Source: a virus. From it: DNA of 52,208 nucleotides. The notes beneath the pieces are model-generated. The model searched no databases. It was not told where the DNA came from and worked only from the letters and a program-made list of their open reading frames with translations. The position numbers and the translations under genes were made by a program. The number at the start of each line of letters is the position of its first letter. Positions within the stretch are counted from its first letter, which is position 1. Below, one piece after another: positions 1-52,208 of the stretch. The stretch lies in IMG/VR virus record IMGVR_UViG_3300027782_000116, positions 1 to 52,208 of that record, one strand, 5' to 3'.

Positions 1-1289
1 GATTTAAACATTTTATAAAGTATTGCCAGAGGTAAAAACATTTTAGCTGAAAATATAGAAGATAATAATGCCTTAGGTAAATTTTGCATTGATTGAAAAT
101 CTAAATTTGCATTAAATTGTGGAAATGGAATTGAAAATCCACTTTGGTCATACGCATCTTTTGCTAATTTTTGTAACGCATTATTGTAATCACTAGTAAT
201 GTTATTTTTGGTACCTGTAAGAAACGCAAAATCTTCTATAATTCTTTGATTTACTGGTACTTTAAAGTTATTACAATCTTGAAATTGCATAACTTTTTGA
301 TATCTTAATGTTTCCTGATCAATATCAATGCCTTCAACACTATCAAAATCAAATATTAACCCCAGATCAACTTCATTATCACTAAACTGATTAATTGCGT
401 TTTGTTTTAATGAAGATCCGTTATTGTTTTGTGGATTTTGACACAATGAACAAATGCTATTAATGATTCTATTTAATTCATTAGTCTTAACATCCATACT
501 GCTATTGGTACTATTAATACCGCCAACCGGTGCTATAGATGCTAAGCTGTTTTTTAATATATCTGATATCTTAGGGAATTCTATTGATTCGTAATATTTT
601 TTAAGAAACCCATCAACTGTTAACGCATTAGCTTGTAATCCTGAAATTGTATAGTGTTGGTTTGCGCTATCCCAAGTCATTTGAAATAATGCGGTTTCAT
701 CATTTGCGTAAAAAGTATAAGGCGTTGAGGCATTAAATGTTGAATATAAATCTTTGTTTAACTTAACCTTACCACCATCTACTGAATTTTCATAAACAAT
801 TTTACCCAATCCTGTTTGTGGATCGGTTTGTAACATATCTAAAAAATCAAATTCTTTTGGTGATATAGTAAGCGAATCAACTTTCATTGGTGTGGAAGTT
901 CCACAACCCATATCGCTGTCATTAGCAAAAAATAATTTTTGCACACTACCAAGCATTATTGGTTTAATAGAATCAACAGTTTCATTTACAGATTCTCTAG
1001 TATATCTTCTAAGTAAACTTTCTCCGTCTTTTTCTTTAACTGGTAAGATACCTTTTAAGTCTCTGGTAATTTTTTCAAAAATATTATCTACATTAGGGAT
1101 CTTAGATTTAAGATTGTTTGCCTTGTCGCTAAAAGCATCTAAAGTAGTACCAATCTGTTTGTTCATATTGGCTAAGTCGTCATCATATTTATGCAATAAA
1201 TCTTCTACGCCCTTCTTTACTTCGCTGGCTTTTCGTATTGCATTGAATTTCGACTTTACTTCATTCTTTTTATCCTTTAAATCTGCCAT
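1..1289 (-). CDS. Phage protein of unknown function, truncated by the window edge
   Basis: An open frame runs without a stop from an ATG at 1289-1287 to the left edge, giving about 429 codons of N-terminal sequence; the C-terminus is missing. It begins MADLKDKKNEVKSKFNAI, and the first ~70 residues are charged and helix-prone (likely coiled coil). The rest is mixed, with a Cys pair in SICSLCQNP near residue 275 and a hydrophobic stretch (AKMFLPLAILY) close to the edge. I do not recognise a family. The ATG shares one base with the stop of the upstream gene (TAATG), so the two are translationally coupled. A virion or baseplate role is plausible from neighbours and size, but that is inference only. 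Confidence 0.7.
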   Translation of the reverse strand, partial: MADLKDKKNEVKSKFNAIRKASEVKKGVEDLLHKYDDDLANMNKQIGTTLDAFSDKANNLKSKIPNVDNIFEKITRDLKGILPVKEKDGESLLRRYTRESVNETVDSIKPIMLGSVQKLFFANDSDMGCGTSTPMKVDSLTISPKEFDFLDMLQTDPQTGLGKIVYENSVDGGKVKLNKDLYSTFNASTPYTFYANDETALFQMTWDSANQHYTISGLQANALTVDGFLKKYYESIEFPKISDILKNSLASIAPVGGINSTNSSMDVKTNELNRIINSICSLCQNPQNNNGSSLKQNAINQFSDNEVDLGLIFDFDSVEGIDIDQETLRYQKVMQFQDCNNFKVPVNQRIIEDFAFLTGTKNNITSDYNNALQKLAKDAYDQSGFSIPFPQFNANLDFQSMQNLPKALLSSIFSAKMFLPLAILYKMFK

Positions 1290-1666
1290 TATAAGCTATA
1301 TTTTTCACCTTTGTTTTTGTCATCACCACCATCGACTAATTTTTCTAATAATTCTCTATCTTCTTCAGTTAGAGTCATTTTACCAGGGCTAAATTTACCG
1401 CCATCTGAAGATCCTTTTTGAATAAGGGTGTTTTGAATTTTTACTAATGAGATTTTCTTTTCAGTACACTCGTTTAGTATTTTTTGTTGTTCCTTGATAA
1501 CTGGACCAATTACTGACATATCTTCAGATTCCTTCATGAATGAAAGCATCTTTTTCATGATTAAAGTCGCAGTATTTTTCTGTTCTACAATATCATTGTA
1601 GATTTCCTGCATTAATGCTAGTGCGGATTCCGTATCTAGGCTAATATTTTTTCTTGGAGTTCTCAT
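1289..1666 (-). CDS. Small coiled-coil protein, unknown function
   Basis: 125 residues, strongly helical and charged, with a long predicted coiled coil at about residues 12-85 and a Gly/Lys/Asp-rich tail (VDGGDDKNKGEKYSL). No catalytic motif, signal peptide or membrane segment is visible. The start ATG at 1666 is preceded two bases away by TATTTATTA on the coding strand, the element seen before many genes here. Its stop overlaps the start of the next gene by one base. Likely made with that protein; possibly a structural or chaperone partner. Family not recognised. Confidence 0.65.
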   Translation of the reverse strand: MRTPRKNISLDTESALALMQEIYNDIVEQKNTATLIMKKMLSFMKESEDMSVIGPVIKEQQKILNECTEKKISLVKIQNTLIQKGSSDGGKFSPGKMTLTEEDRELLEKLVDGGDDKNKGEKYSL

Positions 1667-1680
1667 ACTAATAAATAGAT

Positions 1681-2379
1681 TTAATCTAAAAAACCTCCCA
1701 AAATACCATCATATAACATTTTGTACTTTTTAAGGGCTATTCTTATTTCTTTAGTAGATAATGACGTCATCTCTCTCAAAGATAATAAAATCAAATTCTT
1801 GTTAAATTTGTTTCCATCACCAATTTGAAATATTTTATCAAAATTACTAAATATTTCAAGTAAAGCATATCCAAGTTTTGTTTCGTTATCTGTCAGGTTT
1901 TCAGTCTCTATAAACTCTTCTAATCTAGTAGATAGTGACGTAATCACGTCTCCATAGTCTACATGGTAATCGTCTATAACATAGGAAAGATCCGCTCTAG
2001 ATTCAATATCTTCCGATATATCTTCGTAGGAAACACTTCTGTTGTTTTCTTTATTGTCCTTTTGGATTGCACCCATAAGGTAATTCTTACATATTGTTCC
2101 AAAGTAAGAATACGCTTTATAGTTTTTAGTGTGATCAAATTTATTGATCTTAGTAATAAGGAAAGACATTGTATCAGTGTGTAAATCCTGAAATTCAAAA
2201 TCTTTTCTATATAGTTTATATCTTCGTATGATACTTTCAACCATTATAATTAATGGTTCTCGTAGAAACTCGTTGAATATTTTGTTTCTTTCTGTTTCGT
2301 CAACACTTTCTAGGTACTTGACTACCGCCTTTTCTTGATCCTCACCAAAGTAAACCTTTTGGGTTCTTTTTCTAGGCAT
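1681..2379 (-). CDS. 55: Sigma factor for late transcription (gp55-like)
   Basis: 232 residues. Residues about 50-130 read as sigma-70 region 2: DLHTDTMSFLITKINKFD, then a Tyr/Phe-rich SYFGTICKNYLMGAIQKD, the part that binds the core polymerase clamp and the -10 element. The C-terminal region ends in a helical segment (SLSTKEIRIALKKYKMLY) that could be a reduced region 4. T4 gp55, at 185 residues, is the reference: it directs host RNA polymerase to late promoters with the help of the sliding clamp. This protein is somewhat longer. Its ATG overlaps the stop of the glycosyltransferase upstream by one base. It is the obvious candidate to read the recurring TATTTAT/TATAAATA elements in this window. 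Confidence 0.85.
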   Translation of the reverse strand: MPRKRTQKVYFGEDQEKAVVKYLESVDETERNKIFNEFLREPLIIMVESIIRRYKLYRKDFEFQDLHTDTMSFLITKINKFDHTKNYKAYSYFGTICKNYLMGAIQKDNKENNRSVSYEDISEDIESRADLSYVIDDYHVDYGDVITSLSTRLEEFIETENLTDNETKLGYALLEIFSNFDKIFQIGDGNKFNKNLILLSLREMTSLSTKEIRIALKKYKMLYDGILGGFLD

Positions 2380-3164
2380 TAATTTTCTATCTCATTTATT
2401 TCGCGTTTATTGGTGTAAAAAAATTCTTTCTTTGCTGTATCCAACCAAAATTTAACTTCTTTTTCTGTAAGTTTTTGACCTTCATCGTTTTTATATAACC
2501 AAAAAAGAGAATCATCTCTGAAGTTTACATGTTTATAACCAATTCTTGGTACACCCATAATAATAACACCATTATGGCTTAATCTTAATAAGAATTCATA
2601 TCCAAATGTCAGTTTAATATTATCTTTTAACCCACCATTCTTTTTAACAACATCAGTTTTATATAAACCGCCAGTGATTTGATAGTTTTGATATTCTAAT
2701 AAAACTTCATTGTCTAAATAACCTTGTCTATCTGTGAACCCATATGCCCAAATAGAATCATTTGTAAAACTAGTAAAATTACCTTCTTTATCAATATCTT
2801 TAACTATTGGTAAAAACACATCAGCATCTGGGTGTTGCTTCATATATTGTGTCATATGTTTTAACCATGTTTTTTGATATTCATCATCAATTTCTAAAAT
2901 TGAAAACCAAGGTGTCTCTACTTTTTCTAAAGCCAAGTTTACTTGGTTACAAAAATTAGAGTCTGAATTATGGAACTCATAAACTATTTCTAATTTTTGA
3001 CCTAAATCAACTTCTTCTAAATCTTTTTTTAGTTTTTTAGGTGCAACAATAAGTAAAACAACATCATTGTGGAATTCTTTAACGGATGATACCGCGTTTT
3101 CCAACATTAATTTATAATCGTCGTCTAATTTATGTACCGGTAAAACTATTGTTATATTTTTCAT
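2379..3164 (-). CDS. Glycosyltransferase family 2-like (GT-A fold)
   Basis: 261 residues opening with the GT-A beginning MKNITIVLPVHKLDDDY, followed by a helix and a second strand (DVVLLIVAP). The nucleotide-sugar/metal motif position is occupied by EIDDEY near residue 95, matching the DXD of GT2 enzymes. A later segment with TGGLYKTDVV and a C-terminal acceptor region complete the fold. It probably transfers a sugar to phage DNA, a virion protein or the host surface; the acceptor cannot be told. It follows a second glycosyltransferase by 2 nt and overlaps the sigma factor start by one base, so it lies inside a tight minus-strand operon. Confidence 0.8.
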   Translation of the reverse strand: MKNITIVLPVHKLDDDYKLMLENAVSSVKEFHNDVVLLIVAPKKLKKDLEEVDLGQKLEIVYEFHNSDSNFCNQVNLALEKVETPWFSILEIDDEYQKTWLKHMTQYMKQHPDADVFLPIVKDIDKEGNFTSFTNDSIWAYGFTDRQGYLDNEVLLEYQNYQITGGLYKTDVVKKNGGLKDNIKLTFGYEFLLRLSHNGVIIMGVPRIGYKHVNFRDDSLFWLYKNDEGQKLTEKEVKFWLDTAKKEFFYTNKREINEIEN

Positions 3165-3166
3165 TT

Positions 3167-4228
3167 TTATTCTACTGTTTTAAATTTTTCAATTGCTGTT
3201 AATATTGAATCTCTTCTTTTAGAATTAAATGAAGAAAAAATATTAATAACATTATTTTTAGTGATATCTTTTTGATATGGTAAAATTGTGTTTTTCATCG
3301 TTTCCAATACCTCGGCATCGATCTCTGCACCTTCTAACCAAGCTAAACAAAAAGTCCCTAGTAATTCAACCACTTTATTTTCATCATATGTCCACATACC
3401 ATTTTCTGCCAACCAATCTGGTTCTGTTGTTGGTATTTTACCAATAACCGGCACACCGCATTTCATTGATTCTAATGGGAAAGTACCAAAAGTACTATCG
3501 TCATCTAACCACACAGAAACAAAACATTCTTTTAATGATGTTGCAAATTCTGTGTGAGACATTTGAACCATGTCTCTAAATGTAATCCATCTCAATTGTG
3601 GATATTTTAAATAAAACTCTGAAATAATTTTTCTGTGTTTTACTCTATCTCTTGAACTAATAGCAATAATGGGCTTTTGAGCTAAATCTATTTTAGTAAA
3701 ATAATCTTCAATAACCGGAGGGATAATGTATGATAATGCTTCTGGAAAATATTCGGAAATATATTTCTTAGCTTTTTCAGTGGTGGTGATACATTTGTCA
3801 AAACCATAATCACTCCATCTGCTACCAATTGATAATGTTTCAAACATATATTCTAATTGTTGAACTAACATAATTTTAACACATTTAACGTTAGCTAATT
3901 GTGGTAAAACATTAGAGTAGTTTTCTGGAACAACTAAAATATCATCTATTTTCATTTCGATCTTATCATCCTTAATAGAAACCACAGGAATCGTTTTGTA
4001 CTTCTCATCAAGCCACGCATCAACACCACCATACTTGTTGTCTTCAACAAGAATTTTTGAATTCATTCCATTTTCTCTTAAAAAAAGAGCCATGTCATAA
4101 ATGTGTTTAACCGCCGCCCTAGCATTGCCTTTTGTGTCATAGCACAAGAAATAGATTCCATTTTCATTTGAATCAATTCTTAATAAGGCTTGCTCTAATT
4201 TTTCAATGTTTGCTAAATTTTCGCTCAT
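3167..4228 (-). CDS. Glycosyltransferase, GT-B fold (group 1/GT4-like)
   Basis: 353 residues. The C-terminal half has the donor-binding pattern of GT-B enzymes: a strand with PIIAISSRDRVKHR near residue 185, then a segment with PLESMKCGVPVIGK near residue 253 (the Glu-x7-type motif that contacts the nucleotide sugar). The N-terminal half carries a Rossmann-like acceptor domain (ENGIYFLCYDTKGNARAAVK). Members transfer hexoses from UDP- or GDP-sugars. It sits between a small unknown gene (1 nt gap) and a GT2 enzyme (2 nt gap), so two folds of glycosyltransferase are made together, suggesting sequential sugar addition. Acceptor unknown. Confidence 0.75.
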   Translation of the reverse strand: MSENLANIEKLEQALLRIDSNENGIYFLCYDTKGNARAAVKHIYDMALFLRENGMNSKILVEDNKYGGVDAWLDEKYKTIPVVSIKDDKIEMKIDDILVVPENYSNVLPQLANVKCVKIMLVQQLEYMFETLSIGSRWSDYGFDKCITTTEKAKKYISEYFPEALSYIIPPVIEDYFTKIDLAQKPIIAISSRDRVKHRKIISEFYLKYPQLRWITFRDMVQMSHTEFATSLKECFVSVWLDDDSTFGTFPLESMKCGVPVIGKIPTTEPDWLAENGMWTYDENKVVELLGTFCLAWLEGAEIDAEVLETMKNTILPYQKDITKNNVINIFSSFNSKRRDSILTAIEKFKTVE

Positions 4229-4229
4229 T

Positions 4230-4517
4230 TTATTCGTTTTCTTCTATTATTATATCGTTCTTTATTAGTGTATTAAATGCTAATCTAAATGATGGTGTAC
4301 CAGCTTTATCTTTTCTGAATATGTCTAACTCTTCTTCTTCATAATCATCAATTTCATTTATCACCCTATCTATTAACATTTTTATCATTTCATATTTAAA
4401 AATATTAATTTCAATTATTTCTTGTCCGTCCTCATCTTTTGATGAACTATCTGTTTTACATTTTTCAACAATTGCGTCGATATCAATGTAGTATTCTCCA
4501 TTTAATAAATTACTCAT
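4230..4517 (-). CDS. Small acidic protein, unknown function
   Basis: 95 residues, rich in Asp and Glu with a central acidic run (EIDDYEEEELDIF). No recognisable domain, membrane segment or metal motif. The ATG at 4517 overlaps the 3' end of the upstream HAD-like gene by 8 nt, and the stop lies 1 nt before the next glycosyltransferase start, so it is certainly part of the operon. Real gene by position and codon use; function unknown. Confidence 0.6.
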   Translation of the reverse strand: MSNLLNGEYYIDIDAIVEKCKTDSSSKDEDGQEIIEINIFKYEMIKMLIDRVINEIDDYEEEELDIFRKDKAGTPSFRLAFNTLIKNDIIIEENE

Positions 4518-5085
4518 TAATTTGTATTTCGTTTAGCTTAGTTATTTTATTTTCAGATTCAATATAGGAATTATATGGTGTTTCAAATAAAACTATTCTT
4601 TTGCCTTCTGGTTTAGTATCTAAAATCTTTTGACTATCTGTGATCCACATATCTACATTTTCCCACTCTTTTTCTAATTCACTACTTAAAATAAATTTAA
4701 CATTATTAACCATCATGCCATTTCTGGAAAGGAAGAAAAATGTGGCTGGTCTTGCCTTACCTAATTCGTCTAAACCAACTAATGTAATAGTATGTTCTTT
4801 GTTATCATAAACTAATTTATTTAGTTCATTATTTACTCCATTGTAACTTACTGGTGAATGACCATAAAGTTCCATCGGGTATTCAATATATTCGAAATAC
4901 TCTTCCTGCTCTTTAGATTGAAAGATAAAATGATCAGACAATGTTTTATTAGTAATTGGTTCAATAACCTTATACTCAAAATTATCTTCAGTTTCTTCAA
5001 CATCAATATAAGCTTGCTCATAGTGATAATGAAATCGATTTACGAAATTACGTAAAACCCCATCGATTGAAATATAGATATTCAT
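4510..5085 (-). CDS. HAD-superfamily-like protein lacking the usual nucleophile
   Basis: 191 residues with the outline of a HAD hydrolase of the 5'(3')-nucleotidase type: N-terminal IYISIDGVLRNFVN resembles motif I (DxDGxL), TITLVGLDELGKARPATFFF may be the motif II strand, and WITDSQKILDTKPEGKRIVLF resembles motif III/IV (Asp followed by Lys). The first Asp of motif I, the covalent nucleophile in active HAD enzymes, is Ser6 here while the second Asp (Asp8) is kept. The protein may therefore be inactive as a phosphatase, or have a binding role. An acidic insert spans residues 28-75. Fold assignment is by motif reading only. Confidence 0.5.
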   Translation of the reverse strand: MNIYISIDGVLRNFVNRFHYHYEQAYIDVEETEDNFEYKVIEPITNKTLSDHFIFQSKEQEEYFEYIEYPMELYGHSPVSYNGVNNELNKLVYDNKEHTITLVGLDELGKARPATFFFLSRNGMMVNNVKFILSSELEKEWENVDMWITDSQKILDTKPEGKRIVLFETPYNSYIESENKITKLNEIQINE

Positions 5086-5127
5086 ATTTCAAAAGATAGG
5101 GCTTATTTAATATAAAGTAAAGGTAAT

Positions 5128-5856
5128 TTACTCGTATCTACGCAATATTTGAGATATAATTGGGTTTCTAACAATGTCTTCCATACCAAATTCAAAAACA
5201 CCAATACCTTTCAAGTCGCCAAGTCTTTGTTTTGCGTCATATAGACCTGATTTTGTCTTGTCTTTAAATTTATCTGATTGTTCTAAATCACCAGATAAAA
5301 AGAATTTAGAGTTGAAACCTATACGAGTTAATAATAATTTTATTTGTGCTGGGCTAGCATTTTGCGCTTCTTCAAAAACTAAGATAGTGTTATCTACGTT
5401 CCATCCTCTCATATATGCTAAGGCGGCCACTTCTATATAACCTAAGTCTTTTAAAGCTTCTCTAGATTCCTTACCAATTATCTTGTTTAAAAGATAATAT
5501 GATGGATAAATGTATGGATCTAATTTTTCTTCTAAACCACCTGGTAAAGAACCAAGTTTTTCTTCGGCCTCTACCGCCGGTCTAACAATAATGATTTTCT
5601 CATATTTGTTATCCTCATCATAAAGCAAATCAATTGCTCTTTTCATAGCAATATAGGATTTACCTACACCCGCTGGGCCAAAGCAAAGGGTGATTTGGTT
5701 GTCACCCAACATATTCCAATATTTTTCTTGATTTTCTGTTAAGAATTTTTCTTTTGGTCTTTTGATTATTTGTCTAATCTTTTCCTTATGTGATGTCTTT
5801 TTCTCCTCTATTGCTACTATTGGGTAGTTTCTACCGATCTTAGGTTTTAATGCCAA
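5128..5856 (-). CDS. phoH: PhoH-family ATPase
   Basis: 242 residues with Walker A GPAGVGKS at 60-67, a Walker B/PhoH signature ILVFEEAQNASPAQIKLLLTR around 155-175, and the downstream SGDLEQ motif. PhoH proteins are P-loop ATPases widespread in phages, linked to RNA metabolism and phosphate stress, with the phage role unsettled. The start appears to be TTG at 5856-5854: the in-frame stop lies six codons upstream with no ATG between, and the first internal Met (residue 49) is too close to Walker A to keep the N-terminal helix. A TATTTATA element on the coding strand ends 32 nt upstream. It follows dUTPase with a 40-nt gap. Confidence 0.9.
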   Translation of the reverse strand: MALKPKIGRNYPIVAIEEKKTSHKEKIRQIIKRPKEKFLTENQEKYWNMLGDNQITLCFGPAGVGKSYIAMKRAIDLLYDEDNKYEKIIIVRPAVEAEEKLGSLPGGLEEKLDPYIYPSYYLLNKIIGKESREALKDLGYIEVAALAYMRGWNVDNTILVFEEAQNASPAQIKLLLTRIGFNSKFFLSGDLEQSDKFKDKTKSGLYDAKQRLGDLKGIGVFEFGMEDIVRNPIISQILRRYE

Positions 5857-5888
5857 AATGTGTCGTTTTAATTAATCTATTTATTGTT

Positions 5889-5896
5889 TATAAATA
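5889..5896 (-). promoter_or_regulatory. TATTTATA element upstream of PhoH
   Basis: On the minus (coding) strand this reads TATTTATA, and on the plus strand TATAAATA, the T4 late promoter octamer. It lies 32 nt upstream of the PhoH start in the only real gap of this part of the minus operon. Orientation is opposite to the T4 late promoter relative to the gene it precedes. Promoter function is inferred. Confidence 0.35.
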
Positions 5897-6514
5897 TCAC
5901 TGAATCCCACTTGAGCCAAACCCATCACTACCTCTTGAGGTCTCATTTAGTGTATCTGTATTAATAAGATTTACCTTATTTTCCCCGAATACAGGCATAA
6001 CTACACCTTGAGCTATTCTATCTCCGTGGTTGATTGTGAATGGGTCTTTGCTTAGATTAATTAATATAATCTTAACCTCTCCTCTATAATGACTATCCAC
6101 CGTTCCTGGTGTATTAACAACACTTATACCGTTTTTAGCCGCTAACCCACTTCTTGGTCTAACTTGCAATTCGGTACCCTTTTGTAGTTCAAAAAATAAA
6201 CCAGTTGGTACTATTGTTCTCTCTAACATGCCAATTGTAATTGGTTCATCTATGTTAGCTCTTAAATCAAAACCACTATCTCCCTCATTTGCGTATGTTG
6301 GGTCGGGGTTATTTGACTTATTAATAAATTTAACTTTGATTTTTGAAAACTCTAATTTTTGTGCGTTTAGAATTTCATCATTAAGGTGATCTAATGTGCT
6401 GTTAATTTGTGATGCAAAATCTTCGTTTATTTCATCACTTTCGTCTTCATTAAGTAACTTCTCGTATTCCTTTAATTTACTTAAAATATCTTCTAAATTA
6501 TTCAGGTTCTCCAT
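5897..6514 (-). CDS. dut: dUTP diphosphatase (trimeric dUTPase) with N-terminal extension
   Basis: Hydrolyses dUTP to dUMP and pyrophosphate, keeping uracil out of phage DNA and supplying dUMP for dTTP. All five motifs of the trimeric family are present in order: GDSGFDLRA (78-86), RPRSGLAAKNGI (119-130), PGTVDSHYRGE (136-146) with the catalytic Asp, GDRIAQGV (164-171) and C-terminal RGSDGFGSSG (194-203). About 55 acidic, helical residues precede the core; the usual enzyme is ~150 residues, so this is an extra domain of unknown purpose. The ATG overlaps the upstream small gene by 17 nt. Confidence 0.95.
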   Translation of the reverse strand: MENLNNLEDILSKLKEYEKLLNEDESDEINEDFASQINSTLDHLNDEILNAQKLEFSKIKVKFINKSNNPDPTYANEGDSGFDLRANIDEPITIGMLERTIVPTGLFFELQKGTELQVRPRSGLAAKNGISVVNTPGTVDSHYRGEVKIILINLSKDPFTINHGDRIAQGVVMPVFGENKVNLINTDTLNETSRGSDGFGSSGIQ

Positions 6515-6731
6515 TTTTTTGTGTTTGTTTTTCTGATAACCACTTATCTAGATTTTTTATTCTTTCTTTTAAATCTTTGTCTTGTGGTCTTATACAACAT
6601 TCAACAAATATATCTGTCATTCGTTGTAATTCTTCTACTGTTAATTTAACACCAACTGAATTAGTGTATTCTAATACCATTTTACTTTGGGACTGTCTAA
6701 CAATCTGTATGTCTCTACCGTAAAATTCCAT
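6498..6731 (-). CDS. Small protein, unknown function
   Basis: 77 residues, helical and charged, starting MEFYGRDIQIVRQSQSKM with a pair of Cys (VECCIRPQDKD) at about 48-49. No domain recognised. It overlaps the dUTPase start by 17 nt and lies 19 nt after the previous small gene, so it is part of the nucleotide-metabolism segment of the operon. Could assist dUTPase or be unrelated; nothing in the sequence decides. Confidence 0.55.
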   Translation of the reverse strand: MEFYGRDIQIVRQSQSKMVLEYTNSVGVKLTVEELQRMTDIFVECCIRPQDKDLKERIKNLDKWLSEKQTQKNGEPE

Positions 6732-6750
6732 TCAGTTGGTGTCTATTAAA

Positions 6751-6987
6751 CTACTTTGACTTATAATACTCTGGAGTATTTTTAGAGTCAATTATGCATT
6801 CAATCGCCATTTTTGCGACTGAAATACTTTCACTAGAACGGACGTCTCCCGCTCTATACTTAGATGCAACTAATGTAGCTTCCTCAACTGATTCGGCTTC
6901 AATAACGTACTTAAATTTTTTAACGCGAGGATTTCCTTCTCTGTCCATTTGTTCGGTTTCATAACCGATCGTAACTAAATAATGCAT
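6751..6987 (-). CDS. Small protein resembling Bacteroidota DUF4494-type proteins
   Basis: 78 residues. The pattern HYLVTIGYETEQ, then KKFKYVIEAESVEEATLVASKY, then SISVAKMAIECII is a compact alpha/beta unit with a strand-strand-helix repeat. It resembles the small DUF4494-like proteins of Bacteroidota phages and prophages, but I rate this family link as tentative. It is preceded by an A/T-rich leader lacking a Shine-Dalgarno sequence and follows the glycosyltransferase gene by 13 nt. Confidence 0.5.
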   Translation of the reverse strand: MHYLVTIGYETEQMDREGNPRVKKFKYVIEAESVEEATLVASKYRAGDVRSSESISVAKMAIECIIDSKNTPEYYKSK

Positions 6988-7000
6988 AGTTGTTTTTTTT

Positions 7001-8230
7001 TTAATTGTTTATAATTGATTTTAAAAATTGTACTCTATCTCTACATACATTTTTTAATGAATATGTAACTTTAACTGTTTCATATAAACGATTACCCAAA
7101 TCTTCAATCATGTTAGGATTTTCAATTAAACGTTTCATATGTTTTGCCCAGTCTTTGTGGTTTTTTTGCGTAGAAACTAATAACGCATTTCCTTTGTCAT
7201 TAAATGCCCCATTATCTACTGCAGATATCAAATCTAATGTATAAGGATTTACGTTACTAGCAATAATTGCTTTTTTATGGAATCCAGCTTCAATGACTTT
7301 TAATTGTGATTTATAACCATTGAACATTGATTCCACTAACGGAGCCAAAGATACATCAAAATAATTATAATTGTTAGCATATTTGTTGATTTCTTGCGTC
7401 CATCTTCTTACATAAGGTAGTTCAAGATCACCTGGGTATGGTACCTGTGAAAATGTTAACAAATGCTTTTTATATTCCGGATCAACAGATTTGTAGTTAT
7501 CAGTAAAGATTGCTTCATATTTACTCCAAACAGTTTCATGTGGCAAAATATCTCGTTTTCTAACTTCACCATTTTCTTTATTAAGTTCAGTAACTGTGCC
7601 TCTTAAATCAAAGCCACATAAAACAAATTGAGTTTTATCATTATATGAGTTCTGTATATTTCCAATACCCGATCTTAATAGGTCAATATCATGGAAGTGA
7701 GATGAGCCACCTAACCAACCAAATCTAATTCTATCTGATTTTAATGGCGCGACATTGAATTGTTGTTCAGTTTCATCTACCGCGTTAGGGAAAACGTGGA
7801 CGCTTTTATTTTTAATTCTTTCCTTTATTATATTCGCAAATATTGGTGTGGTGCAATGAATATGATCTACTTCTTTAAGTAATTCGACCTTTTTTTCTCC
7901 AATTTTAAGATTTTTAATTTGCTCATACATAGGATGCCTTTGATCAACCATCCAAAAGTCATCAATATCCATAATAACCTTAATGCCTTGATTCTTAAGC
8001 CATTTGATTCTTTTTAAATTATCTTCATGACTTGTTTTGTGAATAAAACTGTGGAATATAACTACATCATAATTTTTAAAAAAATCATCGTTATCTTCAA
8101 CATCAAAAAGGATGTCAGTATGAATTTCATCAGAATAATTATTTCCAATGAATTTATAGGGATCAATCACCCTGAATTTACCTACGCCGTGATTATCGGA
8201 CGGAATTGCTAATACTCTTATTTTAGACAT
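7001..8230 (-). CDS. Glycosyltransferase, GT-B fold (third in the block)
   Basis: 409 residues. N-terminal Rossmann-like part (SKIRVLAIPSDNHGVGKFRV; then YDVVIFHSFIH and VIMDIDDFW) and a C-terminal donor domain with RIRFGWLGGSSHFHDIDLL, then LAPLVESMFNGYKSQLKVIEAGFHKKAIIAS, the Glu-containing nucleotide-sugar motif of GT4-like enzymes. Distinct in sequence from the 3167-4228 enzyme. With the two other transferases it forms a sugar-transfer set embedded among regulatory, nucleotide and virion genes, consistent with glycosylation of virion proteins or DNA. Target unknown. Confidence 0.75.
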   Translation of the reverse strand: MSKIRVLAIPSDNHGVGKFRVIDPYKFIGNNYSDEIHTDILFDVEDNDDFFKNYDVVIFHSFIHKTSHEDNLKRIKWLKNQGIKVIMDIDDFWMVDQRHPMYEQIKNLKIGEKKVELLKEVDHIHCTTPIFANIIKERIKNKSVHVFPNAVDETEQQFNVAPLKSDRIRFGWLGGSSHFHDIDLLRSGIGNIQNSYNDKTQFVLCGFDLRGTVTELNKENGEVRKRDILPHETVWSKYEAIFTDNYKSVDPEYKKHLLTFSQVPYPGDLELPYVRRWTQEINKYANNYNYFDVSLAPLVESMFNGYKSQLKVIEAGFHKKAIIASNVNPYTLDLISAVDNGAFNDKGNALLVSTQKNHKDWAKHMKRLIENPNMIEDLGNRLYETVKVTYSLKNVCRDRVQFLKSIINN

Positions 8231-8279
8231 TATAATTTGTTATAAATCTAATATAAGAAAAAAAAACTAAAAAGGGAAC

Positions 8280-8876
8280 CTATTTTGATTTGTTTACACC
8301 TGTAATTTTACCTCTAAAGATAGAATCACCAACCTTTAAAACAAGGTTTTCATTGATTGTAGATGTTGTTTGCGCTGTTAATATTTGATTAAGTTTTTCG
8401 TCCATAACTTTACGAACGGTATTTTCAATAAGAACAGCAATTGCGTTCATATCAATATTTGATGATTGACTATAGCTTTGTTGTGATTGTTGTTTTTTCT
8501 GTGGTTGTTGTTTACCAACACCCTCTTGCTCCATTAACCTTTTTGCGCCTTTTACAAAATCCATATCAATTGTTTCACTAAGAGATATTTGTGGTATTGG
8601 TGTTTCTCTCATTGCTTTTTTAATGTTATCAGGTAATTTTGATTGGTTTATGCGATCTGTTGTGGGCACACCTTTTGGCATTACCTTAGCAGCATCAAAC
8701 GGAGTTTCTTCATATTCGTTTATTTGAGGATACTCTTCTTCGTCATTACCACGCATAAGCGCCGCTTCATCGATATTACCTCTTTCGTAATTTCCGCTGT
8801 CAACCTTATTCATTACTTTTTTTGCATTAACTAATTTTTGCATTAAGTCGTTTGATGTAATTGCTCCGTTTCCCAT
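8280..8876 (-). CDS. Probable virion-associated protein, unknown function
   Basis: 198 residues in three parts: an acidic, disordered N-terminus (to ~95), a Gln-rich spacer (GKQQPQKKQQSQQSYSQSS, ~120-140), and a C-terminal helix plus strands (MNAIAVLIENTVRKVMDEKL then LVLKVGDSIFRGKITGV), which look like a trimerisation helix followed by a small beta domain. No enzyme motif. TATTTATA on the coding strand (8889-8882) ends six bases before the ATG. Grouped with the other minus-strand low-complexity proteins downstream of the divergent promoter, suggesting a virion role. Confidence 0.55.
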   Translation of the reverse strand: MGNGAITSNDLMQKLVNAKKVMNKVDSGNYERGNIDEAALMRGNDEEEYPQINEYEETPFDAAKVMPKGVPTTDRINQSKLPDNIKKAMRETPIPQISLSETIDMDFVKGAKRLMEQEGVGKQQPQKKQQSQQSYSQSSNIDMNAIAVLIENTVRKVMDEKLNQILTAQTTSTINENLVLKVGDSIFRGKITGVNKSK

Positions 8877-8915
8877 AATAATATAAATATATTTTAATTA
8901 ATTGATAAAATAAAG

Positions 8916-9983
8916 CTATAGATACTCCATTTTATTAATTAATTTCTTAATTCTGTTTATTACCGATTCATTTACAAACATTTCTTCATCTTCTTCGCCC
9001 GGATTTTCTGATGGTGTTTGTTTTTTTGGTATCTCTTTTAATCCAGCATTTGGTTTAGCTGAATTAGCGCTTTGAAATTTTTGAACGTCTACGTTCTTTT
9101 GGTTAACAGCTGCTTGAGCTAATTGATCTACAAGCCCATCAACTTTTTTTGTTAAATCAGTTTTCTGTGTTGTTAATTCTCTAGCAATATCAACATACTT
9201 TTGATAATCAGGAGTTCCTTTGGCTTTTAACAAATTTTCTTTATTACTATCTATTTGTTTTTGAACATCACTAAGATCATTTTGTGCTGTACTAATTTCC
9301 TGGTCAAATGCTCTAGTTTTACTGGTTATTTTTTGTGTTGCCGCTTTATTAAGATCAACAGTCTTAGCTGGTTTAGCTTTTACTGTTGGTGCTGCTGCTG
9401 TTGGCGCTGCTGCTGTTGGTTCCGTACTAACTTCTGGCTCTTGCGGTTCAGGTGTTGGCTTGGCTTGTGGTTTTGGTATTGGTGTTGTTTCTGGCTTTGG
9501 TGATTCTGGTTTAGTAATTTCTGGTTCCTCTGGACCTATGTTTGTTTTTATTTTAACATAGGTTCTCGTCATCGATTTATCTGTTTTTTCATTACTGAAT
9601 TTAGCTCTAACAGTCGGATCAAATGGCTCATTTTTTAATAATGTTACTGCCGACATTCTGCTTACACGAAATGTTCTCCAACCATAATTTGATTTTTTTA
9701 ACCCAACATCAGAAGGCGTTCCTCTTTTAGATTGTGATGGACTATCAATATATGCTCGTACAATCAAATAACCGTTTTTATTTAAACCAATAGCAACTGG
9801 TTCAGCTTTAATTCTATAACCAGGTTTAACACTTTTATTTTTTGGTCTTTTGGGCCCAGTATAATAAAATGTTATTCTATTTTTCTTTCTAATCGCATCA
9901 ACAATTGGCGCGGCTTGTGTTGTTCTTAGCGCGGGTATGTTTGCTTCTTCAATTACCTCATTAAATAAATTATCTAAATTCAT
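8916..9983 (-). CDS. WYL-domain protein with Pro-rich linker and coiled coil
   Basis: 355 residues from the ATG at 9983, chosen over a longer start at 10034 because it begins 1 nt after the previous stop. Residues ~27-122 read as a WYL domain: VDAIRKKNRITFYYTG, PGYRIKAEPVAIGL, NGYLIVRAYI, GWRTFRVSRMSAVTLL. WYL domains sense ligands or nucleic acid ends in transcription factors and defence regulators; there is no helix-turn-helix here. A Pro/Ala/Glu linker (~140-220), a coiled coil (~225-305) and a basic tail INRIKKLINKMEYL follow. The architecture suggests a structural or injected protein rather than a standard regulator. The N-terminus LFNEVIEEANI resembles that of the 11140-11880 gene. Confidence 0.65.
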   Translation of the reverse strand: MNLDNLFNEVIEEANIPALRTTQAAPIVDAIRKKNRITFYYTGPKRPKNKSVKPGYRIKAEPVAIGLNKNGYLIVRAYIDSPSQSKRGTPSDVGLKKSNYGWRTFRVSRMSAVTLLKNEPFDPTVRAKFSNEKTDKSMTRTYVKIKTNIGPEEPEITKPESPKPETTPIPKPQAKPTPEPQEPEVSTEPTAAAPTAAAPTVKAKPAKTVDLNKAATQKITSKTRAFDQEISTAQNDLSDVQKQIDSNKENLLKAKGTPDYQKYVDIARELTTQKTDLTKKVDGLVDQLAQAAVNQKNVDVQKFQSANSAKPNAGLKEIPKKQTPSENPGEEDEEMFVNESVINRIKKLINKMEYL

Positions 9984-9984
9984 A

Positions 9985-10644
9985 TTAAAAATCTGGGTAA
10001 CCTTTGGAACTATTATACTTATTTGATGCCACAACAGCAGTCCTTGTGTTAATATCAGTTAATGAACCAATCTGTCCATTATTTTCTCCTTTACCGAATT
10101 CATCACCATCAGATAACGCGTCTTTGTTTGTTGAAGAATAACCATTAGTGTTACCATAACGATTTCTAGAAATACTATCTGTTCTAACATTAATATCAGT
10201 CAATGAACCAATTTTACCATTATTCTCGCCTTTACCAAATTCATCACCATCAGATAAAGCATCTTTGTTTGTTGAAGAATATTTGTTATTATCTGTGTAT
10301 CTATTTCTAGACATTGTTTCAGTGCGGATTTTTATGTCAGTCGATGATCCAACATTACCATTGTTATCACCCTTACCTTTTTCATCTCCGTCAGATATTG
10401 CATTTTTATTTGTTATACCATATCCATTTTGATCGTTATATTCGTTTCTTCCTAAATTAGCAATTCTATTTTGTATATCAATAGAAGAGCCGATACTACC
10501 CGCTAATTCACCTTTACCTTTTTCGTCTCCGTCAGATAATGCGTTTCTATTTGTTGAATCATATCCGTTGTTTGTTGCATATGAATTTCTAGCCAAGGCT
10601 TCTTGTCTTTGTTTATCAGCAATAATTTCTAATTGTGTTGCCAT
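9985..10644 (-). CDS. Tandem-repeat protein with Asp-Gly-Asp/Gly-Lys-Gly motifs
   Basis: 219 residues made almost wholly of four ~46-residue repeats. Each unit has NA(L/I)SDGDE(K/F)GKG, then a Gly/Asn turn, IGS-TDI, an Arg, and RN-Y---NGYSSTN. The D-G-D-E spacing could bind divalent metal but is not a standard EF-hand. The last two repeats are the closest, implying recent duplication. Very polar, no hydrophobic core, so probably extended or metal-stabilised. Set between two probable virion genes with 1-nt gaps, hence likely a virion or injected protein. Family not recognised. Confidence 0.65.
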   Translation of the reverse strand: MATQLEIIADKQRQEALARNSYATNNGYDSTNRNALSDGDEKGKGELAGSIGSSIDIQNRIANLGRNEYNDQNGYGITNKNAISDGDEKGKGDNNGNVGSSTDIKIRTETMSRNRYTDNNKYSSTNKDALSDGDEFGKGENNGKIGSLTDINVRTDSISRNRYGNTNGYSSTNKDALSDGDEFGKGENNGQIGSLTDINTRTAVVASNKYNSSKGYPDF

Positions 10645-10645
10645 A

Positions 10646-11143
10646 TTAATAATTTATAATTTGTTTCATTCTTTTAATTTCTTCAGATAAACTTACTGGA
10701 GAAATTCCAGAAACTGAAGTTCTTTCTGAGTTATGTTTCATTAAATTTGTTGGTGTTCTGTTAGTTTCTTTTTTACTATGTGTTTTTTTAAACGCATTAT
10801 TTCTAACACCACTTAAGCCAGTATTATTATTAATGTTCATGCTAGCTTCTTTTTTACTTTTAACTTGTGACCTTTCACTATTTAAAAAAGTATTTGCCCA
10901 TTTTTCCATCAAATGTCCGCCATACAAATTATAGGTAACTTTATCTGTGACTTTATCCATTGTTTTTAAATCATGAATAATTCTTTTTAATTGACCGTAT
11001 GTTACTTTTTTTTGATTAATTAATGTTTGTGCTCTTTTAACTCCATGAGTATTCTTATCCTGTAAACCAGAAATAGTGTGATTAATTAAATTAATCACAT
11101 CTTGTGGAACATCATATACTCTATCTTTTAATTCTTGGTTCAC
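10646..11143 (-). CDS. Basic protein of unknown function, GTG start
   Basis: 165 residues. Helical N-terminal half (DVPQDVINLINHTISGLQ; VTYGQLKRIIHDLKTMDK) and a basic, Ser/Asn-rich linker, ending in SEEIKRMKQIINY, an amphipathic tail shared in kind with other proteins of this window. The start codon is GTG at 11143-11141, overlapping the previous stop as GTGA (4 nt), a classic coupling arrangement. Likely virion-associated by context; no enzyme motif. Confidence 0.6.
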   Translation of the reverse strand: MNQELKDRVYDVPQDVINLINHTISGLQDKNTHGVKRAQTLINQKKVTYGQLKRIIHDLKTMDKVTDKVTYNLYGGHLMEKWANTFLNSERSQVKSKKEASMNINNNTGLSGVRNNAFKKTHSKKETNRTPTNLMKHNSERTSVSGISPVSLSEEIKRMKQIINY

Positions 11144-11880
11144 TTTTTAAGTTTATTTATCACTTTAGCCAACGGTATGTTATTTTTTTCTATTGTCTTT
11201 AATAATGAATCAATTTGTTTTTGAACTATTGGATTAAGTGGTTCCTCGTCAGTATTGTCAATAAGATCTGAATCATATGTTTTTTTACTCAAAACAGTTT
11301 CAATATAGTCTTCCATATATTTCTTTGGGTTCTCTACCAATCTAACTAATTCATTTTGTCCTGGGATATATCCCATATCTTCTAGTCTTTTAACCGCCTC
11401 TTCGTGTGATAGACCTAAAGTCTTTGTGAAGTGATGTAATGCTTGCTTATAAGATTCGTCGTCACCTAGTGTGTCATCATAACCTAGCGCTTTACTCATA
11501 TCTGATTCACCCCAATATCTCAAGTTTGTCCTAGCGGTACCAAATAACCCATTTCTACCTTGTGCACCATATGATGTTTGAACCACTTGATCCGTTGTAC
11601 TTTTAGATGTTTCAAATTCTTTATTAACATCTAGAGGTATATTACTTCTTTGTATGTTACCATGATCATCAACGATCTCCTCCATATCTTGCACATCTTT
11701 ATCAACTGCATCAGGTAATTTCTTAAAATTAGTTTTATCTGAAAACTCTCCAGCCATCTTACTCCACTTCTCACGTTCTTTTTTACTTAAAGTCTTGTCA
11801 TTAGCTTTCGCGTAAAAGTATCTTTGTTGCTTTTTAGACGCGAATTTCTCCTCAATGACCTGTTTTAAAAAATCGTTCAT
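11140..11880 (-). CDS. Probable virion-associated protein, first gene of the minus-strand operon
   Basis: 246 residues from the ATG at 11880; a longer frame begins at 11907 but would run through the promoter-like element and overlap the opposite gene's leader. N-terminus MNDFLKQVIEEKFASKKQQRY, a short helical tag similar to the WYL protein's start, then basic helices (ARTNLRYWGESDMSKALGYD) and a C-terminal helix pair. No catalytic motif. TATTTATA on the coding strand lies 16 nt upstream (11903-11896). Family not recognised; placed with other probable structural proteins. Confidence 0.6.
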   Translation of the reverse strand: MNDFLKQVIEEKFASKKQQRYFYAKANDKTLSKKEREKWSKMAGEFSDKTNFKKLPDAVDKDVQDMEEIVDDHGNIQRSNIPLDVNKEFETSKSTTDQVVQTSYGAQGRNGLFGTARTNLRYWGESDMSKALGYDDTLGDDESYKQALHHFTKTLGLSHEEAVKRLEDMGYIPGQNELVRLVENPKKYMEDYIETVLSKKTYDSDLIDNTDEEPLNPIVQKQIDSLLKTIEKNNIPLAKVINKLKK

Positions 11881-11895
11881 TATATTTTCTTTTAT

Positions 11896-11903
11896 TATAA
11901 ATA
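11896..11903. promoter_or_regulatory. Divergent promoter-like element TATAAATA/TATTTATA
   Basis: The 32-bp gap between the divergent genes at 11880 and 11913 contains TATAAATA on the plus strand, exactly the T4 late -10 octamer, 10 nt before the plus-strand ATG. Its complement TATTTATA faces the minus-strand gene 16 nt away. A single element must serve one or both transcription units, as no other sequence is available in so short a gap unless promoters lie inside the genes. Confidence 0.45.
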
Positions 11904-11912
11904 TCAAACCCT

Positions 11913-14900
11913 ATGAAAGATATTTATGTAAATATGAATAATCAGAACATTTTAAAGTATTACGGAACCAAGTTGGATCTAAAATTGGACAGTTCCGAGT
12001 ATTATGACCATGAAATCGTTAAAAATGCTGGCGACTACAATGAAGATGTCCTAGATTTAACCAAAGAAATATCCTATACCGGCTTAACTATCAATACAAG
12101 TTTAAATAGTTTTATCTGTATTAAGACCACAGTTAAACTTATTGAGATCGATAATACCGCTAATGATCCAGATTACATCTACTCTGGATTAACGTTTACA
12201 TTAAACTATTCTAATTTTGTAGCTAATTTTGATACTACTGGTGTGACATATAATAATATTATATTAAACAATCATATATACACATATACAGGAATTACTG
12301 ACGAAGTGCATTATTTTAAAAAATTAACTTACAATTTATCACCTTCAATTGATAATAGAATAACTGGAAAAACAGAAACGGATATTATTGGTGAGTTCTC
12401 AAAAGTCATAATAGATTGTGTTGATAAGCTGGAAGATTCCGAATTATGTTGCCCGAAACAAGTTAAATTGGGTGCAAAACCTTGGGCATATGATTTTAAT
12501 ACAGGATCTGGACTAGACAATTGTGACGCACAAATTAAAAGAAGAACAAGCGCGGGGTGGACATTGGATTTTGTTTTAAATAGACAAGATCTTGATTGGG
12601 TTGATGGCGGGATATTTTATTATATTGGTGTTAGAGGCGATAACGATATAAAAAATTATGCGGATAATAATCTTTCTTTTGGTTTTACTCCTGATGGTAG
12701 GGTTAAATGGACGGCGATACATTATTCTGGAGTCTGCCAATCTGGGTATACTGAAACATATTATACTGCCAGTGGTGAAACGCCTACGATTTGTATGGAT
12801 GATCCAACAAAAGATTTTAATTTAACAATAGTTTTTGAAAGAAACAACTACTATGATGGTTGTGATATTGAAAATAGTGGTGGATGGAATGATTTAATAA
12901 GAGGTCCGCACGCTGTTGATGGGGAGCCGAATTTTGTGTCAAGTGTTACAGGGAGCTCGGTTGCTGATCAAGTAACCGTAGGTTATACCGTAACAAATGG
13001 AATGAAGGTGGTATTATCTGGTGAGACACCCACATATGAATACATTGAAGAATTAAATAAAAACTGGGCAGATGAGAGAAATAGAAGATTAGGCACATTA
13101 AAAATATACTTGAATGGTAGACCTATATATAAGTTAAAGAATTGGGAAGAGGTTATTCCATCTACTAGAGGTGTTCAACCATTTATTCAATCTTGGGGCG
13201 GTGGAACTGGGTTAATGGGTAATGTACATAATGGTGTTTGTTGTTTTAATGTTAAAAAAATTCAATATTATGAAGAACCATTGGATTTTGTGCATGTAAG
13301 ACATCACTACTTAACATCAATAAAACCAAATTTTAATATTAAAGAGTGTGGTGTTTTATGTGATAACGTTCCAAGTGGATTTGTTAAACCAACACCAACA
13401 CCTACAAATACACCGATTACAACAGCGACTGCTGTGCCAACTCCTACACCAACCAATACCGTAACACCTACACCAACTCAAACTGAGACACCAACACCTA
13501 CAAATACACCGATTACAACAGCGACTGCTGTGCCAACTCCTACACCAACCAATACCGTAACACCTACACCAACTCAAACTGAGACACCAACACCCACATC
13601 CACAGTAACCTATTACTATTATTATTTAAGGGATTGTAACCATACACATAATAAAATAGGCAGAAGTTTAACAAGTGGATTAGGTGGAATAACTTATAGT
13701 GTTGGTAATGGTGTATGTTATGAAATTGTGGGTATTGATCCAGGTCCAACATTTGATTATGATTTAGATACAATAACAATAGTTTCTGATTGTAATAATG
13801 CTGTGTGTTTAACCCCAACACCGACACCAACTAGTACTCCTATTGCTACGAGCACACCAACACCTACACCAACTATTACTTTATCACCATACAATTATAC
13901 TATCCAATGTAGGTCGATAGATGGTTCCAATAATAAATATGGTTGGTCAATTCAACAAGATGCGTGTCAAGGAAGTGAAAATAATATTATAGTTTATTCT
14001 AATTCATCAACATTTGTTGATGGTATGAATTTTTATTCAGACACCAACGGAGGTAATATTAATAATATTGTTGCTTGGACTGAATACTATTATTATTATC
14101 CTTTAGAAAATAAATCATTTAGATGGTTAGATGGTGGTACTATTGGTGAAATATTAATTTGTGTGTCTCCTACGGAAACACCGACACCAACTCCTACATC
14201 AACGGAGACAAGTACTCCATTATCAACTGAAACACCTACCCCGACACCAACTCCATTTATACCAGATAATGACTTTACATACGTAATCATACCAGGTAAT
14301 GACTTGGTTTATATGATTATTCCTAATAATGATTTTACATATAGATTAATACCAAGTAATGATTTAAATGGCACAATAATACCTAGCAGTGATTTAGAGT
14401 ATTTGGTTCTACCGTTAAACGATGTTAATTACACATTAATACCAAATACTGATTTAACATACACATTAATACCAAATAATGATTTAAATTATTCATTATT
14501 ACAACCAACACCTAACCCTACTTCAACACCATCACCTACATCAACAGAAACTCCTACACCCACACCTACATCAGATTTCGGTAGTTCAGGATTTCAATGG
14601 ATGACTATTAACTCAGTTACCGATACAACTGCATCGGGTATAGGCCAAAACAACATTACTCTTTCAGTTACGCAAAGTGGAGGTGGTATGGCAATAACTC
14701 AAGGAGTTTTCAACCCAACTGCATTCCCTGAACAGTACGGTGTACCATTTACAGGTAATCAAATTGCAAATTATAATAGTGGTACATTTACTGCAATATT
14801 TAGTCAACCGGTTACCGATGCGTTAGTTGCATTTGCAAGTATTGGACATGGAGGTTTATATGTACCAATTGAAGTGTCTGCACCGTTTACACCAATTTTT

Positions 14901-15578
14901 GGGGCCTCTGTATCTTATCAAAATCCGGTAAATGGTACTCAATATATGCAACTTACGGGAAATGAAGGATATTCAATTATTCGTATAGATGGTACAGTAA
15001 CTGGTGTAACTTTTAACTATACCGTACCTGAGGGTTACTGCAATGTTTGTTTTGGATTTGTAGATCAAAACAATCTAACAACCCCAACTCCCACACCAAC
15101 GGCAACAAGTACACAAACACCGACTCCAACTCCTACACCAACTGAAACACCAACCCCAACACCTACGGAGACACCTCAATTATACTTAAATTGTTATACA
15201 ATAAGACAATATTTGTCTGGTTATGATGGTGGTGGAAATACCGGTTTATATGTTTTGGAATCAGACTATCCTAATGTGAGCACAATTCCTAGTGGTGCAA
15301 TTGCCACAATTAACGGCACACCCGTTAGTGTGGTATATGTTTTCCAACAAAATTCCGCATATTTCCAAGGAGGTATTGGTTATATGATTGATTTCGGACA
15401 TAATGTGGGAATAATAAACGCAGGTACTTATATTGAGTTTTGTTGGTATAGTAATATTTCACCAACTCCTACGGTTACACCAACACCAAGTCCAACGCCG
15501 GATGCGTTTGGAATAATAACAGAAGATGGTATTTATATAATATCAGATGAAAATGGAAATACACTAATACCTGAATAA
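11913..15578 (+). CDS. Large fibre-like protein: lectin-like domain plus Pro-Thr linkers and beta domains
   Basis: 1221 residues. Residues ~190-460 look like a concanavalin/LamG-type beta sandwich (GWTLDFVLNRQDLDWVDGG; LGTLKIYLNGRPIYKLKNWEE; FIQSWGGGTGLM). After that, (Pro-Thr)n linkers at about 492-565, 632-655, 752-783, 867-890, 1056-1090 and 1180-1195 separate small Cys- or Tyr-rich beta domains, including YYYYYL runs and an eight-fold 10-residue repeat (784-863). It ends in a short DGIYIISDENGNTLIPE hairpin. Such bead-and-linker proteins bind host surfaces as tail fibres or head decorations. First gene of the plus-strand fibre block. Domain names are by reading only. Confidence 0.75.
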   Translation: MKDIYVNMNNQNILKYYGTKLDLKLDSSEYYDHEIVKNAGDYNEDVLDLTKEISYTGLTINTSLNSFICIKTTVKLIEIDNTANDPDYIYSGLTFTLNYSNFVANFDTTGVTYNNIILNNHIYTYTGITDEVHYFKKLTYNLSPSIDNRITGKTETDIIGEFSKVIIDCVDKLEDSELCCPKQVKLGAKPWAYDFNTGSGLDNCDAQIKRRTSAGWTLDFVLNRQDLDWVDGGIFYYIGVRGDNDIKNYADNNLSFGFTPDGRVKWTAIHYSGVCQSGYTETYYTASGETPTICMDDPTKDFNLTIVFERNNYYDGCDIENSGGWNDLIRGPHAVDGEPNFVSSVTGSSVADQVTVGYTVTNGMKVVLSGETPTYEYIEELNKNWADERNRRLGTLKIYLNGRPIYKLKNWEEVIPSTRGVQPFIQSWGGGTGLMGNVHNGVCCFNVKKIQYYEEPLDFVHVRHHYLTSIKPNFNIKECGVLCDNVPSGFVKPTPTPTNTPITTATAVPTPTPTNTVTPTPTQTETPTPTNTPITTATAVPTPTPTNTVTPTPTQTETPTPTSTVTYYYYYLRDCNHTHNKIGRSLTSGLGGITYSVGNGVCYEIVGIDPGPTFDYDLDTITIVSDCNNAVCLTPTPTPTSTPIATSTPTPTPTITLSPYNYTIQCRSIDGSNNKYGWSIQQDACQGSENNIIVYSNSSTFVDGMNFYSDTNGGNINNIVAWTEYYYYYPLENKSFRWLDGGTIGEILICVSPTETPTPTPTSTETSTPLSTETPTPTPTPFIPDNDFTYVIIPGNDLVYMIIPNNDFTYRLIPSNDLNGTIIPSSDLEYLVLPLNDVNYTLIPNTDLTYTLIPNNDLNYSLLQPTPNPTSTPSPTSTETPTPTPTSDFGSSGFQWMTINSVTDTTASGIGQNNITLSVTQSGGGMAITQGVFNPTAFPEQYGVPFTGNQIANYNSGTFTAIFSQPVTDALVAFASIGHGGLYVPIEVSAPFTPIFGASVSYQNPVNGTQYMQLTGNEGYSIIRIDGTVTGVTFNYTVPEGYCNVCFGFVDQNNLTTPTPTPTATSTQTPTPTPTPTETPTPTPTETPQLYLNCYTIRQYLSGYDGGGNTGLYVLESDYPNVSTIPSGAIATINGTPVSVVYVFQQNSAYFQGGIGYMIDFGHNVGIINAGTYIEFCWYSNISPTPTVTPTPSPTPDAFGIITEDGIYIISDENGNTLIPE
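13392..13594 (+). repeat. Perfect 96-bp tandem duplication within the fibre gene
   Basis: 13392-13487 and 13488-13583 are identical base for base, and 11 bases of a third copy follow (13584-13594). The unit encodes 32 residues of Pro-Thr linker ending in PTPTQTE. Identity at synonymous sites in a Thr/Pro-codon-rich tract points to a very recent duplication, or to ongoing slippage that lengthens or shortens the linker without breaking the frame. Confidence 0.95.
14262..14501 (+). repeat. Eight 30-bp repeats coding for P-x-N-D-(F/L)-x-Y-x-(I/L)-(I/L)
   Basis: Eight consecutive 10-residue units, for example PDNDFTYVII, PGNDLVYMII, PNNDFTYRLI and PNTDLTYTLI. The Pro/Asp/Asn turn with alternating Tyr and Ile fits stacked short beta strands, as in a solenoid. 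Units differ in DNA sequence, so this array is older than the 96-bp duplication. Confidence 0.9.
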
Positions 15579-15604
15579 AAAAATTATAAAAAAAAGAAGT
15601 TAAA

Positions 15605-16300
15605 ATGGCACTAATAAAAGTTTCAGAATTAAGTAGTACGGGTTCCGTAAAAATTGATGATATATTAATGATATCCTCAACCAGTGGTAGTGGGTACACA
15701 TCAAATCGCATATCAATTGAAGATTTGGTATCAAGTCAACCATTTCTTGATTTAGGTTCTTCAGGAACTGCCGGTTCATCGGGAACATCGGGGTCTAATG
15801 GTTCTTCGGGTTCGTCAGGTTCAAGTGGATCTAATGGTTCTTCGGGTTCGTCAGGTAGTAATGGATTAAGTGGAACATCAGGTTCTAGTGGTACATCAGG
15901 AAGTTCAGGAACAAGCCCTACAAATGTCACATTAAAAACAACGGGGTCTTGGACAGTACCGGCAGGTGCATCAACACAAAGTTTTACAGTTGAGTCCAGT
16001 GCTTCATATACAATGTGGGTAAATGGTAATATTCCAAATGGTATTTTAACTTGGAACGCAACTGTAACAACATCAAATACAAATGTTCCGGCAGTTGGTT
16101 CTCAATATGGTTGGTATTACACACCGGGTAATGCATTAGTTTTAACTGCAATGCCTGACCAAATTATAGGAACAAATGGTAGTATTGCAAATACACCAAC
16201 ATCATACGCACCAAATACTTCAAATGTATTTTCGTTTGGTATAACAAATAATAGTGGGGCTTCACAAACAATTAATTACGGTTATATAAAATTATCATAA
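15605..16300 (+). CDS. Collagen-like Gly-Ser-Ser fibre protein
   Basis: 231 residues. N-terminus (ALIKVSELSSTGSVKIDDILMISS) has the form of short adapter domains that attach phage fibres. Residues 51-104 are 18 consecutive Gly-X-Y triplets, almost all Ser/Thr/Asn and no Pro, likely an extended or triple-helical shaft. The C-terminal ~125 residues form a Ser/Thr-rich beta domain (SWTVPAGASTQSFTV to INYGYIKLS), probably a receptor-binding or trimerising tip. Follows the large fibre gene by 26 nt with an AGAAG leader. Together with its neighbours it makes a host-recognition block. Confidence 0.7.
   Translation: MALIKVSELSSTGSVKIDDILMISSTSGSGYTSNRISIEDLVSSQPFLDLGSSGTAGSSGTSGSNGSSGSSGSSGSNGSSGSSGSNGLSGTSGSSGTSGSSGTSPTNVTLKTTGSWTVPAGASTQSFTVESSASYTMWVNGNIPNGILTWNATVTTSNTNVPAVGSQYGWYYTPGNALVLTAMPDQIIGTNGSIANTPTSYAPNTSNVFSFGITNNSGASQTINYGYIKLS
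15755..15916 (+). repeat. Gly-X-Y coding triplet tract with a 27-bp direct repeat
   Basis: 54 codons encode 18 Gly-X-Y triplets. Within it the 27-bp stretch at 15794-15820 recurs exactly at 15830-15856 (36-bp offset, four triplets), giving a substrate for slippage that would alter shaft length in multiples of one turn. Confidence 0.85.
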
Positions 16301-16329
16301 TAATAAAACAAAATAGACAGAAAATAAAG

Positions 16330-16337
16330 TATTTATA
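16330..16337 (+). promoter_or_regulatory. TATTTATA element upstream of the 699-residue protein
   Basis: TATTTATA followed by ATAGAC lies 22 nt before the ATG at 16359, in a 58-bp gap. Same element and orientation as before several other genes in this window. Promoter function is inferred from recurrence only. Confidence 0.35.
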
Positions 16338-16358
16338 ATAGACAAAAATTAACAAACC

Positions 16359-18458
16359 ATGGCAGTAGGAGCAAGAATAACAAGTAACAATCTAAGTGGT
16401 AAAACGGCAACAGTAACGTTTACCCCATATACAGGACTAACATCTGGAACCACGGAAAACCTTGGAACCAAAACAATCCCTTTCAATAACATCAACACAC
16501 ACCCGTATGGTGACTATAACATTTACTTTGCTGAGTATGATTACACATACACATTAAATGTACCTGAACCAGATGACTCTGTTCAATCGTTTGTTTATCA
16601 AAATAGAATAATTAATTCTGACAACTATGGTGCTGCGTTTTTGAATTTTAACGACTTTACCGCAGAAATTATTGACTTAGGTGTTGATACTAATGTATGG
16701 AATAATAGAGATATATACGTATTAAATAATTCAGGTTATATGCACTATTTCACAGGTGTTGACGATAGTGATGATAGATTAGTAATATTCACAGACGCAC
16801 AGCACGAAGAAATAGGAAGATATAGTGGTACAACTGGTAGTGCAAGTAGAGACGATTTAGACGGTAAATGGCTTACATTTGATGATGAAGATAATGGTGT
16901 GTTTACTTACTCAAATGGTGTGGAAGTATTCACATACACTTGGGACCCAGCGTTATATTATGTTGATATTGAGTGGGATTATGATGCAACCACGGCTGAT
17001 GGTACAATGATTCTTGAAAAATGGGAAATAGGTGATTGGACATACAATGGACCGGGTACATCACATCTAGTTAACCCAACTGACGGTACAACAACTTTAT
17101 TTAAAACTTGGACAGATGGAACATACGTTAGACATAAAATGACACCTTCATCTGATTTTATTGTTGTTTTAACTGAAGCTCAAGGTGTCTCAAACGCATA
17201 CTCAAATTTTGAAATATATGACACAAGTGGAACCATTTTAGAGACAGTTTCATTAACTGGTACCACATATAGTGATTATAGTGACCGATTTCACGGAACA
17301 AACAAATATACCATATTACTATGGGATGATGATAATGTAGATACCCCATATAAAATAATAAGTTATAATGGTAACACATCAAACTTAATTGAAACATCAC
17401 ACGCTAGAGGTACTGGATATACAGAAAACAATATAGATGGAGATTCTGGTTTATGGCCGGATAGTGAGGGAAATGATGGTGGTGTTGTAATAACTTTATA
17501 TGATTCGTATAATTGGAATAATTTTGGTAATGAGGTTACATACTGTGACATTATCTATATGTTCAATAATCAAACATCTTTTAGTACATATACATTTGCA
17601 AATAACGAACCAAAAACAATTAATACCTATGGTCAATTAAGTGACATTTACAGAACACCGTGTGTAAATGGTGATAATATTGTATCTATGTTAACCATTA
17701 TGTCGGGTAGTACTCGTATAGAAAGTATGAATGTTAGTGTATCTGGTGTTACTAATTTGAACTGGCATTCATTGGGTAATAGAACGGCTGTACAGATTTT
17801 TACAAATAGTAATAACAATGTAACTTACAAATTAATTAACGAATTAGGTGTTGTAATTGATTCATTAGATAACTATGAATTAATCTCAGCTTATAGTACA
17901 AGTATGTATTCTTTTGGTGAAACCGCCTATCTTACAATTATTGGGGTTTCTGCGGGCATTCTTGGTTATTATGTATATAGTGGTAGTACTGGATTTACTC
18001 AAACAGATTATTATAATAACTCATCTGATACAGGCTTTTATTCGTCACCTACGAGTAACTATGATGGTGCAATCGTTTTATATAATAATGATGAATTAGG
18101 TTTTAGAATATTAACACCAACCGGTATAACTAATGAATTTAATTTCCCTGAGTATAATCAATTTGACATTCGAGTTGGTGAGAGCAAATTTATGTTTGTT
18201 TACAATGAAACTTCAGGTGGTGTAACTAAAATAAGATTGTATGATTTTTCTGGAACATTGTTAAATAATGAAACAACAAGTTGGACTAATGGTTGGAGTG
18301 ATACGTATGGTGTTAAAGACAGATTTGTTGTAATTAACTATAATGGGGATGATACGGTTGAAGTTTATTTAGTTAGTGAAAACACTATAACATCAGTAAC
18401 AACTCAAGATTATAGTAGTGAAGAATCCACGAACGATTGGTTTTATGAAAATGACTAA
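16359..18458 (+). CDS. Large beta-rich repeat protein, probable fibre or receptor-binding protein
   Basis: 699 residues with no Cys cluster or enzyme motif, dominated by Asp/Thr/Tyr/Gly and regularly alternating strands. Segments such as DYNIYFAEYDYTYTLNV, NSGYMHYFTGVDDSDDRLVIF, HEEIGRYSGTTG, DFIVVLTEAQG and DRFVVINYNGDDTVEVYLV recur at 50-70 residues and look like blades of a beta-propeller or stacked beta sandwiches (strand of the type value, hydrophobic core, Asp-rich turn). Flanked by fibre genes upstream and two small proteins downstream. Likely a tail-tip or surface protein; no named family. Confidence 0.6.
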   Translation: MAVGARITSNNLSGKTATVTFTPYTGLTSGTTENLGTKTIPFNNINTHPYGDYNIYFAEYDYTYTLNVPEPDDSVQSFVYQNRIINSDNYGAAFLNFNDFTAEIIDLGVDTNVWNNRDIYVLNNSGYMHYFTGVDDSDDRLVIFTDAQHEEIGRYSGTTGSASRDDLDGKWLTFDDEDNGVFTYSNGVEVFTYTWDPALYYVDIEWDYDATTADGTMILEKWEIGDWTYNGPGTSHLVNPTDGTTTLFKTWTDGTYVRHKMTPSSDFIVVLTEAQGVSNAYSNFEIYDTSGTILETVSLTGTTYSDYSDRFHGTNKYTILLWDDDNVDTPYKIISYNGNTSNLIETSHARGTGYTENNIDGDSGLWPDSEGNDGGVVITLYDSYNWNNFGNEVTYCDIIYMFNNQTSFSTYTFANNEPKTINTYGQLSDIYRTPCVNGDNIVSMLTIMSGSTRIESMNVSVSGVTNLNWHSLGNRTAVQIFTNSNNNVTYKLINELGVVIDSLDNYELISAYSTSMYSFGETAYLTIIGVSAGILGYYVYSGSTGFTQTDYYNNSSDTGFYSSPTSNYDGAIVLYNNDELGFRILTPTGITNEFNFPEYNQFDIRVGESKFMFVYNETSGGVTKIRLYDFSGTLLNNETTSWTNGWSDTYGVKDRFVVINYNGDDTVEVYLVSENTITSVTTQDYSSEESTNDWFYEND

Positions 18459-18478
18459 AAATTAAAAAAAAATAGATT

Positions 18479-18721
18479 ATGAAAATATTAGATATTGATG
18501 TTAAAATCATCAAAAACAAACAAAAAATTAAAAGTTTTCAAAAAACTTTTAACACTAATGAACCATTAACGGTTGAACACATTAAAGGTGTTATTAAAAA
18601 TGAAATGGGATTTCCATTTGAAATAGTAAAAGAAGAATTTTACTGTAAGTCAAATGAATTAAAAAATGAAGATAACGCACCATTTAAATCAGGTAACGAA
18701 TTTATTTTAACAATTAAGTAA
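18479..18721 (+). CDS. Small protein, unknown function
   Basis: 80 residues, Lys-rich (KIIKNKQKIKSFQKTF) at the N-terminus, with a C-terminal strand pair ending FKSGNEFILTIK. It follows the 699-residue gene by 20 nt and its TAA overlaps the next ATG by one base, so it is coupled to the following gene. Might be an assembly chaperone for the fibres, as small genes after fibre genes often are; no direct evidence. Confidence 0.6.
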   Translation: MKILDIDVKIIKNKQKIKSFQKTFNTNEPLTVEHIKGVIKNEMGFPFEIVKEEFYCKSNELKNEDNAPFKSGNEFILTIK

Positions 18722-19089
18722 TGGAATTTTTTATAAGACAAGGCGCATCTGACCCAATATTAAAGATGAGATTAGTGGACGACGGCAAAAATGATAAGTC
18801 GTCGTTCAATGATTTATTGGAAAATGCCAACATAATATTCGAAATGTTTGAAATAAAAACCGGAGATCCTATTATTTTAAACGCGCAATGTAATATAACC
18901 ACTAGAAATAAGAGATATAATCAAACTACAGATGAATATTATATAACTTACAGATTTACAGAGGATAAAACCGCTATTCCCGGAAAATACGAAGGTATCA
19001 TCACGGTACATTTTTTAGACACCAATCTATTACCAACAACAAAGTTAATATTACCTATTAGAGAAAAACTATATATTAACATTATTTAA
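18721..19089 (+). CDS. Small beta-sandwich protein resembling baseplate upper-protein N-domains
   Basis: 122 residues. The layout FFIRQGASDPILKMRLVDDG, then ANIIFEMFEIKTGDPII, ending AIPGKYEGIITVHFLD and LILPIREKLYINII, is like the BppU/DUF2479-type N-terminal domain of baseplate and fibre adapters, in which a linear-programme of strands ends in a PG-Y-G strand. The resemblance is by eye and tentative. It shares one base with the previous gene (TAATG) and is the last gene before the polymerase leader. Confidence 0.5.
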   Translation: MEFFIRQGASDPILKMRLVDDGKNDKSSFNDLLENANIIFEMFEIKTGDPIILNAQCNITTRNKRYNQTTDEYYITYRFTEDKTAIPGKYEGIITVHFLDTNLLPTTKLILPIREKLYINII

Positions 19090-19141
19090 GATTTTTTCTT
19101 TTTTTAGAATTTTTTATGTATTTTTACAAAGTTAAGGCAAA

Positions 19142-19156
19142 TTACGATTTTCGTAA
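19142..19156 (+). promoter_or_regulatory. Perfect hairpin in the DNA polymerase leader
   Basis: TTACGA (19142-19147), three T, then TCGTAA (19151-19156): a perfect 6-bp stem with a 3-nt loop, 29 nt before the polymerase ATG. It has no U-run after it, so it is not an intrinsic terminator. T4 gp43 represses its own translation by binding a hairpin in its leader; this could be the analogue, or a DNA operator. Confidence 0.4.
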
Positions 19157-19185
19157 GCTAATGTGTCACTTTTAAAATACATAAA

Positions 19186-22083
19186 ATGAAAGAGGTTATC
19201 TCTCAGGAAGTTATTGAAAACTTTCTAAATGGCTCTGATCCAGAAGAGTTCATAGTTGGCATTGAGTATGATTACAGATCCAACAAAATTTACAAAATTA
19301 TTCAAGACCCAGTTAAAGGTAAGTATATTGTTGAAGATACCTTTGTTCCGTTTTTATGGGTTGGCGATTTAAGTGAGTTCAATTTTTACGGCGGGAGCAA
19401 GGCAACCCAAAAGAAAAAAATGGGCGAATTCGGTATTTTAAGTACCAAATTAGAAACACATGGTAATGAGCGACTAGAAGGTGGCTTAAGTTATTTAGTT
19501 AAAAGCATAAAGGGTTATCATGAATTAATTAATTTTTTCAAAATGGGTGGTGTTAATCCATGGGATGAAAAATTTAAATCACAATTTCAAATATTAACAC
19601 CTGTTGAACAATATCTTATACAAAAGAAAAAAAGATTATTTAAAGGTATTGAAGAATATTCAGAAGTTCATCGTTTTGTATTTGACATTGAGACCACGGG
19701 GCTTACTCCAGAAGATTGTAATATAATCTTGATTGGAATTAAGGACAATCGTGGTTTAAATAAAACAATTAGTGCATTTGGTGAAGATGGTGAAAAAAAA
19801 TGTATTGAGGCATTTTTTGCGGCTATAAAAGAATTAAAACCAACAATCATAAGTGGGTATAACTCAGCAGCGTTTGACTTACCATTTATTATGCGTAGAG
19901 CTGAGATACTAGGTATTAATATTAAAGAAATGACTCAAATATTCACTAACGATGGTATTAGAACAAAAGAGGGTTCGCTTAAATTAGCTAGTGAGGTTGA
20001 ACCATATACACAATATGTTTTATGGGGTTTTAGTATTATAGACATTGCACATGCAGTTAGAAGAGCACAAGCAATTAATTCCGAAATTAAAAGTTGGGGT
20101 TTGAAATACATAACAACATATTTGGAGAAAGAAAAAACAAATCGTGTTTACGTTGATGGTGCATTTATTTCAAAAATATATTTAGAAAATGAAAGTTATT
20201 ATGTTAACCCTAAGACTGGTAAGTATAAAAAAATTGGTGAGCCTGGGACAGAGGGTTTAACTGAAAAATATCCGGGGAAATTTGAAATATGGCCGGGTAG
20301 AAAAATTGTTGAGCAATATCTTGATGATGACTTGTACGAAACTATGGTTGTTGATGATAGTTTTAGCCAATCTACTTTTTTACTTTCAAAAGTAATTCCA
20401 ACAACATACGAAAGAGTGGCAACCATGGGCACAGCAACATTATGGAAAATTATAATGTTAGCGTGGTCTTATGAAAATAATTTAGCAATACCGGCAAAAG
20501 ATGAAAAGAGAGCGATTACTGGAGGGTTATCTCGTTTATTGAATGTTGGGTATTCAAAGAACATTGTTAAGTTTGACTATTCGTCGCTTTATCCATCAAT
20601 TCAATTGGTGTACGATGTATTCCCTGAATGTGATGTTATGGGTGTACAAAAATCTATGTTAAAATATTTCCGTAACATTCGTATTAAGTATAAACATCTT
20701 GCTGGTGAATTAAAAGATAAAGACCCAGTAATGGCCGAGATGTATGATCGTAAACAATTACCAATTAAGATTTTTATCAATGCTTATTTTGGTTCATTAT
20801 CTGCACCACAAGTATTTCCGTGGGGTGATATGAATATGGGTGAAACTATTACATGTGTTGGACGTCAATGTTTACGTATGATGATTATGTTCTTTCAAAA
20901 CAAAAATTATAAACCGCTCGTAATGGATACGGATGGTGTGAACTTTGAGACTCCTGAAAATATTAACGACACTGTTTATATTGGTAAAGGATTAAATGAA
21001 TTAGTGATTGAAGGTAAAGAGTATCGTGGTATTGAAGCTGATACTGCGGAATTTAATGATATTTTTATGAGAGGTGAAATGGGATTAGATATTGATTATA
21101 TTGCACCTGCGTGTATTAATGTTTCTCGTAAAAATTATATAATTAAATTAATTAAGAAAGGTAAAGAAAAAATTAAACTTACAGGTAACACCATCAAATC
21201 TAAAAAATTACAACAATATGTTGTTGATTTCTTAGATGAGGGCCTTAAACTTTTATTAAATGGTGATGGGCATGATTTTTTAAATCTTTATTATGATACT
21301 GTTGAAAAAATATACAATAAAGAAATACCATTAGCAAAAATAGCAAACAAAGCGCGTGTTAAACAAAGTGTTTCTGATTATAAAAAATACATTTTAAGAA
21401 CTACTAAAGCAGGCGCATTAATGTCAAGACAAGCGCATATGGAACTTGTTGTTCAAAATGATTATCACGCTAGTTTAGGTGAAACAATTTATTACATTAA
21501 CAACGGTACTAAAAAAGGTGATGGGGATGTTACTAAAATAACCAAACCAACTAAAAAGTTTCAGGAAGAATTTATTGCTAAACACGGTTACCCTATACCT
21601 AATGATTACGTACAAATAAATTGTTACATGATTGATGAGAAAGAATTAAATAATAATCCAAATATGGTTGGGGATTATAATGTGGCTCGTTATTTAACAA
21701 ATTTTAATAAAAGGTTAGAACCATTACTTGTTGTTTTTAATCCAGAAATTAGAGAAGACATTTTAATTGAAGATCCGGCAGATAGAGTTTATTTTACAAA
21801 GAAACAATGTGAACTAACATCTGGATACCCATTAAAAGACGGCGGTCAAGATAAAATTGAAGAGGTTATGACGCTTGCGGATAGTGAGGTATTGTTTTGG
21901 AATCGTGTACAAAGAGATCCTTTCTTCATGTATGTTGAAGATAGTTTAAATAAAGTAGATCAATTTTGGATTGAGCATAATAGAAAAGTTGTGTCTATGC
22001 AAATTAATGGCACGGTTAGCAACGAAGATGAAATAATTGAGACTAATGGTAATGACTATGCGATGCACGCTGTAGAGAGTTAA
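19186..22083 (+). CDS. 43: Family B DNA polymerase (gp43-like) with 3'-5' exonuclease
   Basis: 965 residues, slightly longer than T4 gp43 (898). Exonuclease motifs: FDIETTGL (Exo I, ~165), YNSAAFDLPFI (Exo II, ~225) and YLDDDLYET (Exo III, ~385). Polymerase motifs: FDYSSLYPSIQ (A, ~465), KIFINAYFGSLSAP (B, ~530) and VMDTDGVNF (C, ~585). The motif C Asp pair is intact; Gly after it is common in some family B lineages. Replicates the phage genome with the cassette at 47392-52201. It has its own 96-nt leader with a hairpin. Its stop overlaps that of the convergent bilin reductase by four bases. Confidence 0.97.
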   Translation: MKEVISQEVIENFLNGSDPEEFIVGIEYDYRSNKIYKIIQDPVKGKYIVEDTFVPFLWVGDLSEFNFYGGSKATQKKKMGEFGILSTKLETHGNERLEGGLSYLVKSIKGYHELINFFKMGGVNPWDEKFKSQFQILTPVEQYLIQKKKRLFKGIEEYSEVHRFVFDIETTGLTPEDCNIILIGIKDNRGLNKTISAFGEDGEKKCIEAFFAAIKELKPTIISGYNSAAFDLPFIMRRAEILGINIKEMTQIFTNDGIRTKEGSLKLASEVEPYTQYVLWGFSIIDIAHAVRRAQAINSEIKSWGLKYITTYLEKEKTNRVYVDGAFISKIYLENESYYVNPKTGKYKKIGEPGTEGLTEKYPGKFEIWPGRKIVEQYLDDDLYETMVVDDSFSQSTFLLSKVIPTTYERVATMGTATLWKIIMLAWSYENNLAIPAKDEKRAITGGLSRLLNVGYSKNIVKFDYSSLYPSIQLVYDVFPECDVMGVQKSMLKYFRNIRIKYKHLAGELKDKDPVMAEMYDRKQLPIKIFINAYFGSLSAPQVFPWGDMNMGETITCVGRQCLRMMIMFFQNKNYKPLVMDTDGVNFETPENINDTVYIGKGLNELVIEGKEYRGIEADTAEFNDIFMRGEMGLDIDYIAPACINVSRKNYIIKLIKKGKEKIKLTGNTIKSKKLQQYVVDFLDEGLKLLLNGDGHDFLNLYYDTVEKIYNKEIPLAKIANKARVKQSVSDYKKYILRTTKAGALMSRQAHMELVVQNDYHASLGETIYYINNGTKKGDGDVTKITKPTKKFQEEFIAKHGYPIPNDYVQINCYMIDEKELNNNPNMVGDYNVARYLTNFNKRLEPLLVVFNPEIREDILIEDPADRVYFTKKQCELTSGYPLKDGGQDKIEEVMTLADSEVLFWNRVQRDPFFMYVEDSLNKVDQFWIEHNRKVVSMQINGTVSNEDEIIETNGNDYAMHAVES

Positions 22084-22712
22084 TATACAATTGGGAAAAG
22101 AATGGAACTCATAAATTCTTTAGCTCTCTCTTCACCGAGTTTGGCTTTTAAGACATTATATGTTCTTTCATTCTTTTGCTGTTGTAAACAATATCTATTT
22201 TGCCCTTCAGCTATTTCATTTACTCTTTGTGGAATTGATTCGCATTGACCTAACATTTCAATATAGTCTTCAAAACTTCTTATTGCAATATTTGCAATAA
22301 TTTCAAATTCTTCATCACTAGGTACAATTGCAATTGCATCTTTTGAAAAAATCACCTTAGCCCAATCTGGTAAATTATACGGTGTCTTAAATTCGTAAGG
22401 CGAAACATATGTCTCCTCGTTAGCCACTGGGCTCCAATCCATAAACGCCGCCAAACATTTCTTGCTAGTAGTGATAATGTCAAAACCAAATATTGGGTCT
22501 GGACATGTAGCATTTGGGAAACACGTAAAATGAAGTACTTCCAAGTTAGCATCGCTGTATCTCTCGATATGGGCAATTCTAAAATGTTCAGCGATAAATC
22601 TACGATTATCCCAACCAAAATCTTCAGTTGGTATTTTAACTCCTTCACACTCTTTGTATATTATTTGTTCTAATTTATTAGCGACTAAATTCAGCGTTTC
22701 CTTGTAATTCAT
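22080..22712 (-). CDS. pcyX: Ferredoxin-dependent bilin reductase, PcyA/PcyX branch
   Basis: 210 residues. Family motifs in order: FGWDNRRFIAEHFRIAHIE, LEVLHFTCFPNATCPDPIFGFDII, AAFMDWSP, and the C-terminal QNRYCLQQQKNERTYNVLKA with a final SILFPIVY. Such enzymes reduce biliverdin IXa with electrons from ferredoxin. His61 and Asp78 have the spacing (17) of the catalytic His88/Asp105 of PcyA; Glu50 may match Glu76. PebS/PebA have Asn at the His position, so this belongs with PcyA or the viral four-electron PcyX type, giving phycocyanobilin or phycoerythrobilin; sequence alone does not decide which. No ferredoxin gene is in the window. The start overlaps the heme oxygenase 3' end by 35 nt. Confidence 0.85.
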   Translation of the reverse strand: MNYKETLNLVANKLEQIIYKECEGVKIPTEDFGWDNRRFIAEHFRIAHIERYSDANLEVLHFTCFPNATCPDPIFGFDIITTSKKCLAAFMDWSPVANEETYVSPYEFKTPYNLPDWAKVIFSKDAIAIVPSDEEFEIIANIAIRSFEDYIEMLGQCESIPQRVNEIAEGQNRYCLQQQKNERTYNVLKAKLGEERAKEFMSSILFPIVY

Positions 22713-23202
22713 CTAATATATTGATTATAAATTGAAACCCTTTATTTACTTCATCTGACCATTCGTCTTTTTGTACTGCACGAATAGACCCAACACATTC
22801 CATCATATTTTCAAAATCATACATTTTACCAGATCCTGGTACTTTTGTCTTCATCATTTGACCACCATATGCTAGTGCTAAATAATTTAAATAAATGTGT
22901 GGTAAAATATCTTCATTACTTAATGATTGAAGATAGACACCATATTCTTTAGTAGATTCTAAACTTACTGTCTTAGTAATAAGTCCGGTTTCTAGTTCTC
23001 TAATATCTTCAAAAATTAATTTTTCCCTAGGTAAGTTTGGGTGAGGTAATTTATGCTGCTCAATGATAGTAAAAATAACAGATTGTTGTCTAAGGTAATT
23101 TAAGTATTCTTCATTACTTAATAATCCTCTAAACATTTTTTGATTGAACTCCATCTTCTCAGCTTTGCTGTGAAGTTCTGATGTTGATTCTTTTAAATTC
23201 AT
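22678..23202 (-). CDS. ho: Heme oxygenase (biliverdin-forming)
   Basis: 174 residues. The N-terminal ELHSKAEKMEFNQKMFRG holds the proximal heme ligand candidate His11, and HIYLNYLALAYGGQMMK supplies the Gly-Gly distal helix. The enzyme would oxidise heme to biliverdin, CO and Fe2+ with electrons from ferredoxin, feeding the reductase encoded next. It is shorter than the ~230-residue cyanobacterial HO1 and lacks its C-terminal extension, as bacterial HemO-type enzymes do. It starts 13 nt after a structural-type gene, so it is probably transcribed with virion genes. Its last 35 nt are also read, in another frame, as the start of the reductase. Confidence 0.85.
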   Translation of the reverse strand: MNLKESTSELHSKAEKMEFNQKMFRGLLSNEEYLNYLRQQSVIFTIIEQHKLPHPNLPREKLIFEDIRELETGLITKTVSLESTKEYGVYLQSLSNEDILPHIYLNYLALAYGGQMMKTKVPGSGKMYDFENMMECVGSIRAVQKDEWSDEVNKGFQFIINILDELQGNAEFSR

Positions 23203-23215
23203 AAAACAAATATAC

Positions 23216-24331
23216 TTAAATTACTGTAATAGGTGAAGGCATTGCCCTAAATTTAAGCGCTTTGTTCAAGTTTTCCGCTTCTCCACCTTTTCTCTCTAAC
23301 ATCTTATCAGGGCGTAAACGTTCCAATCTTGCCATTAATTCTTCAACTAATTTAATTCTTTCGTCTTTTGCTTCTGTTAATAATGTGACGTAATCTAACT
23401 TAATATCACTATCCGGTACTTTAAGATCACCAGAGAATTTACCATATATTCTACCTAACGCTTCTTTACAATAGGTCATTAAGAACTTTCTAACCCAGTT
23501 TTGTGCAGGTCTATTTAATTCGTCCCAAACCATTCCTTGTGTCATTACGTCTGAAGGTAATTTGATAACGTCTTTGTTTTCTTTTAAACAAGTGTCTCTA
23601 TCGAATGTATCATAATACCAATACCAAACTCTATTGTTGCTTTTCACAACTTGACCAAAATCAAACTTACCTCCCGGTACATTATATAAATGAACGTATT
23701 TTTTGCCTTCTGGGCCGGCAGTTATTCTATAAGTTAAATCACCACCAATAAGGCGGTTCTTCATGCTTCTATCTTGCATTCTCATTAAAAGGTCAAAAGC
23801 TGGCATCATAAAATATGAACCGGCGTTACCCATTTGAGCCATACCACCTAAAGCACCAAATCCCATACCACCAAGACCACCAAAACCACCAATGAATGGG
23901 TCCATAATTGAATCGCTAAGTTCAGCGCGGCTAAACCATAATAATTCATTTATTTCACGACCAGCGGGAATTTCGTAAACTTGTTGATTAGGTACAATTT
24001 CAATTGAATCCTTTTTTAGTATCCAAGGGCCATTAGCTTGTAAACCAACAATTTTAGAATAAGAATATGTAAACTGATCTTCATAGTTTAAGCTTCTATT
24101 CATAAACGCATTGGCTAATGATTGGTTATCCACGTCTAAACCGTTCAAAGAAGACCATTGTGACTCGATTAACCAGTCGTTGACTAGTTGATCATATTCA
24201 TTCATGGAAAGCTCTAAAAACGTATCCATTTGCTCTTCTGTTAATTCTACACCACGAACTGGCATACCTAACAGATGTAAAATCTGGCTGTATAATTTTT
24301 CTCTTTCTGTACTACTAATAGGTGTACTCAT
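23216..24331 (-). CDS. Probable neck/head-tail connector protein
   Basis: 371 residues. N-terminal helical region (EREKLYSQILHLLG, MDTFLELSMNEYDQLVNDWL) typical of head-to-tail connector adapters, a strand-rich middle with a Gly/Met/Phe-rich insert (residues ~135-165: FIGGFGGLGGMGFGALGG), and a helical C-terminus (DERIKLVEELMARLERLRPDKML). By T4 order it would stand for the gp13 neck protein ahead of the gp14/gp15-like genes, but on the other strand. Its leader has TATTTATTA 15 nt before the ATG. Identification is positional, not by a diagnostic motif. Confidence 0.55.
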   Translation of the reverse strand: MSTPISSTEREKLYSQILHLLGMPVRGVELTEEQMDTFLELSMNEYDQLVNDWLIESQWSSLNGLDVDNQSLANAFMNRSLNYEDQFTYSYSKIVGLQANGPWILKKDSIEIVPNQQVYEIPAGREINELLWFSRAELSDSIMDPFIGGFGGLGGMGFGALGGMAQMGNAGSYFMMPAFDLLMRMQDRSMKNRLIGGDLTYRITAGPEGKKYVHLYNVPGGKFDFGQVVKSNNRVWYWYYDTFDRDTCLKENKDVIKLPSDVMTQGMVWDELNRPAQNWVRKFLMTYCKEALGRIYGKFSGDLKVPDSDIKLDYVTLLTEAKDERIKLVEELMARLERLRPDKMLERKGGEAENLNKALKFRAMPSPITVI

Positions 24332-24346
24332 TTGGTCCTTGTTTTA

Positions 24347-24355
24347 TAATAAATA
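24347..24355 (-). promoter_or_regulatory. TATTTATTA element upstream of the neck-like gene
   Basis: On the minus strand TATTTATTA, 15 nt before the ATG at 24331 and within the 29-bp gap after the SNF2 helicase gene. If it is a promoter it also drives the heme oxygenase and bilin reductase downstream, placing them under late control. Confidence 0.35.
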
Positions 24356-24360
24356 TAAAA

Positions 24361-26112
24361 CTATATCAATTTGGTAAGAAGTTCTGATGCAAAAGTGTTA
24401 CTATATTCCCCATCACCCATAACTTGGTCAATAATATCTTTCTTTTTCTGTAAAATGTTGAATATTTGCATCTCAACTGTGTTTTCAAAAACTGGGTAGT
24501 AAACTAACACACTATTTTTTTGACCATATCTATATGCTCTGTCTTCTGCCTGGGAATGATCTGCCGGCACAAAAGATAAGTCATTCATTATCACAGCTTC
24601 GGCCGCGGTTAAAGTTATTCCAACACCACCAGCTTTGATGTTTGATATAAACACCTTTATCTTATCGTTAGTTTGAAATTTATCAACACTTTCTTGTCTT
24701 TTTTCTTTACTCATTCTACCATCTAATGTCACCGAGTTTTTTTTGTACTTTTCGTGGATTAGATCTAAACTCATAGTAAAGTTGGTGAACACAATGACCT
24801 TTTTATCTTGTTCAATAAACTTATCTATTAATTCACAAGTATAGTTAACTTTCTCAACAGCAATAAGTTGTCTAATTCTCATTAAACGATTTAATGTTAC
24901 AGAAATGCTTTCTTTCTTCTGATTTTCTTTACTTATTCTCATGAACTCTTCTAGCTCATCATCATAGTAAGTGTTTTTTAATTCTAGATATATTGGTGCA
25001 ATAATTTTTTCAGGTAGATCTAAAATATCTGATTTTAATCTTCTTAATACAATATTCTTAGTTCTTTCACGAAGTTCATCTAAATTAGATGCCCCACTTG
25101 TATTCCATACTTTTCTTTGTCCAACTCTAAATTGATACCCAGCACAATATCTACGAACATAAACCTGCCAATTTAATGCTAATGGTGAGTTAACAATACT
25201 AAGTAAGTTAAAAAAGTTAATAGGTCTTGAAGTCATTGGTGTACCAGTTAATAACCAGACTCTTGGGATATTATCTAGTATATCATTTAATAACCTAGTT
25301 CTTTGTGATGTTGTATTAGAAATATAATGTGCTTCATCAACAATAGCCAAATCAAATTTTTCTTTTGCTATTAATTGATATGCCTCACTGTCTTCACTCT
25401 TATCAGTTGTGTGGAAGTTTTTTAATATATCATAATTGATGATATAATAATCAAATGTAGAACCCCATTTTCTACCTTCGATAACTAAAATTTTTCTATC
25501 TGTATAGTTTTTTATTTCACGTTCCCAGTTAATCTTCAAAGATGCTGGACAAACAATTAATATTTTTTTAGCCTTACTTTCTAAAGACGCAATAACAGCC
25601 GCAGTAGTTTTACCTAGCCCCATATCATCAGCTAATATAAATCTTTCATTAGCTAATAATTTTTCAATAGCTTCCTTCTGATGCTCTAGTGGTGGCCTTT
25701 TATCATAAGGCGTATAATCTATTTCTCTATTTAATTTTTTTTCTTCTTGAATGATTGCGGCCTTTGGTACCCAAAAAGCATGTAATTTTTCTGCCTCAAG
25801 AATTTTGCCCCAAATGTGAAATGCTTTATCACTACCACATAACAATTTTTCTACCCATATCTCTTCTGGCATTTTTGGTAATAATCTATCTTCTCTTAAC
25901 TTCTCAGCAAAGTTAGATACGACCTTAACCCACTTCCTAGCAACCTTGGGAGTTTCATTCTCGTATTTTATAACATAATCGGCTTGTGTTCTAGAAAGAC
26001 CAAATGCCTTAACTTCAGACATTTTTTTCTTTAAATCTAGAATATGATTGTTTGACCCTTCATAGGTCTCCAAGATTTCCCTGGCAATCACTTCCGGTAT
26101 TTTTGTTTCCAT
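24361..26112 (-). CDS. SNF2-type superfamily 2 helicase/translocase
   Basis: 583 residues. Motifs: HQKEAIEKLLAN (Q/adjacent), ADDMGLGKT (I, ~163), IVDEAHYIS (II, ~258), LLTGTPMTSRP (III, ~290), then VIVFTNFTM (IV), GVGITLTAAEAVIMNDLSF (V) and QAEDRAYRYGQKN (VI, ~545). The last two are diagnostic of SNF2 enzymes, which pump duplex DNA rather than separate strands. T4 uses UvsW, a DEAD-type SF2 helicase, for fork regression and the switch to recombination-dependent replication; this may fill that role. About 140 residues precede the core. First gene of the operon ending in the bilin genes. Confidence 0.9.
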   Translation of the reverse strand: METKIPEVIAREILETYEGSNNHILDLKKKMSEVKAFGLSRTQADYVIKYENETPKVARKWVKVVSNFAEKLREDRLLPKMPEEIWVEKLLCGSDKAFHIWGKILEAEKLHAFWVPKAAIIQEEKKLNREIDYTPYDKRPPLEHQKEAIEKLLANERFILADDMGLGKTTAAVIASLESKAKKILIVCPASLKINWEREIKNYTDRKILVIEGRKWGSTFDYYIINYDILKNFHTTDKSEDSEAYQLIAKEKFDLAIVDEAHYISNTTSQRTRLLNDILDNIPRVWLLTGTPMTSRPINFFNLLSIVNSPLALNWQVYVRRYCAGYQFRVGQRKVWNTSGASNLDELRERTKNIVLRRLKSDILDLPEKIIAPIYLELKNTYYDDELEEFMRISKENQKKESISVTLNRLMRIRQLIAVEKVNYTCELIDKFIEQDKKVIVFTNFTMSLDLIHEKYKKNSVTLDGRMSKEKRQESVDKFQTNDKIKVFISNIKAGGVGITLTAAEAVIMNDLSFVPADHSQAEDRAYRYGQKNSVLVYYPVFENTVEMQIFNILQKKKDIIDQVMGDGEYSNTFASELLTKLI

Positions 26113-26119
26113 AGTAAAA

Positions 26120-26127
26120 TATAAATA
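26120..26127. promoter_or_regulatory. TATAAATA/TATTTATA element in a divergent gap
   Basis: TATAAATA on the plus strand, 34 nt before the ATG at 26161; read on the minus strand it is TATTTATA, 7 nt before the SNF2 helicase ATG. A second element, TATTTATTAT (26148-26157, plus), also lies in the 48-bp gap. Confidence 0.4.
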
Positions 26128-26160
26128 AAAACAAACACTTTATAAACTATTTATTATCAT

Positions 26161-26673
26161 ATGGACAATAAATTACCTATCACTAGACTCAGCAAATTCT
26201 TCTCACAAGAAGACTTTGATTTACAAGTAGACATCGGTCAGGAGTATCTTCACGGCGATTTAAACATGAAACTTGTACTTTATCGAGTAGATAAACAAAA
26301 AACCGATAAAGACGATGTTTATGGTGAGGTTGGATTAGATGAGATCAAGTTTTTCCCTCCGGTAGAATTTAATGCGTTGGTTAAAATTGAAGGGCCAAAA
26401 AACAGTACATATAAGGGCGGAATGCTTAGGTATAACGAGCCGGGAAATTTAGTTTTATCTGTTTATATTAAACATTTGAACGATTTGAAGATAGATATAA
26501 AATATGGTGATTATATTGGATATGTAGAATCTGAAGATAAAATTAGATATTACACAGTAACAAATGACGGTAAGGTTACATCAGATAATAAACACAACTT
26601 ATTTGGCTATAAACCTTATTATAGATCAATAACTTGTGCAATTGCTCAAGAGCAAGAATTTAGAGGAGTATAA
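26161..26673 (+). CDS. Probable neck/tail-completion protein
   Basis: 170 residues, mostly strands: MDNKLPITRLSKFFSQEDFDLQV, YLHGDLNMKLVLYRVD, VEFNALVKIEG, GDYIGYVESEDKIRYYTVTNDG and GYKPYYRSITCAIAQ. No enzyme motif. It stands directly before the gp15-like gene and in order would equal T4 gp14, but I could not confirm this from sequence. The gene ends 1 nt before the next ATG, inside whose Shine-Dalgarno it overlaps. Confidence 0.55.
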   Translation: MDNKLPITRLSKFFSQEDFDLQVDIGQEYLHGDLNMKLVLYRVDKQKTDKDDVYGEVGLDEIKFFPPVEFNALVKIEGPKNSTYKGGMLRYNEPGNLVLSVYIKHLNDLKIDIKYGDYIGYVESEDKIRYYTVTNDGKVTSDNKHNLFGYKPYYRSITCAIAQEQEFRGV

Positions 26674-26674
26674 C

Positions 26675-27910
26675 ATGGGAATGCCAAAAAGAAAGACCGA
26701 CATACAGGTCTACAGAGGTAAAGAACTTACTGAAAGAAGACAGGAGTTGTTAGATAGAATAACAAAATCTGATACTTTTTTACCAGACACTATTTTACAT
26801 GACGATTTAGACTCTGGGATGTTAGACTATGTAAAAAAAGAATTTAAGGTAGTTAGTGACGGGGCTAAAATACCAGTTATACCCAAAATTTTAACAATTC
26901 AAAGATGGGCACAACTTACTAATACTTGGGAGTTTTCAGATAATGACGGTAATATGAAGGTTCCTTTTGTTGCAGTTATTAGAAAACCTGACGTTCAACC
27001 AGGAACTAACCCTTCGGTAATTAGAACCGTTCCAGATAGACATCAGTTCCATTACGCCACCGTTCCTACTTGGAATGGCACTCAAATGGGTGCAGATGTT
27101 TATAAAATACCACAACCAATCCCTGTTGATATTACATATGACGTCACTATTGTCTGCACAAAAATTAGAGAATTGAATAAATTCAATAAGATTGTGATGG
27201 AAAGGTTTGCATCTAGACAGGACTATACAACCGTAAAAGGGCATTATATACCGATAGTATTGGACAGAATTGAGGATAATTCACCAATCGATCAAATAGA
27301 TGGCCGTAGATTTTACCTTCAAACATACACGTTTACTATGCTTGGGTTCTTAATTGATCAAGATGAGTTTGAGGTTAAACCAGCAATAAGTCGTTTTTTC
27401 CTTTTGAATGAGTTTGCTAAAAATACTAATTACCAAAAGAAATATATAAATAAAACTATATTATTAACTGTTGTTAATTTTAAGGCCGATGGGTTACAAA
27501 CAGCATTTAGTGTTGGTGAGAGTATTGGCATTTTATTTAGTGTTGCTATTAATGGTCTTTTACAAGAAAGAGATATTGACTATTTCCATATAGGTGGAAC
27601 ATCAAAGATAACTTTTGCGGTTGCACCAGTTGAGGGTAGTACTATAACGATAACTTACTATAAGGGTAGAAATAGTGTTTTCATAGACAACTATGGTAAA
27701 CCAATTCAAGTTAACACAGAATATTTTGTATATGATGGTTCAACATTGATTTTTCAAGTAGCTGGTTCGATTAGTAGCGTTGTTACTTTAGACATAAATG
27801 GTCTTGTTGAAGAAGAAGGTTTTGGTTTTGATATTGTTGCGTATAATCAAATAGGTTTGAATTACACCCCAGTAGTTGGTTCCAAGATTGGTGTAACATA
27901 TTTATTCTAA
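26675..27910 (+). CDS. Tail sheath stabiliser-like protein (gp15-like) with C-terminal beta repeats
   Basis: 411 residues from ATG 26675, chosen because AGAGGAG (26662-26668) sits 6 nt upstream, the best Shine-Dalgarno in the window; the longer frame from 26636 starts at a non-ATG codon inside the previous gene. Residues ~1-240 (PIPVDITYDVTIVCTKIRE, LQTYTFTMLGFLIDQDEFEV) match the outline of gp15-type tail terminators, which cap the sheath. The last ~170 residues hold two beta units (LFSVAINGLLQERDIDYFHI; VVTLDINGLVEEEGFGFDIV) typical of fibre or decoration add-ons. Followed by sheath and tube. Confidence 0.55.
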   Translation: MGMPKRKTDIQVYRGKELTERRQELLDRITKSDTFLPDTILHDDLDSGMLDYVKKEFKVVSDGAKIPVIPKILTIQRWAQLTNTWEFSDNDGNMKVPFVAVIRKPDVQPGTNPSVIRTVPDRHQFHYATVPTWNGTQMGADVYKIPQPIPVDITYDVTIVCTKIRELNKFNKIVMERFASRQDYTTVKGHYIPIVLDRIEDNSPIDQIDGRRFYLQTYTFTMLGFLIDQDEFEVKPAISRFFLLNEFAKNTNYQKKYINKTILLTVVNFKADGLQTAFSVGESIGILFSVAINGLLQERDIDYFHIGGTSKITFAVAPVEGSTITITYYKGRNSVFIDNYGKPIQVNTEYFVYDGSTLIFQVAGSISSVVTLDINGLVEEEGFGFDIVAYNQIGLNYTPVVGSKIGVTYLF

Positions 27911-28065
27911 TCTTCGTCATATAGATCTGTTTTTTTGGGTTTACAAACCTCTTCTATAAATTTTTCTAAAATTTTGTAAATTTTTAAACCATTCTTTTCA
28001 CAGTGCTTTTTTAACATCTCGTGATGTTTTTCGCTGATTTTTACGTTTTTGCTTTTGTTTTCCAT
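27907..28065 (-). CDS. Small ribbon-helix-helix-like protein
   Basis: 52 residues, too short for routine calling: starts MENKSKNVKISEKHHEMLKK, then HCEKNGLKIYKILEKFIEEV and a short acidic tail. The strand VKI, helix SEKHHEMLKKHCEKNG, helix KIYKILEKFIEEV pattern is that of ribbon-helix-helix (MetJ/Arc) DNA-binding proteins, which bind as dimers to tandem operator boxes. The stop overlaps that of the convergent gp15-like gene by four bases. A 10-bp-phased array of AAAGAT boxes starts 5 nt upstream, suggesting autoregulation and possibly control of the sheath gene on the other side. Confidence 0.6.
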   Translation of the reverse strand: MENKSKNVKISEKHHEMLKKHCEKNGLKIYKILEKFIEEVCKPKKTDLYDED

Positions 28066-28069
28066 ATTA

Positions 28070-28148
28070 AAAGATAAATAAAGATAAAAAAAGATAAAAT
28101 ACTATCTTTTAAGAGAAAAGTACGGAAATCTTTGCTAAAAACAAAGAT
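28070..28148. promoter_or_regulatory. Operator-like array of six AAAGAT/ATCTTT boxes
   Basis: AAAGAT occurs at 28070-28075, 28080-28085 and 28090-28095 (exactly 10 bp apart), inverted as ATCTTT at 28104-28109 and 28128-28133, and again as AAAGAT at 28143-28148. The last two form a perfect 7-bp inverted repeat (ATCTTTG, 7-nt loop, CAAAGAT). The array fills the gap between the RHH-like gene and the tail sheath. Confidence 0.55.
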
Positions 28149-28156
28149 ATTTATTA
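28148..28156 (+). promoter_or_regulatory. TATTTATTA element upstream of the tail sheath
   Basis: TATTTATTA starts at the last base of the AAAGAT box array and lies 36 nt before the sheath ATG. A repressor bound to the array would overlap it. Confidence 0.4.
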
Positions 28157-28192
28157 GTTAAGAATAAAAATATTATAACCAAAAATTAATCA

Positions 28193-31090
28193 ATGGCAAA
28201 TTCAAACAGAGTATTCGTCTCACCAGGTGTGTATACATCAGAGAAGGATCTAACATTCGTGGCGCAAAGCGTCGGAGTTACAACATTGGGATTAGTTGGA
28301 GAAACCTTAAAAGGACCAGCTTTTGAACCAATCTTGATTTCAAATTTCGACGAATATAAAACATATTTTGGCGGCACGTTAGCTGCAAAAGATCCTTCTG
28401 GGAATCCAAAATATGAGCTACCTTACGTAGCAAAATCTTATTTACAAGAATCAAATCAATTATTTGTAACTCGTATCTTAGGATTAACTGGTTACTTACC
28501 AGGAAAATCTTACGGTATTAAAACATTAGGTGGTTTCGCACCAACAGGTACTGGCGCAACAATGTCAGATAAATGGGATAATTCAGTAATAACTGGATCA
28601 ACATCTGCTGACCTTGCTGTTACTTCATATTCTACTTTTACAGGAAGCACGCTTTATGCTGAGTTATCTGATAAGACAGCATTTGATGGGTCTACTGTAA
28701 CTGATTATATCTATTCAAATTTTAGTGGAGTTACAGGTGGTACAGATGGTTTATGGTTCGTAATTGGACAAATACCGGATTCAGAACTACCTATTGACGC
28801 AGCTAAAGAGGTTGTATCTGCAATGACGGGCGCATTATATGCCGACTCATCATATAACAAAAATTGGTATAATGTTTATAACAACGGAACTAATAAAGTT
28901 AACTCGTATGTTTTCACTTGGAATTTGGGTGACCGTAAATTTTCTGTAAAGAAAATAGAACACAATGCTACATTGGTTAATGACGGAACTGTGGTTGCTA
29001 CTTTAAGATCTCGTGGTGAATATGCTGCAAATGTATTAAATTATAGAGTAACTGGTTCTACACACGTACAAGTAACTGGCGCAAATATTGCAACAAACCC
29101 TCTTAGTGATTTCACATTAACTGTTACTGGTTATACTGGTAATGTTACTGACACAAAAACGTTTGCATGTTCTTTAGATATGTCATCAACAAAATACATC
29201 ACTAAAGTAATTGGTGTTGAAGTTTTTGATAAAGAAAAAGCAGAATATCCAATATATGTTCACGAAGCATATCCAAACCTAGTTAAAAATTTATTTGAAC
29301 AAGGTTTGATTAGAGGTTTGAGTACTGTTGAATATGTTAAAACTGAAGGAAATAACTTTAAAGGTGAATGGGAAACCCCAGGAACTTCAACTGTTGTTTC
29401 AGAGGTTAGAGGTGGTAAGGTTTCTGATCTTTTCCAAATATTAACGGTTTCTGACGGTAACGCAGCAAACTACAATGTAAAAGTAACAATTCAAAATTTA
29501 GATTTAGACACTGGTGAATTTGATATATTGGTACGTGATTATTTCGATAGTGATGATAATCAAGTAGTACTTGAAAAGTTCACAAGATGTACAATGAACC
29601 CAGATTTACCTGGATATGTTGCAAGAAAAGTTGGTACTTCTGATGGTGAATATGAATTAAGATCTAAACATATTATGTTAGTTCTTTCTGATGAAGCGCC
29701 TACAGACGCTATCCCAGCTGGTTTTAAAGGAATTACAACATACGGCCCATCTGGATCTACTGTTGGAGATATTACATATAAAACTAAATATTTTGATGCT
29801 GGGGAGACATTGTATTATGACGCATCAGGTATAGCACAAACAACAAATGGTGATAAAGTTAAGAAAGTAAGTTTAGGTTTCTCAACACAAGATCATTTCA
29901 CTTATGATGATGATTTATTAAAATACAAAGGTAAAGACGCGTCTAAGGCAACTAAAGGTTTCCACTTATCAGTTAATGCGGCAACAATTACTGGAACTTC
30001 TGGTGAAGCGTTGTTTACAACAACCGCATATGATTTAGAAGGTGTTGACAAAGATAAATTAGCAAAGGCGACATACCGTAAATTTACAATGCCAGTATTT
30101 GGTGGATTTGATGGTTGGGATATCTACAGAAGAACTAGAACATATGGTGATGGTTTCATCTTTGGTAAAACAACATATTCTGCTGGAAGTGATACTAATG
30201 GTGGTGTATTCAGTCACACAGGTGGTAACTCAGATTATTATGCTTACTTACAAGGAATTAACACATATGCTAACCCTGAAGCAATTGATATAAATCTATT
30301 TGCAACTCCAGGTATTAACTGGAACGATCATAGCTCATTAGTAAATCAAGCAATTGATATTATTGAGAATGATAGAGCAGATTCATTATATATCATTAAC
30401 TCACCAAACTTTACTGGCACAACCGGTACTGCTGAAGTGGTTTCTGCTATTCAAGATTTAGCATTGGATTCTAACTACTCAGCAACATATTGGCCTTGGA
30501 TTCAAGTAAGAGACACAGATAACGCAACACAACTTTATATCCCACCAACAGGTGAAGTATTAAAGAACATTGCCTTAACTGACAATGTAGCTTATCCTTG
30601 GTTCGCAGTCGCTGGTTACTCTAGAGGTATTGTTACTTCAATCAAAGCATCTAAAAAATTAACTTTAGATGATAGAGATGAATTATACAAGAATAGAATT
30701 AATCCAATTGCAACATTCTCTGATACAGGCACTATTATCTGGGGTAACAAAACGTTACAAGTTAGAGAATCAGCACTCGATAGAATCAACGTAAGAAGAT
30801 TATTATTGAGAGCAAGAAAGTTAATCTCTGCAGTAGCGGTAAGATTATTGTTTGAACAAAATGATGATCAGGTTAGACAAGAGTTCTTAAGATTGGTAAA
30901 TCCTATCTTAGAATCAATCAAGAAAGAAAGAGGTCTTTATGACTTCCGTGTAACAGTATCAAACGATCCTGAGGATATTGATGCTAACACATTAAGAGGT
31001 AAAATCTACGTTAAACCAACTAGAGCGTTGGAATTCATTGATGTAGAGTTTGTTATCACTCCAACTGGAGCTTCTTTTGAGAATGTTTAA
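28193..31090 (+). CDS. 18: Contractile tail sheath protein (gp18-like)
   Basis: 965 residues (T4 gp18 is 659), the outer tube that contracts to drive the tail tube through the host envelope. N-terminal SPGVYTSEKDLTFV is the classic sheath start. The C-terminal domain (about 835-965) is conserved: DRINVRRLLLRARKLIS, VRQEFLRLVNPILESIKKERGLYDFRV and YVKPTRALEFIDVEFVITP. The middle (~100-600), Thr/Gly-rich and variable, holds the extra length and is likely exposed on the tail surface. It is followed at once by a strong terminator and precedes the tail tube. Confidence 0.97.
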   Translation: MANSNRVFVSPGVYTSEKDLTFVAQSVGVTTLGLVGETLKGPAFEPILISNFDEYKTYFGGTLAAKDPSGNPKYELPYVAKSYLQESNQLFVTRILGLTGYLPGKSYGIKTLGGFAPTGTGATMSDKWDNSVITGSTSADLAVTSYSTFTGSTLYAELSDKTAFDGSTVTDYIYSNFSGVTGGTDGLWFVIGQIPDSELPIDAAKEVVSAMTGALYADSSYNKNWYNVYNNGTNKVNSYVFTWNLGDRKFSVKKIEHNATLVNDGTVVATLRSRGEYAANVLNYRVTGSTHVQVTGANIATNPLSDFTLTVTGYTGNVTDTKTFACSLDMSSTKYITKVIGVEVFDKEKAEYPIYVHEAYPNLVKNLFEQGLIRGLSTVEYVKTEGNNFKGEWETPGTSTVVSEVRGGKVSDLFQILTVSDGNAANYNVKVTIQNLDLDTGEFDILVRDYFDSDDNQVVLEKFTRCTMNPDLPGYVARKVGTSDGEYELRSKHIMLVLSDEAPTDAIPAGFKGITTYGPSGSTVGDITYKTKYFDAGETLYYDASGIAQTTNGDKVKKVSLGFSTQDHFTYDDDLLKYKGKDASKATKGFHLSVNAATITGTSGEALFTTTAYDLEGVDKDKLAKATYRKFTMPVFGGFDGWDIYRRTRTYGDGFIFGKTTYSAGSDTNGGVFSHTGGNSDYYAYLQGINTYANPEAIDINLFATPGINWNDHSSLVNQAIDIIENDRADSLYIINSPNFTGTTGTAEVVSAIQDLALDSNYSATYWPWIQVRDTDNATQLYIPPTGEVLKNIALTDNVAYPWFAVAGYSRGIVTSIKASKKLTLDDRDELYKNRINPIATFSDTGTIIWGNKTLQVRESALDRINVRRLLLRARKLISAVAVRLLFEQNDDQVRQEFLRLVNPILESIKKERGLYDFRVTVSNDPEDIDANTLRGKIYVKPTRALEFIDVEFVITPTGASFENV

Positions 31091-31295
31091 TTTGAGAAGA
31101 AATAGAAATAAAAAATGGGGTAGAGCGAAAGTTCTCCCCATTATTTTTATATGTAGTATTTATATATTATCAATAGTAGGTTATCTTTTAGTAGTTAGTA
31201 TTTATTCATTATTCTTAGTAATTAGTATGTTAGTATTAGTAATTAGAAATATAGTATGCAAAAAGCTAACGAAAAAAAATGACAAAGTCAAATAA
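31083..31295 (+). CDS. Possible small membrane protein (doubtful)
   Basis: 70 codons from the ATG that overlaps the sheath stop by 8 nt. Predicted product: basic start (NLRRNRNKKWGRAKV), ~40 mostly hydrophobic residues (LPIIFICSIYILSIVGYLLV and on) that could form two membrane helices, and a Lys-rich tail. A holin-like protein is possible. Against it, the terminator at 31111-31148 lies inside the frame and the DNA of 31148-31260 is TTAGTA/TATTTA low-complexity sequence, so the hydrophobic residues may only reflect base composition. Confidence 0.25.
   Translation: MFNLRRNRNKKWGRAKVLPIIFICSIYILSIVGYLLVVSIYSLFLVISMLVLVIRNIVCKKLTKKNDKVK
31111..31148 (+). terminator. Intrinsic terminator after tail sheath
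   Basis: AATGGGGtAGA (31114-31124), an 8-nt loop, then TCTCCCCATT (31133-31142): a 10-bp stem with one bulge, followed by ATTTTTAT. It lies 20 nt after the sheath stop. Confidence 0.8.
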
Positions 31296-31327
31296 TATGG
31301 AAAAATAATTTATTTTAACTATTGATA

Positions 31328-31335
31328 TATTTATA
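31328..31335 (+). promoter_or_regulatory. TATTTATA element upstream of the tail tube
   Basis: TATTTATAATAAG lies 34 nt before the tube ATG, after the sheath terminator, so the tube needs its own start of transcription and this is the best candidate. Confidence 0.4.
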
Positions 31336-31369
31336 ATAAGAATAAAACAAAAACTAATAACTATACAAA

Positions 31370-31858
31370 ATGGCAGATTTATTAATGAAAATGCCGGTTC
31401 CATATGAACCGAAACGTAAAAACCGATTTATCTTAAGATTCCCATCTTCATTGGGTATTAATGAGTGGTACATAACTTCGACTTCTCGTCCAAGTGCTAA
31501 GATTAAATCTGTAGAAATTCCTTTCTTAAACACATCAACTTACGTTGCTGGTCGTTTTGACTGGGAAGAGATTAAAGTACAATTTAAAGACCCAATTGGT
31601 CCTTCAGCTTCTCAAGCTCTTATGGAATGGTTCCGCTTACACGCAGAATCAGTTACAGGTAGAATGGGCTACGCGGCAGGATACAAGAAAGATGTGGAGC
31701 TTGAAATGCTAGATCCAACAGGAGTTGTAGTTGAAAAATGGATACTTCAAGGTTGTTTCTTAACAAGTTTGAACTTTGGTGATTTGAACTACTCTCAAGA
31801 TGAATTAGCAACAATTGATGCTTCATTGAGAATGGATAGATGTATTCAAGTTTACTAA
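31370..31858 (+). CDS. 19: Tail tube protein (gp19-like)
   Basis: 162 residues, the length of T4 gp19 (163). Hexamers stack to form the inner tube pushed through the host envelope. Features: MPVPYEPKRKNRFILRFPSS start, WEEIKVQFKDPIGPSASQALMEWF, and the C-terminal WILQGCFLTSLNFGDLNYSQDELATIDASLRMDRC, all typical of the family. It lies between two terminators (31111-31148 and 31885-31920) and behind its own promoter-like element, so it is a single-gene transcription unit, as expected for a very abundant protein. Confidence 0.95.
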   Translation: MADLLMKMPVPYEPKRKNRFILRFPSSLGINEWYITSTSRPSAKIKSVEIPFLNTSTYVAGRFDWEEIKVQFKDPIGPSASQALMEWFRLHAESVTGRMGYAAGYKKDVELEMLDPTGVVVEKWILQGCFLTSLNFGDLNYSQDELATIDASLRMDRCIQVY

Positions 31859-31884
31859 TATTAAATTTCAAATAAAACTATATG

Positions 31885-31920
31885 AAATCCGTATACCTTT
31901 AGATAGGGTACGGATTTTTT
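31885..31920 (+). terminator. Intrinsic terminator after tail tube
   Basis: AAATCCGTA (31885-31893) pairs perfectly with TACGGATTT (31909-31917), 15-nt loop that can extend the stem (ACC/GGG), with a run of six T at 31915-31920. 27 nt after the tube stop. Confidence 0.85.
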
Positions 31921-31929
31921 ATTTAAAAG

Positions 31930-31943
31930 GTTCCATGTGGAAC
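31930..31943. promoter_or_regulatory. 14-bp dyad GTTCCA-TG-TGGAAC
   Basis: Perfect 6-bp inverted repeat with a 2-bp spacer, 10 bp after the tube terminator and 64 bp before the gp26-like ATG. Its form is that of a protein-binding operator; the protein is unknown. There is no T-run after it. Confidence 0.35.
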
Positions 31944-32006
31944 TATGACTTGATTTAATTTAAAAATTAGTGTATATTACTTAAAATAGAATAAAACTAA
32001 ATATAT

Positions 32007-32750
32007 ATGGAAAATTTTGACCCAAACATTGCATATGACGTAGTCCAACTACCTTCTCAAGGTATTCATTACGCAAATAACAAAAAATCAATAAAGGTGG
32101 CTTATTTAACTGCCGCAGATGAAAATATCTTAAATTCTCCAAATCTGGTTCAAAATGACATGGTTGTGGAGGAGTTATTAAGAAGAAAAATATTAGATAG
32201 GGATATTGATATTGATGACTTATCTAATGAGGATAGACAAGCGGTTTTAATATTTCTAAGAAATACGGCATTTGGTACTGAGTATACTGTTACATTAACA
32301 GACCCAAAAACAAAGCAAGAGTTTTCTATGGATATTGATTTATCAACTATTCCCGTTAAAGACTTTAATTTGAAAGCTAATGCAGCTGGAGAGTTTGAGT
32401 ATCATTTAAAATCAATAAATAAAAATATCACATTTAAGTTTTTAAATCAAAAACAAGAAACTGAGTTGGAAAAATTAAAAGTTTCCGGTTCAGGTAATCA
32501 AGTAGTTCCAGTTAATACAAAAAGACTGGAAATGATGATTAAGTCAATTGACGGTAATACCGATCAAATGTATATCTATCAATTCATTCAAAATTTACCA
32601 ATTAAAGACTCACAAGACTTTAAAAAGTTTGTTTCAGAAAATAAACCAGGGTTAAACCTGTTTGTCAATGTTATCGCCCCGTCAGGAGAAAAAGTCCCAG
32701 TTTTGGTTGACTTTGGGGTGGAGTTTTTTCGTCCCTTCTTCGGCCTATAA
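32007..32750 (+). CDS. 26: T4 gp26-like baseplate hub assembly protein/tail chaperone
   Basis: 247 residues. VVQLPSQGIHYANNKKSIKVAYLTAADENILNSPNL followed by LLRRKILDRDIDIDDLSNEDRQAVLIFLRNTAFG and EYTVTLTDPKTKQEFSMDIDL matches the T4 gp26 family pattern (LPS-G-Y, DE-IL, then D-R-x-LL--R---G-EY). T4 members often have a zinc-binding Cys cluster after this; none is present here. The protein guides hub assembly and tail-tube start. A 37-residue frame follows in the +1 frame and may be fused by frameshift at 32724-32732 (see findings). Confidence 0.8.
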   Translation: MENFDPNIAYDVVQLPSQGIHYANNKKSIKVAYLTAADENILNSPNLVQNDMVVEELLRRKILDRDIDIDDLSNEDRQAVLIFLRNTAFGTEYTVTLTDPKTKQEFSMDIDLSTIPVKDFNLKANAAGEFEYHLKSINKNITFKFLNQKQETELEKLKVSGSGNQVVPVNTKRLEMMIKSIDGNTDQMYIYQFIQNLPIKDSQDFKKFVSENKPGLNLFVNVIAPSGEKVPVLVDFGVEFFRPFFGL

Positions 32751-32760
32751 AAAAAGGCAA

Positions 32761-32874
32761 ATGAACGAGATAGCGTTTCTATTAACTAAGGGCTTCACTT
32801 ACTTAGATGTCCTAATTATGCCCATACACGAAAGAGTTAATTATATTCATTTTTATAATGAACTAAATTCTTAA
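32761..32874 (+). CDS. 37-residue tail chaperone-like peptide or frameshift extension
   Basis: ATG at 32761 preceded by AAAGGCAA. Sequence MNEIAFLLTKGFTYLDVLIM then PIHERVNYIHFYNELNS, with the LxxGxTYxxxxxMPxxxRxxYxxxx pattern seen in small C-terminal partners of tail-assembly chaperones. The frame is open upstream through 32662, continuing into the end of the gp26-like gene in the +1 frame, so the peptide could be made alone or as an extension. It ends 17 nt before the tape measure. Confidence 0.55.
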   Translation: MNEIAFLLTKGFTYLDVLIMPIHERVNYIHFYNELNS

Positions 32875-32891
32875 TTTTATATTTATAAGTT

Positions 32892-34880
32892 ATGGCTATA
32901 GACGTAAATAAACTTGTTAAAATAACTGAAAACCTAAGTCAGGGAAAATATTATCAAAATGCTGGTCAATATAGAACAGACTTAATTGATGCTGGATATA
33001 GTAGCTCAGAAGCAGCTAAGACAGCAAGTCAAGGAGCTGAATTAGGTAAAGCGGTAGCAAATAACTCAACTAGCTCTTCTAATAGCGCAGTTAAAAATTT
33101 ATCAGGTAAATTAGGTGGGGCGATTAAGGGTATTGGAGATATGGCATTTGCAACAGCATATGACACACAAAATTATAATAGAGCAATTGTTAGGGTAAGT
33201 GATATACAAGGAGCATTTAATACTGTTGTGGACAATGGTATTAATTTTCTTGCACAATTAAGTTCCGCGTTTGGCGGTATTACCGCATTATTAACAAAAG
33301 CAATAGGTGATGCGTTTGAAAGAGAAGGTAAATTATTAGAAGATATAACCACGAAAGGTGGAATGTCTGGTGATATGGCTAAAGGATTCTTAGAATCTGT
33401 AATGGCTATTGGGCCTGAAGCACAACGTCTTGGTATTAAATTTGATGATATAAGAGATGCAACAGCATCTATGTTGCAGAATAGTCAAAAATTCACAACA
33501 TATCAGGGAGAAACATTATTAACCGCATTAAAAGTTTCTGCGGCATACGGTCAAACAGCTAAATCTATACTTGAGAGTGCTGAAGGATATAGAAATATTG
33601 GTATTAGTTTAAGTGACGCATCTGAAATTATTGATGCGGTAGGTAAACGTTCTTTAGCACAAGGGTTAAGTGCAAGAGCAACAACAAAAACATTACAAGA
33701 AAATTTAGGTAAATTAAATGAATTTGGTTTTCAAAATGGTGTTCAAGGTTTAAGTAGAATGGTTCAACAAGCGCAAGCACTAAACTTTAAAATGGAAGAA
33801 ACATTTAAGGTGGCTGCTAAAGTGTTTGATCCAGAAGGTGCGATTTCGTTATCTGCTAATTTACAAGTAGTTGGTGGCGCTGTTGGTGATTTGGCAGATC
33901 CATTAAAATTAATGTATGATGCAACAAACAATGTTGAAGGATTACAATCAAGCATTTTAAAAGCGGCACAAAGTTTAGCAACATATAATGCCGAACAAGG
34001 TAGATTTGAAGTTACTGGCGCAAATTTAAGAAGAGCTAAAGCAATGGCAGATGCTCTTGGTATTTCAATGGACCAATTAACTAGTTCCGCTATTAAGGGC
34101 CAAGTCCAAATGCAAGCAATGAGTCAAATAGATTTATTTGATTTAAATGACGACCAAAAACAATTTGTTGCTAATTTAGCTTCAATGAAAGGTGGTGTTG
34201 TTGGGTTTGAATTACCAAAAGATTTACAAAAAGAATTAGATATAAATCAAAGTTTTATTGATGCTTCTTCATTGACCGGTACGCAAATGGCTAAAATAGC
34301 TGCAGCACAAGAAAGATTATCAAAACAAACAACAGAACAAACAATTAAAGATCAATACAATGTTGCAACACAATCACTTAACGCATTGAATTCAATTGCA
34401 ATGAATATTGGAAATATGGCTAGAAATACTGCAAAAGACAGTGGAGTATATAATGCGGTTATCAAAAAATTAGGTGGGTTAGACGAGATAGCAAAGAAAA
34501 CACCAGAAGAAATCGAGCAAGTGTATAATGAAGAGATTAATAAATTTGTGAACCCAACATTGGCCGCATTAAAAGATAAAGCAGATAAATTCATTGATGG
34601 GGCAGTTGAAGTTGGTGGTAAGGTAATTAATAAAACAAAAGAAGGTATTGATTATATTGGTGGGGAGGGAACATCAGAAAAAATAAAACAAAATGCAGAA
34701 GAATTATATGATAACACTAAGAAATTTATAATTGAACACTTATTCACGGTTAATATGAATAGTGGCACACCAGAAATGGCTGAAATGTTAGTAGGAGAAT
34801 TTAGAAGAAACCCTAAGGCATTATCTGATTTTGCTTCAATGGTAACAAAAGACAATAAAAAGTTCTTACAAAATAGTTAA
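32892..34880 (+). CDS. Tape measure protein
   Basis: 662 residues, mostly helical, Ala/Ser/Gly/Gln-rich: a low-complexity N-terminus (SSSEAAKTASQGAELGK; SSSNSAVKNLSGKLGG), a hydrophobic helix with a short Gly segment (NGINFLAQLSSAFGGITALL, ~115-135) and long amphipathic repeats, typical of proteins that set tail length and line the tube lumen. It lies between the gp26-like chaperone and the baseplate giants, the expected place. T4 gp29, the matching protein, is ~590 residues. The ATG follows TATTTATA by 4 nt. Confidence 0.75.
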   Translation: MAIDVNKLVKITENLSQGKYYQNAGQYRTDLIDAGYSSSEAAKTASQGAELGKAVANNSTSSSNSAVKNLSGKLGGAIKGIGDMAFATAYDTQNYNRAIVRVSDIQGAFNTVVDNGINFLAQLSSAFGGITALLTKAIGDAFEREGKLLEDITTKGGMSGDMAKGFLESVMAIGPEAQRLGIKFDDIRDATASMLQNSQKFTTYQGETLLTALKVSAAYGQTAKSILESAEGYRNIGISLSDASEIIDAVGKRSLAQGLSARATTKTLQENLGKLNEFGFQNGVQGLSRMVQQAQALNFKMEETFKVAAKVFDPEGAISLSANLQVVGGAVGDLADPLKLMYDATNNVEGLQSSILKAAQSLATYNAEQGRFEVTGANLRRAKAMADALGISMDQLTSSAIKGQVQMQAMSQIDLFDLNDDQKQFVANLASMKGGVVGFELPKDLQKELDINQSFIDASSLTGTQMAKIAAAQERLSKQTTEQTIKDQYNVATQSLNALNSIAMNIGNMARNTAKDSGVYNAVIKKLGGLDEIAKKTPEEIEQVYNEEINKFVNPTLAALKDKADKFIDGAVEVGGKVINKTKEGIDYIGGEGTSEKIKQNAEELYDNTKKFIIEHLFTVNMNSGTPEMAEMLVGEFRRNPKALSDFASMVTKDNKKFLQNS

Positions 34881-34906
34881 ATAACCTATTTATTATATAA
34901 ACATAG

Positions 34907-37900
34907 ATGCCAAGTTACTTAGATTTTAATTCGACCAAGAATTTTAGGGATTATCTCTTATCAAAGACGTTAAATTCACCTAATGGTCCGCAAACACAGA
35001 CTTCGCAAAGTTATAGTGTTAGTGCGTTATCTGATGTGGCAAATGTTGATCCAGGAACTGTTATAGATAACAGAATCGCTCAATTAACTAATTCATCTAA
35101 TTCAAACACATTTAAACCATTAGATTATCTTGTTAGAGAAACTTTTAGTGAAATACCTAGAAGAGCTAATTTAAATTTATATTTTGATGGTACACCATAT
35201 TTCAGTTTTGCTAATCATAATTTGATTGGTATTATGGCAACAGACAACTTTGATAGAGAATCAGAGTTAATGAAGTTCGCAGCACAAACAATTAAAACAG
35301 ACCCTAATGGGCCTGTTTTATCTAGAATACAACAAAACTTATTAACTGCAACAGTTGGTAAAGCAAGAATACTTGATGCACTTAATGGTAATACATCAAC
35401 AGCAATTAACATATTGACTGGTAGAGAACCATTAATTGAAAAGAATTATAAGATCACAGTAGCAAAAACATTGTTAGGTAAGGGTGTTGATTTTTTACAA
35501 ACAGTTGCTGGAGTTACTACACCATTTTCTGAAATTCCTGGGGATTATTTAAGTAACCCGGCTAACCCAATTAATGTTAGACCAGAAGCAAGTGGTGTTG
35601 GTAAATTATGGCAAGACGTTACTGGTGTTATTGGTTCATTAGTTGGAATACAAAGAAGGCCAAGAGTAAGTAGAAAACCATCAGACTTAATGATTGAATA
35701 TTTAAGTGATGGTCAGAAAAGTGCATTATATCATAATTTATCTTTTTCTAAATTTGCACCAAATTACACAACATCAGCTAGATCGCAACAATCAACTAAA
35801 TTATTTCAATTTGGTGATAAGTTTGCAGAAGGTGTTAAAACGTTATTAGGTATAGAAGCGCCTAGAGGTAAAGCATATATAGGTGACGATAGAGGAAATG
35901 ATGTTAAGTTTGCAATGAATGACTTTAATGATAGACCAATAAGAAGTCCTTATTATCTTTCATTAATGTTTGATCCGGTTGCTACGCAATTATTTCACAC
36001 AAGTAAAAATGTAACTCAAGGTGGACAAATATCTGGAAAACTTACTTGGATAAGTAGAAGTTCTGGAAATAAATTAGGTTTATATAATGAAGAGTATGGT
36101 TCAGAACAATCTAATTTATTAGATAGCTTTTCAACAGGTCGTACTTTTGCAGATGGTTCTTTATTAAGTAAAACACAACAATTATTAGATACGTTACCAA
36201 GAAACATTGGTGAAGCTAGATCACACGTTGCAAACGTAATTGATCAAACTAGTAGAGTATTTAAAGATGGTGATACAATGATATCAAGAGGTTCTGCTGT
36301 AAAATATATAAATAAGGGAACAGGTAAAGAAGATGGTTCGGAATTTTGTAGAGTATGGACTAAAGATAGAGCATACTTCAATTATTCTGATACAATGAAA
36401 AGAACTGGCACAATAAGAAAGATTGGTGATAGCGTAATGTCTACACCATGGAATCTTAATATTGCACCAAATTCAAACGGTAATCGTGGTTTTGACGGGT
36501 CAACAAATATTATTGATGGTCAAGCAAAAAAATATATGTTCTCAATTGAAAACCTAGCATGGAAAAGTTCAAATAAACCTGGGTTTACGTATAATGATTT
36601 ACCATATTGTGAAAGAGGACCTAATGGTGGTAGAGTTATGTGGTTTCCACCATATGATTTAAAGGTAAATGAAAACAATAATGCAAACTGGGAAGAGAAT
36701 AAATTTGTTGGCAGACCAGAACCAGTTTATACATACCAAAATACAACAAGAAGTGGAACGGTTAATTTTAAAGTTGTTGTAGATCACCCAAGCATTTTAA
36801 ATTTATTAATTAAAGATATTAGTGATGACCAAGCAGAAGACTTTTTAAATTCTTTTTTTGCTGGATGTGAAGATGTAGATTTTTATTCATTAGTTAGAAA
36901 GTATATTACATTAGATAGAACTGATTTAGAATTAATTATTGCATATCTAGAATATTATAAAGAGGGTAAAACATTTGACGAACATGATGCGTTAAAATTC
37001 ACGGATATTGCTGGTGAACAAACAACAACTCCGGGCCGTATAGTTGGCGGTCAAGATGGACAGGCAGGAACAACTGGTATTGGAAATCAATTTAATGATT
37101 TTCTTTATTTTCCAAATGATGTTCCATCACCTAATACTGATATTTATGCGTCAACAGATTATGGTAAAGTTTATGCTGATTATGCATCAACAACCAGTAA
37201 AGCTAAATTTATATCTGGATTATCTAGTGCATTAACTACTGTTTTAAATAATGATACAAAAAAGAATAAGGAAGATAGAAAAGTTCTTTTTGGTTCTGAA
37301 ACACCAACAGGGACTACAGTAGATTTAATTGCTAAAAAAGTTAGTGATATAAATAAAGGATTTACCAAACTAGACGCTAACTTTACTTCGTTAACCGGAG
37401 TAACTGAAAATATAAAAAAAGATCTAGAATCTAATAAAGTAAAGACAATCAATCTAACAATAGAATCATCAACATCTTTTGTTGCAGATGATAAGTATAA
37501 TATTAAATTAGCATACAGAAGATCTGACAGTGTTGCTAAACATGTTTTAAAAAGTATAACAAAAACGGGTTCTATACCTTCATATAAATGGAAAAAAAGT
37601 GTTGCGGATTTAAATTCTAATCCTGGTCAAGAAAGTGATGAGGTAATTATTAAAATGAAAGATCTAGGATATGGTGATGATAGAGAAGGTGATATGGTTA
37701 TTAAATTTACAAACTTAGGTGAAAAGGCAACAAGAAAATTAGATGACACATATGACTGTAATAAAGTTGAATTAAATAATACAACTGGTTTAAAATTATA
37801 CGCACCAATTACTTTTTTTTGTAGAGCGGCATCAGTTGATTTAAATTATACACTTAAGGCAGTTGATACTCCAGCTAAACCAGGTACAAAAGAACCAGAT

Positions 37901-39643
37901 GTAACAACTAGAACAAATGATAAAACAAATATAACTGTAGATAAAGTTAAAAAAGATAGAAAACCACCAATGGATGTTATTAAAATGTTGATCATGAAAA
38001 CATTATCTGAGTGTTTCTATTTTAAAAAACTAGAAGAAAAAGACCCAGTTGTTTTCACATCATTAAAAGAAAAATTAAAATATTTTCATCCAGCATTCCA
38101 CTCTATGACACCAGAAGGGTTGAATTCCAGATTAACATTTTTACACCAATGTCTAAGACCTGGAGACACAATACCAATTAAAGGTGTTGCGTCAGAAAAT
38201 AATGTAGATGCAAGAAACACTACTTTTGGTCCTCCGCCTGTTTGTGTTTTAAGAATTGGTGATTTTTATCATTCAAAAGTTGTTATAAAAGATTTAAATA
38301 TAACTTATGATGATTCAACTTGGGATTTAAATCCAGAAGGTATTGGTGTTCAACCAATGATTGCTAATGTAACCTTACAGGTTAATTTTATCGGTGGTCA
38401 AGGAATTAAAGAGCCAGTTGCTCGTTTACAAAATGCATTAAGTTCTAATTTCTATGCAAATACAGAGGTATATGATTACAGAGCAACATCTACAGTAGAT
38501 CAAAAAGAATTACAAAAAACAAATATAGATTTCTTAGAAAAGTTATTAGGTACTATTAAGACACCAACATCACCAGAGGCGGCATTATCACCATCAACTA
38601 AAATTGAAGGAAAATATATTGGGTTATTGAATAAAGATGAATCTGTTTATAGTTTAGATATGATTTCGGTGACCAATCTAACCAATCAATATTTTAATAT
38701 GTTTAAGGATGCGTATAATAAAATATACACAACATATGGTGAAGATATTTTACCATTGTTTGTCTCACCAACATATAGAACAATAAATAAATTTACAGTA
38801 CAAACTGGTTTATCAGCAAATAAACAAGTTGAAATATTAGGAAACTATCCAAAAGGTAAAGAATATAGTGTTTTACTTGATAAATTTGAAAAGGGAATAA
38901 AAGATTATGCAGCTAGTGCAAACCACAATGAAATATTAGATTTTGATTTTGCTAATGGTTCATCTAAAGCAGATAGATCTAGAAAAATAATTGATCCGTA
39001 TATTATTGATCAAGTGTCTAAGTACATGGATATTCTAAGAGCAGACAAATCTATGGATACAGTACAAGAATCTAGAAATAAAATTATAACTGCGATAGAT
39101 AATCTTAATTTTATATTGGCAACAAATGGCACAGATGGTAAATTAGATGGTGAATCTATTTCTACAATTCAATTAAACGATTTTCAAGCTACTGATTTTT
39201 ACAAATACTATTCAAATGGAATTGATTTAATTGAAAAATCCAATTCTATATTCACAAATGAATTAAGTGGCACATTTAATTTTAGTAACCCATCAGTTAC
39301 ATTAGATAACTATAAGAAGATATTAGCGGTTATTCTATCACAATCTGGTAAAGTTACTGAAATAACTAAAACATATAATGCATCAAATGATGATAAGTTT
39401 TTTGATGAAAGCACAATACATAAAATTGAAAAGAAAATTAATAAATTTATAAAACACGCACTACCTAGTGCTAAGAAACTTAAATTTAAAGAAGCCTCAA
39501 CTACCAAAACAGAATATTCAAAATATGGTCGTTATAAGGTTACGGTTGCTGGAAGTTTAACTTCTGAGCAACAGGCGACTTTGAAAAAAATACATGACAA
39601 TAAAGATGGTTCATCATCTACTTCATTAAACTTTATAAAATAA
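34907..39643 (+). CDS. Very large baseplate protein with an OmpA-like segment
   Basis: 1578 residues. The N-terminal ~560 have mixed character; 600-700 includes YQNTTRSGTVNFKVVVDHPS, a tail-hub type beta strand pattern. Residues ~855-950 (INLTIESSTSFVADDKYNIK then LAYRRSDSVAKHVLKSI) look like an OmpA-type peptidoglycan-binding domain. At ~1070-1190 is a compact block (TPEGLNSRLTFLHQCLRPGDTI; PPPVCVLRIGDFYHSKVVIK; GGQGIKEPVARLQNALSSNF) that reads like a baseplate wedge/hub core. The C-terminal third is helical and acidic. No single T4 protein of this size exists; it may combine several baseplate functions. Its stop lies 1 nt before the gp53-like ATG. Confidence 0.65.
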   Translation: MPSYLDFNSTKNFRDYLLSKTLNSPNGPQTQTSQSYSVSALSDVANVDPGTVIDNRIAQLTNSSNSNTFKPLDYLVRETFSEIPRRANLNLYFDGTPYFSFANHNLIGIMATDNFDRESELMKFAAQTIKTDPNGPVLSRIQQNLLTATVGKARILDALNGNTSTAINILTGREPLIEKNYKITVAKTLLGKGVDFLQTVAGVTTPFSEIPGDYLSNPANPINVRPEASGVGKLWQDVTGVIGSLVGIQRRPRVSRKPSDLMIEYLSDGQKSALYHNLSFSKFAPNYTTSARSQQSTKLFQFGDKFAEGVKTLLGIEAPRGKAYIGDDRGNDVKFAMNDFNDRPIRSPYYLSLMFDPVATQLFHTSKNVTQGGQISGKLTWISRSSGNKLGLYNEEYGSEQSNLLDSFSTGRTFADGSLLSKTQQLLDTLPRNIGEARSHVANVIDQTSRVFKDGDTMISRGSAVKYINKGTGKEDGSEFCRVWTKDRAYFNYSDTMKRTGTIRKIGDSVMSTPWNLNIAPNSNGNRGFDGSTNIIDGQAKKYMFSIENLAWKSSNKPGFTYNDLPYCERGPNGGRVMWFPPYDLKVNENNNANWEENKFVGRPEPVYTYQNTTRSGTVNFKVVVDHPSILNLLIKDISDDQAEDFLNSFFAGCEDVDFYSLVRKYITLDRTDLELIIAYLEYYKEGKTFDEHDALKFTDIAGEQTTTPGRIVGGQDGQAGTTGIGNQFNDFLYFPNDVPSPNTDIYASTDYGKVYADYASTTSKAKFISGLSSALTTVLNNDTKKNKEDRKVLFGSETPTGTTVDLIAKKVSDINKGFTKLDANFTSLTGVTENIKKDLESNKVKTINLTIESSTSFVADDKYNIKLAYRRSDSVAKHVLKSITKTGSIPSYKWKKSVADLNSNPGQESDEVIIKMKDLGYGDDREGDMVIKFTNLGEKATRKLDDTYDCNKVELNNTTGLKLYAPITFFCRAASVDLNYTLKAVDTPAKPGTKEPDVTTRTNDKTNITVDKVKKDRKPPMDVIKMLIMKTLSECFYFKKLEEKDPVVFTSLKEKLKYFHPAFHSMTPEGLNSRLTFLHQCLRPGDTIPIKGVASENNVDARNTTFGPPPVCVLRIGDFYHSKVVIKDLNITYDDSTWDLNPEGIGVQPMIANVTLQVNFIGGQGIKEPVARLQNALSSNFYANTEVYDYRATSTVDQKELQKTNIDFLEKLLGTIKTPTSPEAALSPSTKIEGKYIGLLNKDESVYSLDMISVTNLTNQYFNMFKDAYNKIYTTYGEDILPLFVSPTYRTINKFTVQTGLSANKQVEILGNYPKGKEYSVLLDKFEKGIKDYAASANHNEILDFDFANGSSKADRSRKIIDPYIIDQVSKYMDILRADKSMDTVQESRNKIITAIDNLNFILATNGTDGKLDGESISTIQLNDFQATDFYKYYSNGIDLIEKSNSIFTNELSGTFNFSNPSVTLDNYKKILAVILSQSGKVTEITKTYNASNDDKFFDESTIHKIEKKINKFIKHALPSAKKLKFKEASTTKTEYSKYGRYKVTVAGSLTSEQQATLKKIHDNKDGSSSTSLNFIK

Positions 39644-39644
39644 T

Positions 39645-39965
39645 ATGAATCAATATTTTAATAGATATGAATTTTTTATAGAGGATGGTGCGTTTAAAAT
39701 AGTCCCAGGAGTTACAATACCGGCAAAATCAACAGATAAATTCTTAAATTATAAAAAAGCTAAAGATAGATTAGATAAGGTATCTCAAGATCATTATGGT
39801 ACACCATTATTTGGGTGGTTAATTATGTTAGCAAACCCATCTGTTGGGTCAATAGAATTTGAAATTCCTGATAATGCTATTTTAAGGATACCCTTTCCTT
39901 TGATTAATTCTTTACAAGATTATAAAAAGGGTGTAGAATTGTATAAACTATATTATGGGGAATAA
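39645..39965 (+). CDS. 53: gp53-like baseplate wedge protein (LysM-like)
   Basis: 106 residues. KAKDRLDKVSQDHYGTPLFGWLIMLANP followed by FEIPDNAILRIPFPL is the LysM-type pattern used by baseplate wedge proteins such as T4 gp53 and phage tail X proteins: helix, a Gly-x-x-x-x-W or A-N turn, then a short strand with Ile-Pro. It overlaps the 1919-residue baseplate gene by 11 nt, indicating co-translation. Confidence 0.65.
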   Translation: MNQYFNRYEFFIEDGAFKIVPGVTIPAKSTDKFLNYKKAKDRLDKVSQDHYGTPLFGWLIMLANPSVGSIEFEIPDNAILRIPFPLINSLQDYKKGVELYKLYYGE

Positions 39966-42900
39966 TTCAATAAGTGAGAATGAAAGAATACTAGTAGTCG
40001 TTGATCAACAGAACATTATACATATTGATCCGAATTCTGTTATTACAAACGACGGTCAAATCACGTCCAGACTTGTTGATCATGAAAGCCTAGTAACATA
40101 TGTTAACTTAGAGGCCGATTTAGTCCCTAGATCATTTTTATATTCAGAAAACGGTACAAATACATTAGTTTCAATTGCTGAGGGTAAATTTAACATGATG
40201 AGAAATCAAAATGCTAAAGAAGGTACTCCAGGTGATTTTGATACAAGTTGGACTGATACATTTGTTACAAGTAATGATAGCACAAATGTTGACCCAAGTG
40301 CACAAACATTTGGTATGACAGGTTTAAACATGGTAATTAAAGGCGCAAATGCGATACCTCAAGTTACTATGAATTTTATTGATGTTAGAGGTAAAACATT
40401 ATTTGAAGCCGCAGAGAACAAAACAGATTCTCCATACGCAGCATTTTTTCATCAACCATGGCCAATATTTTATTTAACCATTAAAGGTTACTATGGTAAG
40501 GCAATTCGTTATAGATTACAAATGGTTGATTTTAAAACTAAGTTTAATGGTAACACGGGTAACTTTGAAATCACAAGTAAATTTGTTGGTTCAACATATG
40601 CTTATTTAAATGATATTTTATTTCAGAATGCGGTAAATGCGCCATACATGTATATGGTCGAAACTAATGATGATTTCAAGACTAATCCAAAAACAGGGTT
40701 GATTGAGAAAAAAGTTTCTAGTTCAACCAAGGGTTATCAAATATTAAAAGCCGTGTATGATGAGTATAAGGCTAAAGGCTATATACCTAAGGATTTTCCA
40801 GTTAAGACATTAAGAGATTTATTAATGACCGCAAACACCTTAGATAAAATATTAGAAACAACGTTGTTTTCTGAAACCGTTGATCCATCTGTTTTAAGTG
40901 GTGTTGCAGAATTTGATTCATTACTAGATAACTTTGAAAAGAAAGTAATTGCTTGGGCGGGTAGATATTTGAGTGGTACTATTTTAATAACAAAAAATGA
41001 TAATTCATATTATGGTTTAAATAAAACTATTACAGATCAAAATAAAACAAGTAATGGCGCAAATACTGGTGATATTATTACTGGTACAACAATTCAAACA
41101 TCGCTACAATCAATAATGAATAAGTTTGTTGCAGATGCTGCTAAAAATTTAGCATTTGGTAATAAAGTAAATAATAGTAAAGAAATAAAAACTTTTACTA
41201 TAGGTGTTAACAATGTATCGAATGCAAGTTCTTTTATGACATTTGAAAATGGTAATTATGGTGTTGCTATAAACTATTTAGTTGCTGAGATTAAGAAGAT
41301 ACAAATGGCATTTATTAAAAGCAGACAAGAAGTTGAGGACAAGGTAGAAGCCAAAATGAACAATATTATTAAGAACCCAAAAACAATTGGTGGATTTGGT
41401 TTTTCTCCAACTATTCGAAATGTCTTTGCGGTTATATTAGCAAATGCTGACACGTACATCAGATTAATGAGAGATGTGCATGTTAAAGCCGTTCGTAATT
41501 CTGATAAAAGAAAGACAATAACAGTATCAAAAGAACAAAAAAACGAGGGAATATATCCTTGGCCATTAGTCACTAAGAATAGTGATAAAAATACTCCAAC
41601 ATCATTTTATCCAGGTGACCCATCAATATCAAAAGAAATTAAAGGAAACGATTTCACCATTTGGCCAGAAGTTGAATTTGTTGAAACATACAATAGCGTA
41701 GCAACAAAAAGAATTGATCCGCTTAGTGGTAAAGAATTAAATTCATCACAGATTAATTTTGTGTTTCCAGATGATGCAGATAGTAGAGTAGTTAAGAATG
41801 TTAGTAGTGTTTTTAAAATAGGTGGTATTGTTCCATATACTAATAAATCATATACTAATTTTATATATGAATTTTATGAAAGAGCATTCTATTTAACATC
41901 ATTTGATAGTTTTAATTTTGACAACGGATTAAAAACGATATATCAAAAAGAATTTGAAACAATAGATAGTTGTACAAAAGACGATATTGATTTAAGAGAA
42001 ATGTTAAGTACTCAAATAAAAAGTATTAATAATTTACAAGACCAATTAAAATTAGCGTCACCTAATGAAAGGTACGTATTTTTTAGAGATAGACTACCAA
42101 CTGTAGATTATATAAAAGAATTGGTTGATAGTGATTTTGAGCTTTCTGAATATAAAAAAGCAGACACAAGTCAAATAAGTGATAATACGTATGTTGACTT
42201 ACAGACAAATCTAGATTCATATAAAATTGAGGAATATAGATTGAATATATATCCATTTAATTCTGATCTTTATACGACTTATCTTGGTAAACATATAGAC
42301 AATACGCATTTCAACTTTACAAACATATTAAAAGTTAATCAGTATAATAATTTTATTAATTCACCTGTAGAATCAAAAGCATGGATTAAGGACGGTTATT
42401 CAAAAAATTTATTTGTTAACGCAATGAGTTTTGGTGATTTAAGTAGAAACATGTTAAATACACCATATTTTCACAAACAGTTATTTTCAGATTTTATGAA
42501 AGGCGGTGTGGAAGAAAGATATGTTGGTTCTGCCTACCTTTTATTAAATTCATTACCGTTTAAGGATTTAGATGATACTATTATTTTTAATGATGGTAAA
42601 GATAAAGTTTTAATGTCTTCTTTATTTAGAGAAGTTGGTTCATCAAATTATGTACCGTATCATTTATTATTAAAGTGGGGTTCAATGTACCACAGATATA
42701 AAAAGTATCTTTTAGAAGGTGTTGATATTATATCTGGTGTGACAACACCAATAGACGCTTCTAAATTTTTTGATAATTCATCAAATACAATATATGATTT
42801 TACAAATATTGATCCATATCTAAGTGGTGTAACACATTCTCAACATAAGATTGTTGGTATATACCCTTATTATCACGGTATATTTCATCAGATAGTTAAT

Positions 42901-45714
42901 GGATATAGTTTCTTTAATCCATCTGGATTTACTATGACTAACACAAGTTTTAGTTTATTACCGGCATCATTTATTTCTGGTTTGATTTATACCAACACTA
43001 TTACAAATAACATTAATAAGATTGTTAAGTCTCCATTAAAAGGAGAACGCGGATTAGGTTTAACATCATTAATTGATAATTCTAAATTTTCAGCAACTGA
43101 TGAAAGATATACAATATTACCATCAAACGGTTGTGCGGAATTACTTAATCTAACCGACGATTTCACTAGCGTAGAACAAGATTCGTTTAAATTTGTTATT
43201 GATAATAGACATTCTATGGTCAATCCAAATTACGGGTCTAAACAGTTTCCAACATACAAAGAAAAATTAATATCAGAATCCGGTGAGTTGACTTTAGATG
43301 GTAATAAGAAAAAGGCGGTAGATTTAATTGCCACTTTTAGTCCTAAATTACTTGATGAGATGGAAAAAATGTTTATTCATTTCTCTTCACTTGATTTAAC
43401 TTTAGATAAACCATTATTAGATACTACGCACAATTATACGACCTTTCAAGAATTACTTAAAGAAATTGCGAGCATTCCAAAGACGGGTATTGATTTTACA
43501 GATAACAATAATGTAAAGAATGCTATATCAATAGCACAAACCAAGAAACTAATTCAAATCACCTCAAACATGTTAGGTGATAACAATCTTAAAAAATTAA
43601 CAATTGGTAATCCAAAACAAATTGATAATTATTTGTTATATGGATTAGCAGGTAAAAATAAATATTTTTCGGTTAATGGTTATCATTCATATCAATTAAC
43701 ATCGGATATGACTAAGTTAATGGAATTATATATTGGCGAATCTATTGGTTCACCAACATATCTTAGTTTCTTTCAGGTAAATGACATTGAATTAAATGCC
43801 GATAACATTTATGCTTATAGAGAATTTGTAAGAATTTATGCTGGTTGGATTAAAGAGGAAATCGTTAAAAATCCTAGCACCTTTATACCGACAAAAGCAT
43901 TATTTTCACAATATATAACAACAAATATATTAGATCCGCATAACAAAAGATTTGTGGATTTCTTAGATAATATTTTAAAAAAATTCCCAACATTAACTAA
44001 GGCAAACGAAAACAATAAGATTACGATTTATAGCGGACATAATGAAAATAAAACACTAAAATTAGATTTATATCAATTTTTTAAATCATTCAATGATAAG
44101 TGGATTGCAGGAAACGCAATAGGTCAGAGAAATCTAATGGAGGAATTCTTATTCTTAGATAGGGCTAATAGAGATATTGGTAATGATGCGTTTATTAGCT
44201 TGGAAAGACTTATTTCATTAGGTGATGAGAAAAATATTAAAGTAGATTTATATAGTGCAATCACAATATTAATTCAAGGCACCAACTTTGATTTAAGAAC
44301 ATTACCCGCGTATGTTAATTTCTATGGTACGAATACAACAGATAAGAAAAAAATAATGCCATCCAAAAACTTGGCAAGAAATCTATTTGGTACATTCTTA
44401 GAAGTAGATTACCAAGAATCTAGCCCTAAAATTATATTACAATACGTTGGCGGCAGCTCCAAATATTTGGATATGGAAAAGGTTAGTAAACAATATAAGT
44501 TTAAAAATGATAGTTTCAATATTAGTGATGTTAATAATAACCCATTATTAGTTGAACCAAAGTTGTTCATGGATGCTGACTTATCTAAATCAAATAGAGT
44601 AGTGTCATTTGAGGTTAATTTTGGGGACCAGGGTAATGGTATTTTTAAAAGTATTTCATTAGATCAAAGCACGTATAAGAATACAACGGAAAGTGCAATA
44701 GCACAAGAACGTTTAGCTAGGTCACAAAGCGGCGGTGGTACATACCAAGTAGATACTGGATTATTTGACATATACAAAACCGCATCATATGAATGTGATA
44801 TTACTATGATGGGTAATGTTATGCTACAACCAACCATGTATTTTTATTTAGCCAATGTACCAATGTTTCACGGAACATATTTGATTATGGATGTTAGTCA
44901 CTCATTAAGAGGGAATAACATTGAAACTAATGTGAAGGGCGTTAGAATTTCTAATAATACTTTACCAAAAGTTCAGGATTCGTTTATTGCTAGTTATCGA
45001 CCTTTATTTAGTAGAATATTGTCTAAAGCAATTAAGAAAAGTCAAGCAATACAAAAATCAACAACAACAGAAGTTAGCTATACACTTAAAAATTCAACAA
45101 AGATTAATATTGACCCGGGGCAAACTGTTGGAAATGAGGACATTAACAAGTTATTAGTTAGGGATAGTGGATTTCATCAAGGAATCATACCATATAATGG
45201 TGTAAAATACGGTCCAAGCAAAACAAACGAGGAAAAGTATATTCAATTAATTCAAACTGCCAAGGATACCCAGTGGTTAAGAGCCAGGGTAGTTTTAATG
45301 GGTGGGAACAATTATACGATTGATGATAAAACACCAATGCAACTATTAACAGGTCTTAAGGCGTCTCCAACGGTTAAGAGGACATATGCTGATATTAAAG
45401 AATCGGTATATGAATACTATTCAACAAGGTTTGATTTTTCAGATAAAACTAAAGAAAATTTATTTGCATTAGATACTGAATTTTTAAATCCTAAAAGCGG
45501 CTCAAATTATATATTAAAAACTAATATAAACGCAGCAACAGGAAAATATGATGGGCCGGTACATATTGGGCCACCACAATTTGATCCAAAAGCGGCTGGT
45601 ACACAAACGGTGACAGAGAATTATGGTATAGGTATGAACCCTCGTTTAATGATGAGACTTAAATTAAATGATGGTGATGTGGTATATTTCAGATTAATTA
45701 CACCTAAACCATAA
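39955..45714 (+). CDS. Giant baseplate protein with hub-like C-terminal domain
   Basis: 1919 residues, the largest gene here. The N-terminus has a strand-rich domain (LNMVIKGANAIPQVTMNFID, then GKTLFEAAENK and FYLTIKGYYGKAIRYRLQM) like the first domain of baseplate wedge proteins. Residues ~1610-1670 (YECDITMMGNVMLQPTMYFY, MFHGTYLIMDVSHSLRGNNI) match the gp27/gpD-type hub pattern, where a beta-barrel domain ends in the G-Y-I-x-V-x-H sequence. The last ~170 residues form a separate alpha/beta unit. Long Asn/Lys/Asp-rich stretches between may be insertions. The protein could combine hub and wedge roles. Confidence 0.65.
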   Translation: MGNNSISENERILVVVDQQNIIHIDPNSVITNDGQITSRLVDHESLVTYVNLEADLVPRSFLYSENGTNTLVSIAEGKFNMMRNQNAKEGTPGDFDTSWTDTFVTSNDSTNVDPSAQTFGMTGLNMVIKGANAIPQVTMNFIDVRGKTLFEAAENKTDSPYAAFFHQPWPIFYLTIKGYYGKAIRYRLQMVDFKTKFNGNTGNFEITSKFVGSTYAYLNDILFQNAVNAPYMYMVETNDDFKTNPKTGLIEKKVSSSTKGYQILKAVYDEYKAKGYIPKDFPVKTLRDLLMTANTLDKILETTLFSETVDPSVLSGVAEFDSLLDNFEKKVIAWAGRYLSGTILITKNDNSYYGLNKTITDQNKTSNGANTGDIITGTTIQTSLQSIMNKFVADAAKNLAFGNKVNNSKEIKTFTIGVNNVSNASSFMTFENGNYGVAINYLVAEIKKIQMAFIKSRQEVEDKVEAKMNNIIKNPKTIGGFGFSPTIRNVFAVILANADTYIRLMRDVHVKAVRNSDKRKTITVSKEQKNEGIYPWPLVTKNSDKNTPTSFYPGDPSISKEIKGNDFTIWPEVEFVETYNSVATKRIDPLSGKELNSSQINFVFPDDADSRVVKNVSSVFKIGGIVPYTNKSYTNFIYEFYERAFYLTSFDSFNFDNGLKTIYQKEFETIDSCTKDDIDLREMLSTQIKSINNLQDQLKLASPNERYVFFRDRLPTVDYIKELVDSDFELSEYKKADTSQISDNTYVDLQTNLDSYKIEEYRLNIYPFNSDLYTTYLGKHIDNTHFNFTNILKVNQYNNFINSPVESKAWIKDGYSKNLFVNAMSFGDLSRNMLNTPYFHKQLFSDFMKGGVEERYVGSAYLLLNSLPFKDLDDTIIFNDGKDKVLMSSLFREVGSSNYVPYHLLLKWGSMYHRYKKYLLEGVDIISGVTTPIDASKFFDNSSNTIYDFTNIDPYLSGVTHSQHKIVGIYPYYHGIFHQIVNGYSFFNPSGFTMTNTSFSLLPASFISGLIYTNTITNNINKIVKSPLKGERGLGLTSLIDNSKFSATDERYTILPSNGCAELLNLTDDFTSVEQDSFKFVIDNRHSMVNPNYGSKQFPTYKEKLISESGELTLDGNKKKAVDLIATFSPKLLDEMEKMFIHFSSLDLTLDKPLLDTTHNYTTFQELLKEIASIPKTGIDFTDNNNVKNAISIAQTKKLIQITSNMLGDNNLKKLTIGNPKQIDNYLLYGLAGKNKYFSVNGYHSYQLTSDMTKLMELYIGESIGSPTYLSFFQVNDIELNADNIYAYREFVRIYAGWIKEEIVKNPSTFIPTKALFSQYITTNILDPHNKRFVDFLDNILKKFPTLTKANENNKITIYSGHNENKTLKLDLYQFFKSFNDKWIAGNAIGQRNLMEEFLFLDRANRDIGNDAFISLERLISLGDEKNIKVDLYSAITILIQGTNFDLRTLPAYVNFYGTNTTDKKKIMPSKNLARNLFGTFLEVDYQESSPKIILQYVGGSSKYLDMEKVSKQYKFKNDSFNISDVNNNPLLVEPKLFMDADLSKSNRVVSFEVNFGDQGNGIFKSISLDQSTYKNTTESAIAQERLARSQSGGGTYQVDTGLFDIYKTASYECDITMMGNVMLQPTMYFYLANVPMFHGTYLIMDVSHSLRGNNIETNVKGVRISNNTLPKVQDSFIASYRPLFSRILSKAIKKSQAIQKSTTTEVSYTLKNSTKINIDPGQTVGNEDINKLLVRDSGFHQGIIPYNGVKYGPSKTNEEKYIQLIQTAKDTQWLRARVVLMGGNNYTIDDKTPMQLLTGLKASPTVKRTYADIKESVYEYYSTRFDFSDKTKENLFALDTEFLNPKSGSNYILKTNINAATGKYDGPVHIGPPQFDPKAAGTQTVTENYGIGMNPRLMMRLKLNDGDVVYFRLITPKP

Positions 45715-45739
45715 AATTAACAATGTTTGCGATATTTAT

Positions 45740-45961
45740 ATGAATAATACTAAAATTATGGAAAATAATAGATTAAATGACTCATTGGAGCACTTCTTAA
45801 ATCCAAATATTACGAAGAGCAAGTCTGATGATGGTAAAATTGAAGAGGTTTGCGATATGCAGACTGGAGAATGCTATACAATCAAGACTAAAGATGGTAT
45901 TGTGGAAAGAATAAATAAAAGATATATTACCGAAGACGGTAGACAATTATTACAAGACTAA
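45740..45961 (+). CDS. Small protein, unknown function
   Basis: 73 residues, with CDMQTGECYTIKTKDGIVER in the middle (a Cys pair 7 apart) and a C-terminal NKRYITEDGRQLL. No domain known to me. The first ATG (45740) lies inside a TATTTATA element (45733-45740), whereas the Met at 45758 (MENNRLNDS) would be 17 nt beyond it, so the true start could be 45758, giving 67 residues. It lies in the run of late genes and precedes the Pro/Ala-rich protein by 4 nt. Confidence 0.6.
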   Translation: MNNTKIMENNRLNDSLEHFLNPNITKSKSDDGKIEEVCDMQTGECYTIKTKDGIVERINKRYITEDGRQLLQD

Positions 45962-45965
45962 AACT

Positions 45966-46613
45966 ATGTTAGAACAAAAGCTATTAGAAGAAATTAATAG
46001 ATACAAAACTATTAACAAAAACGCTAACTCACTTTATTTAAATGAGCAAGCAGAACCAACAGATTTACCTCCAGCACCAGATGCTGCAGCACCTGCTTTA
46101 GGTGACGCAGAAGCATTACCTCCAGCACCAATGGATGCGGCGGCACCAGTTACTGACGCACCAGCGCCAGACGCTATGCCAGAAGGTGGTGAAAATACCG
46201 AAGAGGTAGACGTAACTGATTTGGTTAATATGACTAAGAACATCAAAAATGACTTAGAAAATCATAAATCAGATCAGGGTGCGGTAAACCAAAAAATGGA
46301 TGACGTATTTTCTAAATTGGGTGAATTAGAGCAAAAATTATCTGCAATGGATAGTATCATTACTAAAATTGATGAGCTAGGAAACAAGGTAGAGCAAATG
46401 AAACCAGAAACACCACAAGAAAAATTAGAAATGCGTTCATTGGATTCGTATCCGTTTAACCAAAAGCCACAAGATTTCTTCTCTCAAAAGCAAGCAGAAA
46501 TGAGAGCTAGTGGTAAAAACGAATACATATTAACTAAAAACGACGTTCAAGATTATTCAAAAGACGAAATAGAAAAAACATTTAATCCATTTAAAGATGA
46601 ATCTCAGTTCTAA
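45966..46613 (+). CDS. Pro/Ala-rich coiled-coil protein, probable virion protein
   Basis: 215 residues. N-terminal amphipathic tag LLEEINRYKTIN, then an acidic Pro/Ala/Asp linker (~28-80; PTDLPPAPDAAAPALGDAEA), a coiled coil (~85-150, DLVNMTKNIKNDLENHK to KIDELGNKVEQM) and a C-terminal domain with FNPFKDESQF. No enzymatic motif. Its 3' end overlaps the Dps-like gene by 17 nt. The tag resembles terminal helices of other virion candidates in this window, which might be a packaging or cleavage signal (see findings). Confidence 0.6.
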   Translation: MLEQKLLEEINRYKTINKNANSLYLNEQAEPTDLPPAPDAAAPALGDAEALPPAPMDAAAPVTDAPAPDAMPEGGENTEEVDVTDLVNMTKNIKNDLENHKSDQGAVNQKMDDVFSKLGELEQKLSAMDSIITKIDELGNKVEQMKPETPQEKLEMRSLDSYPFNQKPQDFFSQKQAEMRASGKNEYILTKNDVQDYSKDEIEKTFNPFKDESQF

Positions 46614-46971
46614 TGTAAATTTTTTACTAAAAACACAGGTGCAATTTAGAATAATGCATTGGCAAACCAAAGGGTTTGCAAGACATAATGCATATGGAGG
46701 AATCTACGACGCTTTAGACGATCTAATTGATAGATATGTTGAAGTGGCTATGGGTAAATCAGGCCGTTTTGTTTTAGATGAAACAACTGGTACTTTAACA
46801 TTAATTAACCTTAAAGACATTAAAATAATTGATCATGTTCAGTCTATAAAGGCTGAATTAATGAATTTATCAAACGAATTAGATAGTACGAAAGATACCG
46901 ATCTATTAAACATTAGAGACGAAATGTTAGCGGAAGTTAACAAATTGGCTTATTTATTAACTTTAGAATAA
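46597..46971 (+). CDS. Dps/ferritin-like small protein
   Basis: 124 residues. FLLKTQVQFRIMHWQTKGFA, then ARHNAYGGIYDALDDLIDRYVE, has the Dps pattern in which His and Asp/Glu form an iron site between subunits. His21, His30, Asp45 and Glu49 line up with the E. coli Dps residues His51, His63, Asp78 and Glu82 (spacings 9, 15, 4 here against 12, 15, 4). The chain is shorter than Dps (~167) and lacks the DNA-binding Lys tail, so it may be a two- or three-helix relative. It overlaps the previous gene by 17 nt. Iron binding is likely but not shown. Confidence 0.6.
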   Translation: MNLSSNVNFLLKTQVQFRIMHWQTKGFARHNAYGGIYDALDDLIDRYVEVAMGKSGRFVLDETTGTLTLINLKDIKIIDHVQSIKAELMNLSNELDSTKDTDLLNIRDEMLAEVNKLAYLLTLE

Positions 46972-46983
46972 AACTATTTAAAA

Positions 46984-47289
46984 ATGATATCAGGATCAGC
47001 GGCATTGACCGGAACAACATCAACTAGAAACACATTATCATATATTAATGATTTAATAACTGGTGCAACAGCAGAAGGTAAATATCAAATATTTGTTGGG
47101 CAAGAGCATATAGATGAATCTATGATTAACATCTTAAGAACAACATATGGCTACCGCGTCACAAGTAAAAATAATTTAATGGGGACATATAATGACTACT
47201 TAATTAGCTGGTTACCGGCACCAACACCAACACCAACGGCTACACCAACACCAACTGCCACACCGACGCCTACTCCAACACCTGCTTAA
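46984..47289 (+). CDS. Small protein with a Pro-Thr tail
   Basis: 101 residues. The first ~77 form a compact alpha/beta unit (TRNTLSYINDLITGATAEGK, QIFVGQEHIDESMINILRTTYGYRV) and the rest is a (Pro-Thr)n tail, LPAPTPTPTATPTPTATPTP to the end. The tail matches the linkers of the large fibre at 11913-15578 in composition and codon choice. Possibly a head or tail decoration protein with an extended arm. Last gene before the terminator at 47317. Confidence 0.6.
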   Translation: MISGSAALTGTTSTRNTLSYINDLITGATAEGKYQIFVGQEHIDESMINILRTTYGYRVTSKNNLMGTYNDYLISWLPAPTPTPTATPTPTATPTPTPTPA

Positions 47290-47316
47290 TATTATAAAAG
47301 AATTTTAAAATAATTT

Positions 47317-47345
47317 AACCTAGATTTTGCAATCTGGGTTTTTTT
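47317..47345 (+). terminator. Intrinsic terminator ending the structural operon
   Basis: AACCTAGATT (47317-47326), TTGC loop, AATCTGGGTT (47331-47340): 10 bp with one G-U pair, then five more T (47341-47345). It lies 27 nt after the Pro-Thr protein and separates late from replication genes. Confidence 0.9.
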
Positions 47346-47352
47346 ATTTATA
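47345..47352 (+). promoter_or_regulatory. TATTTATA element upstream of SSB
   Basis: TATTTATA begins on the last T of the terminator and lies 39 nt before the SSB ATG, so it could start the replication transcript directly after termination. Confidence 0.4.
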
Positions 47353-47391
47353 TTAGTTAAAGAAACAATTTTTCATTTAAAACTTAAGATT

Positions 47392-48243
47392 ATGTCAACA
47401 TTTGATGCAGTACTGGCGCAGTACGAAAAAAACAGTCAATCTAACAACTCTACCCAAAGAGTAAGCAGCGAAGAGCGCTTAAAAAAGTATTTTGCCCCAA
47501 TTTTACAGAAGGGTGAAGCTTCAGGAAACAAAACAATCAGAATTATCCCAACTAAAGATGGTACTACACCATTTGTTGAGGTTTACTTCCACGAAGTACA
47601 AGTTGATGGTAAATGGGTTAAATTATATGACCCAAGCCAAAACGGTACAATCTCAGGTGTTAAATCACCATTAAACGATGTTTACAGGGCGTTACAAATG
47701 ACAGGTAGCGAAGCTGATAAGACTTTGTCTTATGGTTACAAACCAAGAAAATTTTATATCGTTAAAGTTATTGATCGTGAGAACGAGCAAGACGGGCCTA
47801 AATTTTGGAGATTCAAACACAGTGCTAAAAAAGACGGTGTGTTGGATAAAATCGTTTCATTGTGGAAAATTAAAGGAGACATCACAGATCCAACAACAGG
47901 ACGTGATTTAACAATCTCTTTGAATTTATCTAGAAAGCCAAATGGTGGTGAGTACACGACTATTACTGCTATCTTCCCTGATGATGCGGCTCCTTTAAGC
48001 ACAAATGAAGATAAGCAAGCGGAATGGTTAAACGAACCTACAACTTGGGAAGATGTTTATGCTAAGAAGCCTGTAGAATACTTAGAAGGCGTTGCTCAAG
48101 GATTTGTTCCAACATGGAGTACAGCGGCTAAAAAATACGTATGGGGTGAAGAAGCAGAATTGGTAATCGGTGCACCACAATCAGCGGCAGCACCAGTAGA
48201 TCCACAAGCAGAAGAAATTGCTGATGAAGACTTACCGTTCTAA
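47392..48243 (+). CDS. 32: Single-stranded DNA-binding protein (gp32-like)
   Basis: 283 residues (T4 gp32 is 301). Basic N-terminus with a cooperative-binding type segment (RVSSEERLKKYF), an OB-fold core (NKTIRIIPTKDGTTPFVEVY; KFYIVKVIDRENEQ; FWRFKHSAKKDGVLDKIV) and an acidic C-terminus ending IADEDLPF. The last residues match the D-D/E-D-I/L-P-F tip of cellular SSBs that recruits partner proteins. T4 gp32 binds zinc through Cys and His; this protein has no Cys at all, so zinc is not used. It has its own promoter-like element and is followed by a strong terminator. Confidence 0.9.
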   Translation: MSTFDAVLAQYEKNSQSNNSTQRVSSEERLKKYFAPILQKGEASGNKTIRIIPTKDGTTPFVEVYFHEVQVDGKWVKLYDPSQNGTISGVKSPLNDVYRALQMTGSEADKTLSYGYKPRKFYIVKVIDRENEQDGPKFWRFKHSAKKDGVLDKIVSLWKIKGDITDPTTGRDLTISLNLSRKPNGGEYTTITAIFPDDAAPLSTNEDKQAEWLNEPTTWEDVYAKKPVEYLEGVAQGFVPTWSTAAKKYVWGEEAELVIGAPQSAAAPVDPQAEEIADEDLPF

Positions 48244-48254
48244 TTAAGATGTTT

Positions 48255-48306
48255 GAGGGCCCTTGTCTAAATTTTGGGTAAAGGGAGACAGGGTGCCCTC
48301 TTTTTT
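48255..48306 (+). terminator. Long intrinsic terminator between SSB and UvsX
   Basis: GAGGGCCCTTGTCT (48255-48268) pairs with AGACAGGG-T-GCCCTC (48286-48300): 14 bp with one bulged T and one G-U, 17-nt loop, then TTTTTT (48301-48306). It is the strongest hairpin in the window. The UvsX ATG is only 13 nt beyond, so it must also act as a UvsX leader element if any read-through occurs. Confidence 0.9.
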
Positions 48307-48319
48307 AAAAAAAAATATT

Positions 48320-49306
48320 ATGGCTATAAAAAAAACAGACTTTTCGGCAATAAAGAATAAATTTTCTAAAGAAGCAGAATATAAGGCAGACCGATTCTTT
48401 GATTTAGGTGATGCTTTTTTAGATGCAACAGGTATTCCCGGCCCAGCAATGGGTCATATTAATATGTTATTAGGTCATAGTGATACTGGTAAAACAACTG
48501 CCTTAGTTAAGGCGGCTGTAGATGCTCAGAAAAAAAATATCGTTCCTGTTTTTATTATTACAGAACAAAAATGGAATTGGGAGCATGCTGAGTTAATGGG
48601 ATTCGACAAAAATGGTGATTACCTTTTTAATAGTGATTTTGAATATATTGAACAAATCACAGATTATATCAATGAATTAATTGCTGCGCAAGACAAAGGT
48701 GATATTCCGCATGATTTATTATTCCTTTGGGATTCAGTTGGTTCTGTTCCTTGTAAGATGACTTTTGATGGTAAAGGTGGTAAACAACACAATGCATCAG
48801 TTTTATCTGACAAAATTGGTATGGGGATTAACCAACGTATATCTGGATCAAGAAGAACAGATAAACCTTATACAAACACATTGATTATCGTTAACCAACC
48901 ATGGGTTGAATTACCGGACAATCCATTTGGACAACCAAAAATTAAAGCTAAAGGTGGTGAGGCTATTTGGTTAAACTCAACATTAGTATTTTTATTTGGT
49001 AATCAAAAAGGTGCCGGTACTACTAAGATTAAAATCACTCGTAATAAGAGAGATGTGAACTTTGCTAGTAGAACTAAAATCTCTATCATGAAAAACCACG
49101 TAAATGGTTTAGGTTTTGCGGATGGTAAGATTATGGTTACACCTCATGGTTTTATGAAAGCAAAAGAAGCAGCCGAAGAAAAAATATCTATTCAGGAGTA
49201 TGCAAAAGAAAATTTAGACTATATCAGTAAATTGTTCGGAGAGAAAGTTGCTGATATTAGTGAACTTGGATTCAAAGTGGAAACCTCGTCAGAAGATGAC
49301 GAATAA
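48320..49306 (+). CDS. uvsX: UvsX/RecA-like recombinase
   Basis: 328 residues from the ATG at 48320; a longer frame from 48263 would begin inside the terminator stem and is rejected. Walker A GHSDTGKT at 52-59, Walker B LLFLWDSVGS near 133, then loop 1/2 region (GINQRISGSRRTDK) and a glycine-rich LNSTLVFLFGN strand. An acidic tail ends in SSEDDE. Forms filaments on single-stranded DNA with SSB to carry out strand invasion for recombination-dependent replication. The ATG lies 13 nt after the terminator T-run. Confidence 0.92.
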   Translation: MAIKKTDFSAIKNKFSKEAEYKADRFFDLGDAFLDATGIPGPAMGHINMLLGHSDTGKTTALVKAAVDAQKKNIVPVFIITEQKWNWEHAELMGFDKNGDYLFNSDFEYIEQITDYINELIAAQDKGDIPHDLLFLWDSVGSVPCKMTFDGKGGKQHNASVLSDKIGMGINQRISGSRRTDKPYTNTLIIVNQPWVELPDNPFGQPKIKAKGGEAIWLNSTLVFLFGNQKGAGTTKIKITRNKRDVNFASRTKISIMKNHVNGLGFADGKIMVTPHGFMKAKEAAEEKISIQEYAKENLDYISKLFGEKVADISELGFKVETSSEDDE

Positions 49307-49316
49307 AAAGAAGTAA

Positions 49317-50333
49317 ATGTCTGTATTACTTGTCGATGGTGACAATTTATTAACTATCGGTTTTACTGCCCTAAAGAATTACTTCTATAAAGGCGAACAT
49401 ATTGGTGGAATTTATCACTTCTTGAATACTTTAAGTAGATCATTTGAAACCTATCAGCTTGACAAAATTTGTGTTTTTTGGGATGGGGAAAACTCATCTC
49501 AAGAACGCAAAAAGATCTATCATCTTTACAAGGATAATAGAAGGTCAGATAGAATGTCTGAAGAGGAAAAAAACTCCTACACTTACCAAAGAAATAGAAT
49601 CAAGCAATACCTTGAGGAACTATACGTTCGTCAGGGAGAATTTGCTAACTGTGAATCTGACGATTGCATAGCATTTTATACGCAAAACTCTAAAGAAGAT
49701 AAAAAAATAATTTATTCTTCAGACAGAGATTTAGCGCAATTGGTTAAAAAAGATGTTTCTATATATAACCCATCACACAGAAGGTTATATGAAAAAAATG
49801 ACACAATTGAATATGATCACGAACCAATATTGATTGAAAACGTAAAAATAGTTAAGATTCTTTGTGGTGACCCATCAGACAATATATATGGAATTAAAAA
49901 TCTCGGAATTAAAAGGTTGATCAGTATTGTTCCTGAAATTAGAACTACCCCATTAACTGTACAAGATGTTAGAAATAAAAGTAATTTATTGTTTGAAGAA
50001 GACAAGCATAACAAGCTTATTCAAAACTTCATTACCGGCGTGACTAAATTGGGTGTATTTGGAGAAGAATTTTTTGAAATAAATAATAAGATAGTTTGCC
50101 TAGACGAGCCGATATTAACCGAAGAGGCAAGAGATATAATAAAGTCATTAATAAGCGAAAATATGGACTCTGAAGGCCGTTCATATAAGAACTGTATGAA
50201 GATGATGATGGAAGACGGAATATTCACCGTTTTACCAAAAGGTGATAACGCTTTGAATAAGTTTTTAAACCCGTTTTTAAGGCTAACGCAGATAGAAAAA
50301 AATAAAAAAAAAATAATAAAATTTAAAATTTAA
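49317..50333 (+). CDS. rnh: RNase H/5'-3' nuclease (T4 rnh-like, FEN family)
   Basis: 338 residues (T4 RNase H is 305). Metal-binding acidic residues are in the expected motifs: VDGDNL (~6-11), FWDGENSSQERKK (~58-70), CESDDCIAFY (~115), SSDRDLAQLV (~138), and the helix-3-turn-helix GDPSDNIYGIKNLGIKR (~190). It removes RNA primers and flaps from the lagging strand. It lies 10 nt after UvsX and 5 nt before the next gene, forming one transcript with the helicase. Confidence 0.9.
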   Translation: MSVLLVDGDNLLTIGFTALKNYFYKGEHIGGIYHFLNTLSRSFETYQLDKICVFWDGENSSQERKKIYHLYKDNRRSDRMSEEEKNSYTYQRNRIKQYLEELYVRQGEFANCESDDCIAFYTQNSKEDKKIIYSSDRDLAQLVKKDVSIYNPSHRRLYEKNDTIEYDHEPILIENVKIVKILCGDPSDNIYGIKNLGIKRLISIVPEIRTTPLTVQDVRNKSNLLFEEDKHNKLIQNFITGVTKLGVFGEEFFEINNKIVCLDEPILTEEARDIIKSLISENMDSEGRSYKNCMKMMMEDGIFTVLPKGDNALNKFLNPFLRLTQIEKNKKKIIKFKI

Positions 50334-50338
50334 AAATT

Positions 50339-50782
50339 ATGAACATTCAAGAACAAAATAAATTCGAATTTTTGTTAACTTTGGACGGCAACATTATTTG
50401 CCAACGATTTTTTAATGTAAGAGATTACAACCCGAGAGCAAGGCGATCTATGGATTTACACGAAGAAGTAAAAATTATTTGTTACGAAATTTCCGAAGAT
50501 TTGAAAAATAAAAGTTCCGATTATCTAGTCGAAAATCAAAATTTTTTCATGAATACCGAGTTTGTGGAAGATCCAAAAGAAGCTGAAGAACAATATTTTT
50601 TATTGCAAATCAAGCAAGGTGACGACGTATTTATTGAAAGGATCTTTCCAGCGCATTACTACCACCCAAAGGTTAGATATGCGGTTGACATTCGACCAAA
50701 GCTTAGAAAGATTCTTAACAATTTAACTGAGATATTGTCTATGGATGAGCCAGAAACAATGTATCTTCACTATGAATTGTAA
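50339..50782 (+). CDS. Unknown protein with an internal duplication
   Basis: 147 residues. Two similar halves: FEFLLTLDGNIICQRFF...YNPRARRSMD (9-39) and YFLLQIKQGDDVFIERIF...YHPKVRYAVD (86-117). Aligned identities at a fixed shift of 78 include Arg23/101, Phe25/103, Tyr30/108, Pro32/110, Arg35/113 and Asp39/117. No known enzyme motif. Sandwiched between nuclease and helicase, so a role in replication is likely, for example a helicase loader or primase partner, but this is a guess from position. Confidence 0.65.
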   Translation: MNIQEQNKFEFLLTLDGNIICQRFFNVRDYNPRARRSMDLHEEVKIICYEISEDLKNKSSDYLVENQNFFMNTEFVEDPKEAEEQYFLLQIKQGDDVFIERIFPAHYYHPKVRYAVDIRPKLRKILNNLTEILSMDEPETMYLHYEL

Positions 50783-50815
50783 AAAAACAACTATCACAAT
50801 TAAAATAAAATAAAA

Positions 50816-52201
50816 ATGGACGAAAAGAATTTTGGATATCTAGGAACAGGGTTCCAGCAAGAATTAATAAAAACTATAGTAGAAGATAGAAAATACGCAG
50901 AAACAATTATAGATGTAATCGATAGCCGTTACTTTGAAAATAATGGTTTTAGATTTATTATGGAGAACTTAAAAGAGTTCTACACAGCATATAACACTAT
51001 TCCATCATACGAAGCGCTAAAACAAAAAATCGTATCTGAAAACGCTAAAGAAACGGCGGTAAGGATGCATTTGGATACTTTAGATACTATTAGAGATTTA
51101 GTTCCTAAAAGCTCACAAGCGTTCATTAAAGACAAAACATTAAACTTCTGTAAGCAACAATTACTGAAGAAAGCATTAAAAGAAGTTGAAACTATCAATA
51201 ACGAAGGTCAATTTGAAGATTATCACAAAATTGAAAAGATCATTCAGACAGCTATGCAAGTCGGGGAAAACTCGCATGACGCTCAGGATGTATTTGAAAA
51301 TATTGAAGAGGCTTTACAAAAAGACAATAGACACCCAGTACCGACAGGTATAAACGGAATCGACGAGTTATTGAAAGGTGGATTAGGTAGAGGTGAATTA
51401 GGTGTTGTATTGGCACCAACTGGTACAGGTAAAACCACATTACTGACTAAATTTTCAAATAGCGCATATAATGACGGTTATAATGTTGTTCAGATCTTCT
51501 TTGAAGATAATGTTAATAACATTAAGCGCAAGCACTTTACAATTTGGTCAGGTATTTCTCCTGATAATCAACCAGACAACCACGAACAAGTTACAGAGAT
51601 GGTGACAGATGCACAAAACAGATCTAAAGGCCAACTTAAATTATTAAAGTTACCAAGTGATTCTGTGACTATGTCAGAAATAAAATCTAAATTAAGAAAG
51701 ATTATTGCTGATGGTTTTAAAATAGATTTACTAACTTTAGACTATGTTGATTGTATCAGCCCTGAAAAAACGAATTATAATGAGGAGTGGAAAGGTGATG
51801 GTGCTATCATGAGACAATTAGAATCTATGACATCAGAATTTGATATTGCTATTTGGACAGCTACTCAAGGTAATCGTGAATCGATTAAAAGTGAGGTTGT
51901 GACTACAGATCAAATGGGTGGTTCTATTAAGAAGGCACAAATTGGTCATGTAGTTATATCTATTGGTAAAACGTTAGAACAAAAAGAACATAATTTAGGT
52001 ACGATATCGTTACTTAAATCACGTATAGGTAAAGATGGTGTTATCTTCCAAAACTGTAAATTCAATAACGAATTCCTCGAAATTGATACAGAAACTCAAA
52101 GCACTCTTTTAGGTTATAAGAATGACCAAGAAGAAGATAAGAAAAATAGAGCGGTAGAAGCATATCGTGCAGCTCAAGCAAAAAATTTACTACTTAAATA
52201 A
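50816..52201 (+). CDS. 41: Replicative DNA helicase, DnaB/gp41-like
   Basis: 461 residues (T4 gp41 is 475), complete within the window. N-terminal helical domain (GYLGTGFQQELIKTIVEDRK), linker helix with KIEKIIQTAMQVG, then RecA-like core: LGVVLAPTGTGKTTL (Walker A, ~200), VVQIFFEDNVNNIKRK (~225), LLTLDYVDCISPE (Walker B, ~305) and QMGGSIKKAQIGHVVISIGK (sensor). It forms a hexamer and moves 5'-3' on the lagging strand. 33 nt of AT-rich leader without a Shine-Dalgarno separate it from the previous gene. The C-terminal ~30 residues are basic. Confidence 0.93.
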   Translation: MDEKNFGYLGTGFQQELIKTIVEDRKYAETIIDVIDSRYFENNGFRFIMENLKEFYTAYNTIPSYEALKQKIVSENAKETAVRMHLDTLDTIRDLVPKSSQAFIKDKTLNFCKQQLLKKALKEVETINNEGQFEDYHKIEKIIQTAMQVGENSHDAQDVFENIEEALQKDNRHPVPTGINGIDELLKGGLGRGELGVVLAPTGTGKTTLLTKFSNSAYNDGYNVVQIFFEDNVNNIKRKHFTIWSGISPDNQPDNHEQVTEMVTDAQNRSKGQLKLLKLPSDSVTMSEIKSKLRKIIADGFKIDLLTLDYVDCISPEKTNYNEEWKGDGAIMRQLESMTSEFDIAIWTATQGNRESIKSEVVTTDQMGGSIKKAQIGHVVISIGKTLEQKEHNLGTISLLKSRIGKDGVIFQNCKFNNEFLEIDTETQSTLLGYKNDQEEDKKNRAVEAYRAAQAKNLLLK

Positions 52202-52208
52202 AAAACAA

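What the first reader, a model, noticed from the sequence alone, without database searches (positions are those of the whole stretch)
22080..23202. Heme oxygenase and bilin reductase pair in a T4-like phage
Two adjacent minus-strand genes form a complete route from heme to a coloured bilin. Viral bilin reductases are known from cyanophages (PebS) and from viral metagenome sequences (PcyX, with heme oxygenase), so the pair itself is not new. What stands out is the setting: 13 nt behind a virion-type gene, in a phage without photosynthesis genes in the window and with Bacteroidota-like leaders. Possible uses are loading host phytochromes, drawing iron or CO from heme, or reducing oxidative stress; none can be picked from sequence.
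Basis: partly seen in the sequence, partly recalled or inferred. Interest (0 to 1): 0.95.

Follow-up and report, generated by a model that had tools for sequence, protein, structure and literature searches.

The report
Phage heme-to-bilin gene pair, Bacteroidota-type
A virus that probably infects Bacteroidota, bacteria that normally make no such pigment, carries two overlapping genes predicted to cut heme open and turn it into the blue-green bilin phycocyanobilin; the pair is a known viral kind, but this lineage has a heme oxygenase whose usual oxygen-activating residues have all been replaced.

Summary
[quoted passage not shown] They overlap by 35 nt, lie 13 nt behind a head-tail adaptor-like gene, have the expected predicted folds and are under purifying selection. 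HO+FDBR pairs in aquatic phages, including an active freshwater HO+PcyA, are already published, so this is not a new kind of system.

New here:
(1) The FDBR has the PcyA Glu/His/Asp triad, not the PcyX Asp. Phycocyanobilin is the predicted product.
(2) It sits in a supported 35-member viral clade. Only the HO-FDBR pair recurs across otherwise very different gene neighbourhoods.
(3) In 34 of 35 HO sequences of this clade the distal Tyr58-Arg136-Asp140 network is replaced by Phe - Asn (His in two) - a hydrophobic residue; proximal His25 and the Gly-Gly hinge are invariant.
(4) Most clade phages lack Shine-Dalgarno leaders, like a Flavobacterium phage and unlike pelagiphages. A Bacteroidota chromosome carries the same HO type, another a decayed FDBR. 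The host is probably Bacteroidota.
(5) No phytochrome, AlaS, 2Fe-2S ferredoxin or photosystem gene in 34 clade records.

Best reading: late heme catabolism with PcyA as biliverdin sink. The payoff is unproven.

The parts
22678..23202 (-). heme oxygenase gene, 174 aa
   Evidence: Pfam PF01126 E 4.1e-11; profile vs human HO-2 E 2.7e-30; AlphaFold model TM 0.82 to rat HO-1
22080..22712 (-). ferredoxin-dependent bilin reductase gene (PcyA-type), 210 aa
   Evidence: Pfam PF05996 E 2.2e-26; NCBIfam PcyA model first, 99 bits but below its 206-bit cut-off; model TM 0.87 to PcyA
22678..22712 (-). 35-nt overlap of the HO end and the FDBR start (translational coupling, inferred)
   Evidence: close or overlapping junctions in nearly all relatives
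23170..23172 (-). codon of His11 = heme-ligating proximal His25 of human HO-1
   Evidence: His in all 117 aligned HOs
22873..22875 (-). codon of Leu110, at the place of catalytic Asp140; Asn106 (22885-22887) replaces Arg136 and Phe44 (23071-23073) replaces Tyr58
   Evidence: alignment by clade; register confirmed by profile alignment to human HO-2
22563..22565 (-). codon of Glu50 = PcyA Glu76 (Asp in PcyX); with His61 (22530-22532) = His88 and Asp78 (22479-22481) = Asp105
   Evidence: PcyA Glu76/His88/Asp105 triad and absence of Glu76 in PcyX from PMC10151467
23216..24331 (-). head-tail adaptor / head-completion-like virion gene, 13 nt upstream of the HO
   Evidence: PHROG 211 E 3.8e-9; 23% identity to the head completion protein of Flavobacterium phage immuto
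24361..26112 (-). SNF2-type helicase gene at the head of the minus-strand run
19186..22083 (+). family B DNA polymerase, convergent, overlaps the FDBR stop by 4 nt
   Evidence: PHROG 262 E 1.3e-57

Best explanation
The two genes are a co-expressed heme-catabolic relay of a T4-like phage whose host is probably a Bacteroidota bacterium. The HO binds host heme through His11 and opens it to biliverdin IXalpha, Fe(II) and CO. The FDBR, a PcyA-type enzyme with the Glu50/His61/Asp78 triad, reduces biliverdin to phycocyanobilin with electrons from host ferredoxin. The pair is read behind a virion gene, so it probably acts late. The most likely payoff is on the heme side: heme clearance or iron release, with the reductase pulling biliverdin off the HO. 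SHOWN by computation: both families and folds, adjacency, triad, clade, purifying selection, SD-less leaders, HO of the same type in a Bacteroidota chromosome. INFERRED: product, electron donor, late expression, host, payoff.
For: Families, folds and adjacency. Glu at the PcyA-Glu76 place in all 35 members of the window clade, Asp in most of the PcyX/Mosig clade. In 34 clade records, 2Fe-2S ferredoxin, phytochrome, AlaS and Photo_RC were each sought and none was found, which argues against photosynthesis, a phage-borne photoreceptor or boosted heme synthesis. Host: SD-less leaders; a clade-type HO in ordinary chromosomal surroundings of a 3.3-Mb Bacteroidota contig; a decayed FDBR, 56% identical over 139 aa, in a Bacteroidota MAG. 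FDBRs are otherwise absent from 395 sampled Bacteroidota genomes, so the host would gain a new product. Class I RNR small subunit, an iron enzyme, in 9 of 34 records. A freshwater phage HO and PcyA were shown active in vitro (PMC11480375).
Against: The distal Tyr-Arg-Asp network that drives oxygen activation in canonical HOs is absent; Asp140Ala of human HO-1 becomes a peroxidase (PMC5623701), so activity is not assured. No direct evidence for iron or CO as the payoff; a heme-side payoff does not by itself explain why a full four-electron PcyA-type site is kept. Host inferred from leaders and two chromosomal relatives, without a spacer match. A distant relative of the backbone infects Microcystis.
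Confidence: 0.6

Rival explanations
1. The product is the point: phycocyanobilin loads a host bilin-binding protein (phytochrome or bilin-binding globin) and changes host signalling during infection.
For: The phage CB_2 PcyA product assembles a working phytochrome (PMC11480375); the FDBR active site is fully kept.
Against: No phytochrome domain in 34 clade records and only 1 of 64 genomes of the family of the Bacteroidota genome that carries the FDBR remnant. That family may not be the window phage's host family. Bilin-binding globins were not searched.
Confidence: 0.2
2. The HO homologue no longer makes biliverdin by the usual route: without its distal network it acts as a heme-binding or peroxidase-like protein, or makes another isomer, and the FDBR uses host biliverdin.
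For: Tyr58/Arg136/Asp140 replaced in nearly all clade members, in a single supported HO clade even with those columns removed; Asp140Ala turns human HO-1 into a peroxidase (PMC5623701).
Against: His25, Glu29, His132, Gly143 and Gly144 are invariant in the clade and Glu62 nearly so; the HO stays beside the FDBR in 34 of 35 clade neighbourhoods; plant HO-1 works without the Arg/Asp pair by another network (PMC7948506); only 43 of 395 Bacteroidota genomes have a PF01126 HO that could supply biliverdin.
Confidence: 0.15
3. The FDBR is a PcyX and makes phycoerythrobilin, as in marine PcyX cassettes.
For: Best PDB sequence hit is PcyX 5owg; PcyX and alphaproteobacterial PcyA form one lineage (PMC10151467).
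Against: Glu, not the PcyX Asp, at the deciding position; outside the PcyX clade; PcyA is the better fold match. The published phage PcyA/X that lacks this Asp makes phycocyanobilin (PMC11480375).
Confidence: 0.07
4. The host is a cyanobacterium and the pair supplies phycobilisome pigment, as in cyanophages.
For: Microcystis phage Mel-JY01 is one of the nearest annotated relatives and partly collinear.
Against: Mel-JY01 uses SD leaders (14 of 40) and the window does not; Mel-JY01 is not among the phage records with an FDBR; no Photo_RC in 34 clade records; the close HO and FDBR relatives in cellular genomes are in Bacteroidota.
Confidence: 0.06

Closest known systems
hemO-pcyA/X(-valaS) cassette of aquatic phages; freshwater phage CB_2 (PMC11480375)
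   Same: Adjacent HO and FDBR genes in a T4-like phage; predicted PcyA chemistry, shown for CB_2
   Different: No alaS in 34 records of the window clade, against 5 of 50 in other clades; SD-less, Bacteroidota-type; HO distal network replaced.
Pelagiphage Mosig EXVC030M HO + PcyX (MT647606)
   Same: HO-FDBR order, overlapping ORFs, next to neck genes
   Different: 31% (HO) and 32% (FDBR) identity; PcyX-type Asp; canonical Tyr-Arg-Asp HO; SD leaders; flanked by 2OG-Fe(II) oxygenases and ferrochelatase
Cyanophage PcyA and PebS
   Same: Same FDBR superfamily; Glu/His/Asp triad in the cyanophage FDBRs examined
   Different: 25-30% identity; separate branch; cyanobacterial hosts
Chromosomal HO of a Bacteroidota genome (G271, L214:9235-9759)
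   Same: Up to 57% identity to clade HOs, nested in the clade, Phe-Asn-Ile distal pocket
   Different: Host gene standing alone; no FDBR found in the sampled Bacteroidota genomes apart from the G085 remnant
Plant-type HO-1 (PMC7948506)
   Same: Also lacks the Arg/Asp distal pair, with Ala before the replaced Asp
   Different: Uses His; the window clade has a hydrophobic residue there; low sequence similarity

Membership tests
Heme oxygenase (PF01126, HO-1-like) | HO fold and profile match above cut-off | tested here: met
   43.5 bits vs cut-off 23; TM 0.82 to rat HO-1
Heme oxygenase (PF01126, HO-1-like) | Proximal His25, Glu29 and distal-helix Gly143-Gly144 | tested here: met
   Invariant across the clade
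Heme oxygenase (PF01126, HO-1-like) | Canonical distal Tyr58-Arg136-Asp140 network | tested here: not met
   Phe44-Asn106-Leu110 in the window. Not universal in HOs: plant HO-1 lacks the Arg/Asp pair yet is active (PMC7948506), so this fails the canonical sub-type, not the family
Heme oxygenase (PF01126, HO-1-like) | Conversion of heme to biliverdin | not testable with these tools
   needs enzyme assay
PcyA (phycocyanobilin:ferredoxin oxidoreductase) | FDBR fold and profile | tested here: met
   PF05996 93.4 bits vs 31; TM 0.87 to PcyA
PcyA (phycocyanobilin:ferredoxin oxidoreductase) | Glu76, His88, Asp105 | tested here: met
   Glu50, His61, Asp78
PcyA (phycocyanobilin:ferredoxin oxidoreductase) | NCBIfam PcyA equivalog cut-off | tested here: not met
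   99 bits against 206: PcyA-type, not a cyanobacterial PcyA equivalog
PcyX | PcyX-specific catalytic Asp (Asp55) at the PcyA-Glu76 place | tested here: not met
   Glu50 in the window; Asp55 placed by counting residues along the 5owg chain (inference)
PcyX | Position inside the PcyX clade with Mosig | tested here: not met
   Separate clade, SH-aLRT 99
Three-gene Shemin cassette (hemO-pcyA/X-valaS) | alaS on the same phage genome | tested here: inconclusive
   None in 34 clade records; records are fragments and the 52-kb window is incomplete
Bacteroidota phage | SD-less leaders | tested here: met
   3 of 46 genes, 2.0 expected
Bacteroidota phage | Spacer, provirus or isolate link to a host | not tested
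   No spacer collection searched; only gene-level links found

The most novel reading that the evidence does not exclude
A heme oxygenase lineage shared by Bacteroidota and their phages opens heme with a distal pocket that has none of the Tyr58-Arg136-Asp140 residues, i.e. a different way of proton delivery or oxygen activation. Paired with PcyA in phages, it gives Bacteroidota a bilin they otherwise do not make, as part of a late heme-stripping step in infection.
Probability: 0.35. Interest if true: 0.78.

Novelty: new variant of a known kind. Interest (0 to 1): 0.6.

Why it matters
Why non-photosynthetic phages keep heme-to-bilin genes is an open question stated in PMC11480375. This lineage narrows it: a probable Bacteroidota host, no photosystem, phytochrome, ferredoxin or AlaS found in 34 related records, and a pair that recurs while its gene neighbourhood changes. 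The HO distal pocket is a natural test of whether the textbook oxygen-activation network is needed. Bacteroidota have culturable phage-host systems, so the question could become testable if a carrier is isolated.

Tried and rejected
PcyX identity (best PDB sequence hit): dropped on the Glu/Asp residue, tree and fold. Shemin three-gene cassette: no AlaS in 34 clade records. Cyanophage setting: no Photo_RC, no SD use. Bacteroidota promoter motif TAnnTTTG: the window's count (6 of 91 intergenic) gave no clear contrast with the other phages, so it was not used. Sigma-70 promoter and terminator scans were at shuffle level. No tRNA gene in the window. Conserved neighbours as functional clue: of ten shared clusters scanned, only thymidylate synthase (10 loci), a nonspecific endonuclease, AdoMet decarboxylase and an AAA ATPase could be named; nothing bilin-related. 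Ribosomal protein S21 occurs in 8 of 34 clade records; one (L190) looked Bacteroidota-like to me, others not, so it was not used as host evidence. Co-partition of the FDBR residue and the HO network is clade-level (few changes on the tree), not many independent events.
Full report
OBSERVATION. The ORFs at 22678-23202(-) and 22080-22712(-) are real. The first is a heme oxygenase by Pfam (E 4.1e-11), by a family profile against solved structures (human HO-2, E 2.7e-30) and by fold (pLDDT 95.8, TM 0.82 to rat HO-1). The second is a ferredoxin-dependent bilin reductase by Pfam (E 2.2e-26), PDB sequence (PcyX 5owg E 2e-22) and fold (pLDDT 96.9, TM 0.87 to PcyA). They overlap by 35 nt. The HO starts 13 nt after a gene with a head-tail-adaptor match (E 3.8e-9). 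dN/dS between the window and its three nearest relatives is 0.12-0.40 for HO and 0.09-0.16 for FDBR.

SETTING. The window is a 52,208-base IMG/VR virus record, G000. It holds a T4-type sheath, tube, baseplate hub, UvsX-like recombinase, gp41-like helicase and PhoH. No tRNA gene was found. The nearest annotated relatives are distant: Microcystis phage Mel-JY01 and Flavobacterium phage immuto for structural genes, Salinibacter and Nostoc phages for DNA polymerase.

RELATIVES. Single-protein scans of viral contigs gave close relatives. HO and FDBR lie within 150 nt in 107 of 113 non-redundant loci that hold both. A tree of 123 FDBRs puts the window in a 35-member clade with SH-aLRT 99, apart from the clade with pelagiphage Mosig and from cyanophage PcyA. 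Across that clade's neighbourhoods the only gene clusters shared by nearly all loci are the FDBR (35 of 35) and the HO (34 of 35); the next commonest are in 10.

WHICH REDUCTASE. Synechocystis PcyA needs Glu76, His88 and Asp105; Glu76 is specific to PcyA and absent from PcyX and pre-PcyA (PMC10151467). PcyX has a specific catalytic Asp55 (PMC11480375), which residue counting along the 5owg chain places at the Glu76 position (inference). The window has Glu50, His61, Asp78. Among 129 unique FDBRs, most of them viral, this position is Glu in 61 and Asp in 57; His88 and Asp105 are present in 128. The window protein is therefore predicted to make phycocyanobilin, like the freshwater phage CB_2 enzyme, which was shown to do so (PMC11480375). 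It scores below the NCBIfam PcyA equivalog cut-off, so it is PcyA-type and not a cyanobacterial PcyA.

THE OXYGENASE. In human HO-1, Tyr58, Arg136 and Asp140 form the distal hydrogen-bond network; D140A turns the enzyme into a peroxidase (PMC5623701). In the window these are Phe44, Asn106, Leu110. In the SD-less part of the clade (31 sequences) they are Phe in 30, Asn in 29 (His in 2), Leu/Ile/Phe in 31; in four SD-using members Phe, Asn, Met/Leu. In the PcyX-side HOs they are Tyr 49, Arg 43 and Asp 49 of 51. His25, Glu29, His132, Gly143 and Gly144 stay invariant in the clade. With the changed columns removed, the Phe-Asn-hydrophobic HOs still form a 40-member clade, SH-aLRT 99, with one further member of the FDBR clade (L044) outside it. 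No HO with a replaced Asp was paired with a PcyX-type (Asp) FDBR, whereas Asp-bearing HOs went with PcyX-type FDBRs in 48 cases and Glu-type in 10; this reflects a few deep splits, not many independent events. Plant HO-1 lacks the Arg/Asp pair and works through another network (PMC7948506), so loss does not mean inactivity.

HOST. SD motifs precede 3 of 46 window genes (2.0 expected by shuffling), 3 of 41 in Flavobacterium phage immuto, 14 of 40 in Mel-JY01 and 29 of 50 in each of Mosig and HTVC008M. Pooled, the window clade has 62 of 581 (43.1 expected), the PcyX group 368 of 732 (115.4 expected); four clade members (L133, L107, L113, L121) and possibly L041 do use SD. Bacteroidetes usually lack SD (PMC9723584). 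A Bacteroidota genome (G271, 3.3-Mb contig) carries a clade-type HO, up to 57% identical and nested in the phage clade, between chromosomal housekeeping genes. A Bacteroidota MAG carries a decayed FDBR: 56% identity over 139 aa, an in-frame stop, missing N-terminus and no HO detected, between a giant surface protein and a lipoprotein-like gene. FDBRs were found in 1 of 395 Bacteroidota genomes, that remnant. Together these make a Bacteroidota host likely, not proven.

FUNCTION. In 34 records of the clade there was no Fer2 ferredoxin, phytochrome PHY domain, AlaS or Photo_RC; records are fragments. AlaS occurs in 5 of 50 records of other clades. Phytochromes are in 1 of 64 genomes of the remnant-bearing family, which may not be the true host family. 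Class I RNR small subunit is in 9 of 34 records. The best-supported mechanism is HO then PcyA on host heme, with host ferredoxin. The payoff most compatible with these negatives is heme clearance or iron release with PcyA as biliverdin sink; this last step is inference. The authors of PMC11480375 likewise leave the purpose open and mention iron.

NOVELTY. HO+PcyX pairs, and an active HO+PcyA pair in a freshwater phage, are published (PMC11480375). I found no paper holding phycocyanobilin, Bacteroidota and phage together in the held library, which is partial. New here are the clade, its probable host, and the replaced HO distal network, hence 'new variant of a known kind'.

Noticed in passing
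L214:9235-9759 (G271:C1 chromosome): Clade-type heme oxygenase as a single chromosomal gene next to a ComM-like gene in a Bacteroidota genome, nested among phage HOs.
   Followed up: partly
L167:5272-5688: Decayed bilin reductase (in-frame stop, N-terminus missing) in a Bacteroidetes MAG contig; the only FDBR among 395 Bacteroidota genomes sampled.
   Followed up: partly
L168:4282-6579, also L149 and L175: HO and PcyX-type FDBR separated by about 1.0-1.5 kb instead of adjacent; in L168 the gap holds a 351-aa ORF that looks like a carbon-nitrogen hydrolase.
   Followed up: no
L045 and L048: Clade-type HO without a detected FDBR (L045) and with only a 121-aa FDBR piece 253 nt downstream (L048).
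   Followed up: no
L133, L107, L113, L121: SD-using members of the window's FDBR clade with Met or Leu at the HO Asp140 place, perhaps a host switch.
   Followed up: no
L115, L117, L118, L119, L120: Sister-lineage cassettes: Tyr at HO Asp140 with Gln at the FDBR Glu76 place (L115, L117, L118); Trp at Asp140 with Glu in the FDBR (L119, L120).
   Followed up: no
window 28193-31090: Tail sheath of 965 aa, about twice the length of the matched PHROG sheath profile (496 positions), apparently through a large insertion.
   Followed up: no
L169 and L171: PcyX-type cassettes in contigs labelled Pirellulales and Halobacteroidaceae MAGs, perhaps misbinned phage contigs.
   Followed up: no

What the first reader, a model, noticed from the sequence alone, without database searches (positions are those of the whole stretch)
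28070..28148. 10-bp-phased AAAGAT boxes between an RHH-like gene and tail sheath
Three AAAGAT boxes at exact 10-bp spacing, plus three more in either direction, two forming a perfect 7-bp inverted repeat, occupy the gap between the 52-residue protein and the sheath gene. RHH repressors bind such arrays. The simplest model is an autoregulated switch that also controls sheath expression. A-rich composition raises the chance level, but the exact phasing is unexpected.
Basis: partly seen in the sequence, partly recalled or inferred. Interest (0 to 1): 0.7.

Follow-up and report, generated by a model that had tools for sequence, protein, structure and literature searches.

The report
Phage RHH repressor's 10-bp operator array

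Summary
Three AAAGAT boxes 10 bp apart plus one inverted box (window 28070-28109) form one array. The other two boxes (28128-28148) belong to a second, separate element at the sheath promoter. Three boxes at exactly 10 bp occurred in 0 of 100,000 dinucleotide shuffles. In relatives the array has 3-5 slots with core [G/T]AT[A/C] in strict 10-bp register: 380 of 397 boxes in 99 distinct intergenic sequences. Slots invert in place about nine times on a tree. Substitutions are about ten times rarer at the central AT than in the spacers. The array lies 23-24 bp, plus whole 10-bp steps, from the sheath element in 99 of 99. The 52-aa protein is RHH-like by profile and fold. Among sheath-bearing contigs with enough upstream DNA, the single contig lacking the gene also lacks the array, yet keeps the sheath element. 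Best explanation: RHH dimers, one per slot, fill the array and repress the RHH gene; a role at the sheath promoter is likely but unproven. A conserved C-terminal tail suggests a protein partner. The kind is known (omega, ParR, Arc); the variant is new.

The parts
27907..28065 (-). 52-aa ribbon-helix-helix protein gene, divergent from the sheath gene; stop overlaps the stop of the + strand gene ending at 27910
   Evidence: phrog_3180 Arc-like repressor E=1.4e-4; AF2 model pLDDT 75 with helices 12-25 and 29-40; PDB fold hits are mostly RHH proteins; pN/pS 0.23 over 54 orthologue genes
28073..28076 (+). slot 1 core GATA (box AAAGATA 28070-28076)
28083..28086 (+). slot 2 core GATA (box AAAGATA 28080-28086)
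28093..28096 (+). slot 3 core GATA (box AAAGATA 28090-28096)
28103..28106 (-). slot 4 core TATC (inverted box TATCTTT 28103-28109), same 10-bp register
28074..28080 (-). TATTTAT (read on -) overlapping slot 1: candidate late-type promoter of the RHH gene; ATAAATA present in the array region of 82 of 99 distinct sequences
28127..28154 (+). sheath promoter element AATCTTTG-CTAAAAA-CAAAGATATTTAT: mirrored arms upstream of and overlapping late-type promoter TATTTAT (28148-28154)
   Evidence: core columns invariant or nearly so in 99 sequences; kept in L030, which lacks RHH and array; at the sheath locus in 16 of 16 contigs
28193..31090 (+). tail sheath gene (965 aa)
   Evidence: phrog_23 E=9.9e-64; PF04984, PF17482
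1681..2379 (-). gp55-like late sigma factor, the likely reader of TATTTAT promoters (inference)
   Evidence: phrog_234 E=6.3e-4; 76-87% identical relatives in 6 of 10 contigs

Best explanation
The array is the operator of the 52-residue RHH protein. Shown by sequence: strict 10-bp slots with a near-symmetric 4-bp core that can be inverted in place, lost together with the gene, and phase-locked to the sheath promoter element. Inferred: one C2-symmetric RHH dimer sits on each slot; dimers 10 bp apart lie on one face of the helix and bind cooperatively as a short filament of 3-5 dimers. In the window the filament covers the RHH gene's own late-type promoter (TATTTATC at slot 1) up to its start codon, so the protein shuts its own gene off as it accumulates late in infection. 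The filament ends a fixed 23-24 bp before the sheath promoter element, so it probably also touches or tunes sheath (tail operon) transcription. The conserved C-terminal tail KKxD[ILM]Y then acts as a docking peptide for a partner, possibly part of the transcription machinery. Confidence: operator of this RHH protein with autorepression about 0.75; direct effect on sheath about 0.4.
For: RHH identity: phrog_3180; sub-threshold PF10723 and ParG hits; ParG and SvtR among 6 weak PDB sequence hits; Foldseek PDB list dominated by RHH proteins, VIA-align Z up to 5.7 to RHH domains. Array: shuffles; 380 of 397 cores in register in 99 distinct sequences; mean Fitch changes per column 0.5 and 1.0 at the central AT, 3.75 and 4.0 at the outer core bases, 9.8-13.8 at period positions 4, 5, 6 and 9, 7.5 at 7, 2.75 at 8; about nine in-slot inversions, with palindromic intermediates GATC and TATA seen. 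Linkage: of 294 sheath-bearing sequences, the only 2 loci that lack RHH and have more than 149 bp of upstream DNA are one contig, L030/L234; it has no GATA or TATC in the 75 bp before the sheath element and no RHH in its 83 kb. Dedicated site: the three-slot pattern matches in 14 of 16 contigs of 76-336 kb, in each only beside the sheath element (coordinates). Phase to sheath: last filled slot to AATCTTT 23-24 bp in 91, 33-34 in 7, 44 in 1 of 99, with 70 different spacer sequences, while the sheath leader varies 35-42 bp.
Against: No binding, expression or dimer data. AF2 on a single chain does not form the beta strand, Foldseek E-values are weak (best 0.96), and Z values are middling. Only one lineage lost the gene, so co-loss is a single event. 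17 of 99 arrays lack the TATTTAT toward RHH, so the promoter assignment for RHH is not general. A protein that only repressed itself would be pointless, so some function is missing from this account. Sequences are related, and many loci re-sample the same contigs, so the counts are not independent.
Confidence: 0.72

Rival explanations
1. The boxes are promoter elements, not operators: TATCTTT resembles the Bacteroidetes -7 box (TAnnTTTG, recalled) and TATTTATC resembles the phage late promoter, so the array would be stacked promoters for the RHH gene.
For: TATTTAT is enriched upstream of genes: 15 of 46 sense against 5 of 46 antisense, shuffles mean 2.3, max 7; 25 of 71 against 6 of 71 in an 80-kb piece of contig G001. 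In the window slot 1 overlaps one. Chen et al. predict Bacteroidetes hosts for similar lake phages (PMC9723584, abstract and passages read).
Against: Promoters do not need strict 10-bp direct spacing, nor in-place inversion. The slot nearest the sheath is mostly inverted (84 of 99). 17 of 99 arrays keep slots without TATTTAT.
Confidence: 0.12
2. The inverted pair of boxes is a hairpin or terminator acting on RNA.
For: Slots 3-4 and the sheath arms can fold: -5.2 and -5.1 kcal/mol.
Against: z-scores only -2.5 and -1.4; no Rfam match; the slot nearest the sheath is direct, so no such hairpin, in 7 of 99; slots 1-3 are unexplained.
Confidence: 0.04
3. A centromere-like or positioning site (ParR/parC or omega/parS style), with the RHH tail binding a motor.
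For: RHH protein, 10-bp repeats by its own gene, direct and inverted units used alike, conserved flexible tail: these features are described for ParR, ParG or omega in PMC5016525 (sections 6 and 7 read).
Against: No match over the cut-off for StbA/ParM PF06406 (0 of 10 contigs) or ParA-type PF01656 (0 of 10); contigs may be fragments and other motors were not searched. Only 3-5 slots.
Confidence: 0.06
4. The RHH is an antitoxin of a toxin-antitoxin pair.
For: Many RHH antitoxins autoregulate through such sites (established knowledge); the fold hits include TacA, MazE and VapB antitoxins.
Against: No small partner gene: neighbours are the sheath gene and a 411/424-aa + strand gene. The gene stands alone on its strand.
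Confidence: 0.03

Closest known systems
Omega repressor of plasmid pSM19035 (RHH)
   Same: Small RHH protein; array of direct and inverted units bound alike because of dimer pseudo-symmetry; array overlaps its own promoter (PMC5016525 section 6)
   Different: Units are heptads there (title of a reference seen), 10 bp here; belongs to a partition/copy-number circuit with a motor protein, for which no match over cut-off was found here
ParR/parC (type II partition)
   Same: RHH domain plus conserved unstructured C-terminal tail; 10-bp repeats in the ParR-DNA structure; represses its own promoter (PMC5016525 section 7)
   Different: ParR has more helices; longer iteron arrays; needs ParM, not found here
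ParG of plasmid TP228
   Same: Top Foldseek PDB hit (TM 0.63 by query) and a weak sequence hit (E 0.26); repressor on AT-rich direct and inverted repeats
   Different: Its flexible tail is N-terminal; partition protein
Arc repressor of phage P22
   Same: Phage RHH of about 53 aa; phrog_3180 'Arc-like repressor' is the only family hit at E<=0.001 in PHROGs
   Different: Operator recalled as two half-sites, not a 10-bp array; different phage type and gene context
MetJ
   Same: RHH dimers on tandem boxes (recalled)
   Different: 8-bp boxes and a metabolite corepressor (recalled)

Membership tests
RHH (Arc/MetJ/ParG) superfamily | beta-alpha-alpha sequence/fold | tested here: met
   phrog_3180 E=1.4e-4 over residues 1-42; two helices at the right places and RHH proteins dominating the fold hits; strand itself not formed in the single-chain model
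RHH (Arc/MetJ/ParG) superfamily | dimer that inserts the two-stranded ribbon in the major groove | not testable with these tools
   single chains only; the strand segment is the most constrained part measured (pN/pS 0.12)
RHH autorepressor with multi-unit operator | tandem/inverted units at fixed spacing by its own gene | tested here: met
RHH autorepressor with multi-unit operator | binding and repression | not testable with these tools
   needs gel shift, footprint, reporter
Plasmid-type partition system (ParMRC, ParFG, delta-omega) | partner motor NTPase | tested here: inconclusive
   PF06406 and PF01656: 0 of 10 contigs over cut-off, and no such gene beside the RHH; contigs may be incomplete and other motor families were not searched
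Type II toxin-antitoxin antitoxin | cotranscribed toxin gene | tested here: not met
   no adjacent small gene on the same strand
T4-like late transcription unit | gp55-type sigma and a shared short late promoter | tested here: met
   phrog_234 E=6.3e-4; TATTTAT enrichment. TATTTATA is the reverse complement of the T4 late motif TATAAATA (recalled; the T4 review PMC2988020 did not hold that string)

The most novel reading that the evidence does not exclude
The RHH filament is not mainly a repressor but a scaffold: 3-5 dimers, locked in phase with the sheath promoter, present 6-10 copies of the conserved tail KKxD[ILM]Y to the phage's late transcription complex (sigma, RNA polymerase or sliding clamp) or to a positioning partner. 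That would be a sequence-specific, enhancer-like activator in a T4-like late system, whose classic version needs no upstream recognition element (PMC2988020 passages). Like the T4 clamp-binding ends (hydrophobic and acidic C-terminus behind a linker of variable length; same passages), the tail sits behind a variable linker; but it does not resemble this phage group's own gp55 C-terminus, typically GILGGFL[DE].
Probability: 0.12. Interest if true: 0.75.

Novelty: new variant of a known kind. Interest (0 to 1): 0.5.

Why it matters
It gives a compact, testable cis/trans regulatory pair in uncultured phages that appear to infect freshwater Bacteroidota, with the phylogenetic footprint already resolved to single bases. 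If the array acts on the sheath promoter, it would be a case of a dedicated regulator of one tail operon inside a T4-like late programme. The in-place inversions also give natural evidence for how a symmetric RHH dimer reads DNA.

Tried and rejected
Clamp-binding tail: compared C-termini of gp55-like and PolB relatives with the RHH tail; no likeness. Further operators in the genomes: the three-slot pattern had no second site away from the sheath locus; the two-slot pattern RGATAN5RGATA gave scattered matches, above the backwards control in some of the 16 contigs partly because of the locus itself, so weak extra sites are not excluded. Bacterial homes for the RHH: 46 pattern matches in genome contigs (84,980 species), 0 confirmed; GenBank phages: none at E<=1. 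Described relatives of the sheath with annotation (HTVC008M, immuto, Mel-JY01) list no such gene beside it. Of the 80 immuto-like loci, 38 were examined (picked by hand to spread over the list): 0 of 38 had an RHH by motif or an array, 38 of 38 had TATTTAT within 120 bp. RNA structure: rejected. Element 2 as two more slots of the array: rejected, wrong register and kept in L030. bS21 in 5 of 10 contigs agrees with the lake-phage paper PMC9723584; that the groups are the same was not tested. No tRNA genes.

Papers: PMC9723584 outline, abstract and found passages; PMC5016525 found passages and sections 6 and 7; PMC3325190 and PMC2988020 found passages; all others only as search listings. The search for both 'ribbon-helix-helix' and 'tail sheath' gave 3 papers, none about this by title and abstract start.

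Caveats on counts: loci L082-L161 and L162-L167 were collected through the RHH itself and cannot count for its presence; loci overlap in contigs, and distinct contigs were not counted; 24 of 294 sheath sequences were dropped for short or cut upstream DNA or a start not reading ATG, and 3 (L030, L234, L192) because no ATG start of an RHH was found; L192 has the RHH by tblastn. Gene models are longest-ORF calls.

Full report
Setting. The window is an IMG/VR virus record, 32% GC, from a T4-like myovirus: sheath, tube, baseplate hub, a helicase and a gp55-like late sigma. The nearest described tail gene order is that of Flavobacterium phage immuto. Five of ten large relatives' contigs carry ribosomal protein bS21, as do the lake phages that Chen et al. 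assign to Bacteroidetes hosts (PMC9723584, abstract and passages). The host is therefore probably a freshwater Bacteroidota; this is inference.

Observation. The six boxes and the 7-bp inverted repeat are exactly as described. Three AAAGAT at 10-bp spacing occurred in none of 100,000 dinucleotide shuffles of the same gap, and three at any equal spacing of 6-30 bp in 7.

The protein. It matches phrog_3180, Arc-like repressor. AlphaFold2 with 36 aligned sequences gives two helices (12-25, 29-40), pLDDT 75. PDB fold hits are headed by ParG, Arc, AvtR, McdB, VapB and CopG, with E-values near 1 or above that alone prove little, but the list is mostly RHH proteins; VIA-align gives Z up to 5.7, again mostly RHH domains. 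Over 54 orthologue genes pN/pS is 0.23 overall, 0.12 in the strand and 0.14 in the tail (residues 44-50), against 0.34 at residues 41-44. The linker before the tail varies in length.

Relatives. Sheath queries returned 80 loci each; an RHH query returned 80 of 563 confirmed. Among 294 sheath-bearing sequences 278 have the RHH; of the 16 without, 14 have at most 149 bp upstream or a cut start and two are one contig, L030/L234. After dropping 24 short or cut ones and 3 without an ATG start of the RHH, 267 loci give 99 distinct intergenic sequences. These contain relatives collected through the RHH, so they describe the array, not how often the gene occurs.

Array anatomy. Cores GATA or TATC fall in one 10-bp register in 380 of 397 cases; the register was taken as the majority per sequence, a mild bias. 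Arrays have 3 filled slots in 28, 4 in 64 and 5 in 7 of 99. On a sheath tree, parsimony changes per column average 0.5 and 1.0 at the central A and T, 3.75 and 4.0 at the outer core bases, 2.75 two bases before the core, and 7.5-13.75 elsewhere in the period. A slot can change from GATA to TATC without leaving its four bases: about nine such changes, and the palindromic half-way forms GATC and TATA occur. This is what one symmetric dimer per slot predicts.

Link to the sheath promoter. The distance from the last filled slot to the sheath element is 23-24 bp in 91, 33-34 in 7 and 44 in 1 of 99, i.e. one helical phase, over 70 different spacer sequences; the sheath leader behind TATTTAT varies 35-42 bp. 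The distance to the RHH start codon varies from 1 to 7 bp, or 16-17 bp where the first slot is degenerate. The array is thus held at least as tightly to the sheath side as to its own gene.

The second element. AATCTTT, AAAA and AAGATATTTAT are invariant or nearly so in the 99 sequences while the flanks vary freely. It occurs at the sheath locus in 16 of 16 contigs, with one extra match elsewhere in two of them. TATTTAT is the probable late promoter: 15 of 46 upstream regions sense against 5 antisense in the window, 25 against 6 of 71 in 80 kb of G001, and 38 of 38 examined immuto-like sheath genes. L030 keeps this element though it has neither RHH nor array; so the element does not depend on the RHH.

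Dedication. Of 16 contigs the three-slot pattern was found in 14, in each at one cluster by the sheath element; not in G004 (a slot is inverted) nor in G005, the L030 contig. So no second array of this kind was seen; double sites cannot be judged.

Mechanism. In the window slot 1 overlaps TATTTATC, a promoter-like site 15 bp before the RHH start; if transcription starts near the start codon, slots 1-4 lie at about -7, -17, -27 and -37, the place for a repressor. For the sheath, with a start near 28161, the slots lie about -56 to -87, a place for an activator or for DNA shaping. These start sites are assumptions. Hence autorepression is the main claim and sheath control the second, weaker one. 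Because a regulator that served only itself would hardly be kept in every sheath-linked relative with enough upstream DNA but one, either sheath control or the tail's partner must supply the benefit.

Known kin. Omega binds direct and inverted units alike through pseudo-symmetry, and ParR combines RHH, 10-bp repeats and a conserved C-terminal tail (PMC5016525 sections 6, 7). No ParM- or ParA-type partner passed the cut-off in 10 contigs. It works like these repressors; it is not shown to be a partition protein.

Verdict. Real, conserved, biologically sensible, of a known kind in a new setting.

Noticed in passing
window, e.g. 11140-, 16359+, 26161+, 28193+, 31370+, 32892+, 34907+ gene starts: A shared TATTTAT motif 7-47 bp before 15 of 46 genes, also before immuto-phage tail genes: a likely late promoter of Bacteroidota T4-like phages.
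   Followed up: partly
1681-2379 (-): Divergent gp55-like late sigma factor, C-terminus GILGGFLD.
   Followed up: partly
27907-28065 C-terminus: Tail KKxD[ILM]Y[GD] under strong protein-level selection behind a variable linker; partner unknown.
   Followed up: partly
immuto-like loci L298-L377, about 90 bp upstream of sheath: A second TATTTAT near -92 and a GGTTT...AAA block before the sheath promoter recur in many of the 38 examined loci: perhaps a small transcript or another sheath-specific element.
   Followed up: no
G001 122155-122346 (-), bS21 region: The short gene at the bS21 match of a 336-kb relative has TATTTAT 12 bp before its start, fitting late expression of phage bS21.
   Followed up: no
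31859-32006 and 48244-48319: GC-richer inverted repeats followed by T runs in two gaps, likely terminators (seen in the output).
   Followed up: no
46984-47289 (+): 101-aa ORF ending in a TPTPTATP repeat.
   Followed up: no
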